Assembly: GCA_003218375.1 (NCBI GenBank)
Contig: QHNH01000014.1
Coordinates: 1-64,000, forward strand
Direction of reading: 5' to 3'
From: Verrucomicrobiota bacterium
GTDB taxonomy: Bacteria; Verrucomicrobiota; Verrucomicrobiia; Chthoniobacterales; UBA10450
Length of the DNA: 64,000 nucleotides
Shown: positions 1 to 64,000 of the stretch, piece after piece
How the letters are laid out: every line of letters begins with the position of its first letter
How positions within the stretch are numbered: position 1 is the first letter of the stretch
Made by a program: the position numbers and the translations under genes
The notes under the pieces: generated by a model
What the model was told of the DNA's origin: nothing
What the model saw: the letters and a program-made list of their open reading frames with translations, nothing else
Databases searched by the model: none

Positions 1-184
1 CCTGTTGCGGGGTCAGGGCTTTGGCGAGTTTGCGCTGGGTGACTTCGGTCAGGATGGATTTATCGGTTTCTTTGGCGCGGACCCAAAGGGAGACTTCGTT
101 GAAATTGATCGGGGCGGCGGTGAGGCCAATGGCTCCGGCTAAAACAACGATAGCCGTAATGAGTATAATTTTCGTGGAGTGCAT
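1..184 (-). CDS. Partial secreted hypothetical protein (N-terminal 61 aa; runs off the window edge)
   Basis: Reverse-strand ATG at 184; translation MHSTKIILITAIVVLAGAIGLTAAPINFNEVSLWVRAKETDKSILTEVTQRKLAKALTPQQ with a hydrophobic signal-like N-terminus. Confidence 0.6.
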   Translation of the reverse strand, partial: MHSTKIILITAIVVLAGAIGLTAAPINFNEVSLWVRAKETDKSILTEVTQRKLAKALTPQQ

Positions 185-235
185 GCCGATGGTTTAGCAG
201 GTCGGTTTCAACCTTGGCAACGCAAATTGAAGAGG

Positions 236-314
236 CTCACACAACGGTCACAAAGGAACACGAAGGGGTGGAATTCCCGGAGTTACTATTGTGATCCTTT
301 GTGTCCTCTGTGAG
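236..314. repeat. Imperfect bipartite inverted repeat (CTCACA...CACAAAGGAnCAC / inverse)
   Basis: Left CTCACACAACGGTCACAAAGGAACAC, right TGTGATCCTTTGTGTCCTCTGTGAG. Confidence 0.6.
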
Positions 315-350
315 ATGTCTTCTCGGCCGAGGGAACCGCGAAGATTCGCT

Positions 351-378
351 TTGACACCAGGCGAACGGGCGCTAGTTT
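351..378 (+). promoter_or_regulatory. Putative sigma70-like promoter for rplA (TTGACA-16-TAGTTT)
   Basis: TTGACA at 351-356 and TAGTTT at 373-378, about 75 nt upstream of the rplA start. Confidence 0.45.
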
Positions 379-417
379 CCACGTCCCGCGCCGCGGAGGC
401 GCAACAAATAAGCAGGA

Positions 418-435
418 GTCCCGCAACGGCGGGAC
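418..435. repeat. Hairpin GTCCCG-CAACGG-CGGGAC in the rplA leader
   Basis: Same 6-bp stem and 6-nt loop length as 1800-1817. Confidence 0.65.
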
Positions 436-454
436 GCTGGTACTGCACAAGATC

Positions 455-1156
455 ATGCAAACAAATCGCAGCAAACGTTATCGCGCGGCCGCCGAGCAGG
501 TGGATCGCACCAAGGCCTACAATCTTTCCGAAGCGGTTTCGACCCTGAAGAAATTTCCGCCGACGAAATTCGACCAAACCGTGACGGTTTCGTTCCGGCT
601 CGGGGTCGATCCGAAACAGTCTGACCAAATGGTTCGCGGAACGTGTCCGCTGCCGCATGGGAGTGGAAAACAGGTGCGCGTGCTGGTTTTTGCGGAGGGC
701 GCGGCGGCGAAGGCGGCAAAAGAAGCGGGCGCGGAATACGTGGGCTTCAAGGACATGATCCAGAAATGCCAGGAGGGTTTTCAGGATTTTGATGTCGCGA
801 TAGCCACGCCGGCAGCGATGGCGGAAGTGCGCAAGCTCGGCAAGGTGCTCGGCCCGCGCGGCCTGATGCCGAATCCGAAGACGGGCACGGTGACTGAGGA
901 CACGGCGAAGGCGGTTGGGGAAGTGAAAGCCGGCCGCGTCGAGTTCAAGCTGGATAAGAACGGCAACGTTGCGGTGCCGGTCGGAAAATTTTCATTCGCG
1001 GAAAATCAACTGGTCGAGAACGGGACGGCCGTGATCGAGGCGGTTGTGCGGGCCCGTCCGGCGACGGCGAAAGGCCGATTCGTCGAAGGGATGACGCTGA
1101 GCGCGACGATGTCGCCCGGGGTGCACGTCGATCCGTCGCCATATTTGACTTTTTAA
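455..1156 (+). CDS. rplA: 50S ribosomal protein L1
   Basis: 233 aa with L1 signatures ([28 protein letters not shown]). Confidence 0.97.
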
Positions 1157-1172
1157 TTGGGAGCCAATCGCC

Positions 1173-1526
1173 ATGAGACCAGAAAAAGCGTCAATCGTTT
1201 CGGATCTTTCGGAGAAGCTGAGCCGCTCGCCGTTCCTGCTGGTGACTGATTACCAGCGGATGAAGGTGGACCAGTTTGGCGAACTGCGAAACCGGCTCGC
1301 TCCAGCGGGCGCGGAAGTGCATGTCGTGAAAAACAGTTTTCTGAAACGCGCCATGGCCGATTCCGGGATGCCGGACGTTGCTGACAAATTGACCGGGCAA
1401 ACCGCGATCGTAATGGGCGAGAACGATGTCGCCCCAGTCGCGAAGATCCTGAAGTTGTTCGCGGCGGAATTTAAGATCGCGACGCTGAAGATCGGTGTCG
1501 TGGACACTCCAGGCGCCGGCAACTAG
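1173..1526 (+). CDS. rplJ: 50S ribosomal protein L10, N-terminal part only (reading frame ends prematurely)
   Basis: 117 aa matching the L10 rRNA-binding domain (VVKNSFLKRAMADSGM, LTGQTAIVMGENDVAPVAKIL), then TPGAGN-stop where L10 should continue. Confidence 0.85.
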   Translation: MRPEKASIVSDLSEKLSRSPFLLVTDYQRMKVDQFGELRNRLAPAGAEVHVVKNSFLKRAMADSGMPDVADKLTGQTAIVMGENDVAPVAKILKLFAAEFKIATLKIGVVDTPGAGN

Positions 1527-1743
1527 ATTGGTTCGGATTTTGAATGAGCCAGCCTCGGCGTTCGCGAGATTATTGAAAGCGAAAGCCGACAAGGGCGATT
1601 CCGCGTCGGCGGCGGAAGCGAAGAAAGAGGAAGTCCCCGCGGCACCAGCCGCTGAGGTAGCCCCGGCAGCGCCCAGCGCTGAAGCGGCACCTGCAGCAGA
1701 ATCAACCACAGGAGAAACACCCGCTGGCGAAACGGCCGGCTAA
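1495..1743 (+). pseudogene. rplJ: Out-of-frame C-terminal fragment of L10 (LQAPATRLVRILNEPASAFARLLKAKADK...)
   Basis: Overlapping +1-frame ORF that reads as the L10 C-terminal helix plus an Ala/Pro/Glu tail. Confidence 0.75.
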
Positions 1744-1799
1744 GAAAAAGATTTCGCGACGCCGCAGAGGGCAGAGCGAGCAACCAAAAACAACGTCCG

Positions 1800-1841
1800 G
1801 TCCCGTGGCTGCGGGACGTAATTCTTCGGAAGCTTCCGAAG
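1800..1841. repeat. Two hairpins in the rplL leader: GTCCCG-TGGCTG-CGGGAC and the 18-bp palindrome CTTCGGAAGCTTCCGAAG
   Basis: Read directly at 1800-1817 and 1824-1841. Confidence 0.75.
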
Positions 1842-1863
1842 GCGGCGCATAGAGGAAAATAAA

Positions 1864-2253
1864 ATGGCAGATACAAATACAATCGTGGAGCAACTCAGCG
1901 GCCTGACCGTTCTCGAGATTGCTGGTCTGGTGAAGCAGCTCGAAGAAAAATGGGGCGTTAGCGCGGCGGCTCCGGTCGCGGCGGCAGCGGCTCCGTCAAC
2001 CGGCGCAGGCGGAGCGGCAGCGGCCCCCGCTGAAGAGAAGACCGCCTTCGAAGTCATCTTGAAGGAGATGGGCGCGAACAAAATCGGCGTGATCAAGGAA
2101 GTGCGTGGCGCGGTGCCGGGCCTCGGCCTGGCGGAAGCCAAGGCGCTCGTCGAAGGCGCTCCCAAGACGATCAAGGAAGGCGTGACCAAGGCCGAAGCCG
2201 AAGAGATCAAGAAGAAGATCGAAGCAGCCGGCGCCAAGGTCGAGATCAAGTAA
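1864..2253 (+). CDS. rplL: 50S ribosomal protein L7/L12
   Basis: 129 aa; L12 C-terminal domain ([48 protein letters not shown]). Confidence 0.98.
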
Positions 2254-2270
2254 TTGGGATCTGGGCGGCT

Positions 2271-2319
2271 CAGCGGAGTGGAACTCCGCTGGGCGCACAG
2301 ACTGAAAGTCTATGTTCCG
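2271..2319. repeat. Family E element (half copy) downstream of rplL
   Basis: AGCGGAG-TGGAA-CTCCGCT, then GCGCACAGACTGAAAGTCTATGTTCCG, shared with 47466-47577. Confidence 0.7.
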
Positions 2320-2444
2320 GCGCAAAAAAGCTTGCGCGCCGGCAGGTGCTGTGTCAGAACTTTCTCGTTAGAGCAGTCGGAATATTTTCAAACTCGGAAC
2401 TGACGGACAAAATTTAATCAGGCAACAAAACAGTGGCGTGGAAT

Positions 2445-2472
2445 TTGACGACCCCTGTTTTGCTGCTATTTT
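2445..2472 (+). promoter_or_regulatory. Putative sigma70-like promoter upstream of rpoB (TTGACG-16-TATTTT)
   Basis: TTGACG 2445-2450 and TATTTT 2467-2472; overlaps an 8-bp inverted repeat CAAAACAG (2426-2433)/CTGTTTTG (2455-2462). Confidence 0.4.
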
Positions 2473-2570
2473 TGCGCTCCTTGCTCGCGGCTTGAGAGCG
2501 TGAGCTGTCATTCGACATCCCGTGCGCGGCCGGGGTGTCGTCAACAACCGCGGAGATTGGCCTAGTAATT

Positions 2571-5500
2571 ATGTCGGAACGTATCTACTTCGGAACCATC
2601 AAGGAGGGCATCGAGCCTCCGAACCTCATCGAGGTTCAACTCAACTCGTATGTCGATTTCCTCCAGAAGGATGTCCCGTTTTCCAAACGGAAGAATTCCG
2701 GCCTCCAGGCGGTGTTCAAAGAGGTGTTTCCGATCGAGAGCTACGATGAAAAGGCGACGCTCGATTTCAGCCATTACGAAATCGGCGAACCGAAACTGAC
2801 GGCCCTCGAGGCGCAGCGGGAGAGCCAGACCTACAGCGCGCCCCTTCACGTCACGTTCCAGCTCCGCGAGGAGAAGGGGACGAAGGAAGAAAAAGTTTAC
2901 ATGGGCGAGATCCCGCTCATGACGCCCCAGGGGACGTTCGTGATCAACGGCGCGGAGCGCGTGGTGGTGAGCCAGCTCCATCGTTCGCCCGGGATTGCGT
3001 TCGAATCGTCGATTCACCTGAACGGCAAGGTGCTCTACAGCTTCCGGATTATTCCGGATCGCGGTTCGTGGATCGAAGTGCAATTCGACACGAGCGATCT
3101 GCTTTACATCTATCTCGATCGCCGCAAGCGCCGGCGAAAATTTCTCGCGACCACTTTTCTTCGCGCGCTCGGCTACGGTCCCGACGAGGAAGTTATCAAA
3201 CTTTTCTATAACATCGAGACCCTCAAGCTGAGTGAGAAGCTCGGCGAAGAGGAACTCGCAACCAAGGTGCTGATCGCCGACGTCCTCGATGGCGAGGCCA
3301 CCGTGGCGCGCGCGTTTGAGCCGCTGACCGCGGCGACCGTGCGCCAGATCATGGGGCTCGGGCACAAGGACGTGAAGGTGATCGATATCTCGCACGACGA
3401 CACCGTCGTGAAGGCGCTCAAGAAAGATCCGGCGCACGACCAGGAAGAGGCGCTGAAGGATATTTATCGCAAACTGCGCCCCGGCGATCCGCCGACCGTT
3501 GCGAACGCGAAGGCGCTCTTGAAGCGGCTCTTTTTCGACCCGAAGAAATACGATCTCGGTCGCGTTGGCCGTTACAAGATCAACCAGAAGCTCGGGATCG
3601 ACGTCGATCTCGGCGAGCGCATCGTGACCGACAAGGATTTCATCGGCGCGATCAAATACCTGATTAACCTGCGCCGGGGCGAAGGCACGCTGGATGATAT
3701 CGATCACCTCGGCAGCCGCCGAGTGCGGACGGTGGGCGAATTGCTCGCCAACCAGTGCCGTGTCGGTCTCGCGCGCACGGAGCGTCTCGTGAAAGAGCGC
3801 ATGACGTTGTTCGACATCAACATCGACGGCATGACGCCGCAGAAGTTGATTAACCCGAAGGCGCTCAGCGCGGTGATCCGCGATTTCTTCGGGCGCTCGC
3901 AGCTCTCGCAGTTCATGGACCAGACGAATCCACTCGCGGAGTTGACGCACAAGCGCCGGCTCTCGGCTCTCGGGCCAGGTGGCTTGAGCCGCGACCGAGC
4001 GGGCTTCGAAGTGCGCGACGTGCATCCGTCGCACTACGGCCGCATTTGTCCGATTGAGACGCCGGAAGGTCCGAACATCGGCCTCATCAGCTCGATGAGC
4101 ACCTTTGCGCGGATCAACGAATTCGGATTCATCGAAACGCCTTACCGCAAAGTTGAAAAAGGTCGTGTGACCGATCAGGTGGATTATTTGACCGGCGATC
4201 GTGAAGAAAATTTCCTCGTGGCCCAGGCGAACGCGACCATGGACGGGAAGGGACATCTTACCCAGGAGAAGGTCTCTGTTCGTTATCGCGGCGACTTTTT
4301 AGAAGTGGAACCGTCGAAGGTCCACTACATGGACGTTTCCCCGAAGCAGCTCGTCTCGGTGGCGGCGGGTCTGATTCCGTTCCTCGAGCATGACGACGCG
4401 AACCGGGCGCTCATGGGCTCGAACATGCAACGCCAGGGAGTGCCGTTGATCGTCTCAGAGGCGCCGCTCGTCGGCACCGGATTGGAAGGCAAAGTCGCGC
4501 GCGATTCGCACGCAGTCCTGATTGCAACCGAAAGCGGCAAGGTCGCGTCGGTCACAGCGGAACAGATCGTGGTCACGAAGGACGGGCACATGCCGGAAGG
4601 CCGGAAGAAGCTGAAGACTGATATCGAGGCCGGCATCCACGTTTACGAGCTACGGAAATTCATGCGCTCGAACGCCGGCACCTGCGTGAATCAGAAGCCG
4701 ATCGTGAAGAAAGGCCAGCATGTGAAGCGCGGCCAGGTGATCGCCGACGGACCGAATACCGACCAGGGCGAGCTCGCTCTCGGACGCAACGTCCTCGTCG
4801 CTTTCATGCCGTGGAACGGCTACAACTTCGAAGACGCCATCATGATCTCGGAGAAGGTCGTGAAGGAGGACATTTATACCTCGATTCACATCGATGAGTT
4901 CGAGATCGGGGCGCGCGACACGAAGCTCGGGCCTGAAGAAATCACGCGCGACATCCCGAACGTCAGCGAGGAAGCGCTCCGCAATCTCGGACCGGACGGC
5001 GTCGTGCGCGTCGGCGCCGAAGTGAAGCCGGGCGATATTCTCGTCGGCAAGATCACCCCGAAGAGCGAGACGGAACTGGCGCCGGAAGAGCGACTGCTCC
5101 GGGCGATTTTCGGTGAAAAGGCGGCGGACGTGAAAGACACGTCGTTAACCGTTCCGTCGGGCACTTACGGCATCGTGATGGATGTGAAGGTTTCGTCGCG
5201 CCACGAAGTTTCGCGCGAAAAACTGACGCCGTCGGAAACGAAGCGGCAGCTGAAATCGATCACGGAAGACAACCGTAAGAAGAAGGAAGAGCTGACCGAG
5301 CAACTCACGGATTCGCTCTCGAACATTCTGCTCGGCGAAAAGATTCCGCTCGACGTGGTGAACGCCGAGACCGGCGAGATCATCATCCCGGCGAACCGCA
5401 AGATCACCAAGACCCTGCTGCGCAAGCTGGCGACGGTTTACGATCATATCGAGATCGATCCGAGCCCGATCCGGAACAAGATTCGGGAGATCATCGCTTC

Positions 5501-6368
5501 CTACGAACACAAGTTCGCGGAGCTGGAGCTGGAGCGCGAACGCTCGATGGATCGCGTGGAAAGCGGCGACGACATCGATCCCGGCATTATCAAGCAGGTC
5601 AAGGTTTTCATCGCCAGCAAGCGCAAGCTCAGCGTCGGTGACAAGATGGCGGGACGCCACGGAAACAAGGGCGTGGTCGCGCGGATCGTTCCGGAAGAAG
5701 ACATGCCCTTTCTTGCGGACGGAACCCCGGTCGAGATCGTGCTGAACCCGCTCGGCGTGCCGAGCCGTATGAACGTTGGCCAGGTTCTCGAGACACACTT
5801 GGGTGTCGCGGCGAAAGCGCTCGGCTTCAAAGTCGCGACGCCGGTGTTCGACGGAATTTCGGAGGCGAAAATCCGTGAGTATTTGAACGACGCGAAGAAA
5901 GAAGAAGGCTTCACCTGGGTGCAGGAAACCGGCAAAGCGCGTCTCTACGACGGGCGCACTGGCGACACCTTCGATCAGGAAGTCGTGGTCGGTTACATTT
6001 ACATGATGAAACTGGGCCACCTCGTCGCGGACAAAATTCACGCGCGCGCGGTCGGACCGTACTCGCTCGTTACCCAGCAACCGCTGGGCGGCAAGGCCCA
6101 ATACGGCGGCCAGCGTTTCGGCGAGATGGAGGTCTGGGCGCTCGAAGCCTACGGCGCGGCTTACACTTTGCAGGAACTGCTCACGGTGAAATCGGACGAC
6201 GTGCAGGGACGCACGCGCATCTACGAGTCGATCGTGAAAGGCGACAACTCGCTCGAGGCGGGCACACCGGAATCTTTCAACGTGTTGATCAAGGAAATGC
6301 AGTCGTTAGGCCTCGATGTGAAAGTCGGCGGCCAGGCGCCCACCAATTTCCTCGAAAACGTGGCTTAA
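2571..6368 (+). CDS. rpoB: DNA-directed RNA polymerase subunit beta
   Basis: Full-length RpoB; the ATG at 2571 ([13 protein letters not shown]) is preferred over the GTG at 2535. Confidence 0.98.
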
Positions 6369-6397
6369 TTTTTTTCAAAACAATTCTTTAAAACTAA

Positions 6398-9300
6398 ATG
6401 AACGAACATTCCTGGCGGGAACTAGTCGGTGAAGAACGCACGGTCGGCTTCGACCAGGTGGCGATCGGCGTCGCCTCCTCGGACACGATGCGGTCGTGGA
6501 GCAAGGGCGAAGTCAAGAATCCGGAGACGATTAATTATCGGACCTTCAAACCGGAAAAGGGCGGCCTCTTTTGTGAGCGCATTTTCGGACCGACGCGGGA
6601 CTGGGAATGTTCGTGCGGAAAATACAAGCGGATCAAGCACAAGGGCGTGATCTGCGACCGTTGCGGCGTCGAGGTGACGCTGGCGCGCGTCCGCCGTGAG
6701 CGGATGGGCCACATCGAGCTGGCGGTGCCGGTCTCGCACATCTGGTTTTACAAGTGCATGCCGTCGCGCCTTGGATTGATGCTCGACATGAGCGCGCGGC
6801 AGCTCGAGCGCGTGATCTATTACGAGGACTACATCGTGATCGATCCGGGCAAGACCCCGCTGACGAAGACTCAGCTCCTGAACGAAGTCGAGTACCGCGA
6901 AGCGCAGGAACAATACGGCGAAGATTTTGTCGCCGGAATGGGCGCGGAAGCGGTGAAGAAACTTCTTTCCGAGATCAATCTCAACAAGCTCAACAAAGAG
7001 CTGGAAGAGGCGATGGGGAACACGAAGAGCAAACAGATTCGCAAGAAGCTCGCGAAGCGTTTGAAGCTGGTGCAGGGCTTTGCCTCGTCGCACGCGCGTC
7101 CGGACTGGATGGTGCTCGATGTTCTGCCGGTGATTCCGCCGGACCTCCGTCCGCTCGTTCCGCTCGAAGGCGGACGGTTCGCGACCTCGGACCTGAACGA
7201 TCTTTATCGCCGCGTCATCAACCGGAACAACCGGTTGAAGAACCTGCTCCAGCTCAAGACGCCGGACGTCATTATCCGGAACGAGAAGCGCATGCTCCAG
7301 GAAGCGGTCGATGCGTTGTTCGACAACGGCCGCCATGGTCGCGCCGTCACGGGCGCTGGTAATCGCCCGCTAAAATCGCTCAGCGATATGCTGAAAGGTA
7401 AGGGCGGCCGGTTCCGCCAGAACCTGCTCGGCAAACGTGTGGATTACTCTGGCCGTTCCGTCATCGTGATCGGACCAGAGCTGAAACTGAACCAGTGCGG
7501 TTTGCCGAAGAAGATGGCGCTCGTTTTGTTCGAGCCGTTCATCATTCGGCGGCTAAAAGATCTCGGCTACGTCCACACGGTCCGGAGCGCGAAGAAAATG
7601 ATCGAGCGCCAGACGCCGGAGGTCTGGGACGTTCTCGAAGAAGTTACGAAAGGCCACCCGGTGTTGCTAAACCGCGCGCCGACTTTGCACCGTCTTTCCA
7701 TCCAGGCTTTCGAGCCGCAGCTCATCGAAGGCGAAGCAATCCGGATTCATCCGCTCGTTTGCACGGCTTACAACGCGGACTTCGACGGCGACCAGATGGC
7801 GGTCCACGTGCCGCTCTCGGTCGAGGCGCAAATGGAAGCGCGCATGCTCATGCTCGCGCCGAACAACATCTTCTCGCCCTCGAGCGGAAAACCGATCACG
7901 ACGCCGTCGCAGGACATCACGCTCGGCTGTTATTATCTGACACAAAATCCCCGGCGTGCTGCCGGGACGGAAAAGGAAACGCGGTTGCCGCTCTTCGCGA
8001 ACGCGACCGAAGTCGAATTCGCGATGGCGGATGGCAAAGTCAAAACCCACGATCGGATTCGTTTCAAGAATCCGGACCTCGGCAAGGAAACGATTTACGG
8101 CAACGCGACCGACCACGTCATCGAAACAACGGCGGGCCGCGTCATCTTCAACGCGATCTGGCCGGTTAAGCTCGGATTTTTCAACAAGGCCGCGGGCAAG
8201 AAGCAGCTCAGCGACATTATCTGGCGCTGTTACCAGGTCGCCGGACAAAACGGGACGGTCGAGACGCTCGATCGCCTCAAGGAACTCGGGTTCGCGGAAG
8301 CGACGAAGGCGGGAATCTCCATCGGAATTTCCGATATGATCATCCCGAAGGAAAAAGAGACCGAGCTGCAGAACGCCTACAAATCGATCAAGACCGTCGA
8401 GCAACAGTACCGCAAGGGCATCATCACGGATGGCGAACGTTATAACAAGATCATCGATATCTGGACCCACGCCGGTGACGAGATCTCGAACGTGATGTTC
8501 CGGACTCTCGAACACAACGAAGGTCGCAAGGAATTGAACCCGGTCTATCTGATGGTGGATTCCGGTGCGCGGGGCAATCGCCAACAGGTAAAACAGCTTG
8601 CGGGCATGCGCGGTTTGATGGCGAAACCGTCGGGGGAAATTATCGAGCGGCCGATCACGTCGAACTTCCGTGAAGGCTTGAGCGTGCTCGAATACTTCAT
8701 CTCGACGCACGGCGCCCGCAAGGGTCTGGCCGATACCGCGCTGAAGACGGCGGATTCCGGTTACCTCACCCGCAAGCTCGTGGACGCGTCGCAGGACGTG
8801 ATCATCAACGAGATGGATTGCGGGACGGTGAACGGCATCACGGTGAAATCGATTTATGAAGGCGACGAAGAAGTCGTCGATCTCGCGACCCGAATTATCG
8901 GTCGGGTGAGCTGCGAGGCGGTGGTCGATCCGGTCACGAAGAAAAAGGTCGTGAAGGCGAACCAGCTGATCGACGAGCACATCGCGTCTGCGATCGAGAA
9001 GGTGGGCGTGGAGAGCTTGAAGATCCGCTCGGTGCTGACCTGCGAATGCGGCCGCGGCGTTTGCGCCCAATGTTACGGACGCAACCTCGCGACCGGCCAG
9101 TTCGTGAAACTCGGCGAAGCCGTGGGCATCATTGCCGCCCAATCAATCGGCGAACCCGGAACCCAGTTGACGATGCGGACGTTCCACATCGGCGGCACGG
9201 CGAGCCAGACGTTCAAGCAGCCGATCATCAAGGCAAAGAACGACGGTAAGCTGCAGTTCAACGATCTCCGCACGGTGCAGGCGCTCGATGGAAGCTGGAT

Positions 9301-10519
9301 CGTGCTGAACAAGAACGGTTCGATCGGCGTGCATAATGCCGAGGGCCGCGAGCTCGATCGCTACAACGTCGTGATCGGTTCGGTCATCTCGAAGCCGGAC
9401 GGCGCCGCGGTCAAGAAGGGCGAGACCTTCGTGCAATGGGATCCGTACAATGTCCCGATTTTGACCGACAAGAGCGGCAAGATCGAGTTCCGCGACATGA
9501 TCGCGGGCGTGACGATCAAGCGCGACGTCGATGAAGCCACCGGCCTGATGGGCACGGTCATCATTGAGCACAAGGAAGATTTGCATCCGCAGATCGTCGT
9601 CGTGGGCGACAAGAAGGAAGTGGTCGCCAGTTATTCGATCCCAGCGGGAGCGCACGTCATTGTCGAGGAAGGCCAGAAGATCCGCGCCGGTGCGTTGCTG
9701 GCGAAGACGCCGCGAAAGATCGCGAAGACCAAGGACATCACGGGCGGTCTGCCGCGCGTGGCGGAACTCTTCGAGGCGCGCCGTCCGAAAGACGCGGCGG
9801 AGATCGCGAAGATCGACGGCATTGTCGAAATGGGCGGAACGGTTCGCGGCAAGCGGAAACTGATTCTCAAGGATCCCGAGACGGGCTCGGAAGAAGAGCA
9901 TCTAATTTCGCTGACGAAACACATCATCGTGTTCAAGGGCGACTTCGTGAAGAAGGGCCAGCAGCTCACCGAAGGTCCGGTGGTGCCGCACGAGATTCTC
10001 GAGGTTTGCGGACCGCAGGATTTGCAGGAGCACCTGGTGAACGAAGTGCAGGAAGTTTATCGCCTCCAAGGCGTGGAGATTAACGACAAGCACATCGAGA
10101 TCATCGTGCGCCAGATGTTGCGCAAGGTGAAGATCACCGATCCAGGCGACACGTCGTTGCTCTGGGGCGACCAGGTGGACCGGCTCGATTTCGAAGCGGA
10201 GAACACCAAGGTCGTGGAGCAGGGCGGCAAGCCCGCGGAAGCGACCCCGGTCCTGCTCGGGATCACCAAGGCTTCGCTCGAAACCGACAGCTTCATCTCC
10301 GCGGCGTCGTTCCAGGATACTACGCGCGTCCTCACCGAAGCGGCGACGCTCGGCAAGGTCGATCGTCTGCGCGGGTTCAAGGAAAACGTCATCATGGGCC
10401 ATCTCATTCCGGCCGGAACAGGATTCCCGGCGGTTCGCGAGATCAAGCTCGTCGAAAAGGGCGAGCCGATCGGCGAATCGCTCGTGGCAGATGCCGAGCC
10501 GCAGCCGGCGCTGGGATAA
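6398..10519 (+). CDS. rpoC: DNA-directed RNA polymerase subunit beta'
   Basis: 1373 aa with [16 protein letters not shown] and [17 protein letters not shown]. Confidence 0.98.
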
Positions 10520-10618
10520 AGAGAATTCCGAAGTGCGAATGTCGAATGACGAATTGGCGCGAGCTAATTCGTCGTTCGCGTTATTTGACGTGGCGACCCG
10601 GTCGCGGGATTAATCCAT

Positions 10619-10846
10619 ATGCTGAATCTGCAACCCCTTCGGGCCCGGCTGGGTCCTCCATTTCAACCGTTCACAATTCGAACGTCTGACGGGCGCAGTT
10701 TCGATGTTCCCCATTCTGATTTCATCGCGATCGGGCGAGGCGTCGTTTCTGTGATCGACCAAGAGGACGTGTCGCATACTTTGGATGCGCTCCACATCGT
10801 TTCGATTAATGAGGCCGCGCCGCAGGAGAATCCGAACGGATCGTAG
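10619..10846 (+). CDS. Small conserved hypothetical protein (75 aa)
   Basis: MLNLQPLRARLGPPFQPFTIRTSDGRSFDVPHSDFIAIGRGVVSVI...; tightly spaced upstream of the adenosyltransferase. Confidence 0.6.
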   Translation: MLNLQPLRARLGPPFQPFTIRTSDGRSFDVPHSDFIAIGRGVVSVIDQEDVSHTLDALHIVSINEAAPQENPNGS

Positions 10847-10849
10847 CCA

Positions 10850-11395
10850 TTGTCGATTGCGACCAAAACCGGCGATGAAGGTGAGACATCGCTCATGTAT
10901 GGGCGTCGGGTCCCGAAAACGGATGCGCGGGTGGACGCGTATGGTTGCGTCGATGAACTAAACTCGGCGCTTGGTCTGGCTCGGGCCTCGGCGAGCGATT
11001 CTTTTTTGGTCGAACAGATTCTCGCCGTTCAAAAGGAACTCGTTGTTGTGATGGGGGAATTGGCAACGGCGAGTGAAGATTTGGATCGTTATGTCAAAGA
11101 CGGGTTTCAATTAACCAATCCGGCGATGACCGACCGGCTCACCAGCGTTGTGGACGATTTGGAGAAAAACCGGCTCGGCAAATTCAAGGATTGGGCAGTT
11201 CCCGGTAAAACGATCGGCTCAGCTGCGCTCGACCTGGCTCGGACAGTTTGCCGGCGAGCGGAACGGCGGGTGGCTGCGCTGATGGCGGCAGACGCCAAGT
11301 TTAATCGAGAGATCCTGCGCTATCTGAACCGTCTTTCCGATCTGTGCTGGCTCCTGGCGCGCTACGCGGAACAGCTTCAGGAATCCAACAGGTAG
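10850..11395 (+). CDS. PduO-type cob(I)alamin adenosyltransferase
   Basis: TKTGDEGETSLMYGRRVPKTDARVDAYGCVDELNSALGLAR and CRRAERRVAAL motifs; weak start codon (TTG at 10850). Confidence 0.9.
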   Translation: MSIATKTGDEGETSLMYGRRVPKTDARVDAYGCVDELNSALGLARASASDSFLVEQILAVQKELVVVMGELATASEDLDRYVKDGFQLTNPAMTDRLTSVVDDLEKNRLGKFKDWAVPGKTIGSAALDLARTVCRRAERRVAALMAADAKFNREILRYLNRLSDLCWLLARYAEQLQESNR

Positions 11396-11481
11396 GGACG
11401 CCTTTCCGAGGCGTCCGACTAATCTGGGATTGAGTGATGTTCGGGAGAAGAGTCGGACGGCTCGGAAAGCCGTCCCCACCT
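11390..11481. repeat. Family C bipartite palindrome (AGGTAGGGACG...CGTCCCCACCT)
   Basis: AGGTAGGGACGCCTTTCCGAGGCGTCCGACT ... AGTCGGACGGCTCGGAAAGCCGTCCCCACCT; overlaps the adenosyltransferase TAG stop. Confidence 0.88.
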
Positions 11482-11552
11482 ATGGAGAAAGCCTAATATT
11501 CCGTTTGCCTTTGAGCACCTGCTAGAGCATCTTCCCCGCTCCCGTTTTACCT

Positions 11553-12284
11553 ATGGCGACACCGATAGAATTAATTCCTGAGCTGCTCGAGGCCGGGGTC
11601 CATTTTGGTCACCAGACCAAGCGCTGGAACCCGAAGATGAAGCCGTTCATTTTCGAAAAGCGGAACCAGATTTACATCATCAATCTGGATGAAACGGCGA
11701 AGCAGCTTCAGCGTGCCACGGAATTTCTCCAGGAAGTGACGCGCCGCGGCGGGAAGATCCTGTTCGTCGGTTGCAAGAAACAGGCGCAGGAAGCTGTGAA
11801 GGAAGCGGCGACGGCTTGTGGACAATTTTATGTCAATCAGCGCTGGCTCGGCGGGACGCTGACGAATCTGGCCACGATTCGCAAGAGCATCGGCCGTTTG
11901 AAATATATCGAGCAGATCGAGGAGTCGCCCGATTACAAGAAGATGGGCAAGCAGGAGCTGGCGGCGTTGAATCGTGAAGCGGCGAAGCTGCGCCGGAACC
12001 TGGACGGCATTCTGGAAATGTCGGCGTTGCCTGATGTGATGGTTGTCATCGACACGACGCGCGAAAACAACGCGGTCCTCGAAGCGAGGCGACTTGGCAT
12101 TCCGACGGTGGCGATCGTGGACACGAACGCCGACCCTGAAATCATCGACTACCCAATCGCGGGCAACGACGACGCGATCCGCGCGATCCGCGTGATGTTG
12201 CAGAAGCTGGTGGATGCGATTGTGTCGGCCGGCGCCGACGCGCGCGCGCGCGAGCAGGTGGAGATGGCGGGAGTCTCCGCGTAG
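11553..12284 (+). CDS. rpsB: 30S ribosomal protein S2
   Basis: LLEAGVHFGHQTKRWNPKMKPFIF; RWLGGTLTN; followed by tsf. Confidence 0.97.
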   Translation: MATPIELIPELLEAGVHFGHQTKRWNPKMKPFIFEKRNQIYIINLDETAKQLQRATEFLQEVTRRGGKILFVGCKKQAQEAVKEAATACGQFYVNQRWLGGTLTNLATIRKSIGRLKYIEQIEESPDYKKMGKQELAALNREAAKLRRNLDGILEMSALPDVMVVIDTTRENNAVLEARRLGIPTVAIVDTNADPEIIDYPIAGNDDAIRAIRVMLQKLVDAIVSAGADARAREQVEMAGVSA

Positions 12285-12291
12285 CGGAGAC
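12273..12291. repeat. Hairpin GTCTCCGC-GTA-GCGGAGAC spanning the rpsB stop codon
   Basis: 8-bp perfect stem; TAG stop at 12282-12284. Confidence 0.75.
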
Positions 12292-12292
12292 G

Positions 12293-12377
12293 GTTGAGGG
12301 GTTGAGCAGTTGAGAGGTTGAGAAGACCTTCGCGCTCGGTATCCTCTCAACCGCTCAACTTCTCAACCATTCAACCG
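12293..12377. repeat. Inverted octamer array: four direct TTGAGnnG units, then four inverted units
   Basis: TTGAGGGG TTGAGCAG TTGAGAGG TTGAGAAG ... CTCTCAAC CGCTCAAC TTCTCAAC CATTCAAC. Confidence 0.85.
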
Positions 12378-12382
12378 TTTTC

Positions 12383-13012
12383 ATGGACCCGAAACTCGTT
12401 AAACAACTCAGAGAAAAGACCAACGCCGGCATCATGGATTGCAAGCGGGCGCTGGCCGAAACCGGTGGCGACCTGGAGAAGGCGGAGGCCGTGCTGCGCA
12501 CGAAGGGAATCGCCGGCGCCAGCAAGAAGGCTTCGCGGGCGACGAAGGAAGGAATCGTCGCTTCCTACATTCATCTGCAGGGGAAGGTCGGCGTTCTCGT
12601 CGAGGTAAATTGCGAGACCGATTTCGTGGCGAAGAACGAGAAGTTTCGCGAGTTCGTGAAAGACATCACGCTTCACATCGCGGCCGCGCATCCGCTCTAC
12701 GTGAATCGCGAGGAAGTCCCGGCGCAGCTCATCGAATCCGAGCGCGCGATTTATGAAGCGCAGGTGAAAGGGAAACCGGCGAACGTCATTTCCAAGATCG
12801 TCGAGGGCAAGCTGGACAAATTCTACAGCACGGTTTGCCTGACGGAGCAGGGGTTCATCAAGAATCCGGACCAGACCGTGAAGGAATTGGTGGCCACGAA
12901 GATCGCGGAGCTGGGCGAGAATATCGTGATCCGGCGTTTCACGCGGTATTTGGTCGGGGAACCACTCAGTTCAGAAATCCCGGCGCCGGTTCAAGAAGCG
13001 GAAGCGGCGTAG
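12383..13012 (+). CDS. tsf: Elongation factor Ts
   Basis: LVKQLREKTNAGIMDCKRALAETGGDLEKA; VEVNCETDFVAKNEKF. Confidence 0.97.
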   Translation: MDPKLVKQLREKTNAGIMDCKRALAETGGDLEKAEAVLRTKGIAGASKKASRATKEGIVASYIHLQGKVGVLVEVNCETDFVAKNEKFREFVKDITLHIAAAHPLYVNREEVPAQLIESERAIYEAQVKGKPANVISKIVEGKLDKFYSTVCLTEQGFIKNPDQTVKELVATKIAELGENIVIRRFTRYLVGEPLSSEIPAPVQEAEAA

Positions 13013-13016
13013 AGCA

Positions 13017-13104
13017 TCGGAGGGACGTGCTTCTGCACGTCTGTCGCGCTGTTTGGCGCGGCGCCGATCCGAGAAGTCGGACGTGCAAAAGCACGTCCTT
13101 CCGA
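13017..13104. repeat. Family B bipartite palindrome (TCGGAGGGACG...CGTCCTTCCGA)
   Basis: TCGGAGGGACGTGCTTCTGCACGTC ... GGACGTGCAAAAGCACGTCCTTCCGA, 4 nt after the tsf stop. Confidence 0.87.
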
Positions 13105-13177
13105 GGAAAACATTGCGCGCCGAGCGCACGATCCACCTCGCGTGAAAAGCAATTTGAGCGGATAGATACAAAGCGCG

Positions 13178-14881
13178 ATGGGATTAGCGGAATACAAGAA
13201 AAAGCGAAACTTCAAGGTGACGGCCGAGCCGAGCGGCAAGCCGTTGCCGAAGCTGGTGAAGGGCTCGTGTCGCTTCGTGATTCAGAAACACGATGCCAGC
13301 CGGCTCCATTACGATTTCCGGCTGGAGATGGATGGCGTTCTAAAATCGTGGGCGGTACCGAAAGGGCTGCCCTGGGAAAAGGGCGAAAAGCATCTGGCCG
13401 TGGAAGTGGAAGACCATCCCGTCGAATACGCGACCTTCGAGGGCATCATCCCGCAGGGGCAATACGGCGGAGGCACGGTGATGGTATGGGACCGCGGTCA
13501 GTACCATGTTTACGGCGAAGACCCGGCGAAGGCGTTGCGCGATGGCCGGCTCCATCTGGTGCTGGTTGGCGAGAAAGCGAAAGGTGAATGGGCGTTGATC
13601 CGGACGCGAATGGATGGGGGAAAAACGCAATGGTTGCTCCTGAAGAGTGGAACGAGCGTCCGGCCGATCTCGAAAAAGCGCGACGATCAATCGGTCAAGA
13701 CCGGGCGAACGATGGCGCAAATCGCGGCGCATAAAGACGCCGAGTGGCAATCGAATCGCAAAGAGGACAAAAAGCCTACGTTGAAGTCGCGAATAAAAGC
13801 GGCGCTTAAAAAAAAAGACGAAAGCGCAAAGGAAAGTGAAGCAAAGAGCGGCGGCGGCACCGCGCGCTCGTTAGCGAAAAAGGCGCTAGCGAAATTACCG
13901 GCGGCGAAAGCACGGTTCGTCGATCCGATGAAGCCGCGGCTGCTGGATACGCCGCCGACGAGTGGCGATTGGAGTTACGAGCTGAAGTTCGATGGCATTC
14001 GCGCCTGCGCCATCAAGAACGGCAATAAAGTCAGCCTGATCTCGCGCAATGGGAACGAGCTCCGCGCGCGTTACCCGGATGTTGCGGACGCGATGAAGAA
14101 TCTGCCGGTCGATGAATGTGTGATCGACGGCGAGGTGGTCGCGCTCGATGAGGAAGGGCGCTCGTCGTTCCAGTTGCTCCAGGGCCTGGAGATGGAGGGC
14201 CGCAATTCGCCGATCTGCTTCTACGTTTTCGATCTGCTTCAGGTCAGCGGCAGGAATGTTATGCGGCTGCCGCTGACCGCACGCAAACAATTACTGGCGC
14301 AGATTTGCGACGGAGTCCCTGATCCGATTCGCTACTCCGGCGAGATCGGCGGCGACGCGCAGGTGTTACTGGCCGAAGTGCAACGGCGCGGGCTGGAGGG
14401 ATTGATCGGCAAGATGCGCGATTCCGTTTATGAGCCGGGCCGGCGAAGCGGCGCCTGGATAAAACTCAAGTGCGTCAACGAACAGGAATTTGTCATCGGC
14501 GGGTTCACCCCGCCGCAAGGCGCGCGGCAGCATTTCGGCGCGGTCCTCGTAGGCTATTATAAAAAGAAAAAGTTCCTCTTCGCCGGCAAAGTCGGGACCG
14601 GATTCAATACGAAGTCGCTCGCTTCCTTGCACAAGAAATTCAAAAGCGAGAAGCGAGACGATTGTCCGTTCGCGGATCTGCCTTCGAAACAGGATGGCCA
14701 ATGGGTGCAGGGAATCACGCCATCGATCATGCGAAAGATCACCTGGGTGAATCCCGTGTTTGTTTGCCAGGTGAAATTCGCGGAGTGGACGCGCGACGGA
14801 AAGTTGCGGCAGCCGGTTTTCCTGGGACTGCGCGAGGACAAAAAGGCGACCCAAGTCCTGCGCGAATCGCCCTCGGCCTGA
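13178..14881 (+). CDS. ligD: ATP-dependent DNA ligase with N-terminal 3'-phosphoesterase domain (LigD-like, no polymerase domain)
   Basis: FVIQKHDASRLHYDFRLEMDGVLKSWAVPKG (PE domain) and ligase motif YELKFDGIRA, joined by a Lys-rich linker. Confidence 0.88.
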   Translation: MGLAEYKKKRNFKVTAEPSGKPLPKLVKGSCRFVIQKHDASRLHYDFRLEMDGVLKSWAVPKGLPWEKGEKHLAVEVEDHPVEYATFEGIIPQGQYGGGTVMVWDRGQYHVYGEDPAKALRDGRLHLVLVGEKAKGEWALIRTRMDGGKTQWLLLKSGTSVRPISKKRDDQSVKTGRTMAQIAAHKDAEWQSNRKEDKKPTLKSRIKAALKKKDESAKESEAKSGGGTARSLAKKALAKLPAAKARFVDPMKPRLLDTPPTSGDWSYELKFDGIRACAIKNGNKVSLISRNGNELRARYPDVADAMKNLPVDECVIDGEVVALDEEGRSSFQLLQGLEMEGRNSPICFYVFDLLQVSGRNVMRLPLTARKQLLAQICDGVPDPIRYSGEIGGDAQVLLAEVQRRGLEGLIGKMRDSVYEPGRRSGAWIKLKCVNEQEFVIGGFTPPQGARQHFGAVLVGYYKKKKFLFAGKVGTGFNTKSLASLHKKFKSEKRDDCPFADLPSKQDGQWVQGITPSIMRKITWVNPVFVCQVKFAEWTRDGKLRQPVFLGLREDKKATQVLRESPSA

Positions 14882-14941
14882 GGTCAGGCCGGCTCCAAGG
14901 ATTGGACTTGTCGAGCGCGGCGGTGCTCCTGATATTGCGGC

Positions 14942-15178
14942 ATGAAGGTCAAAGTCGTCGTGACGCCGAAGGCCGCGGTGCTCGATCCTCAAGGAGCGGC
15001 AGTGCGCGACGCGATGCAGCATCTCGGGATGCCGGAGGTGCATTCGGTGCGAATCGGGAAATATCTCGAGATCGAAGTTGATGATAAGACGCCGAACCTG
15101 GATTCGCGGCTCAACGATCTTTGCCGCGATCTGCTTTCAAATCCGGTGATCGAAGACTACGAGGTCGTAAAGAGTTGA
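14942..15178 (+). CDS. purS: Phosphoribosylformylglycinamidine synthase subunit PurS
   Basis: 78 aa, MKVKVVVTPKAAVLDPQGAAVRDAMQHLG; adjacent to purQ. Confidence 0.92.
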   Translation: MKVKVVVTPKAAVLDPQGAAVRDAMQHLGMPEVHSVRIGKYLEIEVDDKTPNLDSRLNDLCRDLLSNPVIEDYEVVKS

Positions 15179-15206
15179 GAGGTTGAGGGGTTGAGAAGTT
15201 GAGAGG
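15172..15206. repeat. Direct octamer array TTGAGAGG TTGAGGGG TTGAGAAG TTGAGAGG
   Basis: Begins at and overlaps the purS TGA stop (15176-15178). Confidence 0.75.
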
Positions 15207-15221
15207 AGAAGAGGCTGACCA

Positions 15222-15932
15222 ATGAAATTCGCGGTGATCCAGTTTCCGGGATCGAATTGCGACCAGGATTGCCTGGCGGCGTTGAGTGGGATGGCCGGCG
15301 TGAAAGCAGAGTACGTCTGGCACAAGAAGACCTCACTGACCGGATACGACGCCATTGTTTTGCCCGGCGGATTTGCCTTTGGCGATTACCTTCGTTGCGG
15401 AGCGATCGCGCGGTTCTCGCCGATCATGGCGAGCGTGGTGGAAGAAGCGCGAAGCGGGAAGCTGGTCATCGGCACTTGCAATGGTTTCCAGGTTTTGTGT
15501 GAGATTGGGCTGTTGCCCGGCGCGCTGGTCCGGAACCGCGCTCTTCATTTCATCTGCGAGTTGGTGACAACGCGGGTCGAGGTTGCGGATTCCGCGTTCA
15601 CGCACGGTTGTCCGCAGGGATCGCTGCTCCGATTGCCGATCGCGCACGGCGAGGGCTGCTACTTTGCCGACGAAGCCACGTTGCGGGAATTAAACGAGCG
15701 CCGGCAAATCATTCTGCGTTACGCGACCGCCGACGGCCGAATCGATGCATCAGCAAACCCAAACGGTTCGGTGGAAAACATCGCCGGTATCTGCAACCGT
15801 GAAGGGAACGTTTTCGGGTTAATGCCGCATCCCGATCGGGCGTGCGAAGAGCGGCTCGGGAGTGCCGATGGGTTGAATATTTTTCAATCGATGATCGAAA
15901 CCATCGAAGCGACTCGCTCGCGCGCTGCGTAA
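15222..15932 (+). CDS. purQ: Phosphoribosylformylglycinamidine synthase subunit PurQ
   Basis: FPGSNCDQDC, GTCNGFQVLCE, GLMPHPDRA glutamine amidotransferase motifs. Confidence 0.95.
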   Translation: MKFAVIQFPGSNCDQDCLAALSGMAGVKAEYVWHKKTSLTGYDAIVLPGGFAFGDYLRCGAIARFSPIMASVVEEARSGKLVIGTCNGFQVLCEIGLLPGALVRNRALHFICELVTTRVEVADSAFTHGCPQGSLLRLPIAHGEGCYFADEATLRELNERRQIILRYATADGRIDASANPNGSVENIAGICNREGNVFGLMPHPDRACEERLGSADGLNIFQSMIETIEATRSRAA

Positions 15933-16003
15933 CGCCAAGCGAACAACCGCCGGACGACGTTCGTCCGCGCCGTGCCGAGTGGATGTCTGAAAACGCGGTA
16001 AAA

Positions 16004-16031
16004 TTTACACAAGTGTAAACGGAATTTACAC
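16004..16031. promoter_or_regulatory. Candidate operator: palindrome TTTACAC-AA-GTGTAAA plus a third TTTACAC half-site 21 bp downstream
   Basis: Perfect inverted repeat 16004-16019 and TTTACAC 16025-16031, upstream of the 16117 CDS. Confidence 0.6.
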
Positions 16032-16116
16032 AATTTAGGCCGCTCAGAAGCGCTTCCCTAGGAGAGAGTTGCCGGGCATATCCATTGCTCAAATTCGTGG
16101 CACAAACCTAACTCCT

Positions 16117-16593
16117 ATGTTGCTACAAAAAACCCTGCACATGAATCAGTCGCTCGATGAGTGCAAATCACGCCTCGCGAGCATCCAATCCTATCGGCGG
16201 CAGTTCGTGATGGTAACCAAGGCCACGGTCACTTCCTCAAAGACCGTGGATTTCAGTTTCAGGGGACCGCTCGGGTTCGAAGCGCGCACGGTCCTGTTGT
16301 CGGTCGAGAGCGATTCGCCCGACCAGTTCGCGTTTGAATCGACCGGCGGAAACCTGGACGTGATGGGACTGGTCGAATTCACCGAGATCAGGCCGAGCTG
16401 CACGGAGGTGACGCTCGCCCTTCATTACGAGATCAAGAACAAACTTTTCGCCTGGCTCGACCGGCGATTTTATTTTGTGGATGCCTTCGTGACCTCGGAG
16501 TTGCGAAGCATTCGCGCCCATTTCGAAGGGATCGCGGCGCCCGTCGTGGAGCGCACGCCGGTGCTTTCGATGTTTGAGACGGCAACGGCATAG
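16117..16593 (+). CDS. SRPBCC/START-like hypothetical protein
   Basis: ATG at 16117, MLLQKTLHMNQSLDECKSRLASIQSYRR...; alternating strand pattern and C-terminal helix; fold assignment is tentative. Confidence 0.6.
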   Translation: MLLQKTLHMNQSLDECKSRLASIQSYRRQFVMVTKATVTSSKTVDFSFRGPLGFEARTVLLSVESDSPDQFAFESTGGNLDVMGLVEFTEIRPSCTEVTLALHYEIKNKLFAWLDRRFYFVDAFVTSELRSIRAHFEGIAAPVVERTPVLSMFETATA

Positions 16594-16659
16594 AGGGACT
16601 GCTGTCTCGAGCGAAGAGCACGAATTCGGGGGACTTCGTGCTCTTCTGTTTTGTACGGA

Positions 16660-17826
16660 TCAGGCGATCCGGACGGCGTGAGTTTTATCGAGGCGAAGAA
16701 CCTGGCCGCGCTCGAGCGCGATCACGGCTTTCGGATCGCGGAGCTTCTCGCCGTTGAGCTGAATGCTGCCTTGTTCGATCAAGCGACGGGCGTCGGCGCG
16801 TGATTTTGTTTTCGAGAATGCGTTGGCATAAGCAGAGACCACGATCGAGACAAGATCGGTGTTTTCCGCCCGGAACTCCGGCAGCTCAGCATCAGCTAGC
16901 CGTTTTTCGCTGAAGCGCGCGTTCCATTCTTCCAGGGTTTTCTCCGCCACCGCCCGCGAGTGATACGTTTCCACGATTGCTGAAGCCAGATGCTTCTTCG
17001 CCTCGAGCGGATGCGCGGCCGCATCCAGTGGTTGACCCAGGAGTAACGGATAATAGCGCCCCATTAATTCGTCCGAGATGCTCATCAGTTTGCCGAACAT
17101 TTCCGAGGCTGGTTCCGTGAGGCCGACATAATTCCCGAGGCTCTTGCTCATTTTCATTGAGCCGTCGAGGCCCTCCAAAATCGGCAGGACGAGCACGACC
17201 TGCTGCGGCTGGCCTTCCTGTTTCTGGAGATCGCGGCCGACGAGATTGTTGAAGAGCTGATCGGTCCCGCCCAGTTCCACGTCCGCCTTTACCATCACCG
17301 AATCCCAGCCTTGCATGATCGGATACTGAATTTCGTGCGCATGAATCGGCTGCGCCTGATCGATCCGATTCCGGAAATCCTCGCGCTGAAGCATCTGCTG
17401 CAACGTCACCATGCTGTTGAGCTGGATCACATCCTCGAAGCCCATCTTGGAAAACCAATCGCCGTTGGCGACCAGTTTCGTTCGCGCCGGATCGAGGACT
17501 TTGAACGCCTGGGCGCGATACGTCTCCGCGTTCGCTGCCACTTGTTCGCGTGAAAGTTGAGGGCGAGTGGCGGAGCGACCGCTCGGATCGCCGATCATTG
17601 AAGTGAAATCGCCGATGATCAGGATGGCCTCATGCCCGAGATCCTGGAACTGGCGCAGCTTCCGCAGAATGATCGCGTGACCGAGATGGAGGTCCGGGCT
17701 CGTCGGATCGACGCCGAGTTTCACCCGGAGCGGGCGTCCCAGCGCGAGTTTTGCCCGCAGTTCAGCTTCGCTGATGATCTGGGCCGCGCCCCGCTTGAGT
17801 AGGGAAAGGGCTTCGTCCGGTTGCAT
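16660..17826 (-). CDS. tyrS: Tyrosyl-tRNA synthetase
   Basis: VKLGVDPTSPDLHLGHAIILRKL, KMSKSLGNYVGL, C-terminal S4-like domain. Confidence 0.95.
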   Translation of the reverse strand: MQPDEALSLLKRGAAQIISEAELRAKLALGRPLRVKLGVDPTSPDLHLGHAIILRKLRQFQDLGHEAILIIGDFTSMIGDPSGRSATRPQLSREQVAANAETYRAQAFKVLDPARTKLVANGDWFSKMGFEDVIQLNSMVTLQQMLQREDFRNRIDQAQPIHAHEIQYPIMQGWDSVMVKADVELGGTDQLFNNLVGRDLQKQEGQPQQVVLVLPILEGLDGSMKMSKSLGNYVGLTEPASEMFGKLMSISDELMGRYYPLLLGQPLDAAAHPLEAKKHLASAIVETYHSRAVAEKTLEEWNARFSEKRLADAELPEFRAENTDLVSIVVSAYANAFSKTKSRADARRLIEQGSIQLNGEKLRDPKAVIALERGQVLRLDKTHAVRIA

Positions 17827-17855
17827 GGTCCGCGCTCGAATCTTGTAGCCGGATG

Positions 17856-18374
17856 CTACTTACTCTTGTTCAACAATTCGCGCACCTGTTCGATCGTGAG
17901 CGGCTTGTTCTGGGCCGAGAGCGCTTTTTGGCTTTTGCCTTGATCCAGAAACGGGCGACTGCCGGCGTATTCGCGGATGGGCGTAGTCCTCGTCGTCGTG
18001 CTCTCGGGCGCCACCCGGGTACCCGCGGCCGCGGCTGGGATTGCGATCATCGTGTCGTTGTTTTTCAACTGTGAGCGCGAGGAAATGTTCGCGATCGAAT
18101 CTCCCGCGCGAAAATGGCGCGCGGCAAATTGACGTGGAGTGAATACACGTTCCTCCGGCAGAGTTTTCAAGACGGGCTTCTTGGGCGAATAAAAACTGCG
18201 GGTGGGAACGCTTTTATCGAGGTAAGCGGCCCGTGTGTTTGTGAACTTCTTATTCTGCGCGGAATTCGCCAGGGCCGTGTTCGGTTTCAGAATCCGGTCG
18301 ATCAACTTGCGCTCCTGATCCTGCGCCCAGGAGGTGGTGACGCCGATGAATAGAATTCCGATAACGACGATCAT
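17856..18374 (-). CDS. Secreted hypothetical protein
   Basis: Internal start MIVVIGILFIGVTTSWAQ gives a signal peptide; the upstream extension runs into a repeat element. Confidence 0.6.
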   Translation of the reverse strand: MIVVIGILFIGVTTSWAQDQERKLIDRILKPNTALANSAQNKKFTNTRAAYLDKSVPTRSFYSPKKPVLKTLPEERVFTPRQFAARHFRAGDSIANISSRSQLKNNDTMIAIPAAAAGTRVAPESTTTRTTPIREYAGSRPFLDQGKSQKALSAQNKPLTIEQVRELLNKSK

Positions 18375-18471
18375 CCGCACGTCTGCGAACGTGCCGAACT
18401 CGACGCGCCGTTGTAAAGAGAATTGTCCGCGCGTTGAGCGATCGGATGTCGCCGCTTCCGTCATTTGCTCT

Positions 18472-18688
18472 AGCGCCAAAGGCGCGATGTTCAGTGATTA
18501 GCCTGGGGCAACGCCCCAGATATTCGCGTAACGCCAAACCCCAGCGCTGAAAGCGCGATTCAACTCGACTGTGATGGTCTTGAGAGTGAACCGGACATTG
18601 AAGCGCGCTTTCAGCGCTTGTTCATTTTCCGATCCAGAAGTCCTGGGGCGATGCCCCAGGCTTCGGATGAAGGTGCGCCTTTGGCGCT
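18472..18688. repeat. Nested inverted repeat: three hairpin pairs mirrored around a centre
   Basis: AGCGCCAAAGGCGC ... GCCTGGGGCAACGCCCCAG ... CAGCGCTGAAAGCGCG ... CGCGCTTTCAGCGCTT ... CTGGGGCGATGCCCCAGGC ... GCGCCTTTGGCGCT. Confidence 0.9.
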
Positions 18689-18740
18689 CAAGCGATTCAG
18701 GGCCTACGACGCCCGAAATTGTAAGAGGCCGGCGCGACGA

Positions 18741-19388
18741 TCAACGCCCGAGGGCTGCCTGGAGCACACTCGCTTTCGGCGGCGAGGCGACGCTCCCGCT
18801 GAGAATATCGCCCGCGCTGACACCGCGCCCGTAGTAACGCGCGTTCGCCGTTTTTTGCGTGGCGATGACTGTGCCTTCGAGCGACGCGCCCGCGAAAAGG
18901 CCCTTCGTTCGGCTGTAGGTATAAATCGCAGCGGTCGGCGTGACCGCGGCCTCCGCTTCACGACCCACTGGGCCCGCCGCCACGCTGGCGTCCGCGCCCA
19001 AGGTAAGATTCCCATCACGCGAAAACGCGCGCACTGCTCGGTTCGTGTTCAAAATGAAAACGAACTCGGTGATTTGCGCGCCGATCTGCGGGCCCCAGCC
19101 CGCGCCGCCCGTGCCGATGAAGGACGGGCCGGACCAGCCGTTGCCCGTGCGGGCAACTACGATTCCCTGGCCGCCTTTGCCGCTGAGGCCAAAGCCCACT
19201 TTGACAACGGTGAGAATCGCGAGCCCCTTGGCGTTGCGCATCACGCTCCGCGGAATCCCTCTTTCCGGCATCCGCTTGAATTGGCGGAGGATCGAGGCCG
19301 ATTGATTGACGACTTCCTGTTCCGTGGCGGCGGTCGCCGCGGCGAACGGGAGCAGACAAATGACGAGCAGTGCGCAGATCGTTTTCAT
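18741..19388 (-). CDS. SYLF (YSC84-like) domain secreted protein
   Basis: Signal peptide then AKGLAILTVVKVGFGLSGKGGQGIVVAR...GPQIGAQITEFVFILN...GLFAGASLEGTVI. Confidence 0.85.
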   Translation of the reverse strand: MKTICALLVICLLPFAAATAATEQEVVNQSASILRQFKRMPERGIPRSVMRNAKGLAILTVVKVGFGLSGKGGQGIVVARTGNGWSGPSFIGTGGAGWGPQIGAQITEFVFILNTNRAVRAFSRDGNLTLGADASVAAGPVGREAEAAVTPTAAIYTYSRTKGLFAGASLEGTVIATQKTANARYYGRGVSAGDILSGSVASPPKASVLQAALGR

Positions 19389-19459
19389 GGTTACAATTAC
19401 TTCGCCTGATCGAAGGACAATGGCCGTATCACCGCGGTTGCTAATCGTTAGGCCTTCGC

Positions 19460-19948
19460 ATGAACAACCTGATTGACCAGCCGACCGACGACTCTTTCAT
19501 GAACGAGGCGTTGCGCCTGGCGCAAAAGGCATTCGCGCAGGAGGAGGTCCCAGTCGGCGCCGTGGTCGTGCGCGGGGGCAGGATCATCGCCCGCGCCTTC
19601 AACCAGGTGGAGATGCTCAAGGACGCCACCGCGCACGCGGAAATGCTCGCGATCACTCAGGCGGAAGCGGCGGTGGGCGACTGGCGCCTGAACGATTGTG
19701 ACCTTTACGTCACCAAGGAACCCTGCGCGATGTGCGCCGGCGCCCTGGTCCACGTTCGGATGCGCCGCGTCATTTTCGGTTGCGCCGATCCGCGCAGCGG
19801 TGCCGCCGGCGGCATCATGAATTTGTTGCAAATGCCTTCGCTCAATCACCACTGCGAAATTACTTCCGGCGTTCTGATGCAGGAATGCGCGGGGCTTCTC
19901 CAAAGCTTTTTCCGGGCGCGCCGGCGCGCCGACGTTCCCGATGCTTGA
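19460..19948 (+). CDS. tadA: tRNA adenosine(34)/nucleoside deaminase
   Basis: HAEMLAI and PCAMCAGA zinc/catalytic motifs. Confidence 0.88.
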   Translation: MNNLIDQPTDDSFMNEALRLAQKAFAQEEVPVGAVVVRGGRIIARAFNQVEMLKDATAHAEMLAITQAEAAVGDWRLNDCDLYVTKEPCAMCAGALVHVRMRRVIFGCADPRSGAAGGIMNLLQMPSLNHHCEITSGVLMQECAGLLQSFFRARRRADVPDA

Positions 19949-20492
19949 AGCGCGAACCATTCCACCCGAATCTCTTGCCACGGAGAGACTGCTCTTGCGC
20001 AAACCGCGTGCGCAAGACGCGGCGCCGATCTTCATCACTTATGCGCAGGATCCGGAAGTCGTCCGTTACCTCACGTTTCTTCCGCACCGCGATTTGCACG
20101 ACACGGTCGAAGTCGTCGAGCGGTTTCTGGAAAGCTGGCGGGACGGGAAATCGTATTGCTGGCTGATCTTTCGACGTGACGATGAACAACTGATCGGCGC
20201 CATCTCCGCGCGGGAGGATCAGGGGATCAATCTCGGTTATCTTTTGGCCCGTCCTTTTTGGGGACAAGGTTTCATGAGCGAAGCGCTGGGCGCGATCGTC
20301 GGATGGGCCTTCTCAGTCCCTTCCCTATTCCGGGTCTGGGCGGTTTGCGATCTGGAAAACGACGCTTCGGCGCGGCTCCTCGAGAGGAACGGTTTCCATC
20401 AGGAGGGTATTCTGAGGAATTGGTCGCTCCATCCGAATGTTTCCGATACTCCACGCGACTGCTACTGCTACGCGAAGACCCGCGGCGCCTGA
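19941..20492 (+). CDS. GNAT-family (RimJ/RimL-type) N-acetyltransferase
   Basis: TERLLLRKPRAQDAAPIF...INLGYLLARPFWGQGFMSEALGAIVGWAF. Confidence 0.88.
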   Translation: MLEARTIPPESLATERLLLRKPRAQDAAPIFITYAQDPEVVRYLTFLPHRDLHDTVEVVERFLESWRDGKSYCWLIFRRDDEQLIGAISAREDQGINLGYLLARPFWGQGFMSEALGAIVGWAFSVPSLFRVWAVCDLENDASARLLERNGFHQEGILRNWSLHPNVSDTPRDCYCYAKTRGA

Positions 20493-20559
20493 CCGCAATT
20501 CGGACTCGCTCCTCCCCGCGACCCGTGATTAACTTTCCGGGTCGAATCCTAACGTAACC

Positions 20560-20973
20560 ATGAGCAGCACCACTTTTCTTCGCAGCGCGGTCCTTCTTTT
20601 CAGCGCGATCCTTGCCGTGTCTGCGACGGCTTCGGACGACCACCCGCTCTTTCATTCCACGAACCCGTTGGCGCCCCGGGACGAGTGGGGCGTGCTCCAC
20701 CAAATGCCGAATGTCGATCCGACTGATTATTTCCACCGGTCAGGCTCGCGGCTCTATTACTATTTCAAATCGCGCCAGGAACTGTTGCGCGATCCGGCCT
20801 ACGTCGCCTCACTCCAGGTCGTCCTGCGAAGCCGCGGCTATTATTGCGGCCCGATCGACGGCATTATGTCCGACGCCGTCTCCGAAGGCATCGCGCGCGC
20901 GCAAAAGAATCACGTCCAGCGCGTGACCGGCACCCTCACCGTTCCCGTTCGCCGCGCCTTGAATCTGCCGTAA
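20560..20973 (+). CDS. Secreted protein with peptidoglycan-binding-like domain
   Basis: Signal peptide; VASLQVVLRSRGYYCGPIDGIMSDAVSEGIARAQKNHVQRVTGTL resembles PG_binding_1. Confidence 0.65.
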   Translation: MSSTTFLRSAVLLFSAILAVSATASDDHPLFHSTNPLAPRDEWGVLHQMPNVDPTDYFHRSGSRLYYYFKSRQELLRDPAYVASLQVVLRSRGYYCGPIDGIMSDAVSEGIARAQKNHVQRVTGTLTVPVRRALNLP

Positions 20974-21001
20974 CGGCCTTCGTCATTCGTCATTGGAACG
21001 C

Positions 21002-21072
21002 CTGCCTCGCTAGGATTCGAACCTAGACAAAGAGATCCAGAATCTCTGGTGCTACCGTTACACTACGAGGCA
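21002..21072 (-). tRNA. tRNA-Gln (anticodon CTG)
   Basis: Reverse strand TGCCTCG...AGAGA-TTCTGGA-TCTCT...GGTTCGAATCC...CGAGGCA; 7-bp acceptor stem, T-loop and CTG anticodon visible. Confidence 0.93.
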
Positions 21073-21119
21073 TCGATCGAAGGGCGATAGACCTAAGACG
21101 TTCGTGGGTATTTCGCAAG

Positions 21120-21198
21120 TCCTGTAGCGGCGGTCTATGACCGCCGAAGGGCAATGTGCGCCGGACGAAATCGACGGTCATAGACCGCCGCTACAGGA
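21120..21198. repeat. Family A-like bipartite palindrome (TCCTGTAGCGGCGG...CCGCCGCTACAGGA)
   Basis: TCCTGTAGCGGCGGTCTATGACCGCCG ... CGGTCATAGACCGCCGCTACAGGA. Confidence 0.88.
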
Positions 21199-21205
21199 AA
21201 CGGAT

Positions 21206-22534
21206 TTATCGGGCAGGCGTCGCGCCGCTCAACCAGATTTCCGCGCCTTCGCGCGCGGCTTCCACTTCGAGCTGCCGGCCGCTTTCCACCACCAGGAGGC
21301 GCGCCCGTTCCAGCATCTCTTCGATCTGGCGATCGTCGTGGCTGGGATCGTGGTGAAACATGAACAGCTTTTTTGCTCGCGCTTCCAACGCCAGCGACAC
21401 CACCCGGCTGAGCGCGCCGTGCCCCCAGCCGATGTGCTCCTGGTATTTTTCGTCGGTGTATTGCGTGTCGAGAATCAGCACATCACAGTCCTTGAGAAAT
21501 TCGACCAGCTTCGAGCGTTGCACGACCGCCTGGGCGCGGGCCCGTTCGGCATGAACGCCGTCGCGTTCCGCCAGCTTCAGCTTCAACGGCTCGAACGGCT
21601 CGTTGTCCGGCAGAAACGCGATCGAGCCTTCCTTGGTGAACAGCCGGTAGCCGGCACAGACCCCGGGGTGATTCAGGAAGCGCGAGCGCACCCGGACGTC
21701 GCCGACATTGAAATCCATCTTCTTGAGTTCCCGGACCTTGATGGTGCCGGGAAGATTTTTCCAGCTCACCGGAAAGAACGGCAGTTCCATCTGGGCGGCG
21801 AGGATCGTGGCGAGGCCATCGCGCGCGCCCTGATAGCCGAAGACGTTGATCGTGTTCTTGGCCTGGTAGGCGGGCAGAAAAAACGGGAGTCCCTGGATGT
21901 GGTCCCAATGTGTGTGAGTCAGCAGCAGCGTCAGGTTCATGGGGGCGTTGCCGAATTCCTGGTTAAGGGCGAGGCCCAGCTCGCGGATTCCGGAACCCGC
22001 ATCCAGGATGATGATTTCCCCGTTCGTGCGAACTTCGACGCAAGTCGTGTTACCGCCGTAACCGATTGTCGACGGTCCCGGGACCGGAATCGATCCGCGA
22101 ACACCCCAAAATTTTATCCGCGTCGAGGGCGGATGGAATTTCAGCGAGCGCGAATCGCGGCCGGCCAATTTTCCCGGGCGACGCCGCGGGCGTTTGATGG
22201 CGGCGGCGAGCTTCTCCCATTTGAGTGGCTTGACGAAGTAATCGTCTCCGCCCGCTTCCAGGACCGCTTCGCGATCGATGTTATACCGGCGGCCGGCCAT
22301 GATGATGATCCGGGCCAGGTCGAGTTTCTCGCGGATCGCGCGGCAAACCTGAAGGCCGCTCATTTTCGGCAGGAGCAGGTCGCACACGACCGCGTCCGGC
22401 CGTTTCGCGAATGCCAGCTCGATCCCCGCTTTGCCTTCGAGCGTCTCGATCACGTCCCAGCCGTGCTTCACGAAGAGGCGCGCGATTTTTCGGCGGCTCT
22501 CCACGTCGTCCTCGATGAGTAACACCGTCGGCAT
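21206..22534 (-). CDS. Response-regulator receiver domain fused to an MBL-fold metallo-hydrolase
   Basis: N-terminal VLLIEDDVESRRK...VVCDLLLPKMSG...; C-terminal RGSIPVPGPSTIGYGGNTTCVEV and THTHWDHIQG. Confidence 0.88.
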   Translation of the reverse strand: MPTVLLIEDDVESRRKIARLFVKHGWDVIETLEGKAGIELAFAKRPDAVVCDLLLPKMSGLQVCRAIREKLDLARIIIMAGRRYNIDREAVLEAGGDDYFVKPLKWEKLAAAIKRPRRRPGKLAGRDSRSLKFHPPSTRIKFWGVRGSIPVPGPSTIGYGGNTTCVEVRTNGEIIILDAGSGIRELGLALNQEFGNAPMNLTLLLTHTHWDHIQGLPFFLPAYQAKNTINVFGYQGARDGLATILAAQMELPFFPVSWKNLPGTIKVRELKKMDFNVGDVRVRSRFLNHPGVCAGYRLFTKEGSIAFLPDNEPFEPLKLKLAERDGVHAERARAQAVVQRSKLVEFLKDCDVLILDTQYTDEKYQEHIGWGHGALSRVVSLALEARAKKLFMFHHDPSHDDRQIEEMLERARLLVVESGRQLEVEAAREGAEIWLSGATPAR

Positions 22535-22605
22535 GGCTTGTTGCGCCGGATTTTGTCAGCCTCGTTCGGGGAAACAAGCGTTTTTCAGGAAGGAGTTACG
22601 CAGAT

Positions 22606-22687
22606 TTCTGTAGCCGCGGCCCTGTGGGCCGCGTGGGTCTGGGCGTCGATGCATCCCGGCGCTTCGCACAGCGAAGCGGCTACAGAA
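22606..22687. repeat. Family A bipartite palindrome
   Basis: TTCTGTAGCCGCGGCCCTGTGGGCCGCG ... CGCTTCGCACAGCGAAGCGGCTACAGAA. Confidence 0.9.
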
Positions 22688-22701
22688 GAGGCGCAGCGTC
22701 G

Positions 22702-23094
22702 CTAGAGCAGGCTCGAACCGAAGCCGCCCGGCTTGCCGCGTTTCCAGCGCAGATCGGGATGGAGATTGATTTCTTCCGGCGCCACATCGAACCCGACCGA
22801 CCGCAGCAAATACGAAACGCCCTCCCGGCTTTCCATGGTTTCCTTCAGGCTGCGCGCGAACAGCTCGATGTATTCCTTGTAGGATTCGAGCGCCAGCTTG
22901 CCCTCCGCGAAATGCTCGGCCAGCGCTTCATCGTGATAATCGATCAGCTCCACCAGGGCGCGCCGGAGTTTCAGCCGCATTTCCGGGTCGACCACCACCT
23001 TGAACGGGGTCGCGCCGGGGTCCGGTTTGGCGATCTCCTTTTTGAGCGCGGTCTGGTCCGCGGAAACGAGCTGATAATCGCGAGGTTCGTCCAT
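22702..23094 (-). CDS. Conserved hypothetical protein (130 aa)
   Basis: Compact ORF between 3'-end repeats; MDEPRDYQLVSADQTALKKEI... Confidence 0.55.
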   Translation of the reverse strand: MDEPRDYQLVSADQTALKKEIAKPDPGATPFKVVVDPEMRLKLRRALVELIDYHDEALAEHFAEGKLALESYKEYIELFARSLKETMESREGVSYLLRSVGFDVAPEEINLHPDLRWKRGKPGGFGSSLL

Positions 23095-23186
23095 TTTTGC
23101 GGGTCAATATAGCCTCGAAAAGGCGCGCAGGGGTGGGGGACAGTTGTGGATTGACCTGCTGGTTGTGTCAAACCAGAATCGCCGCC

Positions 23187-23624
23187 ATGAAAAGAACTCT
23201 CATCACATTGGTTATGGCTGTAAGCTTGGTGTCCGCTGCTTTTGGCGCCGGGGCCGACGCGGAATTGAAAGCGATCGAACAGCAATGGCTCGACGCCTAC
23301 ATGAAGAGCGACCCAGCTTTCATTAAGAACCTCGAGGCCGAAGATTATTCGATCATCGAACCGGACGGCGCCGTTTCGACCAAAGCCCAGGACGTCAAAG
23401 CGACAACCGACAAGACCTTCGTTTTGAAAACCGCCACGATGAGCGATTTCAAATGCCGGATGATCGGCGACAATGCTGCCGTGGTAACTTGCATGCTGAA
23501 GATGAGCGGCACGGAGGATGGGAAGGATTTTTCCGGCGACTATCGCGGCACCGACGTCTTCGAGAAGAAGGCCGGCAAATGGATGGCCGTGGCTTCGCAG
23601 CTGACGAAAGTCGGCAAAGAATAG
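23187..23624 (+). CDS. Secreted SnoaL/DUF4440-like (NTF2-fold) protein
   Basis: ATG at 23187, signal peptide, AELKAIEQQWLDAYMKSDPAFIKNLEAEDYSIIEPDG. Confidence 0.7.
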   Translation: MKRTLITLVMAVSLVSAAFGAGADAELKAIEQQWLDAYMKSDPAFIKNLEAEDYSIIEPDGAVSTKAQDVKATTDKTFVLKTATMSDFKCRMIGDNAAVVTCMLKMSGTEDGKDFSGDYRGTDVFEKKAGKWMAVASQLTKVGKE

Positions 23625-23639
23625 CGCCTGCCACTGTTC

Positions 23640-23750
23640 TTCTGTAGCCGCTTCGCTGTGCGAAGCGTGGGAGGAATCGTCGCCATCAATAACGCCGCCC
23701 ACCCGCCTTCGTCCGACTACGGCGTGGCAGGCAGGGCGGCGGCTACAGAA
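23640..23750. repeat. Family A bipartite palindrome
   Basis: TTCTGTAGCCGCTTCGCTGTGCGAAGCG ... GGGCGGCGGCTACAGAA. Confidence 0.88.
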
Positions 23751-23761
23751 GGCGCTATCTC

Positions 23762-25834
23762 CTAAAAGAAAATTGGGATGATCAGGATGGCGACGATGTT
23801 CACAACCTTGATCATGGGATTGATCGCGGGGCCGGCCGTGTCCTTGTAGGGATCGCCGACGGTGTCGCCGGTGACGGAGGCGGCGTGGGCGAAGGAGCCT
23901 TTGCCCCCGAGATTACCTTCCTCGATGTATTTCTTGGCGTTGTCCCACGCGCCGCCGCTCGAAGTCATCGCGATGGCGACGAACAGGCCGGTGACAATGG
24001 TGCCGACGAGCAGACCGCCGAGAACGACAGGGCCGAGCGGTTTGATCATGGCAACGGCGAGGACAAACAGGACGGGCAAGAGGGCGGGAACAATCATTTC
24101 GCGGAGCGCCGCCTTGGTAACGATGTCGACGCAGGTGCCGTACTCGGGAACGTCTTCGCCGCGGAGGATGCCGGGCTTTGCGGTGAGTTGCCGACGCACT
24201 TCGCGCACGACCGCACCCGCCGCCTTGCCGACGGCGTCCATGCTGAACGCGGTGAAAATAAACGGCAGCAATCCGCCAATGAACAAGCCGATGATGACTT
24301 TTGGTTCCGTGAGCGAAAACTGAAACGAGTACGGGCGACCGTTGGCGGCAAAATGCGCTTTCAATTCTTCGACGTAGGAACCGAAGAGCACCAGGGCCGC
24401 CAAACCCGCGGAAGCGATCGCGTAACCTTTCGTGACCGCCTTCATCGTGTTACCGACGGCGTCCAACTCGTCGGTGATGCCGCGAATCTCTTTCGGCAGA
24501 TTGCTCATGACCGCGATGCCGCCGGCGTTGTCGGTAATCGGGCCGAAGGCATCGAGCGAAATGATGATGCCGGCCATCGAGAGCATGCTCATGACCGAAA
24601 TGGCGATGCCGTAAAGGCCGGCGAAATGGAAGCTCAGCAGGATCGCGATGCCGATGAACCCGACCGGCAACGCGGTGGCGTGCTGGCCAATGGCGAGACC
24701 GGCAATGATGTTCGTGGCGTGCCCGGTCTCGGAAGCCTTGGCGATCTTGCGGACCGGCGCGTAGCTCGTTGAAGTGTAGTAGTTGGTGATGAGAACGACG
24801 ATCCCGGTCATGAGCAGGCCGACGAGCGACGCATAATAGAGATCGGTCGCCGAGCGATCGAGACCGCCGATGGTAACCGGGTTCGGGAAAAGCAAATGCG
24901 TCGCGGGCCAATACAAAATGGCTGAGACGAGACCGCTCGCGCCGACCGCGCCCATCAAAACCGTCCCGGGCCGTCCGCCGCTGATGTTGACGAACAAGAT
25001 GCCGATGACCGCGCCGAGCACGGAAATGCCGCCGAGGACGAATGGATAAATGATCGCCGCCGGATACGAGCCGAGGGTGAGCGCGCCGACGAGGATCGCA
25101 CCGATCAAACTCACCGCGTAGGTCTCGAAAACGTCCGCGGCCATGCCAGCGCAATCGCCCACGTTGTCGCCGACATTGTCCGCGATGGTGGCCGGGTTGC
25201 GCGGATCGTCTTCCTCGAGATTGCTCTCGATTTTGCCGACGAGATCGGCGCCCACATCCGCCGCCTTTGTGTAAATGCCGCCGCCAAGACGCGCGAAGAC
25301 GCTGATCAAACTTGCGCCTAGGGCGAGACCGACCAGGCTTTTCACCGCCATGTCGTGCGCAAGCCAGTTGGCCAACGTGTAAAACCCACCGACCGACAAC
25401 AGCGCCAGACCAACCACGAGAAGGCCTGTGACCGCGCCGCCGTTGAACGCGACGCGCATGGCGGCCGAGCGCGATTGGCTGGCAGCCTGGGTAGTCCGCG
25501 TGTTCGCCAGCACGGCAATGCGCATACCGATGTAACCGGCGGCAAGCGAACAGAAGGCGCCAATCACGAAACCGATCGCGGTGAATTTGTCGCGAGAGAT
25601 AAAGAGGAGGATGAAAATGACAGCGGCGATCGCGCTGATGGTTACGACCTGGCGCTTCAGGTAAGCTTTCGCGCCTTCTTCGATCGCGCCCGCAATCTGC
25701 CGCATTTTGTCATTCCCAGGCGACAACCGAATGACCGCTTTGATCAGGAGAAAGGCAAAAATCAGGCCCAGAACCGCGCAAACCATCGAAAGGGTGACAC
25801 CGGATTTGAGGATATCGAGGGCGAGAAAAGTCAT
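23762..25834 (-). CDS. hppA: Membrane-bound ion-translocating pyrophosphatase
   Basis: 690 aa; [54 protein letters not shown]. Confidence 0.96.
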
Positions 25835-25908
25835 GACGGCTTCGTTGAAAGTGGGGGACTTTAGTTAGGTTTACCGGACTGGCAACGGGTAAATCACCTG
25901 CAATTAGT

Positions 25909-25990
25909 CCTGTAGCCGCCGCCCTGTGGGCGGCGTGGGATTGGCGGCCGCGATCGCTCTCACGCTTCGCATAGCGAAGCGGCTACAGAA
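25909..25990. repeat. Family A bipartite palindrome
   Basis: CCTGTAGCCGCCGCCCTGTGGGCGGCG ... CGCTTCGCATAGCGAAGCGGCTACAGAA. Confidence 0.9.
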
Positions 25991-26000
25991 GACAGAATTC

Positions 26001-27500
26001 CTACAGTTCGAAAACGGCGCGCAAACGCTGGAGGAAGGAGGAGCGGTACTCCGATTCTTTTTTCTTCTGCTCGGGCGCGGCCGCGGCTTCTTTGACAATT
26101 CCTTCGCCTTCCAGTTTGCGTTGCGCCAGCAGTTCGCTCAGAGCGCTCAGGTATTCGGGCGATTCACGCAGCACCTCCGCCATGACGTGCTTGCTGATCT
26201 CGAGCACTTCGCAATCGTTCTCCGCCTGGATCGTGGCGGAGCGCGGCTCGCCAGTGAGCAATGCGAATTCGCCAAAACAATCGCCCGGGCGCATCACGCC
26301 GACGCGTACGCTCGCGCCGTTCCGGGCCACCGAAACCGCGGCATCGCCGCGCAGCATGACAAACATTGAGTCGCCCGGATCGCCCTCCCGGATCAGGCGT
26401 TCGCCGCGGCCGTAGCGCTGAATTTGCGCGTTCCGCAGGACGTTTTCGAGCTGGGCGTCGTTCATGCAATCGAAGAGCGCTTCGCCGCGGAGAATGGCGC
26501 GCGCCTCGGCCCGGTCATCGGCGATGCGTTTCGGGCCGCGCTGGAGATGAAGGGTGCGGATGGGGAAGGGAATGGTGATGTGCTGGCGCCGGAATTCGTA
26601 CCAGATATTGGTCCGGATGGCGTCGCAGACATCGTTATACTCACGATGATTCCCCATCGAAAACTTGATCTCGTAGATCACCGCGGAATCCGCGAAATCC
26701 ATGACAAAGACTTTCGTGGGCGGATCGGGGAGAACGCCTTCAGCGCTGTTGGCCGCGCGACGCAGCGCATCTTTCACCCGGTTCGGGGCCACGTCGTAAT
26801 CCGCGCCCACCCGCAAACGCATCGCGTGGATCTGGGTGGGGTAATGAAGGTTGATGATCGTGTTGCGCGCGATCTGGTAATTGGGGATGTCGAGATAAAT
26901 GCCGTCGTTGGTGCGGAGCCGCGTCGAGCGCCAGTTGATCTCCATGACCTCCGCGAATCGATCCTGGATATGGAGCCAGTCCCCGACCTTGTACGGTTTG
27001 CTGATTTGGAGCGCGATGCCGGAAATGATTCCGCCAAAAAGATCCTGGGTGGCGAAGCCAAGGACGATCGCGGCGATGCCGGAGGTGGCGAGGATACCTC
27101 GCAACTCGCCTTGCGCGTGATAGCCGACGCTCAAGACGATGAGCAGCGCGATCAGGTAAATAAAGAGCGCGACGACTTGGCGGAGAAAATGCGGGATGGT
27201 CGTACGCCGTTTTTTTCCCCAATAACCCTCCCAGAGGTAGCGATCGAGGAGCGCGACGATGAAAGCGGTGCTGAGAAGAAAGACGGCGGCGCCGACGTGG
27301 TTGCGCCAGTTCGCCTCGACGCCGTAGAACGAAGTGGCCGCGTAAAACGCGAGCGTCAGACAGAAAAGCTGGAAGAGAACACCGAGGCGCACGCCCGCCC
27401 GGCGCTTAAGGAGGCGGCCGATGGTGAGCGCGGCGAAATAAGTCGCGATAAAAACGAACACCGTGACGAGGGCTTTCTGGCTCTGGAAAATTTGTAACAT
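26001..27500 (-). CDS. MscS-type mechanosensitive channel with C-terminal cyclic nucleotide-binding domain
   Basis: LFGGIISGIALQISKPYKVGDWL...; C-terminal LIREGDPGDSMFVMLRGDAAV...PGDCFGEFALLTGEPRSATIQA. Confidence 0.87.
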   Translation of the reverse strand: MLQIFQSQKALVTVFVFIATYFAALTIGRLLKRRAGVRLGVLFQLFCLTLAFYAATSFYGVEANWRNHVGAAVFLLSTAFIVALLDRYLWEGYWGKKRRTTIPHFLRQVVALFIYLIALLIVLSVGYHAQGELRGILATSGIAAIVLGFATQDLFGGIISGIALQISKPYKVGDWLHIQDRFAEVMEINWRSTRLRTNDGIYLDIPNYQIARNTIINLHYPTQIHAMRLRVGADYDVAPNRVKDALRRAANSAEGVLPDPPTKVFVMDFADSAVIYEIKFSMGNHREYNDVCDAIRTNIWYEFRRQHITIPFPIRTLHLQRGPKRIADDRAEARAILRGEALFDCMNDAQLENVLRNAQIQRYGRGERLIREGDPGDSMFVMLRGDAAVSVARNGASVRVGVMRPGDCFGEFALLTGEPRSATIQAENDCEVLEISKHVMAEVLRESPEYLSALSELLAQRKLEGEGIVKEAAAAPEQKKKESEYRSSFLQRLRAVFEL

Positions 27501-27559
27501 CGGCAGTTGGCAGAATAGCAGCGGGGAGGCGATGGCGACAAGTGCGCTCGCGCTGCTTC

Positions 27560-27640
27560 TTCTGCAGCCGTCGCCCTATGGGCGACGCGGGAGAACGCGA
27601 TGCCTCATCTCACGCCTCGCATAGCGAGGCGGCTACAGAA
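27560..27640. repeat. Family A bipartite palindrome
   Basis: TTCTGCAGCCGTCGCCCTATGGGCGACG ... CGCCTCGCATAGCGAGGCGGCTACAGAA. Confidence 0.9.
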
Positions 27641-27644
27641 GAGC

Positions 27645-28001
27645 CTACAACTTGGGCGCGATAACCAGCCACGCCCAGCCGGCGAGAAAGCAGAGGCCGC
27701 CGAGCGGAGTGATCGCGCCGAGCCAGCGGACGTTGGCCAGCGCCATCGCATAAAGACTGCCGCTGAAAAACAGGATGCCGGCGGCGAGCAGCAGGTAAGC
27801 CGCGCGATTTCCCGCGCCATAGAGCGCGAGCGCCAGCAGCGCGACGGCGTGCACCAAATGATAAAGCACTGCTTTGTTCCAGGCATCGAGCATGCCGCTG
27901 CTCTCCAGCTTCGCCTTCAACGCGTGCGCGCCGAATGCACCCAGGGCCACGGCCACAAAACAAAATACCGCCGCTATCCGGAGGAGTGCGATCCGGCTCA
28001 T
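27645..28001 (-). CDS. DUF423 family membrane protein
   Basis: MSRIALLRIAAVFCFVAVALGAFGAHALK...; ATGA overlap with the upstream PBP stop. Confidence 0.85.
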   Translation of the reverse strand: MSRIALLRIAAVFCFVAVALGAFGAHALKAKLESSGMLDAWNKAVLYHLVHAVALLALALYGAGNRAAYLLLAAGILFFSGSLYAMALANVRWLGAITPLGGLCFLAGWAWLVIAPKL

Positions 28002-30157
28002 TTGCCTCCGAAAAATTTCCGGAACGATTGGAAAAGCCGCCCCGGTAGCGTCGTCGCCTTTTGTCCCAGGTCCTGGAGCTTCTGGGCAAATTGCGTCTGG
28101 GTGCCGCCGTGGATTTCGCACACCACCGTAGGCACCTTGTCTTCCGGCAACGTGATTTCGTAAGCGGTCCCAGCGGCGTTGCATCCTGTGGCCGCCAGAT
28201 GATTCGAGATGGAACAAACCGTGGCGCGGGCGAGCGGCATCGTCGCCTGGAGCGGCTGCGCCGGATAACGCTGGGCCGCTTTCGTCATGACCTGCGTCCA
28301 AACCGGCAGCGCGAGCGCGGCCCCGTACCCGCGGGCCATGATCGTTTGCGGCTGGTCGAACCCAACCCAGACGCCGCAGGTGATCGCGTTCGTATAACCG
28401 ACGAACCAGGCGTCTTTGTAATCGTTCGTCGTCCCGGTTTTACCGGCGGCCGGCAGTTTGAAGCCTAACGACTTCGCGCTCGCGGCCGTTCCGCTCACGA
28501 GCACCTGCTCCATTAATTCCGAAGTCATCCAGGCCGCGCTCGGGTCGAGCGCCGGGACGCTCACATGCGCCGCGCGATAAATCGGGTTGTGGTCCGCGTC
28601 GTCGATCCGCTCGATGATGTAAGCCTGCTTGCGAACGCCGGCGTTCGGAAAAACTGTGTACGCCGCGGTAAGATCTTTCAGGTCCGTTTCGAACGCGCCA
28701 ATGTAAATCGCCGGGCCGTGCGAAATGTTTTGGCCAAGCCCAAGCGTCATCGCGATCTTCTGCACATCATCGAGTCCGGCGAGCTCGCCCACGCGCACGC
28801 TCATCGTGTTGCGCGAATGAATCAGCCCGTAGGAAACCGGCTGCACCCCGCCGTAGGTGCCGTCGGAATTTCCTGGCGCCCAATTTCCGGCGCCCTGGAT
28901 CTCGCCCGGCTCGATCGGCCCGTCGCTGACTGCGGCGCCGGGAAGCAGACCGTGCATGAACGCGACCGTGTAGACGAACGGCTTGAACGAGGAGCCGATC
29001 TGGCGATTCGCCGGCGTGAGCGCGCGATTGAATTTGCTCTGCGCGTAATCGCGTCCACCGACAAGTGCGCGGATTCCGCCACTCTCGTTGTCGATCGCGA
29101 CGAGCGCGCCTTGCAAGTACGGCATCGACGAATCTTCGCCCTCTGCCGGCGGCCGGTAGTTCGCCTTCAGCGGATGTCTGTAGCCCGACTGGTGCTCGAT
29201 CTTGCTCAGCTGCGTTTCGAGCGCCTGGGTCGCGGCGAGTTGCACGGTGGGATCGAGCGTCGTGTAAATGAAAAGGCCGCCGTCATCGATTTGTTCCGGC
29301 GTGAGGAGCAGGTTCAGGTCGCGCTGGACCGCGTCCATCGCATAGTTCTCCTGGATAAGCGGCATCCGTTTCGGATGCGACGCGACCTTGGTGAGCTTCG
29401 CTTCCTGCGCCTGCGCCAGGCTGATCTTCTTCAGCTCGACGAGACGATCGAGCACTGTGTCCCGCTGGACCGCGGCGCCCTCCGGATTTTTCAGTGGCGA
29501 AAAACGGTTCGGGCTCCGGATCAAGCCGGCCAGGATCGCGGACTCCGACAGGTTCAATTTCGCCGCGTCCTTGCCGAAGTAAGCGAGCGACGCGGTCTGC
29601 ACGCCATAACAACCGGCGCCGAAATAAATCCGGTTCACATACGCCTCGAGAATTTGTTGCTTGGTAAAATCCTTCTCGATCCGGAGCGCCACCATGGCTT
29701 CCAGGACTTTGCGGCTGAGGGTGCGCCCGCCGAGCGGCAGGCTGTTGCGGGCCAGTTGCTGGGTAATGCTGCTGGCGCCTTCCCTGGCCGAGCCGCTCAT
29801 GATGTCGCGCACGAGCGCGCGCGCAATCCCGCGCCAGTCAATTCCGCCGTGCTCGAAGAAGCGCGTGTCCTCGCGCGCGAGAAGCGCGTCGATGAAAAAG
29901 GGCGACACTTCGTTCAACGCGACCTTGACCCGGTTCGCACCCGCGAGACGGCTGTAGATTTTCCCGTCCACGTCGAAGACGGTATTGCGCTCCGGCATGT
30001 CGCCGACCTTTTTCAGGTCGTAGGTCTGGGCCCAGACCGCGTAGAACAAGAGCACCGCGAAGACCGCGACGATCGGCAGCGCGAAGAGCGCGAGCTTCCA
30101 CGGGAGGCGGAACTTGCCTCCGCGTTTTTTCGGCGAAGCGCGCGCGAGAAGCTTCAT
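27998..30157 (-). CDS. Class A penicillin-binding protein (transglycosylase/transpeptidase)
   Basis: EDTRFFEHGGIDWRGIARALV, SSFKPFVYTVAF (SxxK), KTGTTNDYKDAWFVGY. Confidence 0.94.
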   Translation of the reverse strand: MKLLARASPKKRGGKFRLPWKLALFALPIVAVFAVLLFYAVWAQTYDLKKVGDMPERNTVFDVDGKIYSRLAGANRVKVALNEVSPFFIDALLAREDTRFFEHGGIDWRGIARALVRDIMSGSAREGASSITQQLARNSLPLGGRTLSRKVLEAMVALRIEKDFTKQQILEAYVNRIYFGAGCYGVQTASLAYFGKDAAKLNLSESAILAGLIRSPNRFSPLKNPEGAAVQRDTVLDRLVELKKISLAQAQEAKLTKVASHPKRMPLIQENYAMDAVQRDLNLLLTPEQIDDGGLFIYTTLDPTVQLAATQALETQLSKIEHQSGYRHPLKANYRPPAEGEDSSMPYLQGALVAIDNESGGIRALVGGRDYAQSKFNRALTPANRQIGSSFKPFVYTVAFMHGLLPGAAVSDGPIEPGEIQGAGNWAPGNSDGTYGGVQPVSYGLIHSRNTMSVRVGELAGLDDVQKIAMTLGLGQNISHGPAIYIGAFETDLKDLTAAYTVFPNAGVRKQAYIIERIDDADHNPIYRAAHVSVPALDPSAAWMTSELMEQVLVSGTAASAKSLGFKLPAAGKTGTTNDYKDAWFVGYTNAITCGVWVGFDQPQTIMARGYGAALALPVWTQVMTKAAQRYPAQPLQATMPLARATVCSISNHLAATGCNAAGTAYEITLPEDKVPTVVCEIHGGTQTQFAQKLQDLGQKATTLPGRLFQSFRKFFGGK

Positions 30158-30163
30158 CGTTGA

Positions 30164-30264
30164 GGAAGGTTAATCGTTGAAGGGTTGAAGGGTTGAAGGG
30201 TTGCAGCGTTAGAGCAATGCAACGCTTCAACCGTTCAACGCTTTAACTCTTCAACGCTGCAACG
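30164..30264. repeat. Inverted octamer array (GTTGAAGG-type units, then inverted CTTCAAC-type units)
   Basis: GTTGAAGG x3, GTTGCAGC, GTTAGAGC | AATGCAAC GCTTCAAC CGTTCAAC GCTTTAAC TCTTCAAC GCTGCAAC. Confidence 0.85.
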
Positions 30265-30268
30265 GCCC

Positions 30269-30604
30269 TTAAAGTCGCATCTGGACCGCGCTGGCCGGCT
30301 GCTCGTGCGCGCAGGGCGCGTTGGTCGGCACCCCGGCATCCGCGGTATTCACCTGGACGAGCTTGTTCTCGACCAGATACTCCTCGACTTCGTCGCCGCT
30401 GATGTCGGCCAGCATTTTGTCGTTGATCTCGACGCAGGGCGAAAGCGGCTGGCCGGTCTTGGTCTCCATCTCCCAACGGAAGGCCGGGTTCTGGATAATG
30501 TCTTTCTCGGTGTAAGGAAGATTGTATTTGGCGAGCACGGCGCGAACGCCGGCGCTCCAGCCGCAGGTGGTTTTGAGGTAGGCAGTGATCTTGGGCGTAT
30601 CCAT
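30269..30604 (-). CDS. Glutaredoxin-like protein with CGWS site
   Basis: ITAYLKTTCGWSAGVRAVLAKYNLPYTEKDI thioredoxin-fold start. Confidence 0.75.
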   Translation of the reverse strand: MDTPKITAYLKTTCGWSAGVRAVLAKYNLPYTEKDIIQNPAFRWEMETKTGQPLSPCVEINDKMLADISGDEVEEYLVENKLVQVNTADAGVPTNAPCAHEQPASAVQMRL

Positions 30605-30665
30605 GCCGGGAACCTAGCATGCGCGGCGCGGTTTGCATTCGCTCTTCGCGGCGCTAAGAAATGGC

Positions 30666-31247
30666 ATGAGCTTCACCCTGCAAATCGCCGACCGCGCGCC
30701 GGACTTTCGGCTCCCGGCGACCGATGGAAAAACTTATGCGCTCGATGATTTCGCCGCCGATCCGGTGCTGGTGATTTTCTTTACCTGCAATCATTGCCCT
30801 TACGTCATCGGCTCGGATGAGTCCACGCGGCGAACCGTGGAGAAGTTCGCGCCGCGCGGCGTTCGCTTTGTCGCCATCAATTCGAACAGCCCGAACACTT
30901 ACGCCGAGGATGATTTCCCGCACATGGTGCAACGGATGCGCGAAGAGAAATTCCCTTGGGTTTACCTTCACGACGCCACCCAGGACATCGCGCGCGCGTT
31001 TGGTGCGCTTCGCACCCCGCACTTTTATGTTTTCGATCGCGCCCGCCGGCTCATCTACACTGGACGCGCCGTCGACAACCCTCGCCAAGCGGAACGCGCG
31101 AAGACGCACGATCTCGAGCGGGCCCTGGAAGAGCATCTCGCCGGCAAGACGATCAGCTCGCCGGTGACGAATCCCGTTGGTTGCAACGTGAAGTGGGAAG
31201 GCCACGACGCGCATTGGATGCCCGCCGACGCGTGCGACTTGGTCTGA
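30666..31247 (+). CDS. AhpC/TSA-type thioredoxin-family protein
   Basis: [40 protein letters not shown]. Confidence 0.88.
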
Positions 31248-31248
31248 T

Positions 31249-31331
31249 TCGGAGGGACGGGCTTCCGCACTTCCCACTCTTTCGGTCTCACGCTGAATGA
31301 AAGTGGGACGTGCGGAAGCCCATCCCTCCGA
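31249..31331. repeat. Family B bipartite palindrome
   Basis: TCGGAGGGACGGGCTTCCGCAC ... GTGCGGAAGCCCATCCCTCCGA between convergent genes. Confidence 0.9.
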
Positions 31332-31339
31332 GTAGGACG

Positions 31340-31996
31340 CTAAATCTTATGGCGCAACGGCCGGACGCACTGCGTCAGTTTCCGCAAGCCGAGCTGCAAC
31401 CGAGTCTTCACTGTGCCGAGCGGCGTGTTCGTGGTCGCGGCGATCTCGCGCTGGCTTAGTCCGCTGAAAAACGCCAGCTCCACGGCTTCGCGTTGCACTT
31501 TCGGCAGCGTTTCCATTTGCCGGCCGAGAAAACGGCGCAGATCGCTCCCCGAAACTTCGGACGCGGTCGCGTTGCTCCGGATTGTTTGCGCTTGCGGTTT
31601 CACCTCGTCCTCGAAACGTTGTTTCGCGCGGCGGTAACTGTCGCGCCGTCGCACCCGGTCGATCGCTCGCCGGCGCGCGATCGTGATCACCCAACCGAGC
31701 GGCTTGCCTGCTTTCGGCGAGTAATGGTGCGCCTCGCGCCAAATTTGAAGAAACGATTCCTGGAGCACGTCGTCCGCTTCCGATTCCTCGTGGACCACGC
31801 TACCGATCAGGGCGCGGAGCGAACGCGCATAGCGCGAATAAAGTTCCTTCAGCGCGTGCTGTCGCCGCTGGGTGATTTCCTGCATCAGCATTTCATCGCA
31901 GATGAAGGAAGCATCCGCGCCGTCGAATTGGGGAAGGATTTCCGGGAATATCGCCATAGTACCGATAAGTTCGGACGCGAGACTGCGGACGGCCAT
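31340..31996 (-). CDS. ECF-family RNA polymerase sigma factor
   Basis: ADDVLQESFLQIWREA, PLGWVITIARRRAIDRVRRR, LAFFSGLSQREIAATTNTPLGTVKTRLQLGLRKL. Confidence 0.92.
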   Translation of the reverse strand: MAVRSLASELIGTMAIFPEILPQFDGADASFICDEMLMQEITQRRQHALKELYSRYARSLRALIGSVVHEESEADDVLQESFLQIWREAHHYSPKAGKPLGWVITIARRRAIDRVRRRDSYRRAKQRFEDEVKPQAQTIRSNATASEVSGSDLRRFLGRQMETLPKVQREAVELAFFSGLSQREIAATTNTPLGTVKTRLQLGLRKLTQCVRPLRHKI

Positions 31997-32100
31997 AGGC
32001 GCACCGGACTATTGGCCGGTAAGAAAAATCCCGATGGAGCGTTCCCTCTGTATCGCCGGCAGGTTTCAAGGAACTTCGGCCCACGCTAGGGGTTTACCCG

Positions 32101-32457
32101 ATGTGCACTTCAGACACTCCGCCTATTTCAAACTTCGAATCGGTAGGATTTAATTCACGCCAGTTCCTAATGGATTCACACCTTTTGCCGGAAGAAAAAC
32201 TCGCGATTCTCCAGGCGAGCGATCTGCGCCGGAAATGGCATTCGCTCGACGACCATCGCGTTTGTGTTTTGTGCGATCGCACGATAACCGGGCGCCAAAT
32301 CGAAGTGGTCCGGGATCCCGGCGGGACGTATTCGGTGCACTGCCCCACACCGGGCTGCCCTTCTGTCTCGAGCGATTGGTTCTATCAGGGCAACGCCTCG
32401 TCCGCTTCCAGGCCTGTCACCCACGGAACGCGCGAAGCGAGCATTTGGAGCGGCTAA
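32101..32457 (+). CDS. Uncharacterised Cys-rich protein (paralogue of 35171..35629)
   Basis: KWHSLDDHRVCVLCDRTITGRQIEVV...VHCPTPGCPSVSSDWF; four-cysteine pattern shared with the 35171 gene. Confidence 0.65.
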   Translation: MCTSDTPPISNFESVGFNSRQFLMDSHLLPEEKLAILQASDLRRKWHSLDDHRVCVLCDRTITGRQIEVVRDPGGTYSVHCPTPGCPSVSSDWFYQGNASSASRPVTHGTREASIWSG

Positions 32458-32650
32458 ACCGGTCCTGGGATTCTTTGCCCGATAATCCGGAGGCGACTCG
32501 GTAAAACTTCAGTCCTCTCAGCGCTGCCGCCGCGTTTCCCCTTTAGCGCGGAACGAGTATCTGCGTGCCAAGGGGCGTCAGCGGGAATCCAGCGATTTCT
32601 CCGCTGACGCCGGCACGCCGCGCGCCGCGTTTCTTTTACTTTTATTTGCC

Positions 32651-32875
32651 ATGCCAGACCAGGAGATACGTTTCCGGCTCACCATTCCGATGGAAGAGGC
32701 GTTCGCATTTGCCATGGGCGAGTCGGATTTGAATTACACCCATGTGACCGACGAGATGCGGCAGGTCATCGGCCTTCTCGTCATCGACACCCTTGAATAC
32801 GGCGAGCAATGGCGCGTGGCTGCCGACGCCCGCGCCTCTCTGGCCGCCCGCTGGCCCGGGTGTTTTGCGTTTTGA
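32651..32875 (+). CDS. Small hypothetical protein
   Basis: 74-aa ORF MPDQEIRFRLTIPMEEAFAFAMGESDLNY... Confidence 0.45.
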   Translation: MPDQEIRFRLTIPMEEAFAFAMGESDLNYTHVTDEMRQVIGLLVIDTLEYGEQWRVAADARASLAARWPGCFAF

Positions 32876-32906
32876 AGGGTTGCGGACCGCTGCCTCCTTG
32901 TTCGGA

Positions 32907-33176
32907 TCAAGGTGCCAATGGATCGCGCGCGGGAGGCATCGCTTGCTGCGGGAGCAGGGCCCGCTTCGATCTTTGGATGAGGAGCCGCTTCTTGCGAAGC
33001 CGGCTGACGCGGGTCTTGGCAGCTTCCGGTGTCGGCTGCAATGATTTCGGCGGTCGGACGGGAATGGGGTTGGTATCAAGGCGGGCCAGCCGGGCGACGA
33101 GAGCGGCGTGGGCCTGCTCGCCGCTGGATTTTTCGGCAGACAGCCCGGCGCGGTTGTTGGGGTTTGGATCGCTCAT
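32907..33176 (-). CDS. Possible small basic protein
   Basis: MSDPNPNNRAGLSAEKSSGEQAHAALVARLARLDTNPIPV...; polar, natural-looking composition, no recognised domain. Confidence 0.3.
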   Translation of the reverse strand: MSDPNPNNRAGLSAEKSSGEQAHAALVARLARLDTNPIPVRPPKSLQPTPEAAKTRVSRLRKKRLLIQRSKRALLPQQAMPPARDPLAP

Positions 33177-33432
33177 GTTGGCGCGGCTCTGAAGAGGAAT
33201 TCGCTCGCGCCACCCTGGCCGCGTGTAATGGAATTCCGCGGAATTTTTTTGTTCGAGAGGCCGGCCAACGAAACAGCGGCGAAGTTCCAAGGGTTGTTTG
33301 ATTTAACGGCTACCGTAAAACGAAAGGTTGCCAGCGATCGGGAAAAACCCTACGGTCCTATCAGGAAAGACCCGACCAGCGACCGTGCGGCTTCCGAAAG
33401 GTTATTGGGCGATCGCTGATTGCCTCAACCCT

Positions 33433-33822
33433 ATGTGCTCGATCCTTCTCGTCGAGGACCACCTCGATACCCGGCAAGCGTTCGCGGCGATCCTCAGACA
33501 CTGGGGACACACCGTTTCCACGAGCGATTCCGTCGCCGGCGGCCTGAGTTTTCTCGAAGAGAACGAAGTGGACGTGGTCCTGAGCGACATCGGTTTGCCG
33601 GACCGCAACGGCTACGACTTCATTACCGAGGCGCGCCAGCGGACGCCGAAGATAATGGCGATCGCGGTAAGCGCCTACTTTACCGCCGCCGATCAGGAAC
33701 GCGGACGGGACGCAGGGTTCGACATGCATTTTGCGAAACCGGTGGATCTGACCGGTCTGCAGCGAGTCCTGGAACGGATGAATTCGGCCGTAGTCCATAA
33801 TGGCAACGGCACCGCGGTGTAG
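33433..33822 (+). CDS. Single-domain response regulator
   Basis: MCSILLVEDHLDTRQAF...VDVVLSDIGLPDRNGYDFI...KPVDLTGL. Confidence 0.88.
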   Translation: MCSILLVEDHLDTRQAFAAILRHWGHTVSTSDSVAGGLSFLEENEVDVVLSDIGLPDRNGYDFITEARQRTPKIMAIAVSAYFTAADQERGRDAGFDMHFAKPVDLTGLQRVLERMNSAVVHNGNGTAV

Positions 33823-33856
33823 AGGCGGCTGTCTCCAGCCGCAGGTTCAGAAGTTT

Positions 33857-33985
33857 TCAAATTCGAATTTCGAAGCACCAAACCGGGGAAATGCTCGAAA
33901 CGTGCGGTCTCTTCGTTTTCAAACATTCGAGCTTTCCGAAATTTGAACATTGTTTCGAATTTCGGATTTCGAATTTCGAATTTAG
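33857..33985. repeat. TTTCGAA heptamer array with inverted motifs upstream of the glycosyltransferase
   Basis: CAAATTCGAATTTCGAAG ... TTTCGAATTTCGGATTTCGAATTTCGAATTT. Confidence 0.55.
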
Positions 33986-33986
33986 G

Positions 33987-34760
33987 ATGTCGCCACCGAT
34001 GAATTCGAGCGCACCGTTTGTCTCCATCATTATCCCCGTGCTGAATGAAGCGGAACTGATCGAAGCATTTCTGCGCAAGCTGCGATGTCTCGGCGCGAAT
34101 CTGGAGATCATCGTCGTCGACGGAGGAAGCTCCGATGGAACGTGGTCGCTCGCGGAACCACTCGCGGACCGCCTGATCGCGGCCCGCCGCGGACGGGCGT
34201 CGCAGATGAATGCCGGCGCGGAGATCGCGCGCGGGGAAGTGCTTTGGTTTCTGCACGCCGATTTGAAAGCGCCCCGAAATTCGATCGCGCAAATCACGGC
34301 GGCCTTGGCTGACGCGAACGTCGTTGGCGGCTGTTTCCGCCTTCGTTATCCGCGCCCTGAATCGATCTATCGCGTCAGTGATACTCTCGGAAATCTGGGC
34401 GTAAAACTGTTTGGCTTCGCACTCGGCGATCACGGTATCTTCTGTCGGCGTTCAGCCTTCCTTCGCGCTTACGGATATCCGCTCGTGCCAATTCTCGAAG
34501 ACGCGGAACTGTATCGTCGAATCAGTCGCTTTGGATCCATGGTGCAAGTGCGCGAAGCGATCGTGAGCGATCCGCGGACGTTTGAGAGATGCGGCCGCTA
34601 TCGCACGACCGCCGTCTATTTCCTGATCCTGCTTCTCTATGTGTTCGGCGTTCCCATTACCTGGCTCAATGGGATCTATCGCCGTTTTCATAAAAGCGCT
34701 GGACCGAAATCGATCGTGCCCGAAAACCTGCCGTCTCGAGCTGCGATTCCCGAGATGTAG
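33987..34760 (+). CDS. Family 2 glycosyltransferase (TIGR04283-like)
   Basis: VSIIIPVLNEAELIEAFLRKL...IIVVDGGSSDGT...RGRASQMNAGAEIARGEVLWFLHAD. Confidence 0.88.
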   Translation: MSPPMNSSAPFVSIIIPVLNEAELIEAFLRKLRCLGANLEIIVVDGGSSDGTWSLAEPLADRLIAARRGRASQMNAGAEIARGEVLWFLHADLKAPRNSIAQITAALADANVVGGCFRLRYPRPESIYRVSDTLGNLGVKLFGFALGDHGIFCRRSAFLRAYGYPLVPILEDAELYRRISRFGSMVQVREAIVSDPRTFERCGRYRTTAVYFLILLLYVFGVPITWLNGIYRRFHKSAGPKSIVPENLPSRAAIPEM

Positions 34761-34821
34761 TGGCGGCGGTCCCAAGCCGCAACTCAGGATATTCTGCGAG
34801 TGAGCAGACCCGCCGCTCCAC

Positions 34822-35088
34822 TCAAGCGGCGCGATCGACCGTCGACCCTTCAACCGGCGGACGCAAAGCTTGGAGATATTGAGCGTCGAAGGCGCGGAGC
34901 GCGGTTTCAATGGTGGGACCGAACCCAGCTATTCCATCGCGCACACTCCGGCCTAGCAACGCAATCCAAACGCCGGAACGGACAAATAATTTGGGAGCCC
35001 TCACTGCCGAGGGGCTTCCGGGGTGCGATTCATAATAGAGTTCGGCCCGTTGCGCGGTCGCGATCTGGTCTATTTTTTTCGCGCTCAT
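34822..35088 (-). CDS. Small uncharacterised protein (paralogue of 37982..38251)
   Basis: AVRAPKLFVRSGVWIALLGRSVRDGIAGFGPTIETALRAFDAQYLQALRPP aligns along its length with the 37982 product. Confidence 0.7.
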   Translation of the reverse strand: MSAKKIDQIATAQRAELYYESHPGSPSAVRAPKLFVRSGVWIALLGRSVRDGIAGFGPTIETALRAFDAQYLQALRPPVEGSTVDRAA

Positions 35089-35170
35089 TTCCCTTAATAA
35101 CGTTCAAAGCTCGCTGCTAGTTTTGCGTTCACCACCTGAACCGAGTATCCGAGAAAGCCTGAGTGCTTTC

Positions 35171-35629
35171 TCAGCCAACGGGATGAATCGGATGCAAGTC
35201 GGCCGCCAGTGGACGCAGCATGCGGAGGCGAGCAAGGACAGCCCGGAACCACGCTGAATACCGCCCGTGCGCTCCCCGTGCCTCGGTGTTTTCGGTTCGC
35301 CGATATTTTGCGGCGGCGCTGCTAACTTCGTCGTGATGCGAAGGCCGCGGCTTGGCGGTTGGAATTTTGAAAGTCGCGAAGAGTAGAGGATTAACATAGA
35401 CCCAGTCGCCCGGGGCAGAGGCGCAGCTGGGGGTTGCGCATTGCAAGCGCATTCGGCCTCGGGTCCCCGTCCGCTCGAGAACGAGAATCTGTCGTCCCGT
35501 CATGGTCTCGTGACAGCGGGTGCAGCGACGCTCGTCGTCGAGCGAATGCCAGAAGCGGAATTCATCGAGGTGTCGGAGAACATCGAGCTTGTCGTCGGGC
35601 GAGAGCGACAACGGAGGGGATAGCGACAT
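35171..35629 (-). CDS. Uncharacterised Cys-rich protein (paralogue of 32101..32457)
   Basis: FWHSLDDERRCTRCHETMTGRQILVL...LQCATPSCASAPGDWVYVNP. Confidence 0.7.
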   Translation of the reverse strand: MSLSPPLSLSPDDKLDVLRHLDEFRFWHSLDDERRCTRCHETMTGRQILVLERTGTRGRMRLQCATPSCASAPGDWVYVNPLLFATFKIPTAKPRPSHHDEVSSAAAKYRRTENTEARGAHGRYSAWFRAVLARLRMLRPLAADLHPIHPVG

Positions 35630-35760
35630 GCCTGGATAATCTCGGAGTGCGCTGCCGTTCGCAATCAGTCGCGAAACTGTCGCGCCTATCGGTCAAATTC
35701 CGATTGGGAGGCGGCGGGAAATAAGAAGCGCGGCAACTCCCTGGCGCTCGATAATCAAGT

Positions 35761-35949
35761 ATGCCAGCGAAATCGAAGAAACAGCAAATGGCGGCCGGAG
35801 CTGCTCTTGCCGCCAAGCGCGGAGAAATAAAAAAGTCGAAGCTCAAAGGCGCTTCCAAGCAGATGGCTAAGTCGATGAGCAAAAAGCAGCTCAAAGAATT
35901 CGCCAGCACCAAGCGAAAAAAGCTGCCCAAAAAGAAAAAGTCTAAATAG
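35761..35949 (+). CDS. DUF3008-like Lys-rich small protein
   Basis: MPAKSKKQQMAAGAALAAKRGEIKKSKLKGASKQMAKSMSKKQLKEFASTKRKK. Confidence 0.85.
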   Translation: MPAKSKKQQMAAGAALAAKRGEIKKSKLKGASKQMAKSMSKKQLKEFASTKRKKLPKKKKSK

Positions 35950-36658
35950 CGCCGGCGGACGCGGCGAGCAGCTCGCGGACTTCATCGTCCGAGGTTTGCG
36001 AAAAGTCTTCGTAGAATTGCCCGACTCCATGGAAGTTCTCGGGCGCGATTGCGCAAATCGTCTCGTCCACTTCCTTCTCGAATTCCCGGCACGTATCGGG
36101 CGCGCCGACCGGAACGGCGACGACAATTTTACCCGCTTCTTTCTGGCGCAAAGCCGCCGCCGCCGCGCGCATGCTCGCCCCCGTCGCGAGGCCGTCGTCC
36201 ACCAGAATGACAACGCGCCCCCGGATCTCCAGGGGCGGGCGATCATCGCGGTATTCGAGTTCGCGGCGCTCCAACTCAGCTGCCTCACGACTCGTCACCG
36301 TTTCCACGATTTCGTCGGCGTGCGGTTGCAGTGCTCGCACCACATCCTGGTTCAAAACCCGCACGCCACCTGAAGCGATCGCGCCCATGGCCAGCTCGCC
36401 GTATCCCGGCACGCCGAGTTTGCGCACGATGAAGACGTCGAGCGGGAGATGGAGATGTGACGCCACGGCGTGAGCGACCGGCACCCCGCCTCGCGCTAGG
36501 CCGAGGACTATGACGTCATTCCGCCCGGAATAACTGGTGAGCTTTTCAGCCAGTTCCTGGCCCGCCTCTCTTCTATTGCGGAAATACGATCTCACTAAAT
36601 GATTCGGATATTGCTCGCGCTTAAAGCGGGCGCCCCTTTCCAGCGGTGTGGTGAACAA
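35942..36658 (-). CDS. Phosphoribosyltransferase-family protein
   Basis: VIVLGLARGGVPVAHAVASHL...GRVVILVDDGLATGASMRAAA (PRPP-binding-type loop); start uncertain. Confidence 0.87.
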   Translation of the reverse strand: MFTTPLERGARFKREQYPNHLVRSYFRNRREAGQELAEKLTSYSGRNDVIVLGLARGGVPVAHAVASHLHLPLDVFIVRKLGVPGYGELAMGAIASGGVRVLNQDVVRALQPHADEIVETVTSREAAELERRELEYRDDRPPLEIRGRVVILVDDGLATGASMRAAAAALRQKEAGKIVVAVPVGAPDTCREFEKEVDETICAIAPENFHGVGQFYEDFSQTSDDEVRELLAASAGAI

Positions 36659-37247
36659 ACCAATCCGCCGTGAGATCCGCGACCCGATCGAGTGCTCCCG
36701 GTTCTTCGAAGAGATGGGTGGCGCCCGGAACGATCTCTAATTTGGCCTCGCAATGCATTTGGGTCAGCGCGCGTTGATTGAGGCCGATTACGACATCATC
36801 CTCGCCACCCACGATAAGCAGCGTCGGCGCTTGCACGCGCGGGAGTGCTTCGCCCGCCAAATCCGGCCGACCACCACGTGAAACGATTGCCCCGGTATCG
36901 TGCGCCAGTTCGGCCGCGGCGACGAGGGCCGCGCCGCCACCGGTGCTCGAGCCGAAGAAACCGATGCGCAGCTGGTTCGTGGCCGGCTCTTCCATCGCCC
37001 ACCGCGTGGCGTGAACCAGGCGTTCGGCGAGTAGGCTGATATCGAAGCGATGCTGGGCGGTGCGAAGGTCAACCGCCTCCTCTTCGCGGGTGAGCAAATC
37101 AAATAGCAGCGTGGCCAGCCCGGCGGCGTTGAGCTGTCGGGCAACGAATTGATTGCGCGGGCTATGCCGGCTGCTCCCGCTGCCGTGCACAAAGAGCACG
37201 AGAACCGTCGCCGTTTCGGGGACAGTGAGTGAGCCGTTGAGAGTCAC
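36621..37247 (-). CDS. Alpha/beta hydrolase (dienelactone hydrolase-like)
   Basis: VLFVHGSGSSRHSPRN...IGFFGSSTGGGAALVAAAEL...APTLLIVGGEDDVVI. Confidence 0.85.
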   Translation of the reverse strand: MTLNGSLTVPETATVLVLFVHGSGSSRHSPRNQFVARQLNAAGLATLLFDLLTREEEAVDLRTAQHRFDISLLAERLVHATRWAMEEPATNQLRIGFFGSSTGGGAALVAAAELAHDTGAIVSRGGRPDLAGEALPRVQAPTLLIVGGEDDVVIGLNQRALTQMHCEAKLEIVPGATHLFEEPGALDRVADLTADWFVHHTAGKGRPL

Positions 37248-37290
37248 GCCTCCGGCCGGGATTTGGACGTCTGAATTCGTATCGAAACGC

Positions 37291-37770
37291 TTAGCCTACA
37301 TTGATTTTGTGCGAACGCGGTTTGGCTCCTTCACGCTTTGGCAAGGTGATTCGCAAGAGGCCATTTTTGAACTCGCTCTTCGCTTTTTCGCCATTCACGT
37401 CCGCGGGTAGTGGGATGGTGCGTTCGAACGAGCCGTAAGTCCGCTCCGTCCATTGCCGCCCTTTTTCGTCAGAGCTACGCTCGGACTGTTTTTCGCCGCG
37501 GATGATCAACTCGTCATCGGTTACGTTTACCTCGATGTCTTTCGATTCGATTCCCGGCAGTTCGGCGCATATTTTTATTTCCTTGTCCGTTTCGGTCACG
37601 TCCAGTTGTGGCGTGAACGTGCCCGCACTCTCTGCCGGCCAATTTCCTCCGCCGAAAGCGTTGTCAAAGACGCGGTTAATCTGGGAGCGCAGATAATTGA
37701 AAGGATCATCGCGCCCCGCGAGTTCTCGTCGTGATCCACGCCATGGAATGATGTCGTTTATTAAGGCCAT
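37291..37770 (-). CDS. Small heat-shock protein, Hsp20/alpha-crystallin family
   Basis: TPQLDVTETDKEIKICAELPGIESKDIEVNVTDDELIIRGEK...GSFERTIPLPADVN. Confidence 0.94.
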   Translation of the reverse strand: MALINDIIPWRGSRRELAGRDDPFNYLRSQINRVFDNAFGGGNWPAESAGTFTPQLDVTETDKEIKICAELPGIESKDIEVNVTDDELIIRGEKQSERSSDEKGRQWTERTYGSFERTIPLPADVNGEKAKSEFKNGLLRITLPKREGAKPRSHKINVG

Positions 37771-37981
37771 AGAATTCCTTTCGTTAATGGTTGCTCTATT
37801 TGGATATTCGCTCATCGGACGCCGACCGGTTTCATGAATGCGCCCGATGAAATTCGACCCAGGCCGGCCCGGATAACCAAGACCGAAGGTCCCTCGTAGA
37901 TAAGATTTTTCCCGATAAGCGGCACATGATGTCCCCTGATACTGCGTTTGAGCGACCACAGCCATTCTGGCGAAGACTGAA

Positions 37982-38251
37982 ATGAGCAAGAGCATCCCCA
38001 ATAGCGACAACAAGCTATGCGACAAAGATCGCACGCCAGACGCGATGAGAGAATTTGAGCGTTATTGCGAAACACATTCGAACGGACCGGCGGCCGTCCG
38101 CCGTCCAAAACTATTATTACGTGGCAACACCTATATCGTATTGCTTGGGAATAGCGTTGCTGACGGGATAGTTGGATTGGGCACCACGGTTTCCACTGCC
38201 CTGCGCGCTTTTGATCTTCAATATCTGAAAACGATCCGCCCTCCCGAATAA
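37982..38251 (+). CDS. Small uncharacterised protein (paralogue of 34822..35088)
   Basis: AVRRPKLLLRGNTYIVLLGNSVADGIVGLGTTVSTALRAFDLQYLKTIRPPE. Confidence 0.75.
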   Translation: MSKSIPNSDNKLCDKDRTPDAMREFERYCETHSNGPAAVRRPKLLLRGNTYIVLLGNSVADGIVGLGTTVSTALRAFDLQYLKTIRPPE

Positions 38252-38307
38252 CCGCGACAAGACCCAGCGTCGCCTCATTATTGGCGGGAGTCATCCCTTG
38301 CGGGGAT

Positions 38308-38550
38308 TTAACGAACGTCTGCTGGTTCGGGGGACACTTTTCTGAATGTCGCGATCAAACCTTGATCGCGAATTGTTACCTCCCAACCATGTTCCTTCGC
38401 AAATCGCTGAATCGCTTCGATCTGTTTCTGCCGGGTATGGCGCGCGGGCGGCCAGAATTTTGACAGGTCATTGTCGAAAACGGTAAAATGCTTTTTCTTC
38501 TCCAGTGCCTCGGCAATCCCGTCCCTCATATCCTCAATACTTTCAAACAT
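38308..38550 (-). CDS. Small hypothetical protein
   Basis: Internal start MFESIEDMRDGIAEALEKKKHFTVFDNDLSKFWPPARHTRQKQIEAIQRFAKEHGWEVTIRDQGLIATFRK. Confidence 0.6.
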   Translation of the reverse strand: MFESIEDMRDGIAEALEKKKHFTVFDNDLSKFWPPARHTRQKQIEAIQRFAKEHGWEVTIRDQGLIATFRKVSPEPADVR

Positions 38551-38654
38551 TGTCGGAGCGTGCTCCCCGTTCGTGTGAAAGCAAAGCAAAGTATTCAGAC
38601 ACCACGAAAAAGAAGTCGGTGGCTTTCCCTGCTTGAGGCGTAGAGTTGAGAGGA

Positions 38655-38912
38655 ATGCGCCGACCCAATGTTGATGACGAACTGACATTGCTGACCGACT
38701 CCGGCGAGACCACCGCAATTTGCGCCGAGGTCAGCGACGATCCTACACATGCTGGTGGCACTTTGCTTAAGGTGATGGCGCGCGGCCCCTTTGAGGAAGG
38801 TCAACAATGCTGGATTGTCGAACCGGATGGCTTAAAAATTGGCGCGACCGTGCAGAGCGTTGCGAAGCAGACGATTGATAGTGAAGTTTTGCTCGCGACG
38901 ATCTTTGCCTGA
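38655..38912 (+). CDS. Small hypothetical protein
   Basis: MRRPNVDDELTLLTDSGETTAICAEVSDDPTHAGGTLLKVMARGPFEEGQQCWIVEPDG. Confidence 0.5.
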   Translation: MRRPNVDDELTLLTDSGETTAICAEVSDDPTHAGGTLLKVMARGPFEEGQQCWIVEPDGLKIGATVQSVAKQTIDSEVLLATIFA

Positions 38913-38922
38913 CACACTCCCC

Positions 38923-39243
38923 ATGGATGAAAAGCCGGCAAATGCTTCGAGCGAGGCCGGCCTGCATGAATATGTGGACGCTAGATTCACGATAGAAGGA
39001 ATGGAGTCGCCCAACCGGGAGAAGTCCCTCTCCGATGCGGTCAAGAATCTGCCCGGGTTGATCACGTTCAGAATTTTTCACGGAGGCTTGACCGCGCATT
39101 ACGATCCTGTGCTTCTCCCGGGGAAGCGACTGGAAGAGGCCATTCGAAATGCCGGGTTCCGAATTTCAGAAACACACGCGACCGATTCCTCTCCCCTGAC
39201 CGATGCTCTTACGGAAGAAAACAAACCAGCCGAAAATCCTTAG
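38923..39243 (+). CDS. HMA-like (ferredoxin-fold) protein lacking the CxxC metal site
   Basis: ARFTIEGMESPNREKSLSDAVKNLPGLITFRIFHGGLTAHYDPVLLPGKRLEEAIRNAGF: beta-alpha-beta-beta-alpha pattern with MESPN where GMxCxxC would be. Confidence 0.6.
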   Translation: MDEKPANASSEAGLHEYVDARFTIEGMESPNREKSLSDAVKNLPGLITFRIFHGGLTAHYDPVLLPGKRLEEAIRNAGFRISETHATDSSPLTDALTEENKPAENP

Positions 39244-39306
39244 ACACTGGCACTGGCAGCGAATGCTGTAACTACCTCTTTGAGGAAACGACAGGAAAAC
39301 TTTTCT

Positions 39307-39708
39307 ATGAGTTACATCAAACAAATGTTCGAGACCCATCCGGTAAACCCATCGTCGAATCACGCCACGGCGATCGAATGCATCACCGCCTGTTATTCTT
39401 GCACGGAAGCGTGCAACGCCTGCGCTGATGCCTGCCTCGGCGAGAAGAACGTCACCGAGGTGGTGCAATGCATTCGCGATTGCAACGATTGCGCCGATGT
39501 CTGCCTCGCGACGGCGCGCATCATCTCCCGCTTCACCCGGACCGATTTCAAGCTCGCCGGCGCGCAATTGCGGGCCTGCATCCAGTCGTGCGAAAGCTGC
39601 GGCGCCGTCTGCGAAAAACACGGGGAACGGATGCAACATTGCCGCGTCTGTGCCGAGGCCTGCCGGCGGTGTGCGAAGGCGTGCGAAGCGTTGCTGGCGG
39701 AGAAGTAG
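39307..39708 (+). CDS. DUF326/Csp-like Cys-rich four-helix-bundle protein (putative copper storage)
   Basis: Repeated CxxxC/CxxC helices: CITACYSCTEACNACADAC...CIRDCNDCADVC...CIQSCESCGAVC...CRVCAEACRRCAKAC. Confidence 0.85.
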   Translation: MSYIKQMFETHPVNPSSNHATAIECITACYSCTEACNACADACLGEKNVTEVVQCIRDCNDCADVCLATARIISRFTRTDFKLAGAQLRACIQSCESCGAVCEKHGERMQHCRVCAEACRRCAKACEALLAEK

Positions 39709-39833
39709 CGAACCGTTTCACACCGTCAAGCGGCAAGATCGCGGATAGCTGGACCTAGCGAGGATCTTTTGGGAGGGTCTGGCGTCCCTGATAAGATTCG
39801 CCAGCGACGGGATTGGGGCGCATACTGGAAACA

Positions 39834-42800
39834 ATGTCGGACGCTCCCGAGACGTATACGCTCGATCCGGCCGCCACGGATCAGCCGGGCGAGAATTCGC
39901 GCAACGGCGCGCAAAAACGGCGGGATCCGAATGAGCCGGCGGCAGTCGTAGGCTTGGGCGCGTCGGCCGGAGGCATCGGGCCGCTCCAGCAATTTTTCAC
40001 GGACATGGACCCGCAAAGCGGGCTGGCGTTCGTGGTCGTGATGCATCTCTCGCCGGAATACGAGAGTCAGCTCGCGAACGTCATTCAGCAAAAAACGCCG
40101 ATGCCGGTGACGCAGGTGCACGAGCCGGTGCACGTGCGTCCGAACCATGTCTACGTGATTCCGCCGAATCACCAGCTCACGTTCGAGGACAGCATGCTGC
40201 GCCTCGTGCCGCCGCAACAGCCGCTCGGCCGTCGCGTCACGATCGATCTTTTCTTTCGTACCCTTGCGCAGGCTTACGGCCAGCGGGCGGTCTGCGTGAT
40301 CCTCTCGGGGACGGACTCGGACGGCGTGATCGGCTTGAAACACATCCGCGCCCAGGGCGGCCTCACGATCGCGCAGGACCCGAACGAAGCCGAGCACGAC
40401 AGCATGCCGGCGACCGCGATCAGTACCGGCATGGTCGATTGGGTCCTGCCGGTGGAGAAGATGGCGCCGAAATTATTGGAGTTCGCCCGGAACGAGAACC
40501 GGATGAAGTTGCCGCCGGAAATTCCCGACGCGGATGAGGCGGACGCAAAAGTCGAGGACGCGCCGGGCGGCCCGACGGTTTCCGATGAGACGCGTGACGC
40601 CGAGGACGAATCGGCCATGGCCGAAGTGCTGGCGGATGTGCGGGCGCAGACCGGCCACGATTTCAGCCACTACAAACGCGCCACCGTCCTGCGCCGGATC
40701 GCGCGCCGGCTCCAGGTCAATTCCCTCGAGAGCATTCCGAAATACCTGGAGTTCATTCGCACCCATCCAGTCGAGACGCGCGCGCTCCTCCAGGATTTGC
40801 TCATCGGCGTCACCCATTTCTTCCGGGACCGCGACTCGTTTGCGGCCCTCGAGGCGCACATTCCGCAGCTCTTCGCCGGCAAGAAAAAGGATGATGAGGT
40901 GCGCGTCTGGGTGGCGGGTTGCGCGACGGGGGAAGAAGCGTACTCCGTCGCGATGCTGCTCTGTGAGCATGCGAATCGTCTCGACAATCCGCCTAACGTC
41001 CAGCTCTTCGCGACCGACATCGACGAGCAGGCGATCGCAGATGCGCGCGACGGACTTTACCCGTCGATGATCGAGGCGGACATCTCACCGGAACGGCTCC
41101 GCGAATTTTTCATGCGAGATCACGGCCGCTATCGGGTGCGCAAGGAAATCCGGGAAAAAATCCTTTTCGCCGCGCACAATGTGCTGAAGGACGCGCCGTT
41201 CTCCCGCTGCGATCTCGTCTGCTGCCGCAACCTGCTCATTTATCTGACCGGCAAAGCGCAGGAGCAAGTGTTCGACGTGTTTCATTTTTCGCTGCGCTCG
41301 GGCGGGCTCCTCTTCATCGGCGGCTCGGAAAACCACGGCCAGGCGCAGTCGCTCTTTTCCCCGGTGGACCCGAAGCATCGGCTTTTCGTTCGCCGTTCCA
41401 CCCCGCGGCCAACCTGGAAAGTTCCGTTGCTCCCGATCCGGATGCCGGGAAAACTCCCTCCGTCACGGGCGGTCCGCCAGCGGCTCAGTCTCCCGCCGTT
41501 GCCGCAAACCGGCACCGACAAGACGACCAGCGAGAGCAGGACCGAAGCGCTCTCGGCCGGTCACGCTCGCCGGGAGGTGCTCTTCGGCGAGTTGCATTTG
41601 CGCTTGCTCGAGCAATACGGGCCGCCGTCCATCGTCGTCAACGAGAGCCACGATATCGTCCATCTTTCGGAAAATGCCGGGCGCTACCTGCACTTCGTCG
41701 CGGGTGAGCCGACGGCGAATGTCGTCAAGGTCATCAACGACGCGCTGCAAATCGAGCTGCGCACTGCTTTGTTCAAAGCGGCCCAAACGAAAGCGCCGGT
41801 GAAGAGTGCGCCCCAGACCGTCGAGTTCGACGGCACGAGCGAAATCATCACCCTCGACGTCCGACCGATGGGCGCAGCCGATCAGGCGCTGGGATTTTTC
41901 CTGGTGCTGTTCGAGAAAGAAAGCAGCCGCGCAGCGACCGCCGTGGCGCCGCCGGTCTCTCGCGAAGCCGTCACGCGCGACGCCGAGGAGGAAATCCAGT
42001 TCCTGAAACAACAGCTCAACACCACGGTCGAGCAATACGAAGCGGCCAACGAAGAGCTGAAGGCGTCGAACGAAGAGCTCCAGGCGATGAACGAGGAGAT
42101 GCGTTCCGCGACCGAAGAGCTGGAGACGAGCAAAGAGGAATTGCAGTCCGTCAACGAAGAGCTGTCTACCGTCAATCATGAACTCAAGAACAGCGTCGAA
42201 GATTTGAGCCGGACGAATGCCGACCTCAACAACCTGATGGCCTCGACCGATATCGGGACCGTCTTTCTCGACCGCCAGCTGCGCGTCCATCGTTTCACGC
42301 CGAGCGCGCAGAAGATCTTTAATCTTATTCCGGCCGACATGGGCCGGCCGATCTCGGACATCACCAGCAACCTCAACTACGAAGGCTTCATGGCCGACGC
42401 CGAGAAGGTGATCCAGGACTTGACGACCATCGAGCACGAAATGCAGCTCGGCGATTCGGGCTGGTATCTCACGCGGATCGCTCCGTATCGCACCAGCGAA
42501 GACCGCATCGCCGGAGTGGTCGCGACGTTTATCGATATCAGTCGCCGGAAAATCGCGGAGGAGGAAGTCCGCGCCGGGGCGATGCGTTACCGAACTTTGT
42601 TCGAGCTGGTGCCGGTCGCGGTCTACATGACAGACGCGGACGGCGTGATGCAGGAGTACAACCAGCGCGCGGTCGAAATGTGGGGGCGGACGCCGAACCG
42701 GAACGACGAGAAGTTTTGCGGCTCGTTCAAGATTTATTACCCGGATGGGACCTTCATGCCGCACGAGCAGTGTCCCATGGCGCGGGTCTTGCGCGGCGAG

Positions 42801-44078
42801 AAACTCGACCCGAGCGAGCTGGAGATCGTCGTCGAACAAGAAAACGGCGCGAAGCGAAACGTGGTGGTCGCACCCCGGACCTTAAAGGATGACGAAGGCA
42901 GGATCCTGGGCGCGATCAATTGCCTGCACGACATCACCAATCGCAAGCGGGCGGAAGAAGCGCTCCGGAAAAGCGAAGAACGCTTCCGGCTCCTCGTCGA
43001 AGGGGCGCGGGATTACGCCATGTTTTTGCTCGACCCGGAAAACACCATCACCTTTTGGAGCGCCGGAGCGGAGCGGGTTTTCGGCTGGAACCAGGTCGAG
43101 GCCATTGGCGGATTGGGCTCGATGATCTTTGTGCCCGAGGATCGCAAAAAAGGGGAAGTGGAGAAGGAGATCAACACCGCCTTGAGCGAAGGCCGAGCGC
43201 TCGACCGGCGTTTTCATTTGCGAAAGGACGGTTCCCGGTTTTGGACTGACGGCGTTCTGATGCGGCTCGATGGCGCCAACGGCAAGCTGCGCGGCTTTGC
43301 GAAAGTGGCTCGCGATGCCACCGATCAGCGGCGGGTCGAGGATGAGCTGGCCCACGCCCGCGACGAGATGGAGCAGCGTGTCGTGGAGCGCACCCGGGAA
43401 TTGCTGGCCACGAACAACGAGCTGGAGCGGACCATCGCGCAGCGCCAGCAGCTCGAGCGCGAGCTGCTCGAAATCAGCGAGCGCGAGAAGCGGCGAATCG
43501 GCGAGGACCTGCACGATATGGTTTGCCAGGAACTGACGGCGACCGCGCTCTTCTTGAAATCGAGCGCCAAGAAAATCGGAGCGAAAAATCCCGCCGCGGC
43601 GAAAACCCTGGAAGAATCGGCCGAGACCGTGAATCGCAACGTCGTGATCGCCCGGGAGCTGGCCGGCGGACTGCAGGCGATCGAGCTAACCGCCTCGGGT
43701 TTGAAAAATGCCTTGCGCGATCTTGCTGCCCAGGCCTGCGAGAACAGCGGGATCAAGTGCCACTTCAAAGCGGCCCGCGGCGTTCACGTTCCGGACGACA
43801 CCGGAGCGCTGCACCTGTATCGGATCGCGCAGGAGGCGGTGACCAATGCCGTCAAACATTCCGGGGCGAAGAACATTCTCATTTCGCTCGATCGCAACCC
43901 GACCCATACCTGCATTAGCGTCCAGGATGACGGCAAGGGGTTCGTACCCCGGCGCCAGGGAAAAGGCCTCGGGCTCCACATGATGCGTTACCGGGCCAAC
44001 GCCCTCGGCGGGGAATTGAAGATCGAGCCGCGCAAGACCGGGGGGATGGATATTACCTGCATCATCCCATCAAAGTAA
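39834..44078 (+). CDS. CheB/CheR fusion with PAS domains and C-terminal histidine kinase
   Basis: CheB GASAGGIG/HLSP/SGTDSDGVIG; CheR HDFSHYKRATVLRRIARR and CRNLLIYL; PAS modules; HisKA_3 RRIGEDLHDMVCQELTATALFLK and HATPase IAQEAVTNAVKHS. Confidence 0.94.
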   Translation: MSDAPETYTLDPAATDQPGENSRNGAQKRRDPNEPAAVVGLGASAGGIGPLQQFFTDMDPQSGLAFVVVMHLSPEYESQLANVIQQKTPMPVTQVHEPVHVRPNHVYVIPPNHQLTFEDSMLRLVPPQQPLGRRVTIDLFFRTLAQAYGQRAVCVILSGTDSDGVIGLKHIRAQGGLTIAQDPNEAEHDSMPATAISTGMVDWVLPVEKMAPKLLEFARNENRMKLPPEIPDADEADAKVEDAPGGPTVSDETRDAEDESAMAEVLADVRAQTGHDFSHYKRATVLRRIARRLQVNSLESIPKYLEFIRTHPVETRALLQDLLIGVTHFFRDRDSFAALEAHIPQLFAGKKKDDEVRVWVAGCATGEEAYSVAMLLCEHANRLDNPPNVQLFATDIDEQAIADARDGLYPSMIEADISPERLREFFMRDHGRYRVRKEIREKILFAAHNVLKDAPFSRCDLVCCRNLLIYLTGKAQEQVFDVFHFSLRSGGLLFIGGSENHGQAQSLFSPVDPKHRLFVRRSTPRPTWKVPLLPIRMPGKLPPSRAVRQRLSLPPLPQTGTDKTTSESRTEALSAGHARREVLFGELHLRLLEQYGPPSIVVNESHDIVHLSENAGRYLHFVAGEPTANVVKVINDALQIELRTALFKAAQTKAPVKSAPQTVEFDGTSEIITLDVRPMGAADQALGFFLVLFEKESSRAATAVAPPVSREAVTRDAEEEIQFLKQQLNTTVEQYEAANEELKASNEELQAMNEEMRSATEELETSKEELQSVNEELSTVNHELKNSVEDLSRTNADLNNLMASTDIGTVFLDRQLRVHRFTPSAQKIFNLIPADMGRPISDITSNLNYEGFMADAEKVIQDLTTIEHEMQLGDSGWYLTRIAPYRTSEDRIAGVVATFIDISRRKIAEEEVRAGAMRYRTLFELVPVAVYMTDADGVMQEYNQRAVEMWGRTPNRNDEKFCGSFKIYYPDGTFMPHEQCPMARVLRGEKLDPSELEIVVEQENGAKRNVVVAPRTLKDDEGRILGAINCLHDITNRKRAEEALRKSEERFRLLVEGARDYAMFLLDPENTITFWSAGAERVFGWNQVEAIGGLGSMIFVPEDRKKGEVEKEINTALSEGRALDRRFHLRKDGSRFWTDGVLMRLDGANGKLRGFAKVARDATDQRRVEDELAHARDEMEQRVVERTRELLATNNELERTIAQRQQLERELLEISEREKRRIGEDLHDMVCQELTATALFLKSSAKKIGAKNPAAAKTLEESAETVNRNVVIARELAGGLQAIELTASGLKNALRDLAAQACENSGIKCHFKAARGVHVPDDTGALHLYRIAQEAVTNAVKHSGAKNILISLDRNPTHTCISVQDDGKGFVPRRQGKGLGLHMMRYRANALGGELKIEPRKTGGMDITCIIPSK

Positions 44079-44082
44079 ATGG

Positions 44083-44152
44083 AGCGGCGGGTGTCTCACC
44101 CGCAGACTCTTCTCTTTCGTCTTTTCCCGTGCGGGCGACGACACCCGCCGCT
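44083..44152. repeat. Bipartite palindrome (AGCGGCGGGTGT...ACACCCGCCGCT)
   Basis: Between the kinase and its response-regulator gene. Confidence 0.85.
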
Positions 44153-44201
44153 ACAACTATCAATATGATGCGAGCGGAGGACTCAGCCGCCGCGATGTTT
44201 A

Positions 44202-45023
44202 ATGAAGATGCCCATTAAGCCAGAGCCGCCCAAGGGTCCGCGTTCGAGAAAGAAGAAGCCTACTTCCGGTCTGGATGCGAAAGAGGCGCGCCGCCAGGCC
44301 GTCGATCCCGACGTGAAATCGACCGGCGGCCTCGGGACCGGCCCGGTAGCGAATCCGAAGTGCGCCTTGCCGGTGTCGATCCGGATCGTGGTCGTGGACG
44401 ATCATCCGCTTTTTCGACATGGGCTCATCCAGTTGCTCAATTCGGACGACGATTTCGCGGTCTGCGGCGAGGCGGGCAGCGCCGGCGAAGGAATGGATGT
44501 CATCCGCAAAGTGAAACCGCATCTGGTCATCGCCGACCTCGGGTTGAAAGGAACGAACGGGATCGAGCTGACGAAAATGATCGTCGCCGAGTTTCCGCAC
44601 ATCCCGGTCATGATTCTTTCCATGCACGACGAATCGCTTTACGCCGTGCGCTCGTTGCGGGCGGGCGCGCGCGGTTACGTCACGAAACAGGAAGCGCTCG
44701 GCAGCGTCCTCGAAGCCGTCCGCGAAGTCATGGATGGCCGCACCTATCTCAGTCCCAAAATGGCGAGCCAGGTGATTTCCAAGGTCGTCGTCAATCGCGT
44801 CGCGCCTGATGAAGAAATCACCGATCGATTGAGCGACCGCGAACTCGAAGTGCTGGAGATGATCGGCGCCGGCAAAGAAGTGAAAGCGATCGCCAAGGCG
44901 TTGAATCTCAGTCCCAAGACCGTCGAGACCCACCGGACCCACATCAAAGAGAAACTGAATCTTGAGAACGCCCGGCAAGTCGCCCGTTTCGCCGTCCAGT
45001 GGGTCGCCGAGCGCGGGGTGTAG
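44202..45023 (+). CDS. NarL/FixJ-family response regulator
   Basis: IRIVVVDDHPLFRHGLIQLL receiver and LSDRELEVLEMIGAGKEVKAIAKALNLSPKTVETHRTHIKEKL LuxR-type HTH. Confidence 0.94.
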   Translation: MKMPIKPEPPKGPRSRKKKPTSGLDAKEARRQAVDPDVKSTGGLGTGPVANPKCALPVSIRIVVVDDHPLFRHGLIQLLNSDDDFAVCGEAGSAGEGMDVIRKVKPHLVIADLGLKGTNGIELTKMIVAEFPHIPVMILSMHDESLYAVRSLRAGARGYVTKQEALGSVLEAVREVMDGRTYLSPKMASQVISKVVVNRVAPDEEITDRLSDRELEVLEMIGAGKEVKAIAKALNLSPKTVETHRTHIKEKLNLENARQVARFAVQWVAERGV

Positions 45024-45089
45024 CTACGGACCGCAAAATGCAGCCGATCAGCTTTCCGGCTGCGTATCAAAATTGGAGGTGATCGATTG

Positions 45090-45242
45090 ATGCGAACGTT
45101 AATTCTTCTCATTTTGATTTTGCTGCTCATCGGGGCGTTGCCCGCGTGGCCCTATAGCGCGCAGTGGGGTTACTATCCCAGCGGCGGCCTTGGCACCGTT
45201 CTGGTGATTGTCCTGATTCTCTGGCTATTGGGCTACGTCTGA
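45090..45242 (+). CDS. DUF3309-like small membrane protein (50 aa; absent from the ORF track)
   Basis: MRTLILLILILLLIGALPAWPYSAQWGYYPSGGLGTVLVIVLILWLLGYV preceded by GGAGGTGATCGATTG. Confidence 0.88.
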   Translation: MRTLILLILILLLIGALPAWPYSAQWGYYPSGGLGTVLVIVLILWLLGYV

Positions 45243-45262
45243 TTCGGCTCGGGGATTTTGGC

Positions 45263-45287
45263 TGTAGCCGCTTCGCTGTGCGAAGCG
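45263..45287. repeat. Family A half element (single hairpin)
   Basis: TGTAGCCGCTTCGCTGTGCGAAGCG with no partner. Confidence 0.8.
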
Positions 45288-45318
45288 CGAGACAGACGCA
45301 GAAAGCCGAAGGCACGTC

Positions 45319-46812
45319 TTACCGCTTCGGCTTGAGCAGCGGAAACAGGATCACATCGCGGATCGATTCCGCGCCGGTCAGGAGCATGACCAGCCGGTCG
45401 ACGCCGACTCCGAATCCGCCGGCGGAGGGCATGCCGTGCTCGAGCGCGAGAAGGAATTCTTCGTCGAGCTTTTGGGTTTCTTCGCCGGCCTGTTCGAGCA
45501 GGCGCTGCCGTTGCACGATCGGATCGTTCAGCTCGGAATAACCGGGCGAAATCTCCTGGCCGTTGATGATCAGCTCGTAGACATCCACGAGCGAGTCGTC
45601 TTCCAGATTCTGCTTCGCCAGCGGCACCAGCTCCTTCGGGCAATGGGTGACGAAGAGCGGGTCGAACGTTTTTTCTTCAACCAGCTTTTCGAAAACCTGC
45701 TGGGTCACTTCGTAGTCCGCCATCCGCGGATTGATCTCGACACCCAGCTCGCCGCAGCGCTCCCGCCGTTTCTCAGTCGTGTAATTGAACCATTCCGGAT
45801 CGACCTCTCGAATCAGATCGCGATACCGCGCCCGCCGCCACGGACGGGTCAGGTTGAGGGTGCGCGTGACGTTTCCTTCGGCGTCCTTGTGCTCGATTCG
45901 GAGGGACGAGCTTCCGCTCGTCCCATTTGTCGGACCTGCGGAAGCCGGTCCCTCCGAGATGATCATCGCCAGATGACAAATCATTTCCTCCACGAGATCT
46001 GCGATCTTCTCGAAATCGGCGTAGGCCCAGTACGCTTCGAGCATGGTGAATTCCGGATTGTGTTTCCGGGAGATGCCTTCGTTCCGGAAATTTCGATTCA
46101 ATTCGAAGACTTTGTTGAAGCCGCCGACGAGGAGCCGCTTGAGATAAAGCTCCGGCGCGATGCGCAGATAAAGCTCGAGCCCGAGCGCCTTGTGATGGGT
46201 GCGGAACGGTTCCGCCGCGGCGCCGCCCGCCACCGCCTGCAACATCGGCGTTTCCACTTCCAGAAAACCTTTCGCCTCCATGAAGCGCCGGATCTCGCGC
46301 ACGATCGCGATCCGTTGCTCGAACACATTTCTCGAATGCTCGTTCGTGACCAGGTCGAGATAGCGCTGGCGATACCGCGCCTCGACGTCCTGGAGCCCGT
46401 GCCATTTTTCCGGCAACGGCCGGAGCGCTTTTCCGAGCAGTTCGAGTTTGTGAACCTTCAGCGTCAGTTCGCCGGTTTTGGTGAGGAAACAGTCGCCTTC
46501 GACGCCGATGAAATCGCCGAGATCGACGAGCTTGAAACGCTCGATCACTTCGGGGCCGACTTCTTTCGCGTGGATGTAAACCTGGATGCGTCCCGTCGAA
46601 TCGCGCAGGTCGACGAAATGGCTTTTCCCCATGTCGCGATGCGCCGTGATCCGGCCGGCGGCGCGCAACGTTGTGCCCTCGGCAAATTTTTCGCGCACCT
46701 CCCCGATGCCGCCGGACGTTTCGAAGCCGCGGCCAAACGGATTCGCCCCGCTTGCCTGGAGCGCCTCGAGTTTTTCGCGCCGTTGCGCGATGAGATTGTT
46801 TTCGTCTTCCAT
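45319..46812 (-). CDS. lysS: Lysyl-tRNA synthetase, class II (carries a candidate in-frame repeat insertion)
   Basis: KHNPEFTMLEAYWAYADF, GFGVGVDRLVMLLTGAESIRDVILFPLLKP. Confidence 0.96.
   Translation of the reverse strand: MEDENNLIAQRREKLEALQASGANPFGRGFETSGGIGEVREKFAEGTTLRAAGRITAHRDMGKSHFVDLRDSTGRIQVYIHAKEVGPEVIERFKLVDLGDFIGVEGDCFLTKTGELTLKVHKLELLGKALRPLPEKWHGLQDVEARYRQRYLDLVTNEHSRNVFEQRIAIVREIRRFMEAKGFLEVETPMLQAVAGGAAAEPFRTHHKALGLELYLRIAPELYLKRLLVGGFNKVFELNRNFRNEGISRKHNPEFTMLEAYWAYADFEKIADLVEEMICHLAMIISEGPASAGPTNGTSGSSSLRIEHKDAEGNVTRTLNLTRPWRRARYRDLIREVDPEWFNYTTEKRRERCGELGVEINPRMADYEVTQQVFEKLVEEKTFDPLFVTHCPKELVPLAKQNLEDDSLVDVYELIINGQEISPGYSELNDPIVQRQRLLEQAGEETQKLDEEFLLALEHGMPSAGGFGVGVDRLVMLLTGAESIRDVILFPLLKPKR
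45898..45957. repeat. Family B element inside lysS (60 nt)
   Basis: TCGGAGGGACGAGCTTCCGCTCGTCCC...GGAAGCCGGTCCCTCCGA; same termini as 13017, 31249 and 51747. Confidence 0.88.
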
Positions 46813-46982
46813 CGTGGGCTGCGATTGTTTAGCACGTTTCCCGAGATTCTCATATACGACCTATAGGTCTTATGGGACCTATCCGTCGGCGCACTAAATT
46901 CGTTTGCAAAAAAAACCGGGCCGATGCCATACTCTCGCGCGTCTCGGCCGGATGGACCGGTTCGCGGCGCGCCTTTTGCCTC

Positions 46983-47453
46983 ATGGAAGTCGACCTGCCG
47001 CAGACCAGCTCGAAAATTGACGGCCCCCTCGTCAAGCAGTTCTCGATTTTTTTGCCGAACAAGGTAGGCGCGATGATGGAAGTGGTGAAGCTGCTCCACA
47101 CCCATAACACTCACGTGGTAGCGATGAGCATCTCGGAATCGACCGATTCCGCCATCGCCCGGATCATGGTGAGCGATCCGGAGCAGGTGGAAGAATTGTT
47201 CAAGCAACACAATGTCGCTTACGGCGTCTGCTCGATGGTGGTGGTGGAGCTGCGCGAGGTGGCGACGCAACTGGCGAAACTCCTGGCGGCGCTGCTGATG
47301 GCCGAGGTGAATGTGCATTTCACCTATCCGCTCCTGACGCATCCGCGCGGATTCGCCGCCCTCGCCTTGCACGTCGATGATACGGACTGCGCGTCATCGG
47401 TCCTGCGGGGCGAAGGCTTCAAGCTGCTGAGCCAAACCGATATCTCGCGGTGA
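46983..47453 (+). CDS. ACT-domain-like protein
   Basis: QFSIFLPNKVGAMMEVVKLLHTHNTHVVAMSISESTDSAIARIMVSDPEQ. Confidence 0.75.
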   Translation: MEVDLPQTSSKIDGPLVKQFSIFLPNKVGAMMEVVKLLHTHNTHVVAMSISESTDSAIARIMVSDPEQVEELFKQHNVAYGVCSMVVVELREVATQLAKLLAALLMAEVNVHFTYPLLTHPRGFAALALHVDDTDCASSVLRGEGFKLLSQTDISR

Positions 47454-47465
47454 TCGCGCATCGTC

Positions 47466-47577
47466 GCGGAACATAGACTTTTAGTCTGTGAGCCCAGCAG
47501 GCTTGTAGCCTGCTGAATCCTGCGGCGCGGCGGACAACATGTCCGCTGGGCGCACAGGCTGAAAGCCTATGTTCCGC
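47466..47577. repeat. Family E full bipartite palindrome
   Basis: GCGGAACATAGACTTTTAGTCTGTG ... CACAGGCTGAAAGCCTATGTTCCGC with two internal hairpins. Confidence 0.88.
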
Positions 47578-47638
47578 CCTGTCGAAGATTGAACGGTTTT
47601 GCGCCGGAGAGAATCCAAGGCATAATCCCCGGCACAAT

Positions 47639-48793
47639 ATGGATGCAGACGACCTGATTTCGCCCACGCCGCCGCCGGACAGAATGTTTCGGATTGCGCT
47701 CTGGCTCGTCGCGATCTTCGGCGCGGCGCAGCTGGCCGGGCTCGGCGTTTTTTATGCGGGCAAATGGCGCGCCGATTATGTCGCGGCCCATCCGAAAGTG
47801 ACGGCTCCGGCGGTCACGCCCGCGCCCAGTGCTCCGGCCCTGGCCGAGAAAACGACGCCCGCCCCCGCAACCACCACAACTGCCACGACGGCGCAATCCA
47901 CCCCAAGCGCCGCCGCGCTTTCTGTCGCTGAGAAGCTATTGAAGGAAGCGACCGAGCTGCGCGATAAAGGCGATACGACCAACGCGCTGGCCCGCCTCCA
48001 GGACGCCGCCCAGCGCGATCCGAAGAACGCAAATGTCCTGGCTGAGATGGCGATGATTTACGAATCGATCCAACTTTTCGACCGCTCGAACGAGACTTGG
48101 AAAAAGATCGTCGAGATCGGGCCCTCCGCCGGACCGCTCTACGAGCTGGCGGATATGAAATTGAAAACGGGCGTGACGCCGCCCGCGGCCACGACCACCA
48201 CCACTGGGCCTGGCCTGGCCGGCACTTCGCCGCTCGACGCCGGCACCACCCGAAACGACGCGGAAGGAATTCCCGACGGCTCGACTTTCGGCATCACGGA
48301 AGTCACCGCAACCGATACTCCGGATGCGGACGCGGAAACAAACATGAAGTTGAAGATCAGCGTGAAAGCGCGCCCGAACACGCCGATCGATCACACCAAA
48401 GTAAAGATCCAGGTTTTCTTCTACGACACCGTGGAAAACAAAGAGGTCGTGCTAACGGACGCGGATGTCAGTTACGAATGGCTCACGCCGCATCACGACT
48501 GGAAGGAGACGAATCCTGAAATCCTCGCGGTGACTTATCTCCGGCCCAAGAACAAGACGTCGTCCGATGCCGCGCTCGCCGCCGCGGCCGCCTCGGTCAC
48601 GCCGCCGGGAACGTCGAAAAAGAAAACGCCAGCGAAGAAAGAGACGACCACCGACGCGACAAGTGAGGCGGGCCATCGGAAGTATCTCGGCTACATCGTG
48701 CGCATCTATTACAGCGAGCAATTGCAATCCGTTCGCGCTGATCCCACCAAATTGCTGAATCTGTTCCCACCGCCGTTAACCGCGCCGCAGTAA
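47639..48793 (+). CDS. TM-anchored TPR protein with a C-terminal uncharacterised domain
   Basis: N-terminal TM, Ala/Pro/Thr linker, TPR-like EATELRDKGDTTNALARLQDAAQRDPKNANVLAEMAMIYES, then ITEVTATDTPDADAETNMKLKISVKARP... Confidence 0.7.
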   Translation: MDADDLISPTPPPDRMFRIALWLVAIFGAAQLAGLGVFYAGKWRADYVAAHPKVTAPAVTPAPSAPALAEKTTPAPATTTTATTAQSTPSAAALSVAEKLLKEATELRDKGDTTNALARLQDAAQRDPKNANVLAEMAMIYESIQLFDRSNETWKKIVEIGPSAGPLYELADMKLKTGVTPPAATTTTTGPGLAGTSPLDAGTTRNDAEGIPDGSTFGITEVTATDTPDADAETNMKLKISVKARPNTPIDHTKVKIQVFFYDTVENKEVVLTDADVSYEWLTPHHDWKETNPEILAVTYLRPKNKTSSDAALAAAAASVTPPGTSKKKTPAKKETTTDATSEAGHRKYLGYIVRIYYSEQLQSVRADPTKLLNLFPPPLTAPQ

Positions 48794-48946
48794 CAACTCG
48801 AGGAAGGCGGCGGGCTCTGGCCGGCGAACGAGCTTGTGAAGCCCTGATTTTTCGTGCTGTATTCGTCTAGCGATGGGAGAAGGGCCACGAAGCCAGGTGG
48901 GGGCACCAGACCGCGCATTCAGCGCACCGCGGTTGGTTTCTAGCTG

Positions 48947-49693
48947 ATGCAACTGCTCATCGTCCACGACGACGCTGAGGTGGGAGAACAGTTGGCCGGA
49001 ATGGTGGCCGACTACACCGAGCACGCCTGCGACCTGGTGGAGAGCGATGCGGCCGCGCAGCAGTGGGCGCAAAAACACGCGCGCTGCGATCTTTTGCTGG
49101 CGCAGCTCGACGGCAACGGAGTGGATGGATTGACCCTCGGCGGCGCGCTCAGCGAAATTTTCCCCGGGCTCCAGGTTTTATTTCTTCCGGCCTACCTGGC
49201 CGCGGAACAACGGCTTGAGATTAGCCGCACCAAAGTCTTTCCGGAACCGATCGACGGCGAGCGCCTGCTGGAAGCGATCGAAACCGCGGCCGGCGCGGAA
49301 CGAGGCGCGCCGGATTTGTTTCACGTCCTCGACGTGCTCCAGATGTGTTGCCTGAGCAAACGGAGCGGCGCGGTCCAGATCGTCAAGGAAAGCCAGGTGG
49401 GAATTGTCTATCTGCGCGACGGCAAGATCGTGCACGCGGAAGGCGCGGTGACGCGCGGGACGGAAGCGCTCCTGGAAGTTGCGGGCTGGGGCGACATTGA
49501 ATTTGCCTACGACGCTTCGGTGCGGGCCGCGGAAACGATCTCGACTCCCTGGGATGAAGCGCTGGTTCAGGCGGTTGTGCAGCATCAAAAAAGCAAGACG
49601 GGCGAAGCGGCGCCAGCGAAAATCGAAGAGCGAATTACCGAAGGAGCGCCGCCGAGAAAGCGCGGGTTCTTCGCCGCGCTCCGGCGGAATTGA
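48947..49693 (+). CDS. Degenerate receiver-like domain plus DUF4388/PATAN-like domain
   Basis: N-terminal LLIVHDDAEVGEQLA...; C-terminal FHVLDVLQMCCLSKRSGAVQIVKESQVGIVYLRDGKIVHAE. Confidence 0.7.
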   Translation: MQLLIVHDDAEVGEQLAGMVADYTEHACDLVESDAAAQQWAQKHARCDLLLAQLDGNGVDGLTLGGALSEIFPGLQVLFLPAYLAAEQRLEISRTKVFPEPIDGERLLEAIETAAGAERGAPDLFHVLDVLQMCCLSKRSGAVQIVKESQVGIVYLRDGKIVHAEGAVTRGTEALLEVAGWGDIEFAYDASVRAAETISTPWDEALVQAVVQHQKSKTGEAAPAKIEERITEGAPPRKRGFFAALRRN

Positions 49694-49751
49694 AGCTTCG
49701 AGTTTGTTGCGCTCTTCCCGATGGCGACAAGATGCTTTATCCTTGGCGCCG

Positions 49752-50630
49752 ATGACGAAGTTCAGGATTCAGCTCGCCGCGCTTTTGTTTTTGGCGGCGA
49801 CGGCGCAGGCCCAAATCCAAGTGGAGCTGAGTTTCAAACGCCTCCAGTACATCGCCCACGAACCGATCCTGGCCACGGTCAAGATCGCGAACAATTCCGG
49901 GCGCGACATCGATCTGCAGGACGATAGCGGGCAGCACTGGTTCGGCTTCGAAATCAACGCTGGCGAAGGCCGGCTCCTGGCGCCGCTCCGACAAGAGGCG
50001 GCCGAGCCCGCGCTCCACATCGAGGCCGGCAAAACCGTCACGCGAAAAATCAACCTCACCTCGCTTTATCCGGTGCACGATTTCGGCGCCTATCATGTGC
50101 GCGCCAATGTCTACTTCCCCGACCTGAACAAATTCTTTTATTCGGCCACGAAAGTTTTTCAGGTGACCGATGCGCGGGCGATCTGGCAGAAGACCGTCGG
50201 CGTGCCGGAGGGAATGCCGGGCGCGGGCGAAGTGCGCACTTACTCGCTCCTCTCGAACCGTTTCGTGGATCACACCTCGCTTTACGTCCGGGTGGAAAAC
50301 AGAAACAGCGGCGTCGTTTACACCACCTACTCGTTAGGCCGGATCATCTCGAACGAAGATCCGCAGGCCGAGATCGACCGCGCCAACCAGCTCCATGTTC
50401 TCCATTGCGCCGCGCCGCGAAATTGGGCTTATTCCCACGTGGGGCTCAATGGGGAACTTCTCGCGCACTCGACTTTTCTCGAAACAAAGACTCGCCCGCG
50501 TTTGCGGCATACGCCCGATGGCAGTATCGCGGTGAGTGGCGGAATGCTTGATGTCCCCATCGCCGAGTCGAAGCGCAGTCCCGCGCCGAAGTTGTCCGAG
50601 CGTCCGCCGGCCAACACCGCGGACGACTAA
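49752..50630 (+). CDS. Secreted hypothetical protein
   Basis: Signal peptide MTKFRIQLAALLFLAATAQAQ, beta-rich body. Confidence 0.65.
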   Translation: MTKFRIQLAALLFLAATAQAQIQVELSFKRLQYIAHEPILATVKIANNSGRDIDLQDDSGQHWFGFEINAGEGRLLAPLRQEAAEPALHIEAGKTVTRKINLTSLYPVHDFGAYHVRANVYFPDLNKFFYSATKVFQVTDARAIWQKTVGVPEGMPGAGEVRTYSLLSNRFVDHTSLYVRVENRNSGVVYTTYSLGRIISNEDPQAEIDRANQLHVLHCAAPRNWAYSHVGLNGELLAHSTFLETKTRPRLRHTPDGSIAVSGGMLDVPIAESKRSPAPKLSERPPANTADD

Positions 50631-50652
50631 GAATCATCGGCAGCTCTTCTTC

Positions 50653-51450
50653 ATGAATCGGTCTCGCTCTATTCTCATCTCAGCTTTCGCCGGATTGCTC
50701 GCTTTCACCGCCTCCGCCCTGGGCCAATCAAGGACCATCGTGATCGACGCCGGTCATGGCGGGTACGATCGAGGTGGCGTTCCGGGCCAGCGCATCAGTG
50801 AGAAAGACAAGACCCTCGATGTCGCGCAACGCCTGAAGCGCATTCTCCAGGCGGACGGCTACCGGGTGATCATGACCCGGGACAGCGACGTCTTTATTCC
50901 ATTGCCCACGCGGGTCGCGATCGCGAACTCGTACCGCGGCGCGAGTTTCGTTTCCATTCATTTCAACTGCGCGTCGCGCGTCGGGGCCAACGGCATCGAG
51001 ACTTATTATTACCGCAGCGACAGCGCGTCGCTGGCCGCGAGCATTCATCGCAACGTCGTTTCCGGTGCTCCCACTGAAAATCGCGGCATCCGGCGCCGCG
51101 GGTTTTACGTGCTGCGGCGCACGGCCATTCCGTCAGTCCTGGTGGAATGCGGGTTCCTCACTAACCCGACGGAAGGCCGACTGGCTCTGACTGGGGACTA
51201 CCGGCAAAGACTGGCCGAGCAAATCGCGAGAGGAATTCGGCGGCAGCCCGCACCCTATGTGCGCGCGCTGACGCCGAGTCTGCGCAGCGTTTCGCTCGGA
51301 AACGATTTCGTCCGGGTGCCGGCGGAGAGTTTCAGCCGGAGCCGGAAACGATCGTCGAAATCGGCGCGCACTCATCGCAGCAGCAAGAACAGAAAAAGCG
51401 AGAGCAGCACGCCCCGGAAAAAGAAGAAAAAGAAAAGTTCGGAGGAGTAA
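50653..51450 (+). CDS. N-acetylmuramoyl-L-alanine amidase (Amidase_3)
   Basis: IVIDAGHGGYDRGGVPGQRISEKDKTLDVAQRLK...SIHFNCASR...VLVECGFLTNPTEG; Lys/Arg-rich tail. Confidence 0.93.
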   Translation: MNRSRSILISAFAGLLAFTASALGQSRTIVIDAGHGGYDRGGVPGQRISEKDKTLDVAQRLKRILQADGYRVIMTRDSDVFIPLPTRVAIANSYRGASFVSIHFNCASRVGANGIETYYYRSDSASLAASIHRNVVSGAPTENRGIRRRGFYVLRRTAIPSVLVECGFLTNPTEGRLALTGDYRQRLAEQIARGIRRQPAPYVRALTPSLRSVSLGNDFVRVPAESFSRSRKRSSKSARTHRSSKNRKSESSTPRKKKKKKSSEE

Positions 51451-52935
51451 TTGGAATCGCCGATCGTAAGCGCCGCCGCGATGCGAGCGGCGGAAGAAGC
51501 CGTGTTCGCGAGCGGTGTCGAGGTGGAAGCGCTGATGGATCGCGCCGGCGCCGGCGTGGCCGCGGCGGTGCGGCAGTTTTTTCCCCGAGCCGGCAGGGCG
51601 ATTGTTTTTGTCGGGAAAGGTCATAATGGCGGCGACGCGCTGGTGGCAGCAACGTGTCTCAAACAGGCCGGCTGGGAAATTGATCTGCGGCTGATTTTTC
51701 CTGAGTCGGATTGCGCGGAACTGACGCGGAAGAAACTTGGCGACTTTCGGAGGGACGAGCTTCCGCTCGTCGACGGACTCGCCGCGGCGAGTCCCTCCGA
51801 TTTAATCGTCCTCGACGGGTTGCTGGGTCTCGGCGCGAAACATCTGTTGCGCGAGCCGGTGCGGACCGCGGCCCAGGAAATCAACCGCCTTCGTCGCGAA
51901 CAAAACGCGTTCGTCTTTGCTGTTGATCTGCCGACGGGCCTCGATGGCGACACCGGCGAGACCGATCCCGATTGCGTGGCAGCCAATTGCACGATCACGA
52001 TTGGCTTCGCCAAACATGGCCTCGTGATCGATGGCGCGATCGATCTCGTGGGCCGCCTCGAGATCGTCGCGCTCCGCGACGTGGTCATCGCGCCGTCGCC
52101 GGCCAATGACCTCGTGGCCTGCGCTCATTCGCTCCGCGAGCTTTTGCCGCGCCGGAAATTCAGCGCCTATAAAAATGAATTCGGACGGATCGGAGTCATC
52201 GCCGGCTCGCCCGGATTTGTCGGCGCCGCGTTGATGACCACGGAAGGCGCGTTGCGTGCGGGAGCAGGTCTGGTGGAACTGTTCGTTCCGCGAGATATTT
52301 ATTCGATCGTGGCGGCGGCGGCCCCAGCGGAAGCGATGGTCAAACCGGTCCGATCTTATCGCGATTTGCTCGAGGAAAAAATCGATGTTTGGGCGCTCGG
52401 CCCCGGCCTGGGCAAAGCGGAAGCGAAAGATCTTCTGAAAGTGATCGAGCGCGCTCCGGCCCCGATGGTGGTCGATGCCGACGGGTTGAACATTCTTTCC
52501 GACGAGGTCGAGATTTTGAAACGGTGCGCCGGGCCGCGTCTCCTCACGCCGCATCCTGGCGAAATGAAACGGCTTTTCGATCCTGGAAAAATGTCACGAG
52601 CCGGGACGGCGAAGAATTTCACCGACTCGTTTCCAGTGACGCTGCTGCTCAAGGGCGCGAGAACAATCGTTGCCGAACGGGGCCATCCGCTGAGCTACAA
52701 TTCGACGGGCAATCCCGGAATGGCGACCGGCGGAATGGGCGACGTCCTCACTGGGGTTTGCGCCGGATTGATCGGGCAAGGTCTTTCGCTTTACGACGCG
52801 GCCCGAGTCGGCGCGTGGAGTTGCGGTCGCGCCGCGGAGATCGCGATTTTCGAGCACGGCGAAAGCGAACAATCGCTGCTGCCGCGCCATGTGACCAAAA
52901 ATCTCGGTCGCGCTTTTGGGGAACTTCTTCTGTAG
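51451..52935 (+). CDS. nnrD: Bifunctional NAD(P)H-hydrate epimerase/ADP-dependent dehydratase (carries a candidate in-frame repeat insertion)
   Basis: YjeF_N FVGKGHNGGDALVAA; kinase-like domain ALGPGLGK, DADGLNIL, LTPHPGEM, NPGMATGGMGDVLTG. Confidence 0.92.
   Translation: MESPIVSAAAMRAAEEAVFASGVEVEALMDRAGAGVAAAVRQFFPRAGRAIVFVGKGHNGGDALVAATCLKQAGWEIDLRLIFPESDCAELTRKKLGDFRRDELPLVDGLAAASPSDLIVLDGLLGLGAKHLLREPVRTAAQEINRLRREQNAFVFAVDLPTGLDGDTGETDPDCVAANCTITIGFAKHGLVIDGAIDLVGRLEIVALRDVVIAPSPANDLVACAHSLRELLPRRKFSAYKNEFGRIGVIAGSPGFVGAALMTTEGALRAGAGLVELFVPRDIYSIVAAAAPAEAMVKPVRSYRDLLEEKIDVWALGPGLGKAEAKDLLKVIERAPAPMVVDADGLNILSDEVEILKRCAGPRLLTPHPGEMKRLFDPGKMSRAGTAKNFTDSFPVTLLLKGARTIVAERGHPLSYNSTGNPGMATGGMGDVLTGVCAGLIGQGLSLYDAARVGAWSCGRAAEIAIFEHGESEQSLLPRHVTKNLGRAFGELLL
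51747..51800. repeat. Family B element inside nnrD (54 nt)
   Basis: TCGGAGGGACGAGCTTCCGCTCGTCGACGGACTCGCCGCGGCGAGTCCCTCCGA. Confidence 0.88.
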
Positions 52936-53008
52936 CCGCTTCGCTATGCGAAGCGCGAGATGAATCTACGCCGCACGCCACGCCGCCCATAGGGCGGCGG
53001 CTACAGAA
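52928..53008. repeat. Family A bipartite palindrome; supplies the nnrD stop codon
   Basis: TTCTGTAGCCGCTTCGCTATGCGAAGCG ... CGCCGCCCATAGGGCGGCGGCTACAGAA; TAG at 52933-52935. Confidence 0.9.
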
Positions 53009-53010
53009 GA

Positions 53011-55041
53011 TCAGTGCTCTGCCAGCAGTTTCTGGAAGCGCGGATCGTTTCGCACGGGATCCCATTGCCAGCGTTTTCGGAGATCGTTGTAGGTGATGCA
53101 GCAATTCGTGTTATCGACCGGGAACGGTGAGGCGAGCCCGCGCTCGAGCAGGGGCAGCGCCAAATCGAGATCGCCGGTGCGCGCGTAAATCATCGCCAAG
53201 AAACCATTCATCCAGGGTGCGTTCACGGCGTCCCTCGATGCCGGCTCGAGTTCCACCGCGCGGCGGCCTTCCCGGATCGCATCCTCCTTCCGGCCCATGA
53301 AAGAATAAAGAAGGCCGAGATTGGCGTGCCGCAGGCCAGTCGTGGGAGCTTCGCGGACAGCTGCTTCAAACGCGGGCAGCGCTGTGGCAAACTGAGTTTG
53401 GGCGGCGCCGGTATCGCCGCGGGCCAACGCCGTGCAACCGCGGAAGAAACTCTTTGGCACCGGCATTCCATCGGATTGAAAAACGTCCAGCGGATAGGCG
53501 GCCATCGCGCGATCCGCTGCGGGATAATCGCGTTCGAGCATCGCCAGGTCCCAGCGCGCCCTGGTTACAAGTCCGGAGGGATCGACGCCGGCGGGGATTT
53601 TCGTGAGCGCGGTTTTCAATGCCTCGGTTTTTCCGCTCTCGTAAAGATCGATGTAGGCGCGGTTGATCTTGAAGTTTGCTGAATCGGGTGCGAGCACAAC
53701 GACCCGATCGTACATTTGCGCCGCCTGCCGCCAATCGTGCACGAAAGCAAAAGTGAACGCGATTTCAGACGCGACGTTCGCGTTTCCGGGATCGAGCGTC
53801 TCGCTTTTCTTGAGCAGCTCGAGATTATCCTTCCATTTCCCCTGGCGGCGCCGGATCGCGGCGGCGACGTAACCGATCTCGCTGTCGTTAGGCAGGGCGG
53901 CGGAAGCCATCCGCAATTGCTCGAGCGCCTTTTCGTAGTTCGCCTCCGTCCAATAATAATAAAGCCCGAGAGCAAGGTGACCTTCGCCAAGGTCGGGCTT
54001 CAACGCGATTGCCTTGTCCGCGTTCTTTTTTATCTGGGCCTTCCGTTCATCGGTCGGATCGAACCAATGATAAATGCGGGCGAGCGTGGCCGAGAGCCGC
54101 GCATGGGCGAGCGCAAACGAAGGATCGTGCTGGATCGCTTCGGCGTAGAGCCGTTCCGCGAGCTTGAAATCCTCGAACAAGCGATCCGGATTCGATTCGT
54201 AAGCGCGCGCTTTCAGGTAAAGCACGTAGGCGTCGGGGTTCTCAGTCGGTTTGGTCACGACCCGGTCTTTCTCTGCCGGGCTCAGGGTGGCCCGCAACTC
54301 GGAGGCAATTTCCGAGGCCAGTTCGCCCTGCAAGCCCAGCGAATCCGCCAGCGGCCGGTCGTAGCGTTTCGCCCAGAGATGCCGGTCGTTCCGCGCGTCG
54401 ATCAACTGCACACTGACCACGACGCGGCCCTCGCCACGGCGCACGCTTCCTTCGAGGACGTTCACCACGCCCAGCGCCTTCGCGATCTGCGGCAGATTGT
54501 TTTTCGCCGCGCCGCGGTACGGCATGACCGACGTGCGGCTGATCACCTTCAAGTCGTGAATCTTTGCCAGGCTCGTGAGGATGTCGTCCTGGATGCCGTC
54601 GGCAAAAAACGCATTCTCCTTGTCATCGCTAAAATTCTCGAACGGGAGTACCGCGATGCTTTTCTCAGGAACGTCGGAGGCCTTCTCACTCGGGTAAAAT
54701 CGCTGGTAAACCAAAAAGAAGACGGCGCAGAGCAGGACCGCGATGATCAGGAAATCAAGTTTCGGCCCGGTCTGCCGCTTGATGGATTTTTCTGCGACGA
54801 CCGCTTCGGTGCGTTTGATTCCCTCCGGCGTCAGCTCGTAAGCCCAGGCGAGGATCAGGGCGACGGGAAAACCGAGCGCGAGGAGCACAATGACGAGGCG
54901 CACGCACCAGTTCGGAATCTCCAGGACCGGAAAGACCTGGGTAGCGATCTGGATGATGAGCCACGCGACGATCGCGTAGGCGGCGGCGACCCTGTAAACA
55001 TTCCGCCGGCGGAGCTCGTCGAAAAAGCTGTTGGGATTCAT
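53011..55041 (-). CDS. Membrane-anchored TolB/FlgO-like N-domain plus TPR protein
   Basis: FFDELRRRNVYRVAAAYAIVAWLIIQIATQVFP; SIAVLPFENFSDDKENAFFADGIQDDILTSLAKI; multiple TPRs. Confidence 0.83.
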   Translation of the reverse strand: MNPNSFFDELRRRNVYRVAAAYAIVAWLIIQIATQVFPVLEIPNWCVRLVIVLLALGFPVALILAWAYELTPEGIKRTEAVVAEKSIKRQTGPKLDFLIIAVLLCAVFFLVYQRFYPSEKASDVPEKSIAVLPFENFSDDKENAFFADGIQDDILTSLAKIHDLKVISRTSVMPYRGAAKNNLPQIAKALGVVNVLEGSVRRGEGRVVVSVQLIDARNDRHLWAKRYDRPLADSLGLQGELASEIASELRATLSPAEKDRVVTKPTENPDAYVLYLKARAYESNPDRLFEDFKLAERLYAEAIQHDPSFALAHARLSATLARIYHWFDPTDERKAQIKKNADKAIALKPDLGEGHLALGLYYYWTEANYEKALEQLRMASAALPNDSEIGYVAAAIRRRQGKWKDNLELLKKSETLDPGNANVASEIAFTFAFVHDWRQAAQMYDRVVVLAPDSANFKINRAYIDLYESGKTEALKTALTKIPAGVDPSGLVTRARWDLAMLERDYPAADRAMAAYPLDVFQSDGMPVPKSFFRGCTALARGDTGAAQTQFATALPAFEAAVREAPTTGLRHANLGLLYSFMGRKEDAIREGRRAVELEPASRDAVNAPWMNGFLAMIYARTGDLDLALPLLERGLASPFPVDNTNCCITYNDLRKRWQWDPVRNDPRFQKLLAEH

Positions 55042-55142
55042 ACCGGGTCGCCGGGAATTAGTAGCGCGCTTCCCAAGCGTGGCGAGTTAAAAGCGAGATT
55101 TCGGCTGGAGCGCGGGATGCGCTTGTTGTGCTACTTTGCCGG

Positions 55143-57389
55143 ATGGCGTTCGAGCTCGAATCCAACTACAAACCGCGCGGCGACCAGAGCCAGGCGATCG
55201 CGAAGCTCTTGAAATCGATCGAGGCCGGCAACCGTCATCAGACGCTCCTCGGGGTCACGGGATCGGGCAAAACGTTCACGATGGCGAATGTCATTCGCGA
55301 GCTGGACCGGCCGGCGCTCATCATTTCGCATAACAAGACGCTCGCCGCGCAGCTCTACTCGGAGTTCAAGCAGTTCTTCCCGCGGAACGCGGTGGAATAT
55401 TTCGTGAGTTACTTCGATTACTACCAGCCGGAAGCCTACATCCCGCGGTCCGACACCTACATCGAAAAGGATTCGTCCATAAACGAGGAGATCGAGCGGC
55501 TCCGGCTTTCCGCGACGAGCGCGCTCCTTTCCCGGCGCGACACCATCGTAGTCGCGAGCGTCTCATGCATTTACGGTGTGACTTCGCCGGAAGACTACCT
55601 GCGGATGCTGCTCACGGTGAAGAAGGGGCAGCAGATCAGCCGCGAAGCCGTTCTCGGCCGGCTCGTCGACATGCTCTACGAGCGTAACGATATGAATTTC
55701 TCGCGCGGCAAGTTCCGGGTCCGCGGCGACGTGGTCGAAGTTTATCCCGCGACGGCGGACGAGGAAGCGATCCGCCTGGAATTTTTTGGCGATGAGATCG
55801 ACGCGATCACGCGGTTCGATCCGCTGACCGGGCACGGGCGCGAGGGGCTGAGCGTGATTACTTTTTATCCCGCGAAACAATTCGTGACGCCGGCGGACAA
55901 GTTGAATCGCGCGCTCGCCTCGATCCGGAACGAGCTGGATCATCGCATCGTGGAGTTGGAATCGCAGAGCAGATTGCTCGAGGCGCAACGGCTGAAGATG
56001 CGAACGGAATACGACCTCGAAATGTTGCAGGAGATGGGGTTCTGCAACGGGATCGAGAATTATTCCCGCCATCTCTCGGGCCGGATGCCGGGGTCGAAGC
56101 CGTTCACGCTCCTCGATTTTTTCCCGAAGGATTTCCTGCTCGTGGTGGACGAGTCGCACGCCACGATCCCGCAGATCGGCGGGATGTACGAGGGCGATCG
56201 GTCGCGCAAGACGGTGCTGGTGGAATATGGCTTCCGGTTGCCGAGCGCGCTCGATAATCGGCCGCTGAATTTCAAGGAATTCATGGGGATGACGAACCAG
56301 ATCGCGTACGTGAGCGCGACGCCGGCGGAGTTTGAGATCAAGAACAGCATTGTCGGAAACAAGGATTATTTTCCGCATCGACGGGAAAGGATCGGGGAGG
56401 ACGAACCAGTTCCCTTCATGGTCGCAGGAGAGAATATTGTAGGGCAAGCGCATCGCTTGCCGAACGCGCGCACGGCAGGCGGAGCGCCTGCCCTACAAAT
56501 CTCTCGGACCGATCAACCTGTTCAAGAATTCGATGTCCACACGCCGGGTGCGCCGCTCGTCGTCGAGCAGATTATTCGGCCGACGGGATTGCTCGATCCG
56601 AAGATCACGCTCAAGCCGTTGAAGAGCCAGATCGACGAGACGATCGAGCTCTGCCGGCAGCGAGTGGAGAAACAGGAGCGCGTCCTGGTTACTACCCTGA
56701 CGAAACGGACGGCGGAAGATTTGTCGGATTACCTGCGCGATGTCGGATTGAAGGTGCGCTATCTGCACAGCGACATCGATACGATCGAGCGCGTTGAGAT
56801 TTTGCGCGGTCTGCGCGCGGCGGACTTCGACATTCTGGTCGGGATCAATTTACTCCGGGAAGGGCTCGATCTGCCGGAGGTATCGCTCGTCTGCATTCTC
56901 GATGCGGATAAGGAAGGTTTTTTGCGGAGCCAGACATCGCTCATCCAGACGGCGGGTCGCGCGGCGCGCCACATCAATGGGGAAGTGGTGCTTTTCGCCG
57001 ACACGGTGACGCAAAGCATGCAGGCTTTGATTTCGATCTCGGATTACCGGCGGACAAAACAAATGGAGTACAACGAGAAGCACGGGATTACGCCCACCAC
57101 CGTGCGCCGCGCCGTGCAGGAAAGTTTGCATACGATTTTGCGGGGCCGGGAAATCGCGGCGTCAGTGATCCAGGAAGCCGGGGGCGATTTCAATCTCACC
57201 GAGTTGTTGCGCGAACTGGAGGAAGAAATGCAGACGGCCTCCGCGAACCTGGAGTTCGAGCGCGCCGCCTTGCTGCGCGACCAGATCATGGAAGTGAAGA
57301 GCGGCACCGGCCTGACGAAGATCGAGCCGAAGCGCAAGCCGGTGAAATACTCTCGCGGCGGCGCCCAGCGGCGGCGCTCACGCGTGTGA
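55143..57389 (+). CDS. uvrB: Excinuclease ABC subunit B (carries a candidate in-frame repeat insertion)
   Basis: [44 protein letters not shown], UvrB C-terminal motif. Confidence 0.96.
56437..56498. repeat. Family D element inside uvrB (about 62 nt)
   Basis: TTGTAGGGCAAGCGCATCGCTTGCC...GGCAGGCGGAGCGCCTGCCCTACAA. Confidence 0.88.
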
Positions 57390-57441
57390 TTCAGCCAAGA
57401 TAAACGGCGAGGCTCGCACGCAAGTAGCTCCTTGAGGGAGC

Positions 57442-58368
57442 ATGCTTTCTCTCGCAAAAATCGTTCTCGGCGCGGTTATGTTACTGGGTTTCGTTGGCCC
57501 GGCGTCGCTCGCGCAAGTGCCGATGCCGAGTCCCGGCCTGAACGCGTTGCCCGAAGTGGAATTCTCGCGTCTCAGCCAGCGCGATCCCAATCCGCTAGGT
57601 CAAAAGGCGCTCGCCATCCATCCCGAGCAATGGAAACACGCCGAGACCGAGCATTTCGTTTATCACTTCTCCGACCCGTTCACCGTCACCCCCGTTTCGG
57701 TGGAGGCGGAATTCCACTACCGGGTCGTCGCGAAGGCGCTCCAGCGCGAGCAACCCGCCGGCGATACAAAGTCACACATTTACATTTTTCAGACGGCGAC
57801 GGACTGGAAGCAGTTCCAGAGCATCGGGCGATTGGAGCCATGGACGGGAGGGATCCATTCCCAGGGAAGTCTCTTCATCCAGCGCAGCCCCGGCTTTACA
57901 GCGGGCGGCAATCTGCTCGGACACGAAATCGCGCATCTCGTCATGCATCGTTATTACCCGGACGGAATCCCGTGCTGGTTGGACGAAGGATTCGCCCAAT
58001 ACGTCTCGAAAGGCGCGCGGGCCAGTTATCTGCGCGCGCGCAACTACATCGCGAAGCCGCAGTCTCGCGCGGTTGACGAGGAGAAACTAATTCCGCTGGC
58101 GGAGTTGATGGCGATGACCTCTCCGCCAAACGATCGCGTAAAGACATTCTACGACGAATCGGAACGGCTGGTCCGGTTTCTCGCCTCGAGCGATAAAGCG
58201 AGTTTTCTCACCTTTCTCGATGCGCTCGGCCGGCACCAACCGTTCGAAACGGCGTTGCTTCAAAACTACGGCACAAAATTCCTGACCGCGGCAGCGCTCG
58301 AGGAAAAATTTCGCGAATACGCGTCGAAAGAGTTTGGAACTTCTTTGCAAGAGTCTGGCGGCGGCTAG
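57442..58368 (+). CDS. Secreted gluzincin-type metallopeptidase-like protein
   Basis: Signal peptide; NLLGHEIAHLVMHRYYPDGIPCWLDEGFAQYVS (HExxH plus downstream E). Confidence 0.75.
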   Translation: MLSLAKIVLGAVMLLGFVGPASLAQVPMPSPGLNALPEVEFSRLSQRDPNPLGQKALAIHPEQWKHAETEHFVYHFSDPFTVTPVSVEAEFHYRVVAKALQREQPAGDTKSHIYIFQTATDWKQFQSIGRLEPWTGGIHSQGSLFIQRSPGFTAGGNLLGHEIAHLVMHRYYPDGIPCWLDEGFAQYVSKGARASYLRARNYIAKPQSRAVDEEKLIPLAELMAMTSPPNDRVKTFYDESERLVRFLASSDKASFLTFLDALGRHQPFETALLQNYGTKFLTAAALEEKFREYASKEFGTSLQESGGG

Positions 58369-58405
58369 ATCCGCTAATCTCCGGGCGATGTCTGGCGAAA
58401 AATCT

Positions 58406-58517
58406 GGGTAGCGCACGCGTCTCGCGTGCCGGCGAAAGCGTCTCGCTTTCGCGAACTTTCCTAAAAGACTGTTTTGGCGAGACGCCAAAACCAACACGCG
58501 AGACGCGTGCGCTACCC
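58406..58517. repeat. Compound palindrome (GGGTAGCGCACGCGTCTCGCGTG...ACGCGTGCGCTACCC) with internal hairpins
   Basis: Outer arms plus GCGAAAGCGTCTCGCTTTCGC and GTTTTGGCGAGACGCCAAAAC. Confidence 0.88.
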
Positions 58518-58555
58518 GGTCCGCGCCTCGCCAGCCTTGTTAACATTGTTCGCGC

Positions 58556-59692
58556 GTGCGAAAAACTTGGGCAGTGGCTAAAACCAAGATCAAAGAGACC
58601 ACGGCGAATATCCATGCCGTCGTCGGCTCCGACGAAAGCGAAGTGAAGCGCGTCGCCGCCGAGCTGGCCGCGAAATTGACGCCGTCGGCCGCGGGCGAAT
58701 TCGGGCTGGAAATGATCGATGCCTGCGCGGACAACGTCGACCAGGCCGTGGCGAGAATCCGGTCGGCGATCGAGGCGCTGCAAACCCTGCCGTTTTTCGG
58801 CGGCGCCAAACTGGTCTGGTTCAAAAACGCGAATTGTCTCGCCGATAGTGTGATTGGCCGGTCCGCCGCGGTCCAGGGCGCACTCGAGGAGCTGGCGGAA
58901 TTATTCGAAGCCGGTCTCGGAAACGACGTCACCTTGTTAATCAGCGCGACGGAGACGGACAAGCGGCGCTCATTCTACAAGACGCTAACCAAACGCGCCG
59001 AGGTGCAGGTGATCGATCGCCTCGATTCTTCGCGCGCCGGCTGGGAAGAGGAAGCCACCGAGATCGTGCGGCGGAAAGCTAAGGCGAGAAAGTTGCAGTT
59101 TGATGAGGACGCGCTCGATCTTTTTGTGCTGCTTACCGGCGGCGATACCCGCCAGATCGAGAACGAGCTGGAGAAGATCGATCTTTATTGTGGGCACGAG
59201 CGACGAGTCACGGTCGAGCAGGTGCGCGAGCTGGTGCCGCTGTCCCGCGCTGGCGTTATTTTCGAACTCGGAAATGCCATGGCGGCTTGCGATCTCGAGC
59301 GCGCGCTGATGCTGGTGAAGCGCCTGCTCGATCAGGGCGAAACCGCGATCGGGATTCTTCTCGTCGCGATCCTGCCCACCGTCCGGAATCTCCTGCTCGC
59401 AAAAGATTTGATGGAACGCCATCGCCTGGCGCGGCCGCATGCCCCTTTCAGTTTCATCTCGGCGTTGAATCGATTGCCGGCCGAGGCGACCGAGCATTTG
59501 CCGCGGAAGAAGGATGGTTCGATCAACGGCTACGCGCTTGGGCTGGCCGCGCAACAAGCGCACCGGTTCGAAACGAAAAAACTCATCGCCGGCCTGGAGG
59601 CGTGCCTGGAAGCGAACGTCCGCCTCGTCAGCAGCCAGCTCGATCATGAGCTGATCCTGACGGAGATCGTGGTGAAACTCCTGGCGTGCTGA
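58556..59692 (+). CDS. holA: DNA polymerase III subunit delta
   Basis: HAVVGSDESEVKRVAAELAAKL...LPFFGGAKLVWFKNANCL...LTGGDTRQIENELEKIDLYCG. Confidence 0.88.
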   Translation: MRKTWAVAKTKIKETTANIHAVVGSDESEVKRVAAELAAKLTPSAAGEFGLEMIDACADNVDQAVARIRSAIEALQTLPFFGGAKLVWFKNANCLADSVIGRSAAVQGALEELAELFEAGLGNDVTLLISATETDKRRSFYKTLTKRAEVQVIDRLDSSRAGWEEEATEIVRRKAKARKLQFDEDALDLFVLLTGGDTRQIENELEKIDLYCGHERRVTVEQVRELVPLSRAGVIFELGNAMAACDLERALMLVKRLLDQGETAIGILLVAILPTVRNLLLAKDLMERHRLARPHAPFSFISALNRLPAEATEHLPRKKDGSINGYALGLAAQQAHRFETKKLIAGLEACLEANVRLVSSQLDHELILTEIVVKLLAC

Positions 59693-59708
59693 TTCAACGC
59701 GAAGGGGC

Positions 59709-60140
59709 CTACGCCGCCTCGCCGATTTGCTTGCGCGCCATCGGGCCCACCCAGGGAATATCCCAAAGAACGCCGCTGAACGCCTTAACCATCGCGATCA
59801 CCATGATGACGAGCAGGCCGAGGTGAACGAGTGCCGCTACGAAAAACCAGAGTCCGCCGAAGATTGGGCCTGCTATCGGAATGAACGCAAGGATCCCGTG
59901 CAGAACCCACGAGACCAGGTTGAACAGAAACCAGATGCCGCCAAAAATGATCGACTGCATGGCGTAGAAGCGGACGAAGCGATCGTTTTTTTCGATGATG
60001 TAAAAGATCAAGCCGCCGATGAGCGGGATGCAGGCGAGCGCGGCCGCGACATTCGAAGGGAGACCGGTCGAAGTCGAAGTCGCGGGTCCCGGAGCAGGAT
60101 TTGCCGCCGGAAGCGGCGTCGGATTGACTGGATCTGGCAT
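59709..60140 (-). CDS. DUF4870/Tic20-like small membrane protein
   Basis: NVAAALACIPLIGGLIFYIIEKNDRFVRFYAMQSIIFG... Confidence 0.72.
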   Translation of the reverse strand: MPDPVNPTPLPAANPAPGPATSTSTGLPSNVAAALACIPLIGGLIFYIIEKNDRFVRFYAMQSIIFGGIWFLFNLVSWVLHGILAFIPIAGPIFGGLWFFVAALVHLGLLVIMVIAMVKAFSGVLWDIPWVGPMARKQIGEAA

Positions 60141-60246
60141 GTCTCATTAAGAGGAACGGGCGCGCGTTTTGTCAAGGTAACTTGGGGAGCGGGCCGCGGG
60201 CCTTTTGTCTTTCGCGGGCTGATCGTCGCCGGTACCATCGAGGCCT

Positions 60247-61317
60247 GTGAATCCAATCCGCGTCCGAGCCGGCGAGCGAACTTACGAAGTCCTGGCGGGC
60301 GCTGGCTTGCTGTCGCGAGTCGGCGAGCTCATCGCGCCAAAACTCAAGGGCCCGGCTTGCGCGATTGTGTCCGACGAAAACGTCGCCGCGCTCTACGCGG
60401 AAACAGCGCACTCGAGCCTGAGTGAAGCTGGCTTTCGGCCGGTCGTGATCACGGTCCCACCTGGCGAACAATCGAAGACAATGCCGCGGGCCGAGGCAAT
60501 CTGTGACCGAATGATCGATGCCGGTTTGGAACGGTCTTCGTTCGTCGTGGCATTGGGCGGCGGAATGGTGGGCGATCTCGCTGGATTTGTGGCGGCGATT
60601 TATCACCGCGGGATTCCTTGCGTACAGATGCCGACGACGTTGCTGGGCCAGATCGACAGCTCCATCGGCGGCAAGACCGCGGTGAACACAACCGCGGGAA
60701 AGAATCTCATCGGGGCGTGGCACCAACCGGCACTCGTAATTTCCGATGTGGACACACTGGAAACCTTGCCGCCGCGCGAACTGCGGCAGGGATTCGCGGA
60801 GATGATCAAGCACGCCGTGATTCGCGACCCCGAGATGTTCGAGATGTTGCAGCGCTTCGATCGCGCCGAGTTGCCTGCGCTGATTCGCCGGAACGTTGAG
60901 GTCAAGGGCGCGATCGTGGCCGCCGACGAACGCGAGACGACCGGCGAACGCGCGCTTCTGAATTTCGGCCACACGGTCGGACACGCGATCGAGCGGGCGG
61001 GCGATTACCGGGATTTCCTCCATGGCGAAGCCGTGAGCCTCGGGATGGTGGCAGCCTGCGAAATTTCGGTGCGCAAAGCCGGGTTAACCGAAGCGGAGCG
61101 GGAGCGCATCGTGCGGACGCTCGAATCATTCGACCTGCCCACGCGGTTGCCGGCTAATTTTCCGAGAGAGAAAATCCTTGGCGCAGTTCAGTTCGACAAG
61201 AAATTCGCGCGCGGCGAAGTGCGCTTTGTCGTCGTGCCCGCGATTGGTTCGGCGCGCCTCATGACGAATTTGTCGATGGCGGATATCGAGGCAGCGATCG
61301 CAAAACTTCGCAGTTAG
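60247..61317 (+). CDS. aroB: 3-dehydroquinate synthase
   Basis: ALGGGMVGDLAGFVAAIYHRGIPCVQMPTTLLGQIDSSIGGKTAVN; LNFGHTVGHAIE. Confidence 0.96.
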   Translation: MNPIRVRAGERTYEVLAGAGLLSRVGELIAPKLKGPACAIVSDENVAALYAETAHSSLSEAGFRPVVITVPPGEQSKTMPRAEAICDRMIDAGLERSSFVVALGGGMVGDLAGFVAAIYHRGIPCVQMPTTLLGQIDSSIGGKTAVNTTAGKNLIGAWHQPALVISDVDTLETLPPRELRQGFAEMIKHAVIRDPEMFEMLQRFDRAELPALIRRNVEVKGAIVAADERETTGERALLNFGHTVGHAIERAGDYRDFLHGEAVSLGMVAACEISVRKAGLTEAERERIVRTLESFDLPTRLPANFPREKILGAVQFDKKFARGEVRFVVVPAIGSARLMTNLSMADIEAAIAKLRS

Positions 61318-61402
61318 GGACGCTTTTCCGAAGCGTCCGACTTCTTGTAGGTCAGCGCCTAACAAGGAAACAGTCGGACGCCTCGGAAAGGCGTCCCTAC
61401 CT
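61314..61402. repeat. Family C bipartite palindrome between convergent aroB and amidase; supplies both stop codons
   Basis: TTAGGGACGCTTTTCCGAAGCGTCCGACT ... AGTCGGACGCCTCGGAAAGGCGTCCCTACCT. Confidence 0.9.
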
Positions 61403-62662
61403 ATTGGTCTTGTAATACTCGACTAATCCATCCACCACGCCGTCGGCGTATTCGCGATAGATGCTGGGACGCTCGACGCCGTTGATCGCCCGCATTCCTT
61501 CGTAGTCGCCCGCCTGGATTCGCGCGAAGACGTCGCTGCTATTCATCACGTAAGGCTCGAAGTAAACGACCGGACATCGGTAGAGGCGTGTCGCCACGAG
61601 ATTCCGCGAGTAGACATAACCGCTCGTTCCCACCTTGGTCGCGTTGTCCGTCGTGTATTGATAGGGCGGCAGGCCGGTCTTTTTCGCCATCGCCACGGCG
61701 GCCGCATCCGCGATCTGGATTTCCTCGTCGTAAGAGCGGCTGAGCAGGCGCTGCAACATTTCGAAGCGTTCGTCGTCGAACTCAATTTCGGAAGACGAAT
61801 ACGATCCATTGACCAGGAGATGGAGATGATTCACATCGGTAAGGGTAGGATTGCGTTCGTCGCCCCACGCTTCGGCGTTGAAATGCAGACAGAGCACGAG
61901 ATCGGGGCGCAGCTTCGAGTTCACGCGCCGAGCCCGCTCGCGGATTTCGCTGGTGCGATAAAACAGGATCTCGCTTTGCCAGCGCACCGTTTGTTCTTTG
62001 AGCGGATCGTCCGGGGCCTTGAATTCTTCCGGCGGATTCTCGGTCCCGCTGGCCTTGAGCATCGCGCGCGCGGCTTCTCTGAAATCGTCGGGGCGGAACG
62101 GCGTGACCGGCTCCGTTTTGGCGCGCACGAAGGAAACACGCGCACCCAGCTCGCGCAATTTCTCGGCGAGCAATTTCGCCACCTTCAACGTCATCTCGCC
62201 TTCCTCGACGGGCGCGGCGTCGCCTGATTTGAACCAGCGCTCTTCCATCTTCGCCCAGGCGCCGCCGATGTGGCCGGGATCGAGCGCGATTTTCAATCCG
62301 GAAAGAAGGCCGGCTTTTTTCCGTCGAGGCAACGCATGCGCGGCGCGCCATCCGAGCGGAGGAGCTTGTCGAGTTCGCCCCGCAGTCGCAAAGCGCAGGG
62401 TGAACCAGCTCTGCGCGTCCCGATCCAGGAGAATGCACGCCGCATCGGGATCAACCCGGATGAACTCTTCGCTGATTCCATGGGGGCAGTAGACGCGGCG
62501 GAGCAGTTGCTCGAACTCGTCGTGGGTAATCGTTTTCTGGAATTTCGCGAGCGCCTTCCAGTTTGGCGAATCAGCCAGGGGATTGCTGAGGTGATCCGCG
62601 GCGCGAGCACGGAAGCAGAACAAAAGGGAGACGGCGAGGACAAGTGGAAGGCGGAAGATCAC
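61397..62662 (-). CDS. N-acetylmuramoyl-L-alanine amidase-like secreted protein
   Basis: LKIALDPGHIGGAWAKMEER...EGEMTLKVAKLLAEKLRELGARVSFVR; LCLHFNAEAW. Confidence 0.8.
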   Translation of the reverse strand: MIFRLPLVLAVSLLFCFRARAADHLSNPLADSPNWKALAKFQKTITHDEFEQLLRRVYCPHGISEEFIRVDPDAACILLDRDAQSWFTLRFATAGRTRQAPPLGWRAAHALPRRKKAGLLSGLKIALDPGHIGGAWAKMEERWFKSGDAAPVEEGEMTLKVAKLLAEKLRELGARVSFVRAKTEPVTPFRPDDFREAARAMLKASGTENPPEEFKAPDDPLKEQTVRWQSEILFYRTSEIRERARRVNSKLRPDLVLCLHFNAEAWGDERNPTLTDVNHLHLLVNGSYSSSEIEFDDERFEMLQRLLSRSYDEEIQIADAAAVAMAKKTGLPPYQYTTDNATKVGTSGYVYSRNLVATRLYRCPVVYFEPYVMNSSDVFARIQAGDYEGMRAINGVERPSIYREYADGVVDGLVEYYKTNR

Positions 62663-62700
62663 AGGTTGGATTTCGGGCTTTTCAATACGATGCTCGCGCG

Positions 62701-63504
62701 ATGCTGACGATTCTTTTTCTGGGCGACGTGGTGGGCGAGCCGGGCCGCAGCGCCGTCATCGCGAACCTCGCGCGCCTGAAGGAATCGCACGCGGTCGATT
62801 TTGTTGTCGTAAACGGCGAGAACGCGGCGGGCGGTCGCGGGATCACGCCCAAGATCACGATCGACCTCTTGCGAGCGGGTGCGTCCGTGATCACGACCGG
62901 CGATCACATCTGGGACCAGAAGGAGATTTATTCGTTCATCGACACGGAGCCGCGCTTGCTCCGGCCGGTGAATTATCCGCCAGGCGCGCCCGGCCATGGC
63001 TCGATCGTGTTGGAAACTGCAAAAGGAAAGGTGGGCGTCATCAGCGTCCAGATGCGGACCTTCATGCAGCCGATTCTCGAGAATCCCTTTCCGGCGGTGG
63101 ACGCGGCCGTGGCGGCGATGCGGCAGCAGACACCGGTGATCTTTGTCGACGCGCATGGCGAAACCACCAGCGAGAAAATCGCGATCGGGCGGTTTCTCGA
63201 TGGGAAAGCGTCGGCGGTGATCGGCACCCACACTCATGTCCAGACCGCGGACGAACAGATATTCCCGGGCGGGACCGCGTTTTTGTGCGACGCGGGAATG
63301 TGCGGCCCGGTGAATTCGATTTTGGGGCGGGCCGTGGAACCGATCGTGAACCGGTTCATCTCGAACCTGCCGGCTTTATTTCCCGTGGCGAAAGGCGAAG
63401 TGCGGTTATGCGGTGCCGTTGTATCCATCGACGAAATAACGGGGCGTGCCCTCAGCATCACGCGGGTAAATGAACTGATCGCGGACACGCCCGCCGCGAC
63501 ATAG
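62701..63504 (+). CDS. YmdB/TIGR00282-family metallophosphoesterase
   Basis: MLTILFLGDVVGEPGRSAV...VVNGENAAGGRGIT...TGDHIWDQKE...GTHTHVQTADEQI. Confidence 0.93.
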   Translation: MLTILFLGDVVGEPGRSAVIANLARLKESHAVDFVVVNGENAAGGRGITPKITIDLLRAGASVITTGDHIWDQKEIYSFIDTEPRLLRPVNYPPGAPGHGSIVLETAKGKVGVISVQMRTFMQPILENPFPAVDAAVAAMRQQTPVIFVDAHGETTSEKIAIGRFLDGKASAVIGTHTHVQTADEQIFPGGTAFLCDAGMCGPVNSILGRAVEPIVNRFISNLPALFPVAKGEVRLCGAVVSIDEITGRALSITRVNELIADTPAAT

Positions 63505-63596
63505 TTCGGTTTTCCCCGATCGTCGCGCGGACCTTTCGATCGAAAAAAGGCCGCTGGTTAGAGGAGACCCGAACCATTTCGGGGCACATCGATTCA

Positions 63597-64000
63597 ATGG
63601 AGATTAGACCTTTCCTGCGCGTGTTGCGGTTGCTGTGGAACCGAATGGGATCGGGGCGGATTTACGTCGCGGCCGCCGGAGCCTTGCTCTTCGTCCTGGC
63701 CGCGATTGGACTGACGCATCTGGTTTCATCGCGGGCTGCACCGAACTCAGGCCAATTAACGACAGGTCCCGCTCCGAAAACGGTCGCGGAAGCTTCCGGA
63801 CTGTCCGCACTCCCGCGTGAGCCCGTAATCGCTATTACGGAAATCGGTTCCACTGAAACCAAAGACCGAAACGGCCACCTGAATGTGGCGGTGCGCATCG
63901 GCGTTGCCCCGCACCTCAACACGAAGAAAGGCGAAGTCGAGATTCGCGTTTCCTTCTTTGACGTGACGCCAGAAGGTGAGATGCGGCCCACCGACGCTCA
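63597..64000 (+). CDS. Partial TM-anchored protein with the domain seen at the C-terminus of the 47639 product
   Basis: MEIRPFLRVLRLLWNRMGSGRIYVAAAGALLFVLAAIGLTHL...IAITEIGSTETKDRNGHLNVAVRIGVAPHLNTKKGEVEIRVSFFDV. Confidence 0.65.
   Translation, partial: MEIRPFLRVLRLLWNRMGSGRIYVAAAGALLFVLAAIGLTHLVSSRAAPNSGQLTTGPAPKTVAEASGLSALPREPVIAITEIGSTETKDRNGHLNVAVRIGVAPHLNTKKGEVEIRVSFFDVTPEGEMRPTDA

Follow-up and report, generated by a model that had tools for sequence, protein, structure and literature searches.

A segment of nnrD in the 64,000-nt stretch of DNA analysed here (the window) is very probably a compact REPIN of a dispersed repeat family, family B, spread by a REP-associated tyrosine transposase (RAYT) and tolerated in a permissive, disordered protein loop without a function of its own. 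An earlier sequence-only reading had described an in-frame element of 54 nt, or 18 codons, within the YjeF_N half of the gene; the sequence, coordinates, length, ends, encoded peptide and domain position that it gave were all correct (Table 1).

The element consists of two head-to-head REPs with the layout TCGGAG-G-GACGAGC-TTCC-GCTCGTC, a 3-base gap, then GGACTCGC-CGCG-GCGAGTCC-CTCCGA. The CTCCGA end of REP 2 pairs with the TCGGAG of REP 1, and the variant arm of REP 2 is also present in another copy in the genome. The third base of F99 is the first base of the element, and codons 100–117 encode RRDELPLVDGLAAASPSD, followed by LIVLDGLLG. When folded computationally as DNA, the 54-mer formed a three-way cruciform of −19.9 kcal/mol with a modest z-score of −2.86; inverted REPs with a short spacer that fold as a single hairpin or cruciform are the structure of a REPIN.

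Table 1. Coordinates in the window of the nnrD element, its host gene and further family-B copies.
Feature	Position	Strand	Description
nnrD, bifunctional NAD(P)H-hydrate repair enzyme	51451..52935	+	494 aa; YjeF_N residues 26–190, Carb_kinase residues 248–471
Family-B REPIN, two head-to-head REPs, in frame in nnrD	51747..51800	+	54 nt; residues 100–117 plus base 3 of codon 99
REP 1	51747..51771	+	TCGGAG + stem GACGAGC (51754–51760), loop TTCC, stem GCTCGTC (51765–51771)
REP 2, variant arm	51775..51800	-	stem GGACTCGC (51775–51782), loop CGCG, stem GCGAGTCC (51787–51794), end CTCCGA
Companion family-B REPIN in lysS	45898..45957	-	60 nt, 20 codons, in frame; frame differs from nnrD copy
Full-size family-B REPIN	13017..13104	.	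88 nt; no frame across it with coding signal on both flanks
Full-size family-B REPIN	31249..31331	.	83 nt; extragenic

The window contains nine occurrences of the 11-mer TCGGAGGGACG with ≤1 mismatch against 2.55 expected, a number reached in none of 100 shuffles. Across the genome under study (G000; 3.96 Mb in 52 contigs), 81 exact matches to the 11-mer were counted and none to its reversed control; the 24-nt REP pattern occurs 135 times with ≤3 mismatches, compared with once for the reversed control. The window shuffle test and the genome counts together place the nnrD element far beyond chance. Matches to the 11-mer at L111, L091 and L134 form no hairpin and were taken as chance.

The ∼135 REP units are grouped in ∼67 elements, the majority of them extragenic inverted doublets of 75–105 nt. 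From 63 stretches taken from the genome, mostly of ∼4 kb, 131 units were read, and the GGAG tag and 8-bp stem hardly vary among them: position 5 is an adenine in all 131, and positions 3, 4 and 6 are guanines in at least 128. The stem pairs are 91–99% paired, and pairs 11-22 and 12-21 covary, with pairing retained through G-C, A-T, T-A and C-G types. The linker length, which is normal for Verrucomicrobiota, would suit an ordinary variable part of NnrD that is palindromic by chance; we give this reading practically no weight, as it is refuted by a family of ∼135 units with covarying stems against a single control match.

According to the coding-score call, 57 of the 67 elements are extragenic. 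Family B thus resembles REPINs in being dispersed, high in copy number and mostly extragenic, with the nnrD copy as an exception to the last. At ≤2 mismatches, 113 units were found in G005, from the same genus, 96 in G016, 47 in G025 and 24 in G028; at this threshold the other families of the order gave no family-B units, except for seven GTAG-tagged matches in G058.

Judged by hexamer coding scores of the two flanking sequences, ten of the 67 elements lie within genes, every one of them in frame; this census covers the examined stretches rather than every decayed copy. The genes are lysS, nnrD, dnaX and those for an E2 acyltransferase, an FAD oxidoreductase, a CDP-alcohol transferase and a DUF5996 protein, together with three named from their sequence rather than from a family scan (a GT39-like membrane protein, a xanthine-dehydrogenase-like protein and a DCC/HTTM-like protein). 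Elements at L101, L107, L128 and L137 and the first at L120 were excluded from the count, the frames there looking antisense or end-of-gene. The FAD oxidoreductase element (L113 1999–2052) codes for SRRDELPLVQGRAEARPSE, with peptide and frame nearly as in the nnrD of G030, from another genus.

The in-gene copies occur in both orientations and use all three reading frames (SEGRASARP, RRDELPL and GGTCFRTS), so it is the DNA that is conserved rather than the peptide. The sequence-only reading had argued for mobile DNA from the different frames of the nnrD and lysS copies; these frames do differ, with lysS on the opposite gene strand, and the genome-wide palindrome search and frame analysis that it proposed gave a dispersed family read in all three frames. 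Its argument is further supported by the mostly extragenic dispersal and by a transposase gene flanked by the family (below). That the palindrome is instead a coding sequence retained for its peptide is highly improbable: translation in frame in core genes would suit such a role, but against it stand the three frames and two orientations, the orthologues that lack the element or have other sequences at its place, and a loop predicted at very low confidence, as expected of a disordered one.

In-gene elements range from 26 to 85 nt and are more compact than the others, with a median of 53.5 versus 83 nt (Fisher p = 0.0009 for lengths <70 nt, a cut picked after seeing the data). A stop-codon filter was considered as the full cause of the short in-gene doublets and is only a partial one, long doublets still being open in 72% of frames. 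None of the six frames of the REP arm contains a stop codon, a property that would help copies to survive in frame.

A candidate transposase was located by scanning the loci around family-B elements. The gene, of ∼150 codons, lies on the minus strand of contig C40 (L120 2097 to ∼2555; C40 ∼88077–88535) between family-B doublets at L120 1999–2088 and 2556–2618, one of which is ∼9 nt away. The MPNHVH motif is present in its product, which matches the NCBIfam model NF047646 (REP-associated tyrosine transposase) at 89.5 bits, above the cut-off of 80, but not Pfam. An associated RAYT gene with the same REPs on either side is a further property of REPINs, and on the basis of these flanking repeats the C40 RAYT is likely the mobiliser of family B.

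Proteins matching PF01797 (Y1_Tnp) were also considered as the family-B RAYT; there are 12 matches in the genome, and none of the 11 loci checked was flanked by family B. Likewise, 30 RAYT loci from eight relatives showed no near family-B flanks. The remaining RAYTs of G000 have their own, different REPs: GTAGCCGCTTCGCTATGCGAAGCG at L041, GGAGACGGCCTGCCCTCAGGCCGT at L038 and L040, GTAGAGGCGCTTGTGCCAAGCGCC at L039 and GTAGCGGCGGTCTATGACCG at L042. A second REP family, CTGTAGCCGCTTCGC...GCGAAGCGGCTACAG (D1, D4), occurs in the window between 22603 and 53010, for example at the end of nnrD (52925–53010), and is the one that flanks the L041 RAYT.

Other repeats were also noted in the window. A 55-nt repeat with two small palindromes (2265–2319 and 47522–47576; 82% alike) is possibly a further repeat family, and a 36-nt repeat around GTCGGACG.CTCGGAAAG.CGTCCC (11448–11483 and 61369–61404; 89% alike) may represent a separate hairpin family. 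At 12292–12325 and 15173–15214, 8-mers resembling GGTTGAGG are repeated in short tandem arrays.

Comparison of nnrD among relatives revealed a variety of sequences at the position of the element. G005 and G006 have decayed relatives of the G000 element, and G030 has a near-perfect family-B element ≤3 codons from the same place. Other palindromes occupy the loop elsewhere: TGGCATCGGCATCTTGCCGATGG... in G003, G024 and G012 (shortened), GTGGGAGGGGCCTTAGTGCCCC... in G016, GTGGGAGCCCCGAAAG... in G001 and G004, and a decayed CTGTAGCGGCAGCC...-like palindrome in G010, G028 and G034. Genome-wide counts, which cover the G003 and G016 types and not the G001/G004 and G010 types, gave 15 copies of the former in G003 (including that in nnrD) and just two, at 3 mismatches, in G000; the latter has 52 copies in G016 and one in G000. 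The nnrD site looks like a protein site that is tolerant of DNA parasites.

Two fixed NnrD motifs lie 59 residues apart in G000; the distance is 51–57 residues where a relative shows no clear palindrome, and the linker residues of these relatives are unrelated. In most other phyla it is ∼67 residues. Equal length across phyla, part of what would have contradicted the sequence-only reading, was not found. Its 54-nt in-frame element stands; a simple addition of 18 codons does not, the relatives' linker having nearly the same spacing. Orthologues without the segment, which it had proposed to look for, exist for other genes (below), but the nnrD orthologues compared include no clean element-free site, and so the insertion itself is not visible in nnrD. 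Since linker length barely changes and the residues are unrelated, the element occupies the position of ordinary linker and either replaced linker sequence or was trimmed after insertion.

In the corresponding stretch of nnrD from G011, G029 and G023 (L071, L073 and L074) there are 58–60 residues. Those of G011 and G029 match the N-terminal part of TIGR02243, a putative baseplate assembly protein (E = 4.7e-7 and 5.2e-11, respectively; far below the whole-protein cut-off), as though nnrD had taken up a piece of such a gene.

An AlphaFold model of NnrD (13 homologues) had a mean pLDDT of 83.5, with residues 105–115 as the sole segment below 50. These residues form the loop between helix 90–101 and strand 118–123 of YjeF_N, and on this model the loop derived from the element is most likely harmless. 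A role for the hairpin itself within the gene, in pausing, stability or gyrase binding at the mRNA or DNA level, is very unlikely; the element does fold into a cruciform and intergenic REPs have been assigned such roles in publications, but its counterparts in G005 and G006 show decay, and still other relatives lack one.

In lysS, a short turn (VCG or similar) is present in G007 and in 15 aligned species outside the genus, while the loop contains family B in G000, a GGAGGGCGGAGCTCC palindrome in G005 and G006, and a GGAGGGACGCGCTCCGTCGCGTCC-like palindrome in G004 and G002; the GGAGGGCGGAGCTCC palindrome also occurs elsewhere in the G005 and G006 genomes at low copy. For the FAD oxidoreductase and the CDP-alcohol transferase, the element is common to G000 and G005 and absent from G006 and G003, and that in the DCC/HTTM-like gene (L088) is absent in G005 and G006. 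The DUF5996 gene has one family-B REP in G000, another palindrome at that position in G005, and neither in G003 and G006. In GT39, the loop that carries family B in G000 carries another palindrome in G005, G006 and G003, with a GTAG hairpin in addition in G003. Judged by eye from the alignments, the net gain compared with the element length was 15 of 20 codons in lysS, 8 of 11 in DUF5996, 15 of 28 in the CDP-alcohol transferase and 17 of 18 in the FAD oxidoreductase.

A tree of two genes with the loops removed gave (G001,(G006,(G000,G005))) apart from G003, G007 and (G004,G002). Several events are required in lysS on this tree: the ancestral turn persists in G007, whose relatives are filled, and the family in G000 differs from that in its sister G005. 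The lysS history supports recurrent occupation, which may have come about by fresh insertion or by exchange.

By exchange we mean that an ancestral REP in the loop was later replaced by other REP families, whether by recombination, by template switching or by a RAYT cutting at the REP already present, so that the loop would act as a standing slot and not as a site of fresh insertion. We regard exchange as possible though unlikely. Different palindromes share one loop in nnrD, lysS, DUF5996 and GT39, the lysS GGAGGGCGGAGCTCC element is common to G005 and G006 while G000, the sister of G005, has family B, and the net length of nnrD is nearly unchanged. However, the ancestral lysS turn of G007 among filled relatives favours separate insertions, permissive loops are limited in number, so that some independent hits on the same loop should recur, and the tree is built on two genes. 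As a rough argument for caution, only a few hundred tolerant loops per genome and several active REP families would lead to repeated independent hits on one loop. The broader proposal that some protein loops are standing REP slots, where a resident REP attracts or templates replacement by other families and the loop is rewritten repeatedly within this lineage, seems to us rather doubtful.

Our preferred reading remains that of a RAYT-spread REPIN in a tolerant loop. Family-B elements would be non-autonomous DNA, spread most likely as single-stranded DNA by a RAYT that recognises the GGAG-tagged hairpins, with the C40 gene as the candidate; the nnrD copy would likewise have arrived by transposition. 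In-gene copies would persist only in permissive loops and with an open frame, and in nnrD the product would be a disordered surface loop, most likely without its own function.

These observations extend in-frame intragenic REPs to a GGAG family with its own candidate transposase in an uncultured lineage of Verrucomicrobia, and mark mobile DNA as a source of new loop sequence for core enzymes. The orthologous loops of nnrD, lysS, DUF5996 and GT39, with their different REP families, provide a set for telling fresh insertion from replacement; it is their recurrent occupation that most merits further attention.

Among known systems, REPINs and RAYTs (Bertels and Rainey 2011, PMC3116915; Nunvar et al. 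2010, PMC2817692; also PMC3686654 and PMC8266576) are matched by family B in its inverted REP doublets, short spacer, high copy number and RAYT flanked by the same REPs. The differences are that the family-B tag is GGAG, whereas GTAG-tagged REPs are defined by GT(A/G)G at the stem foot (PMC3686654), that the nnrD copy is intragenic and that copies within genes are shorter. As reviewed in PMC10969869, Rickettsia palindromic elements (Ogata et al. 2000, 2002) are selfish palindromic DNA translated in frame in unrelated genes, the first reported being ∼150 bp. Family B is also palindromic and translated in frame inside unrelated genes; compared with the Rickettsia elements, it is shorter (26–85 nt in genes), is read in three frames rather than as a conserved peptide, and is tied to a RAYT.

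A further precedent is that of Di Nocera et al. 2013 (PMC3733652), who described intragenic in-frame GTAG and CGTC REPs, often coding for 20–30 residues, in genes that include those of tRNA synthetases; the GTAG type was most numerous in Opitutus terrae (Verrucomicrobia). Family B was not found described there. The same paper remarks that recB of two Xanthomonas species has different REPs at about the same site, which was the sole match in the papers searched for same-site REP occupation. Family B is likewise in frame in known genes, a tRNA synthetase gene included, but differs in its GGAG tag and in showing the same-loop pattern with different families in several genes of one genus. The kind of element is thus already known; what the present analysis contributes is the GGAG family and the multi-gene occupation of the same loops.
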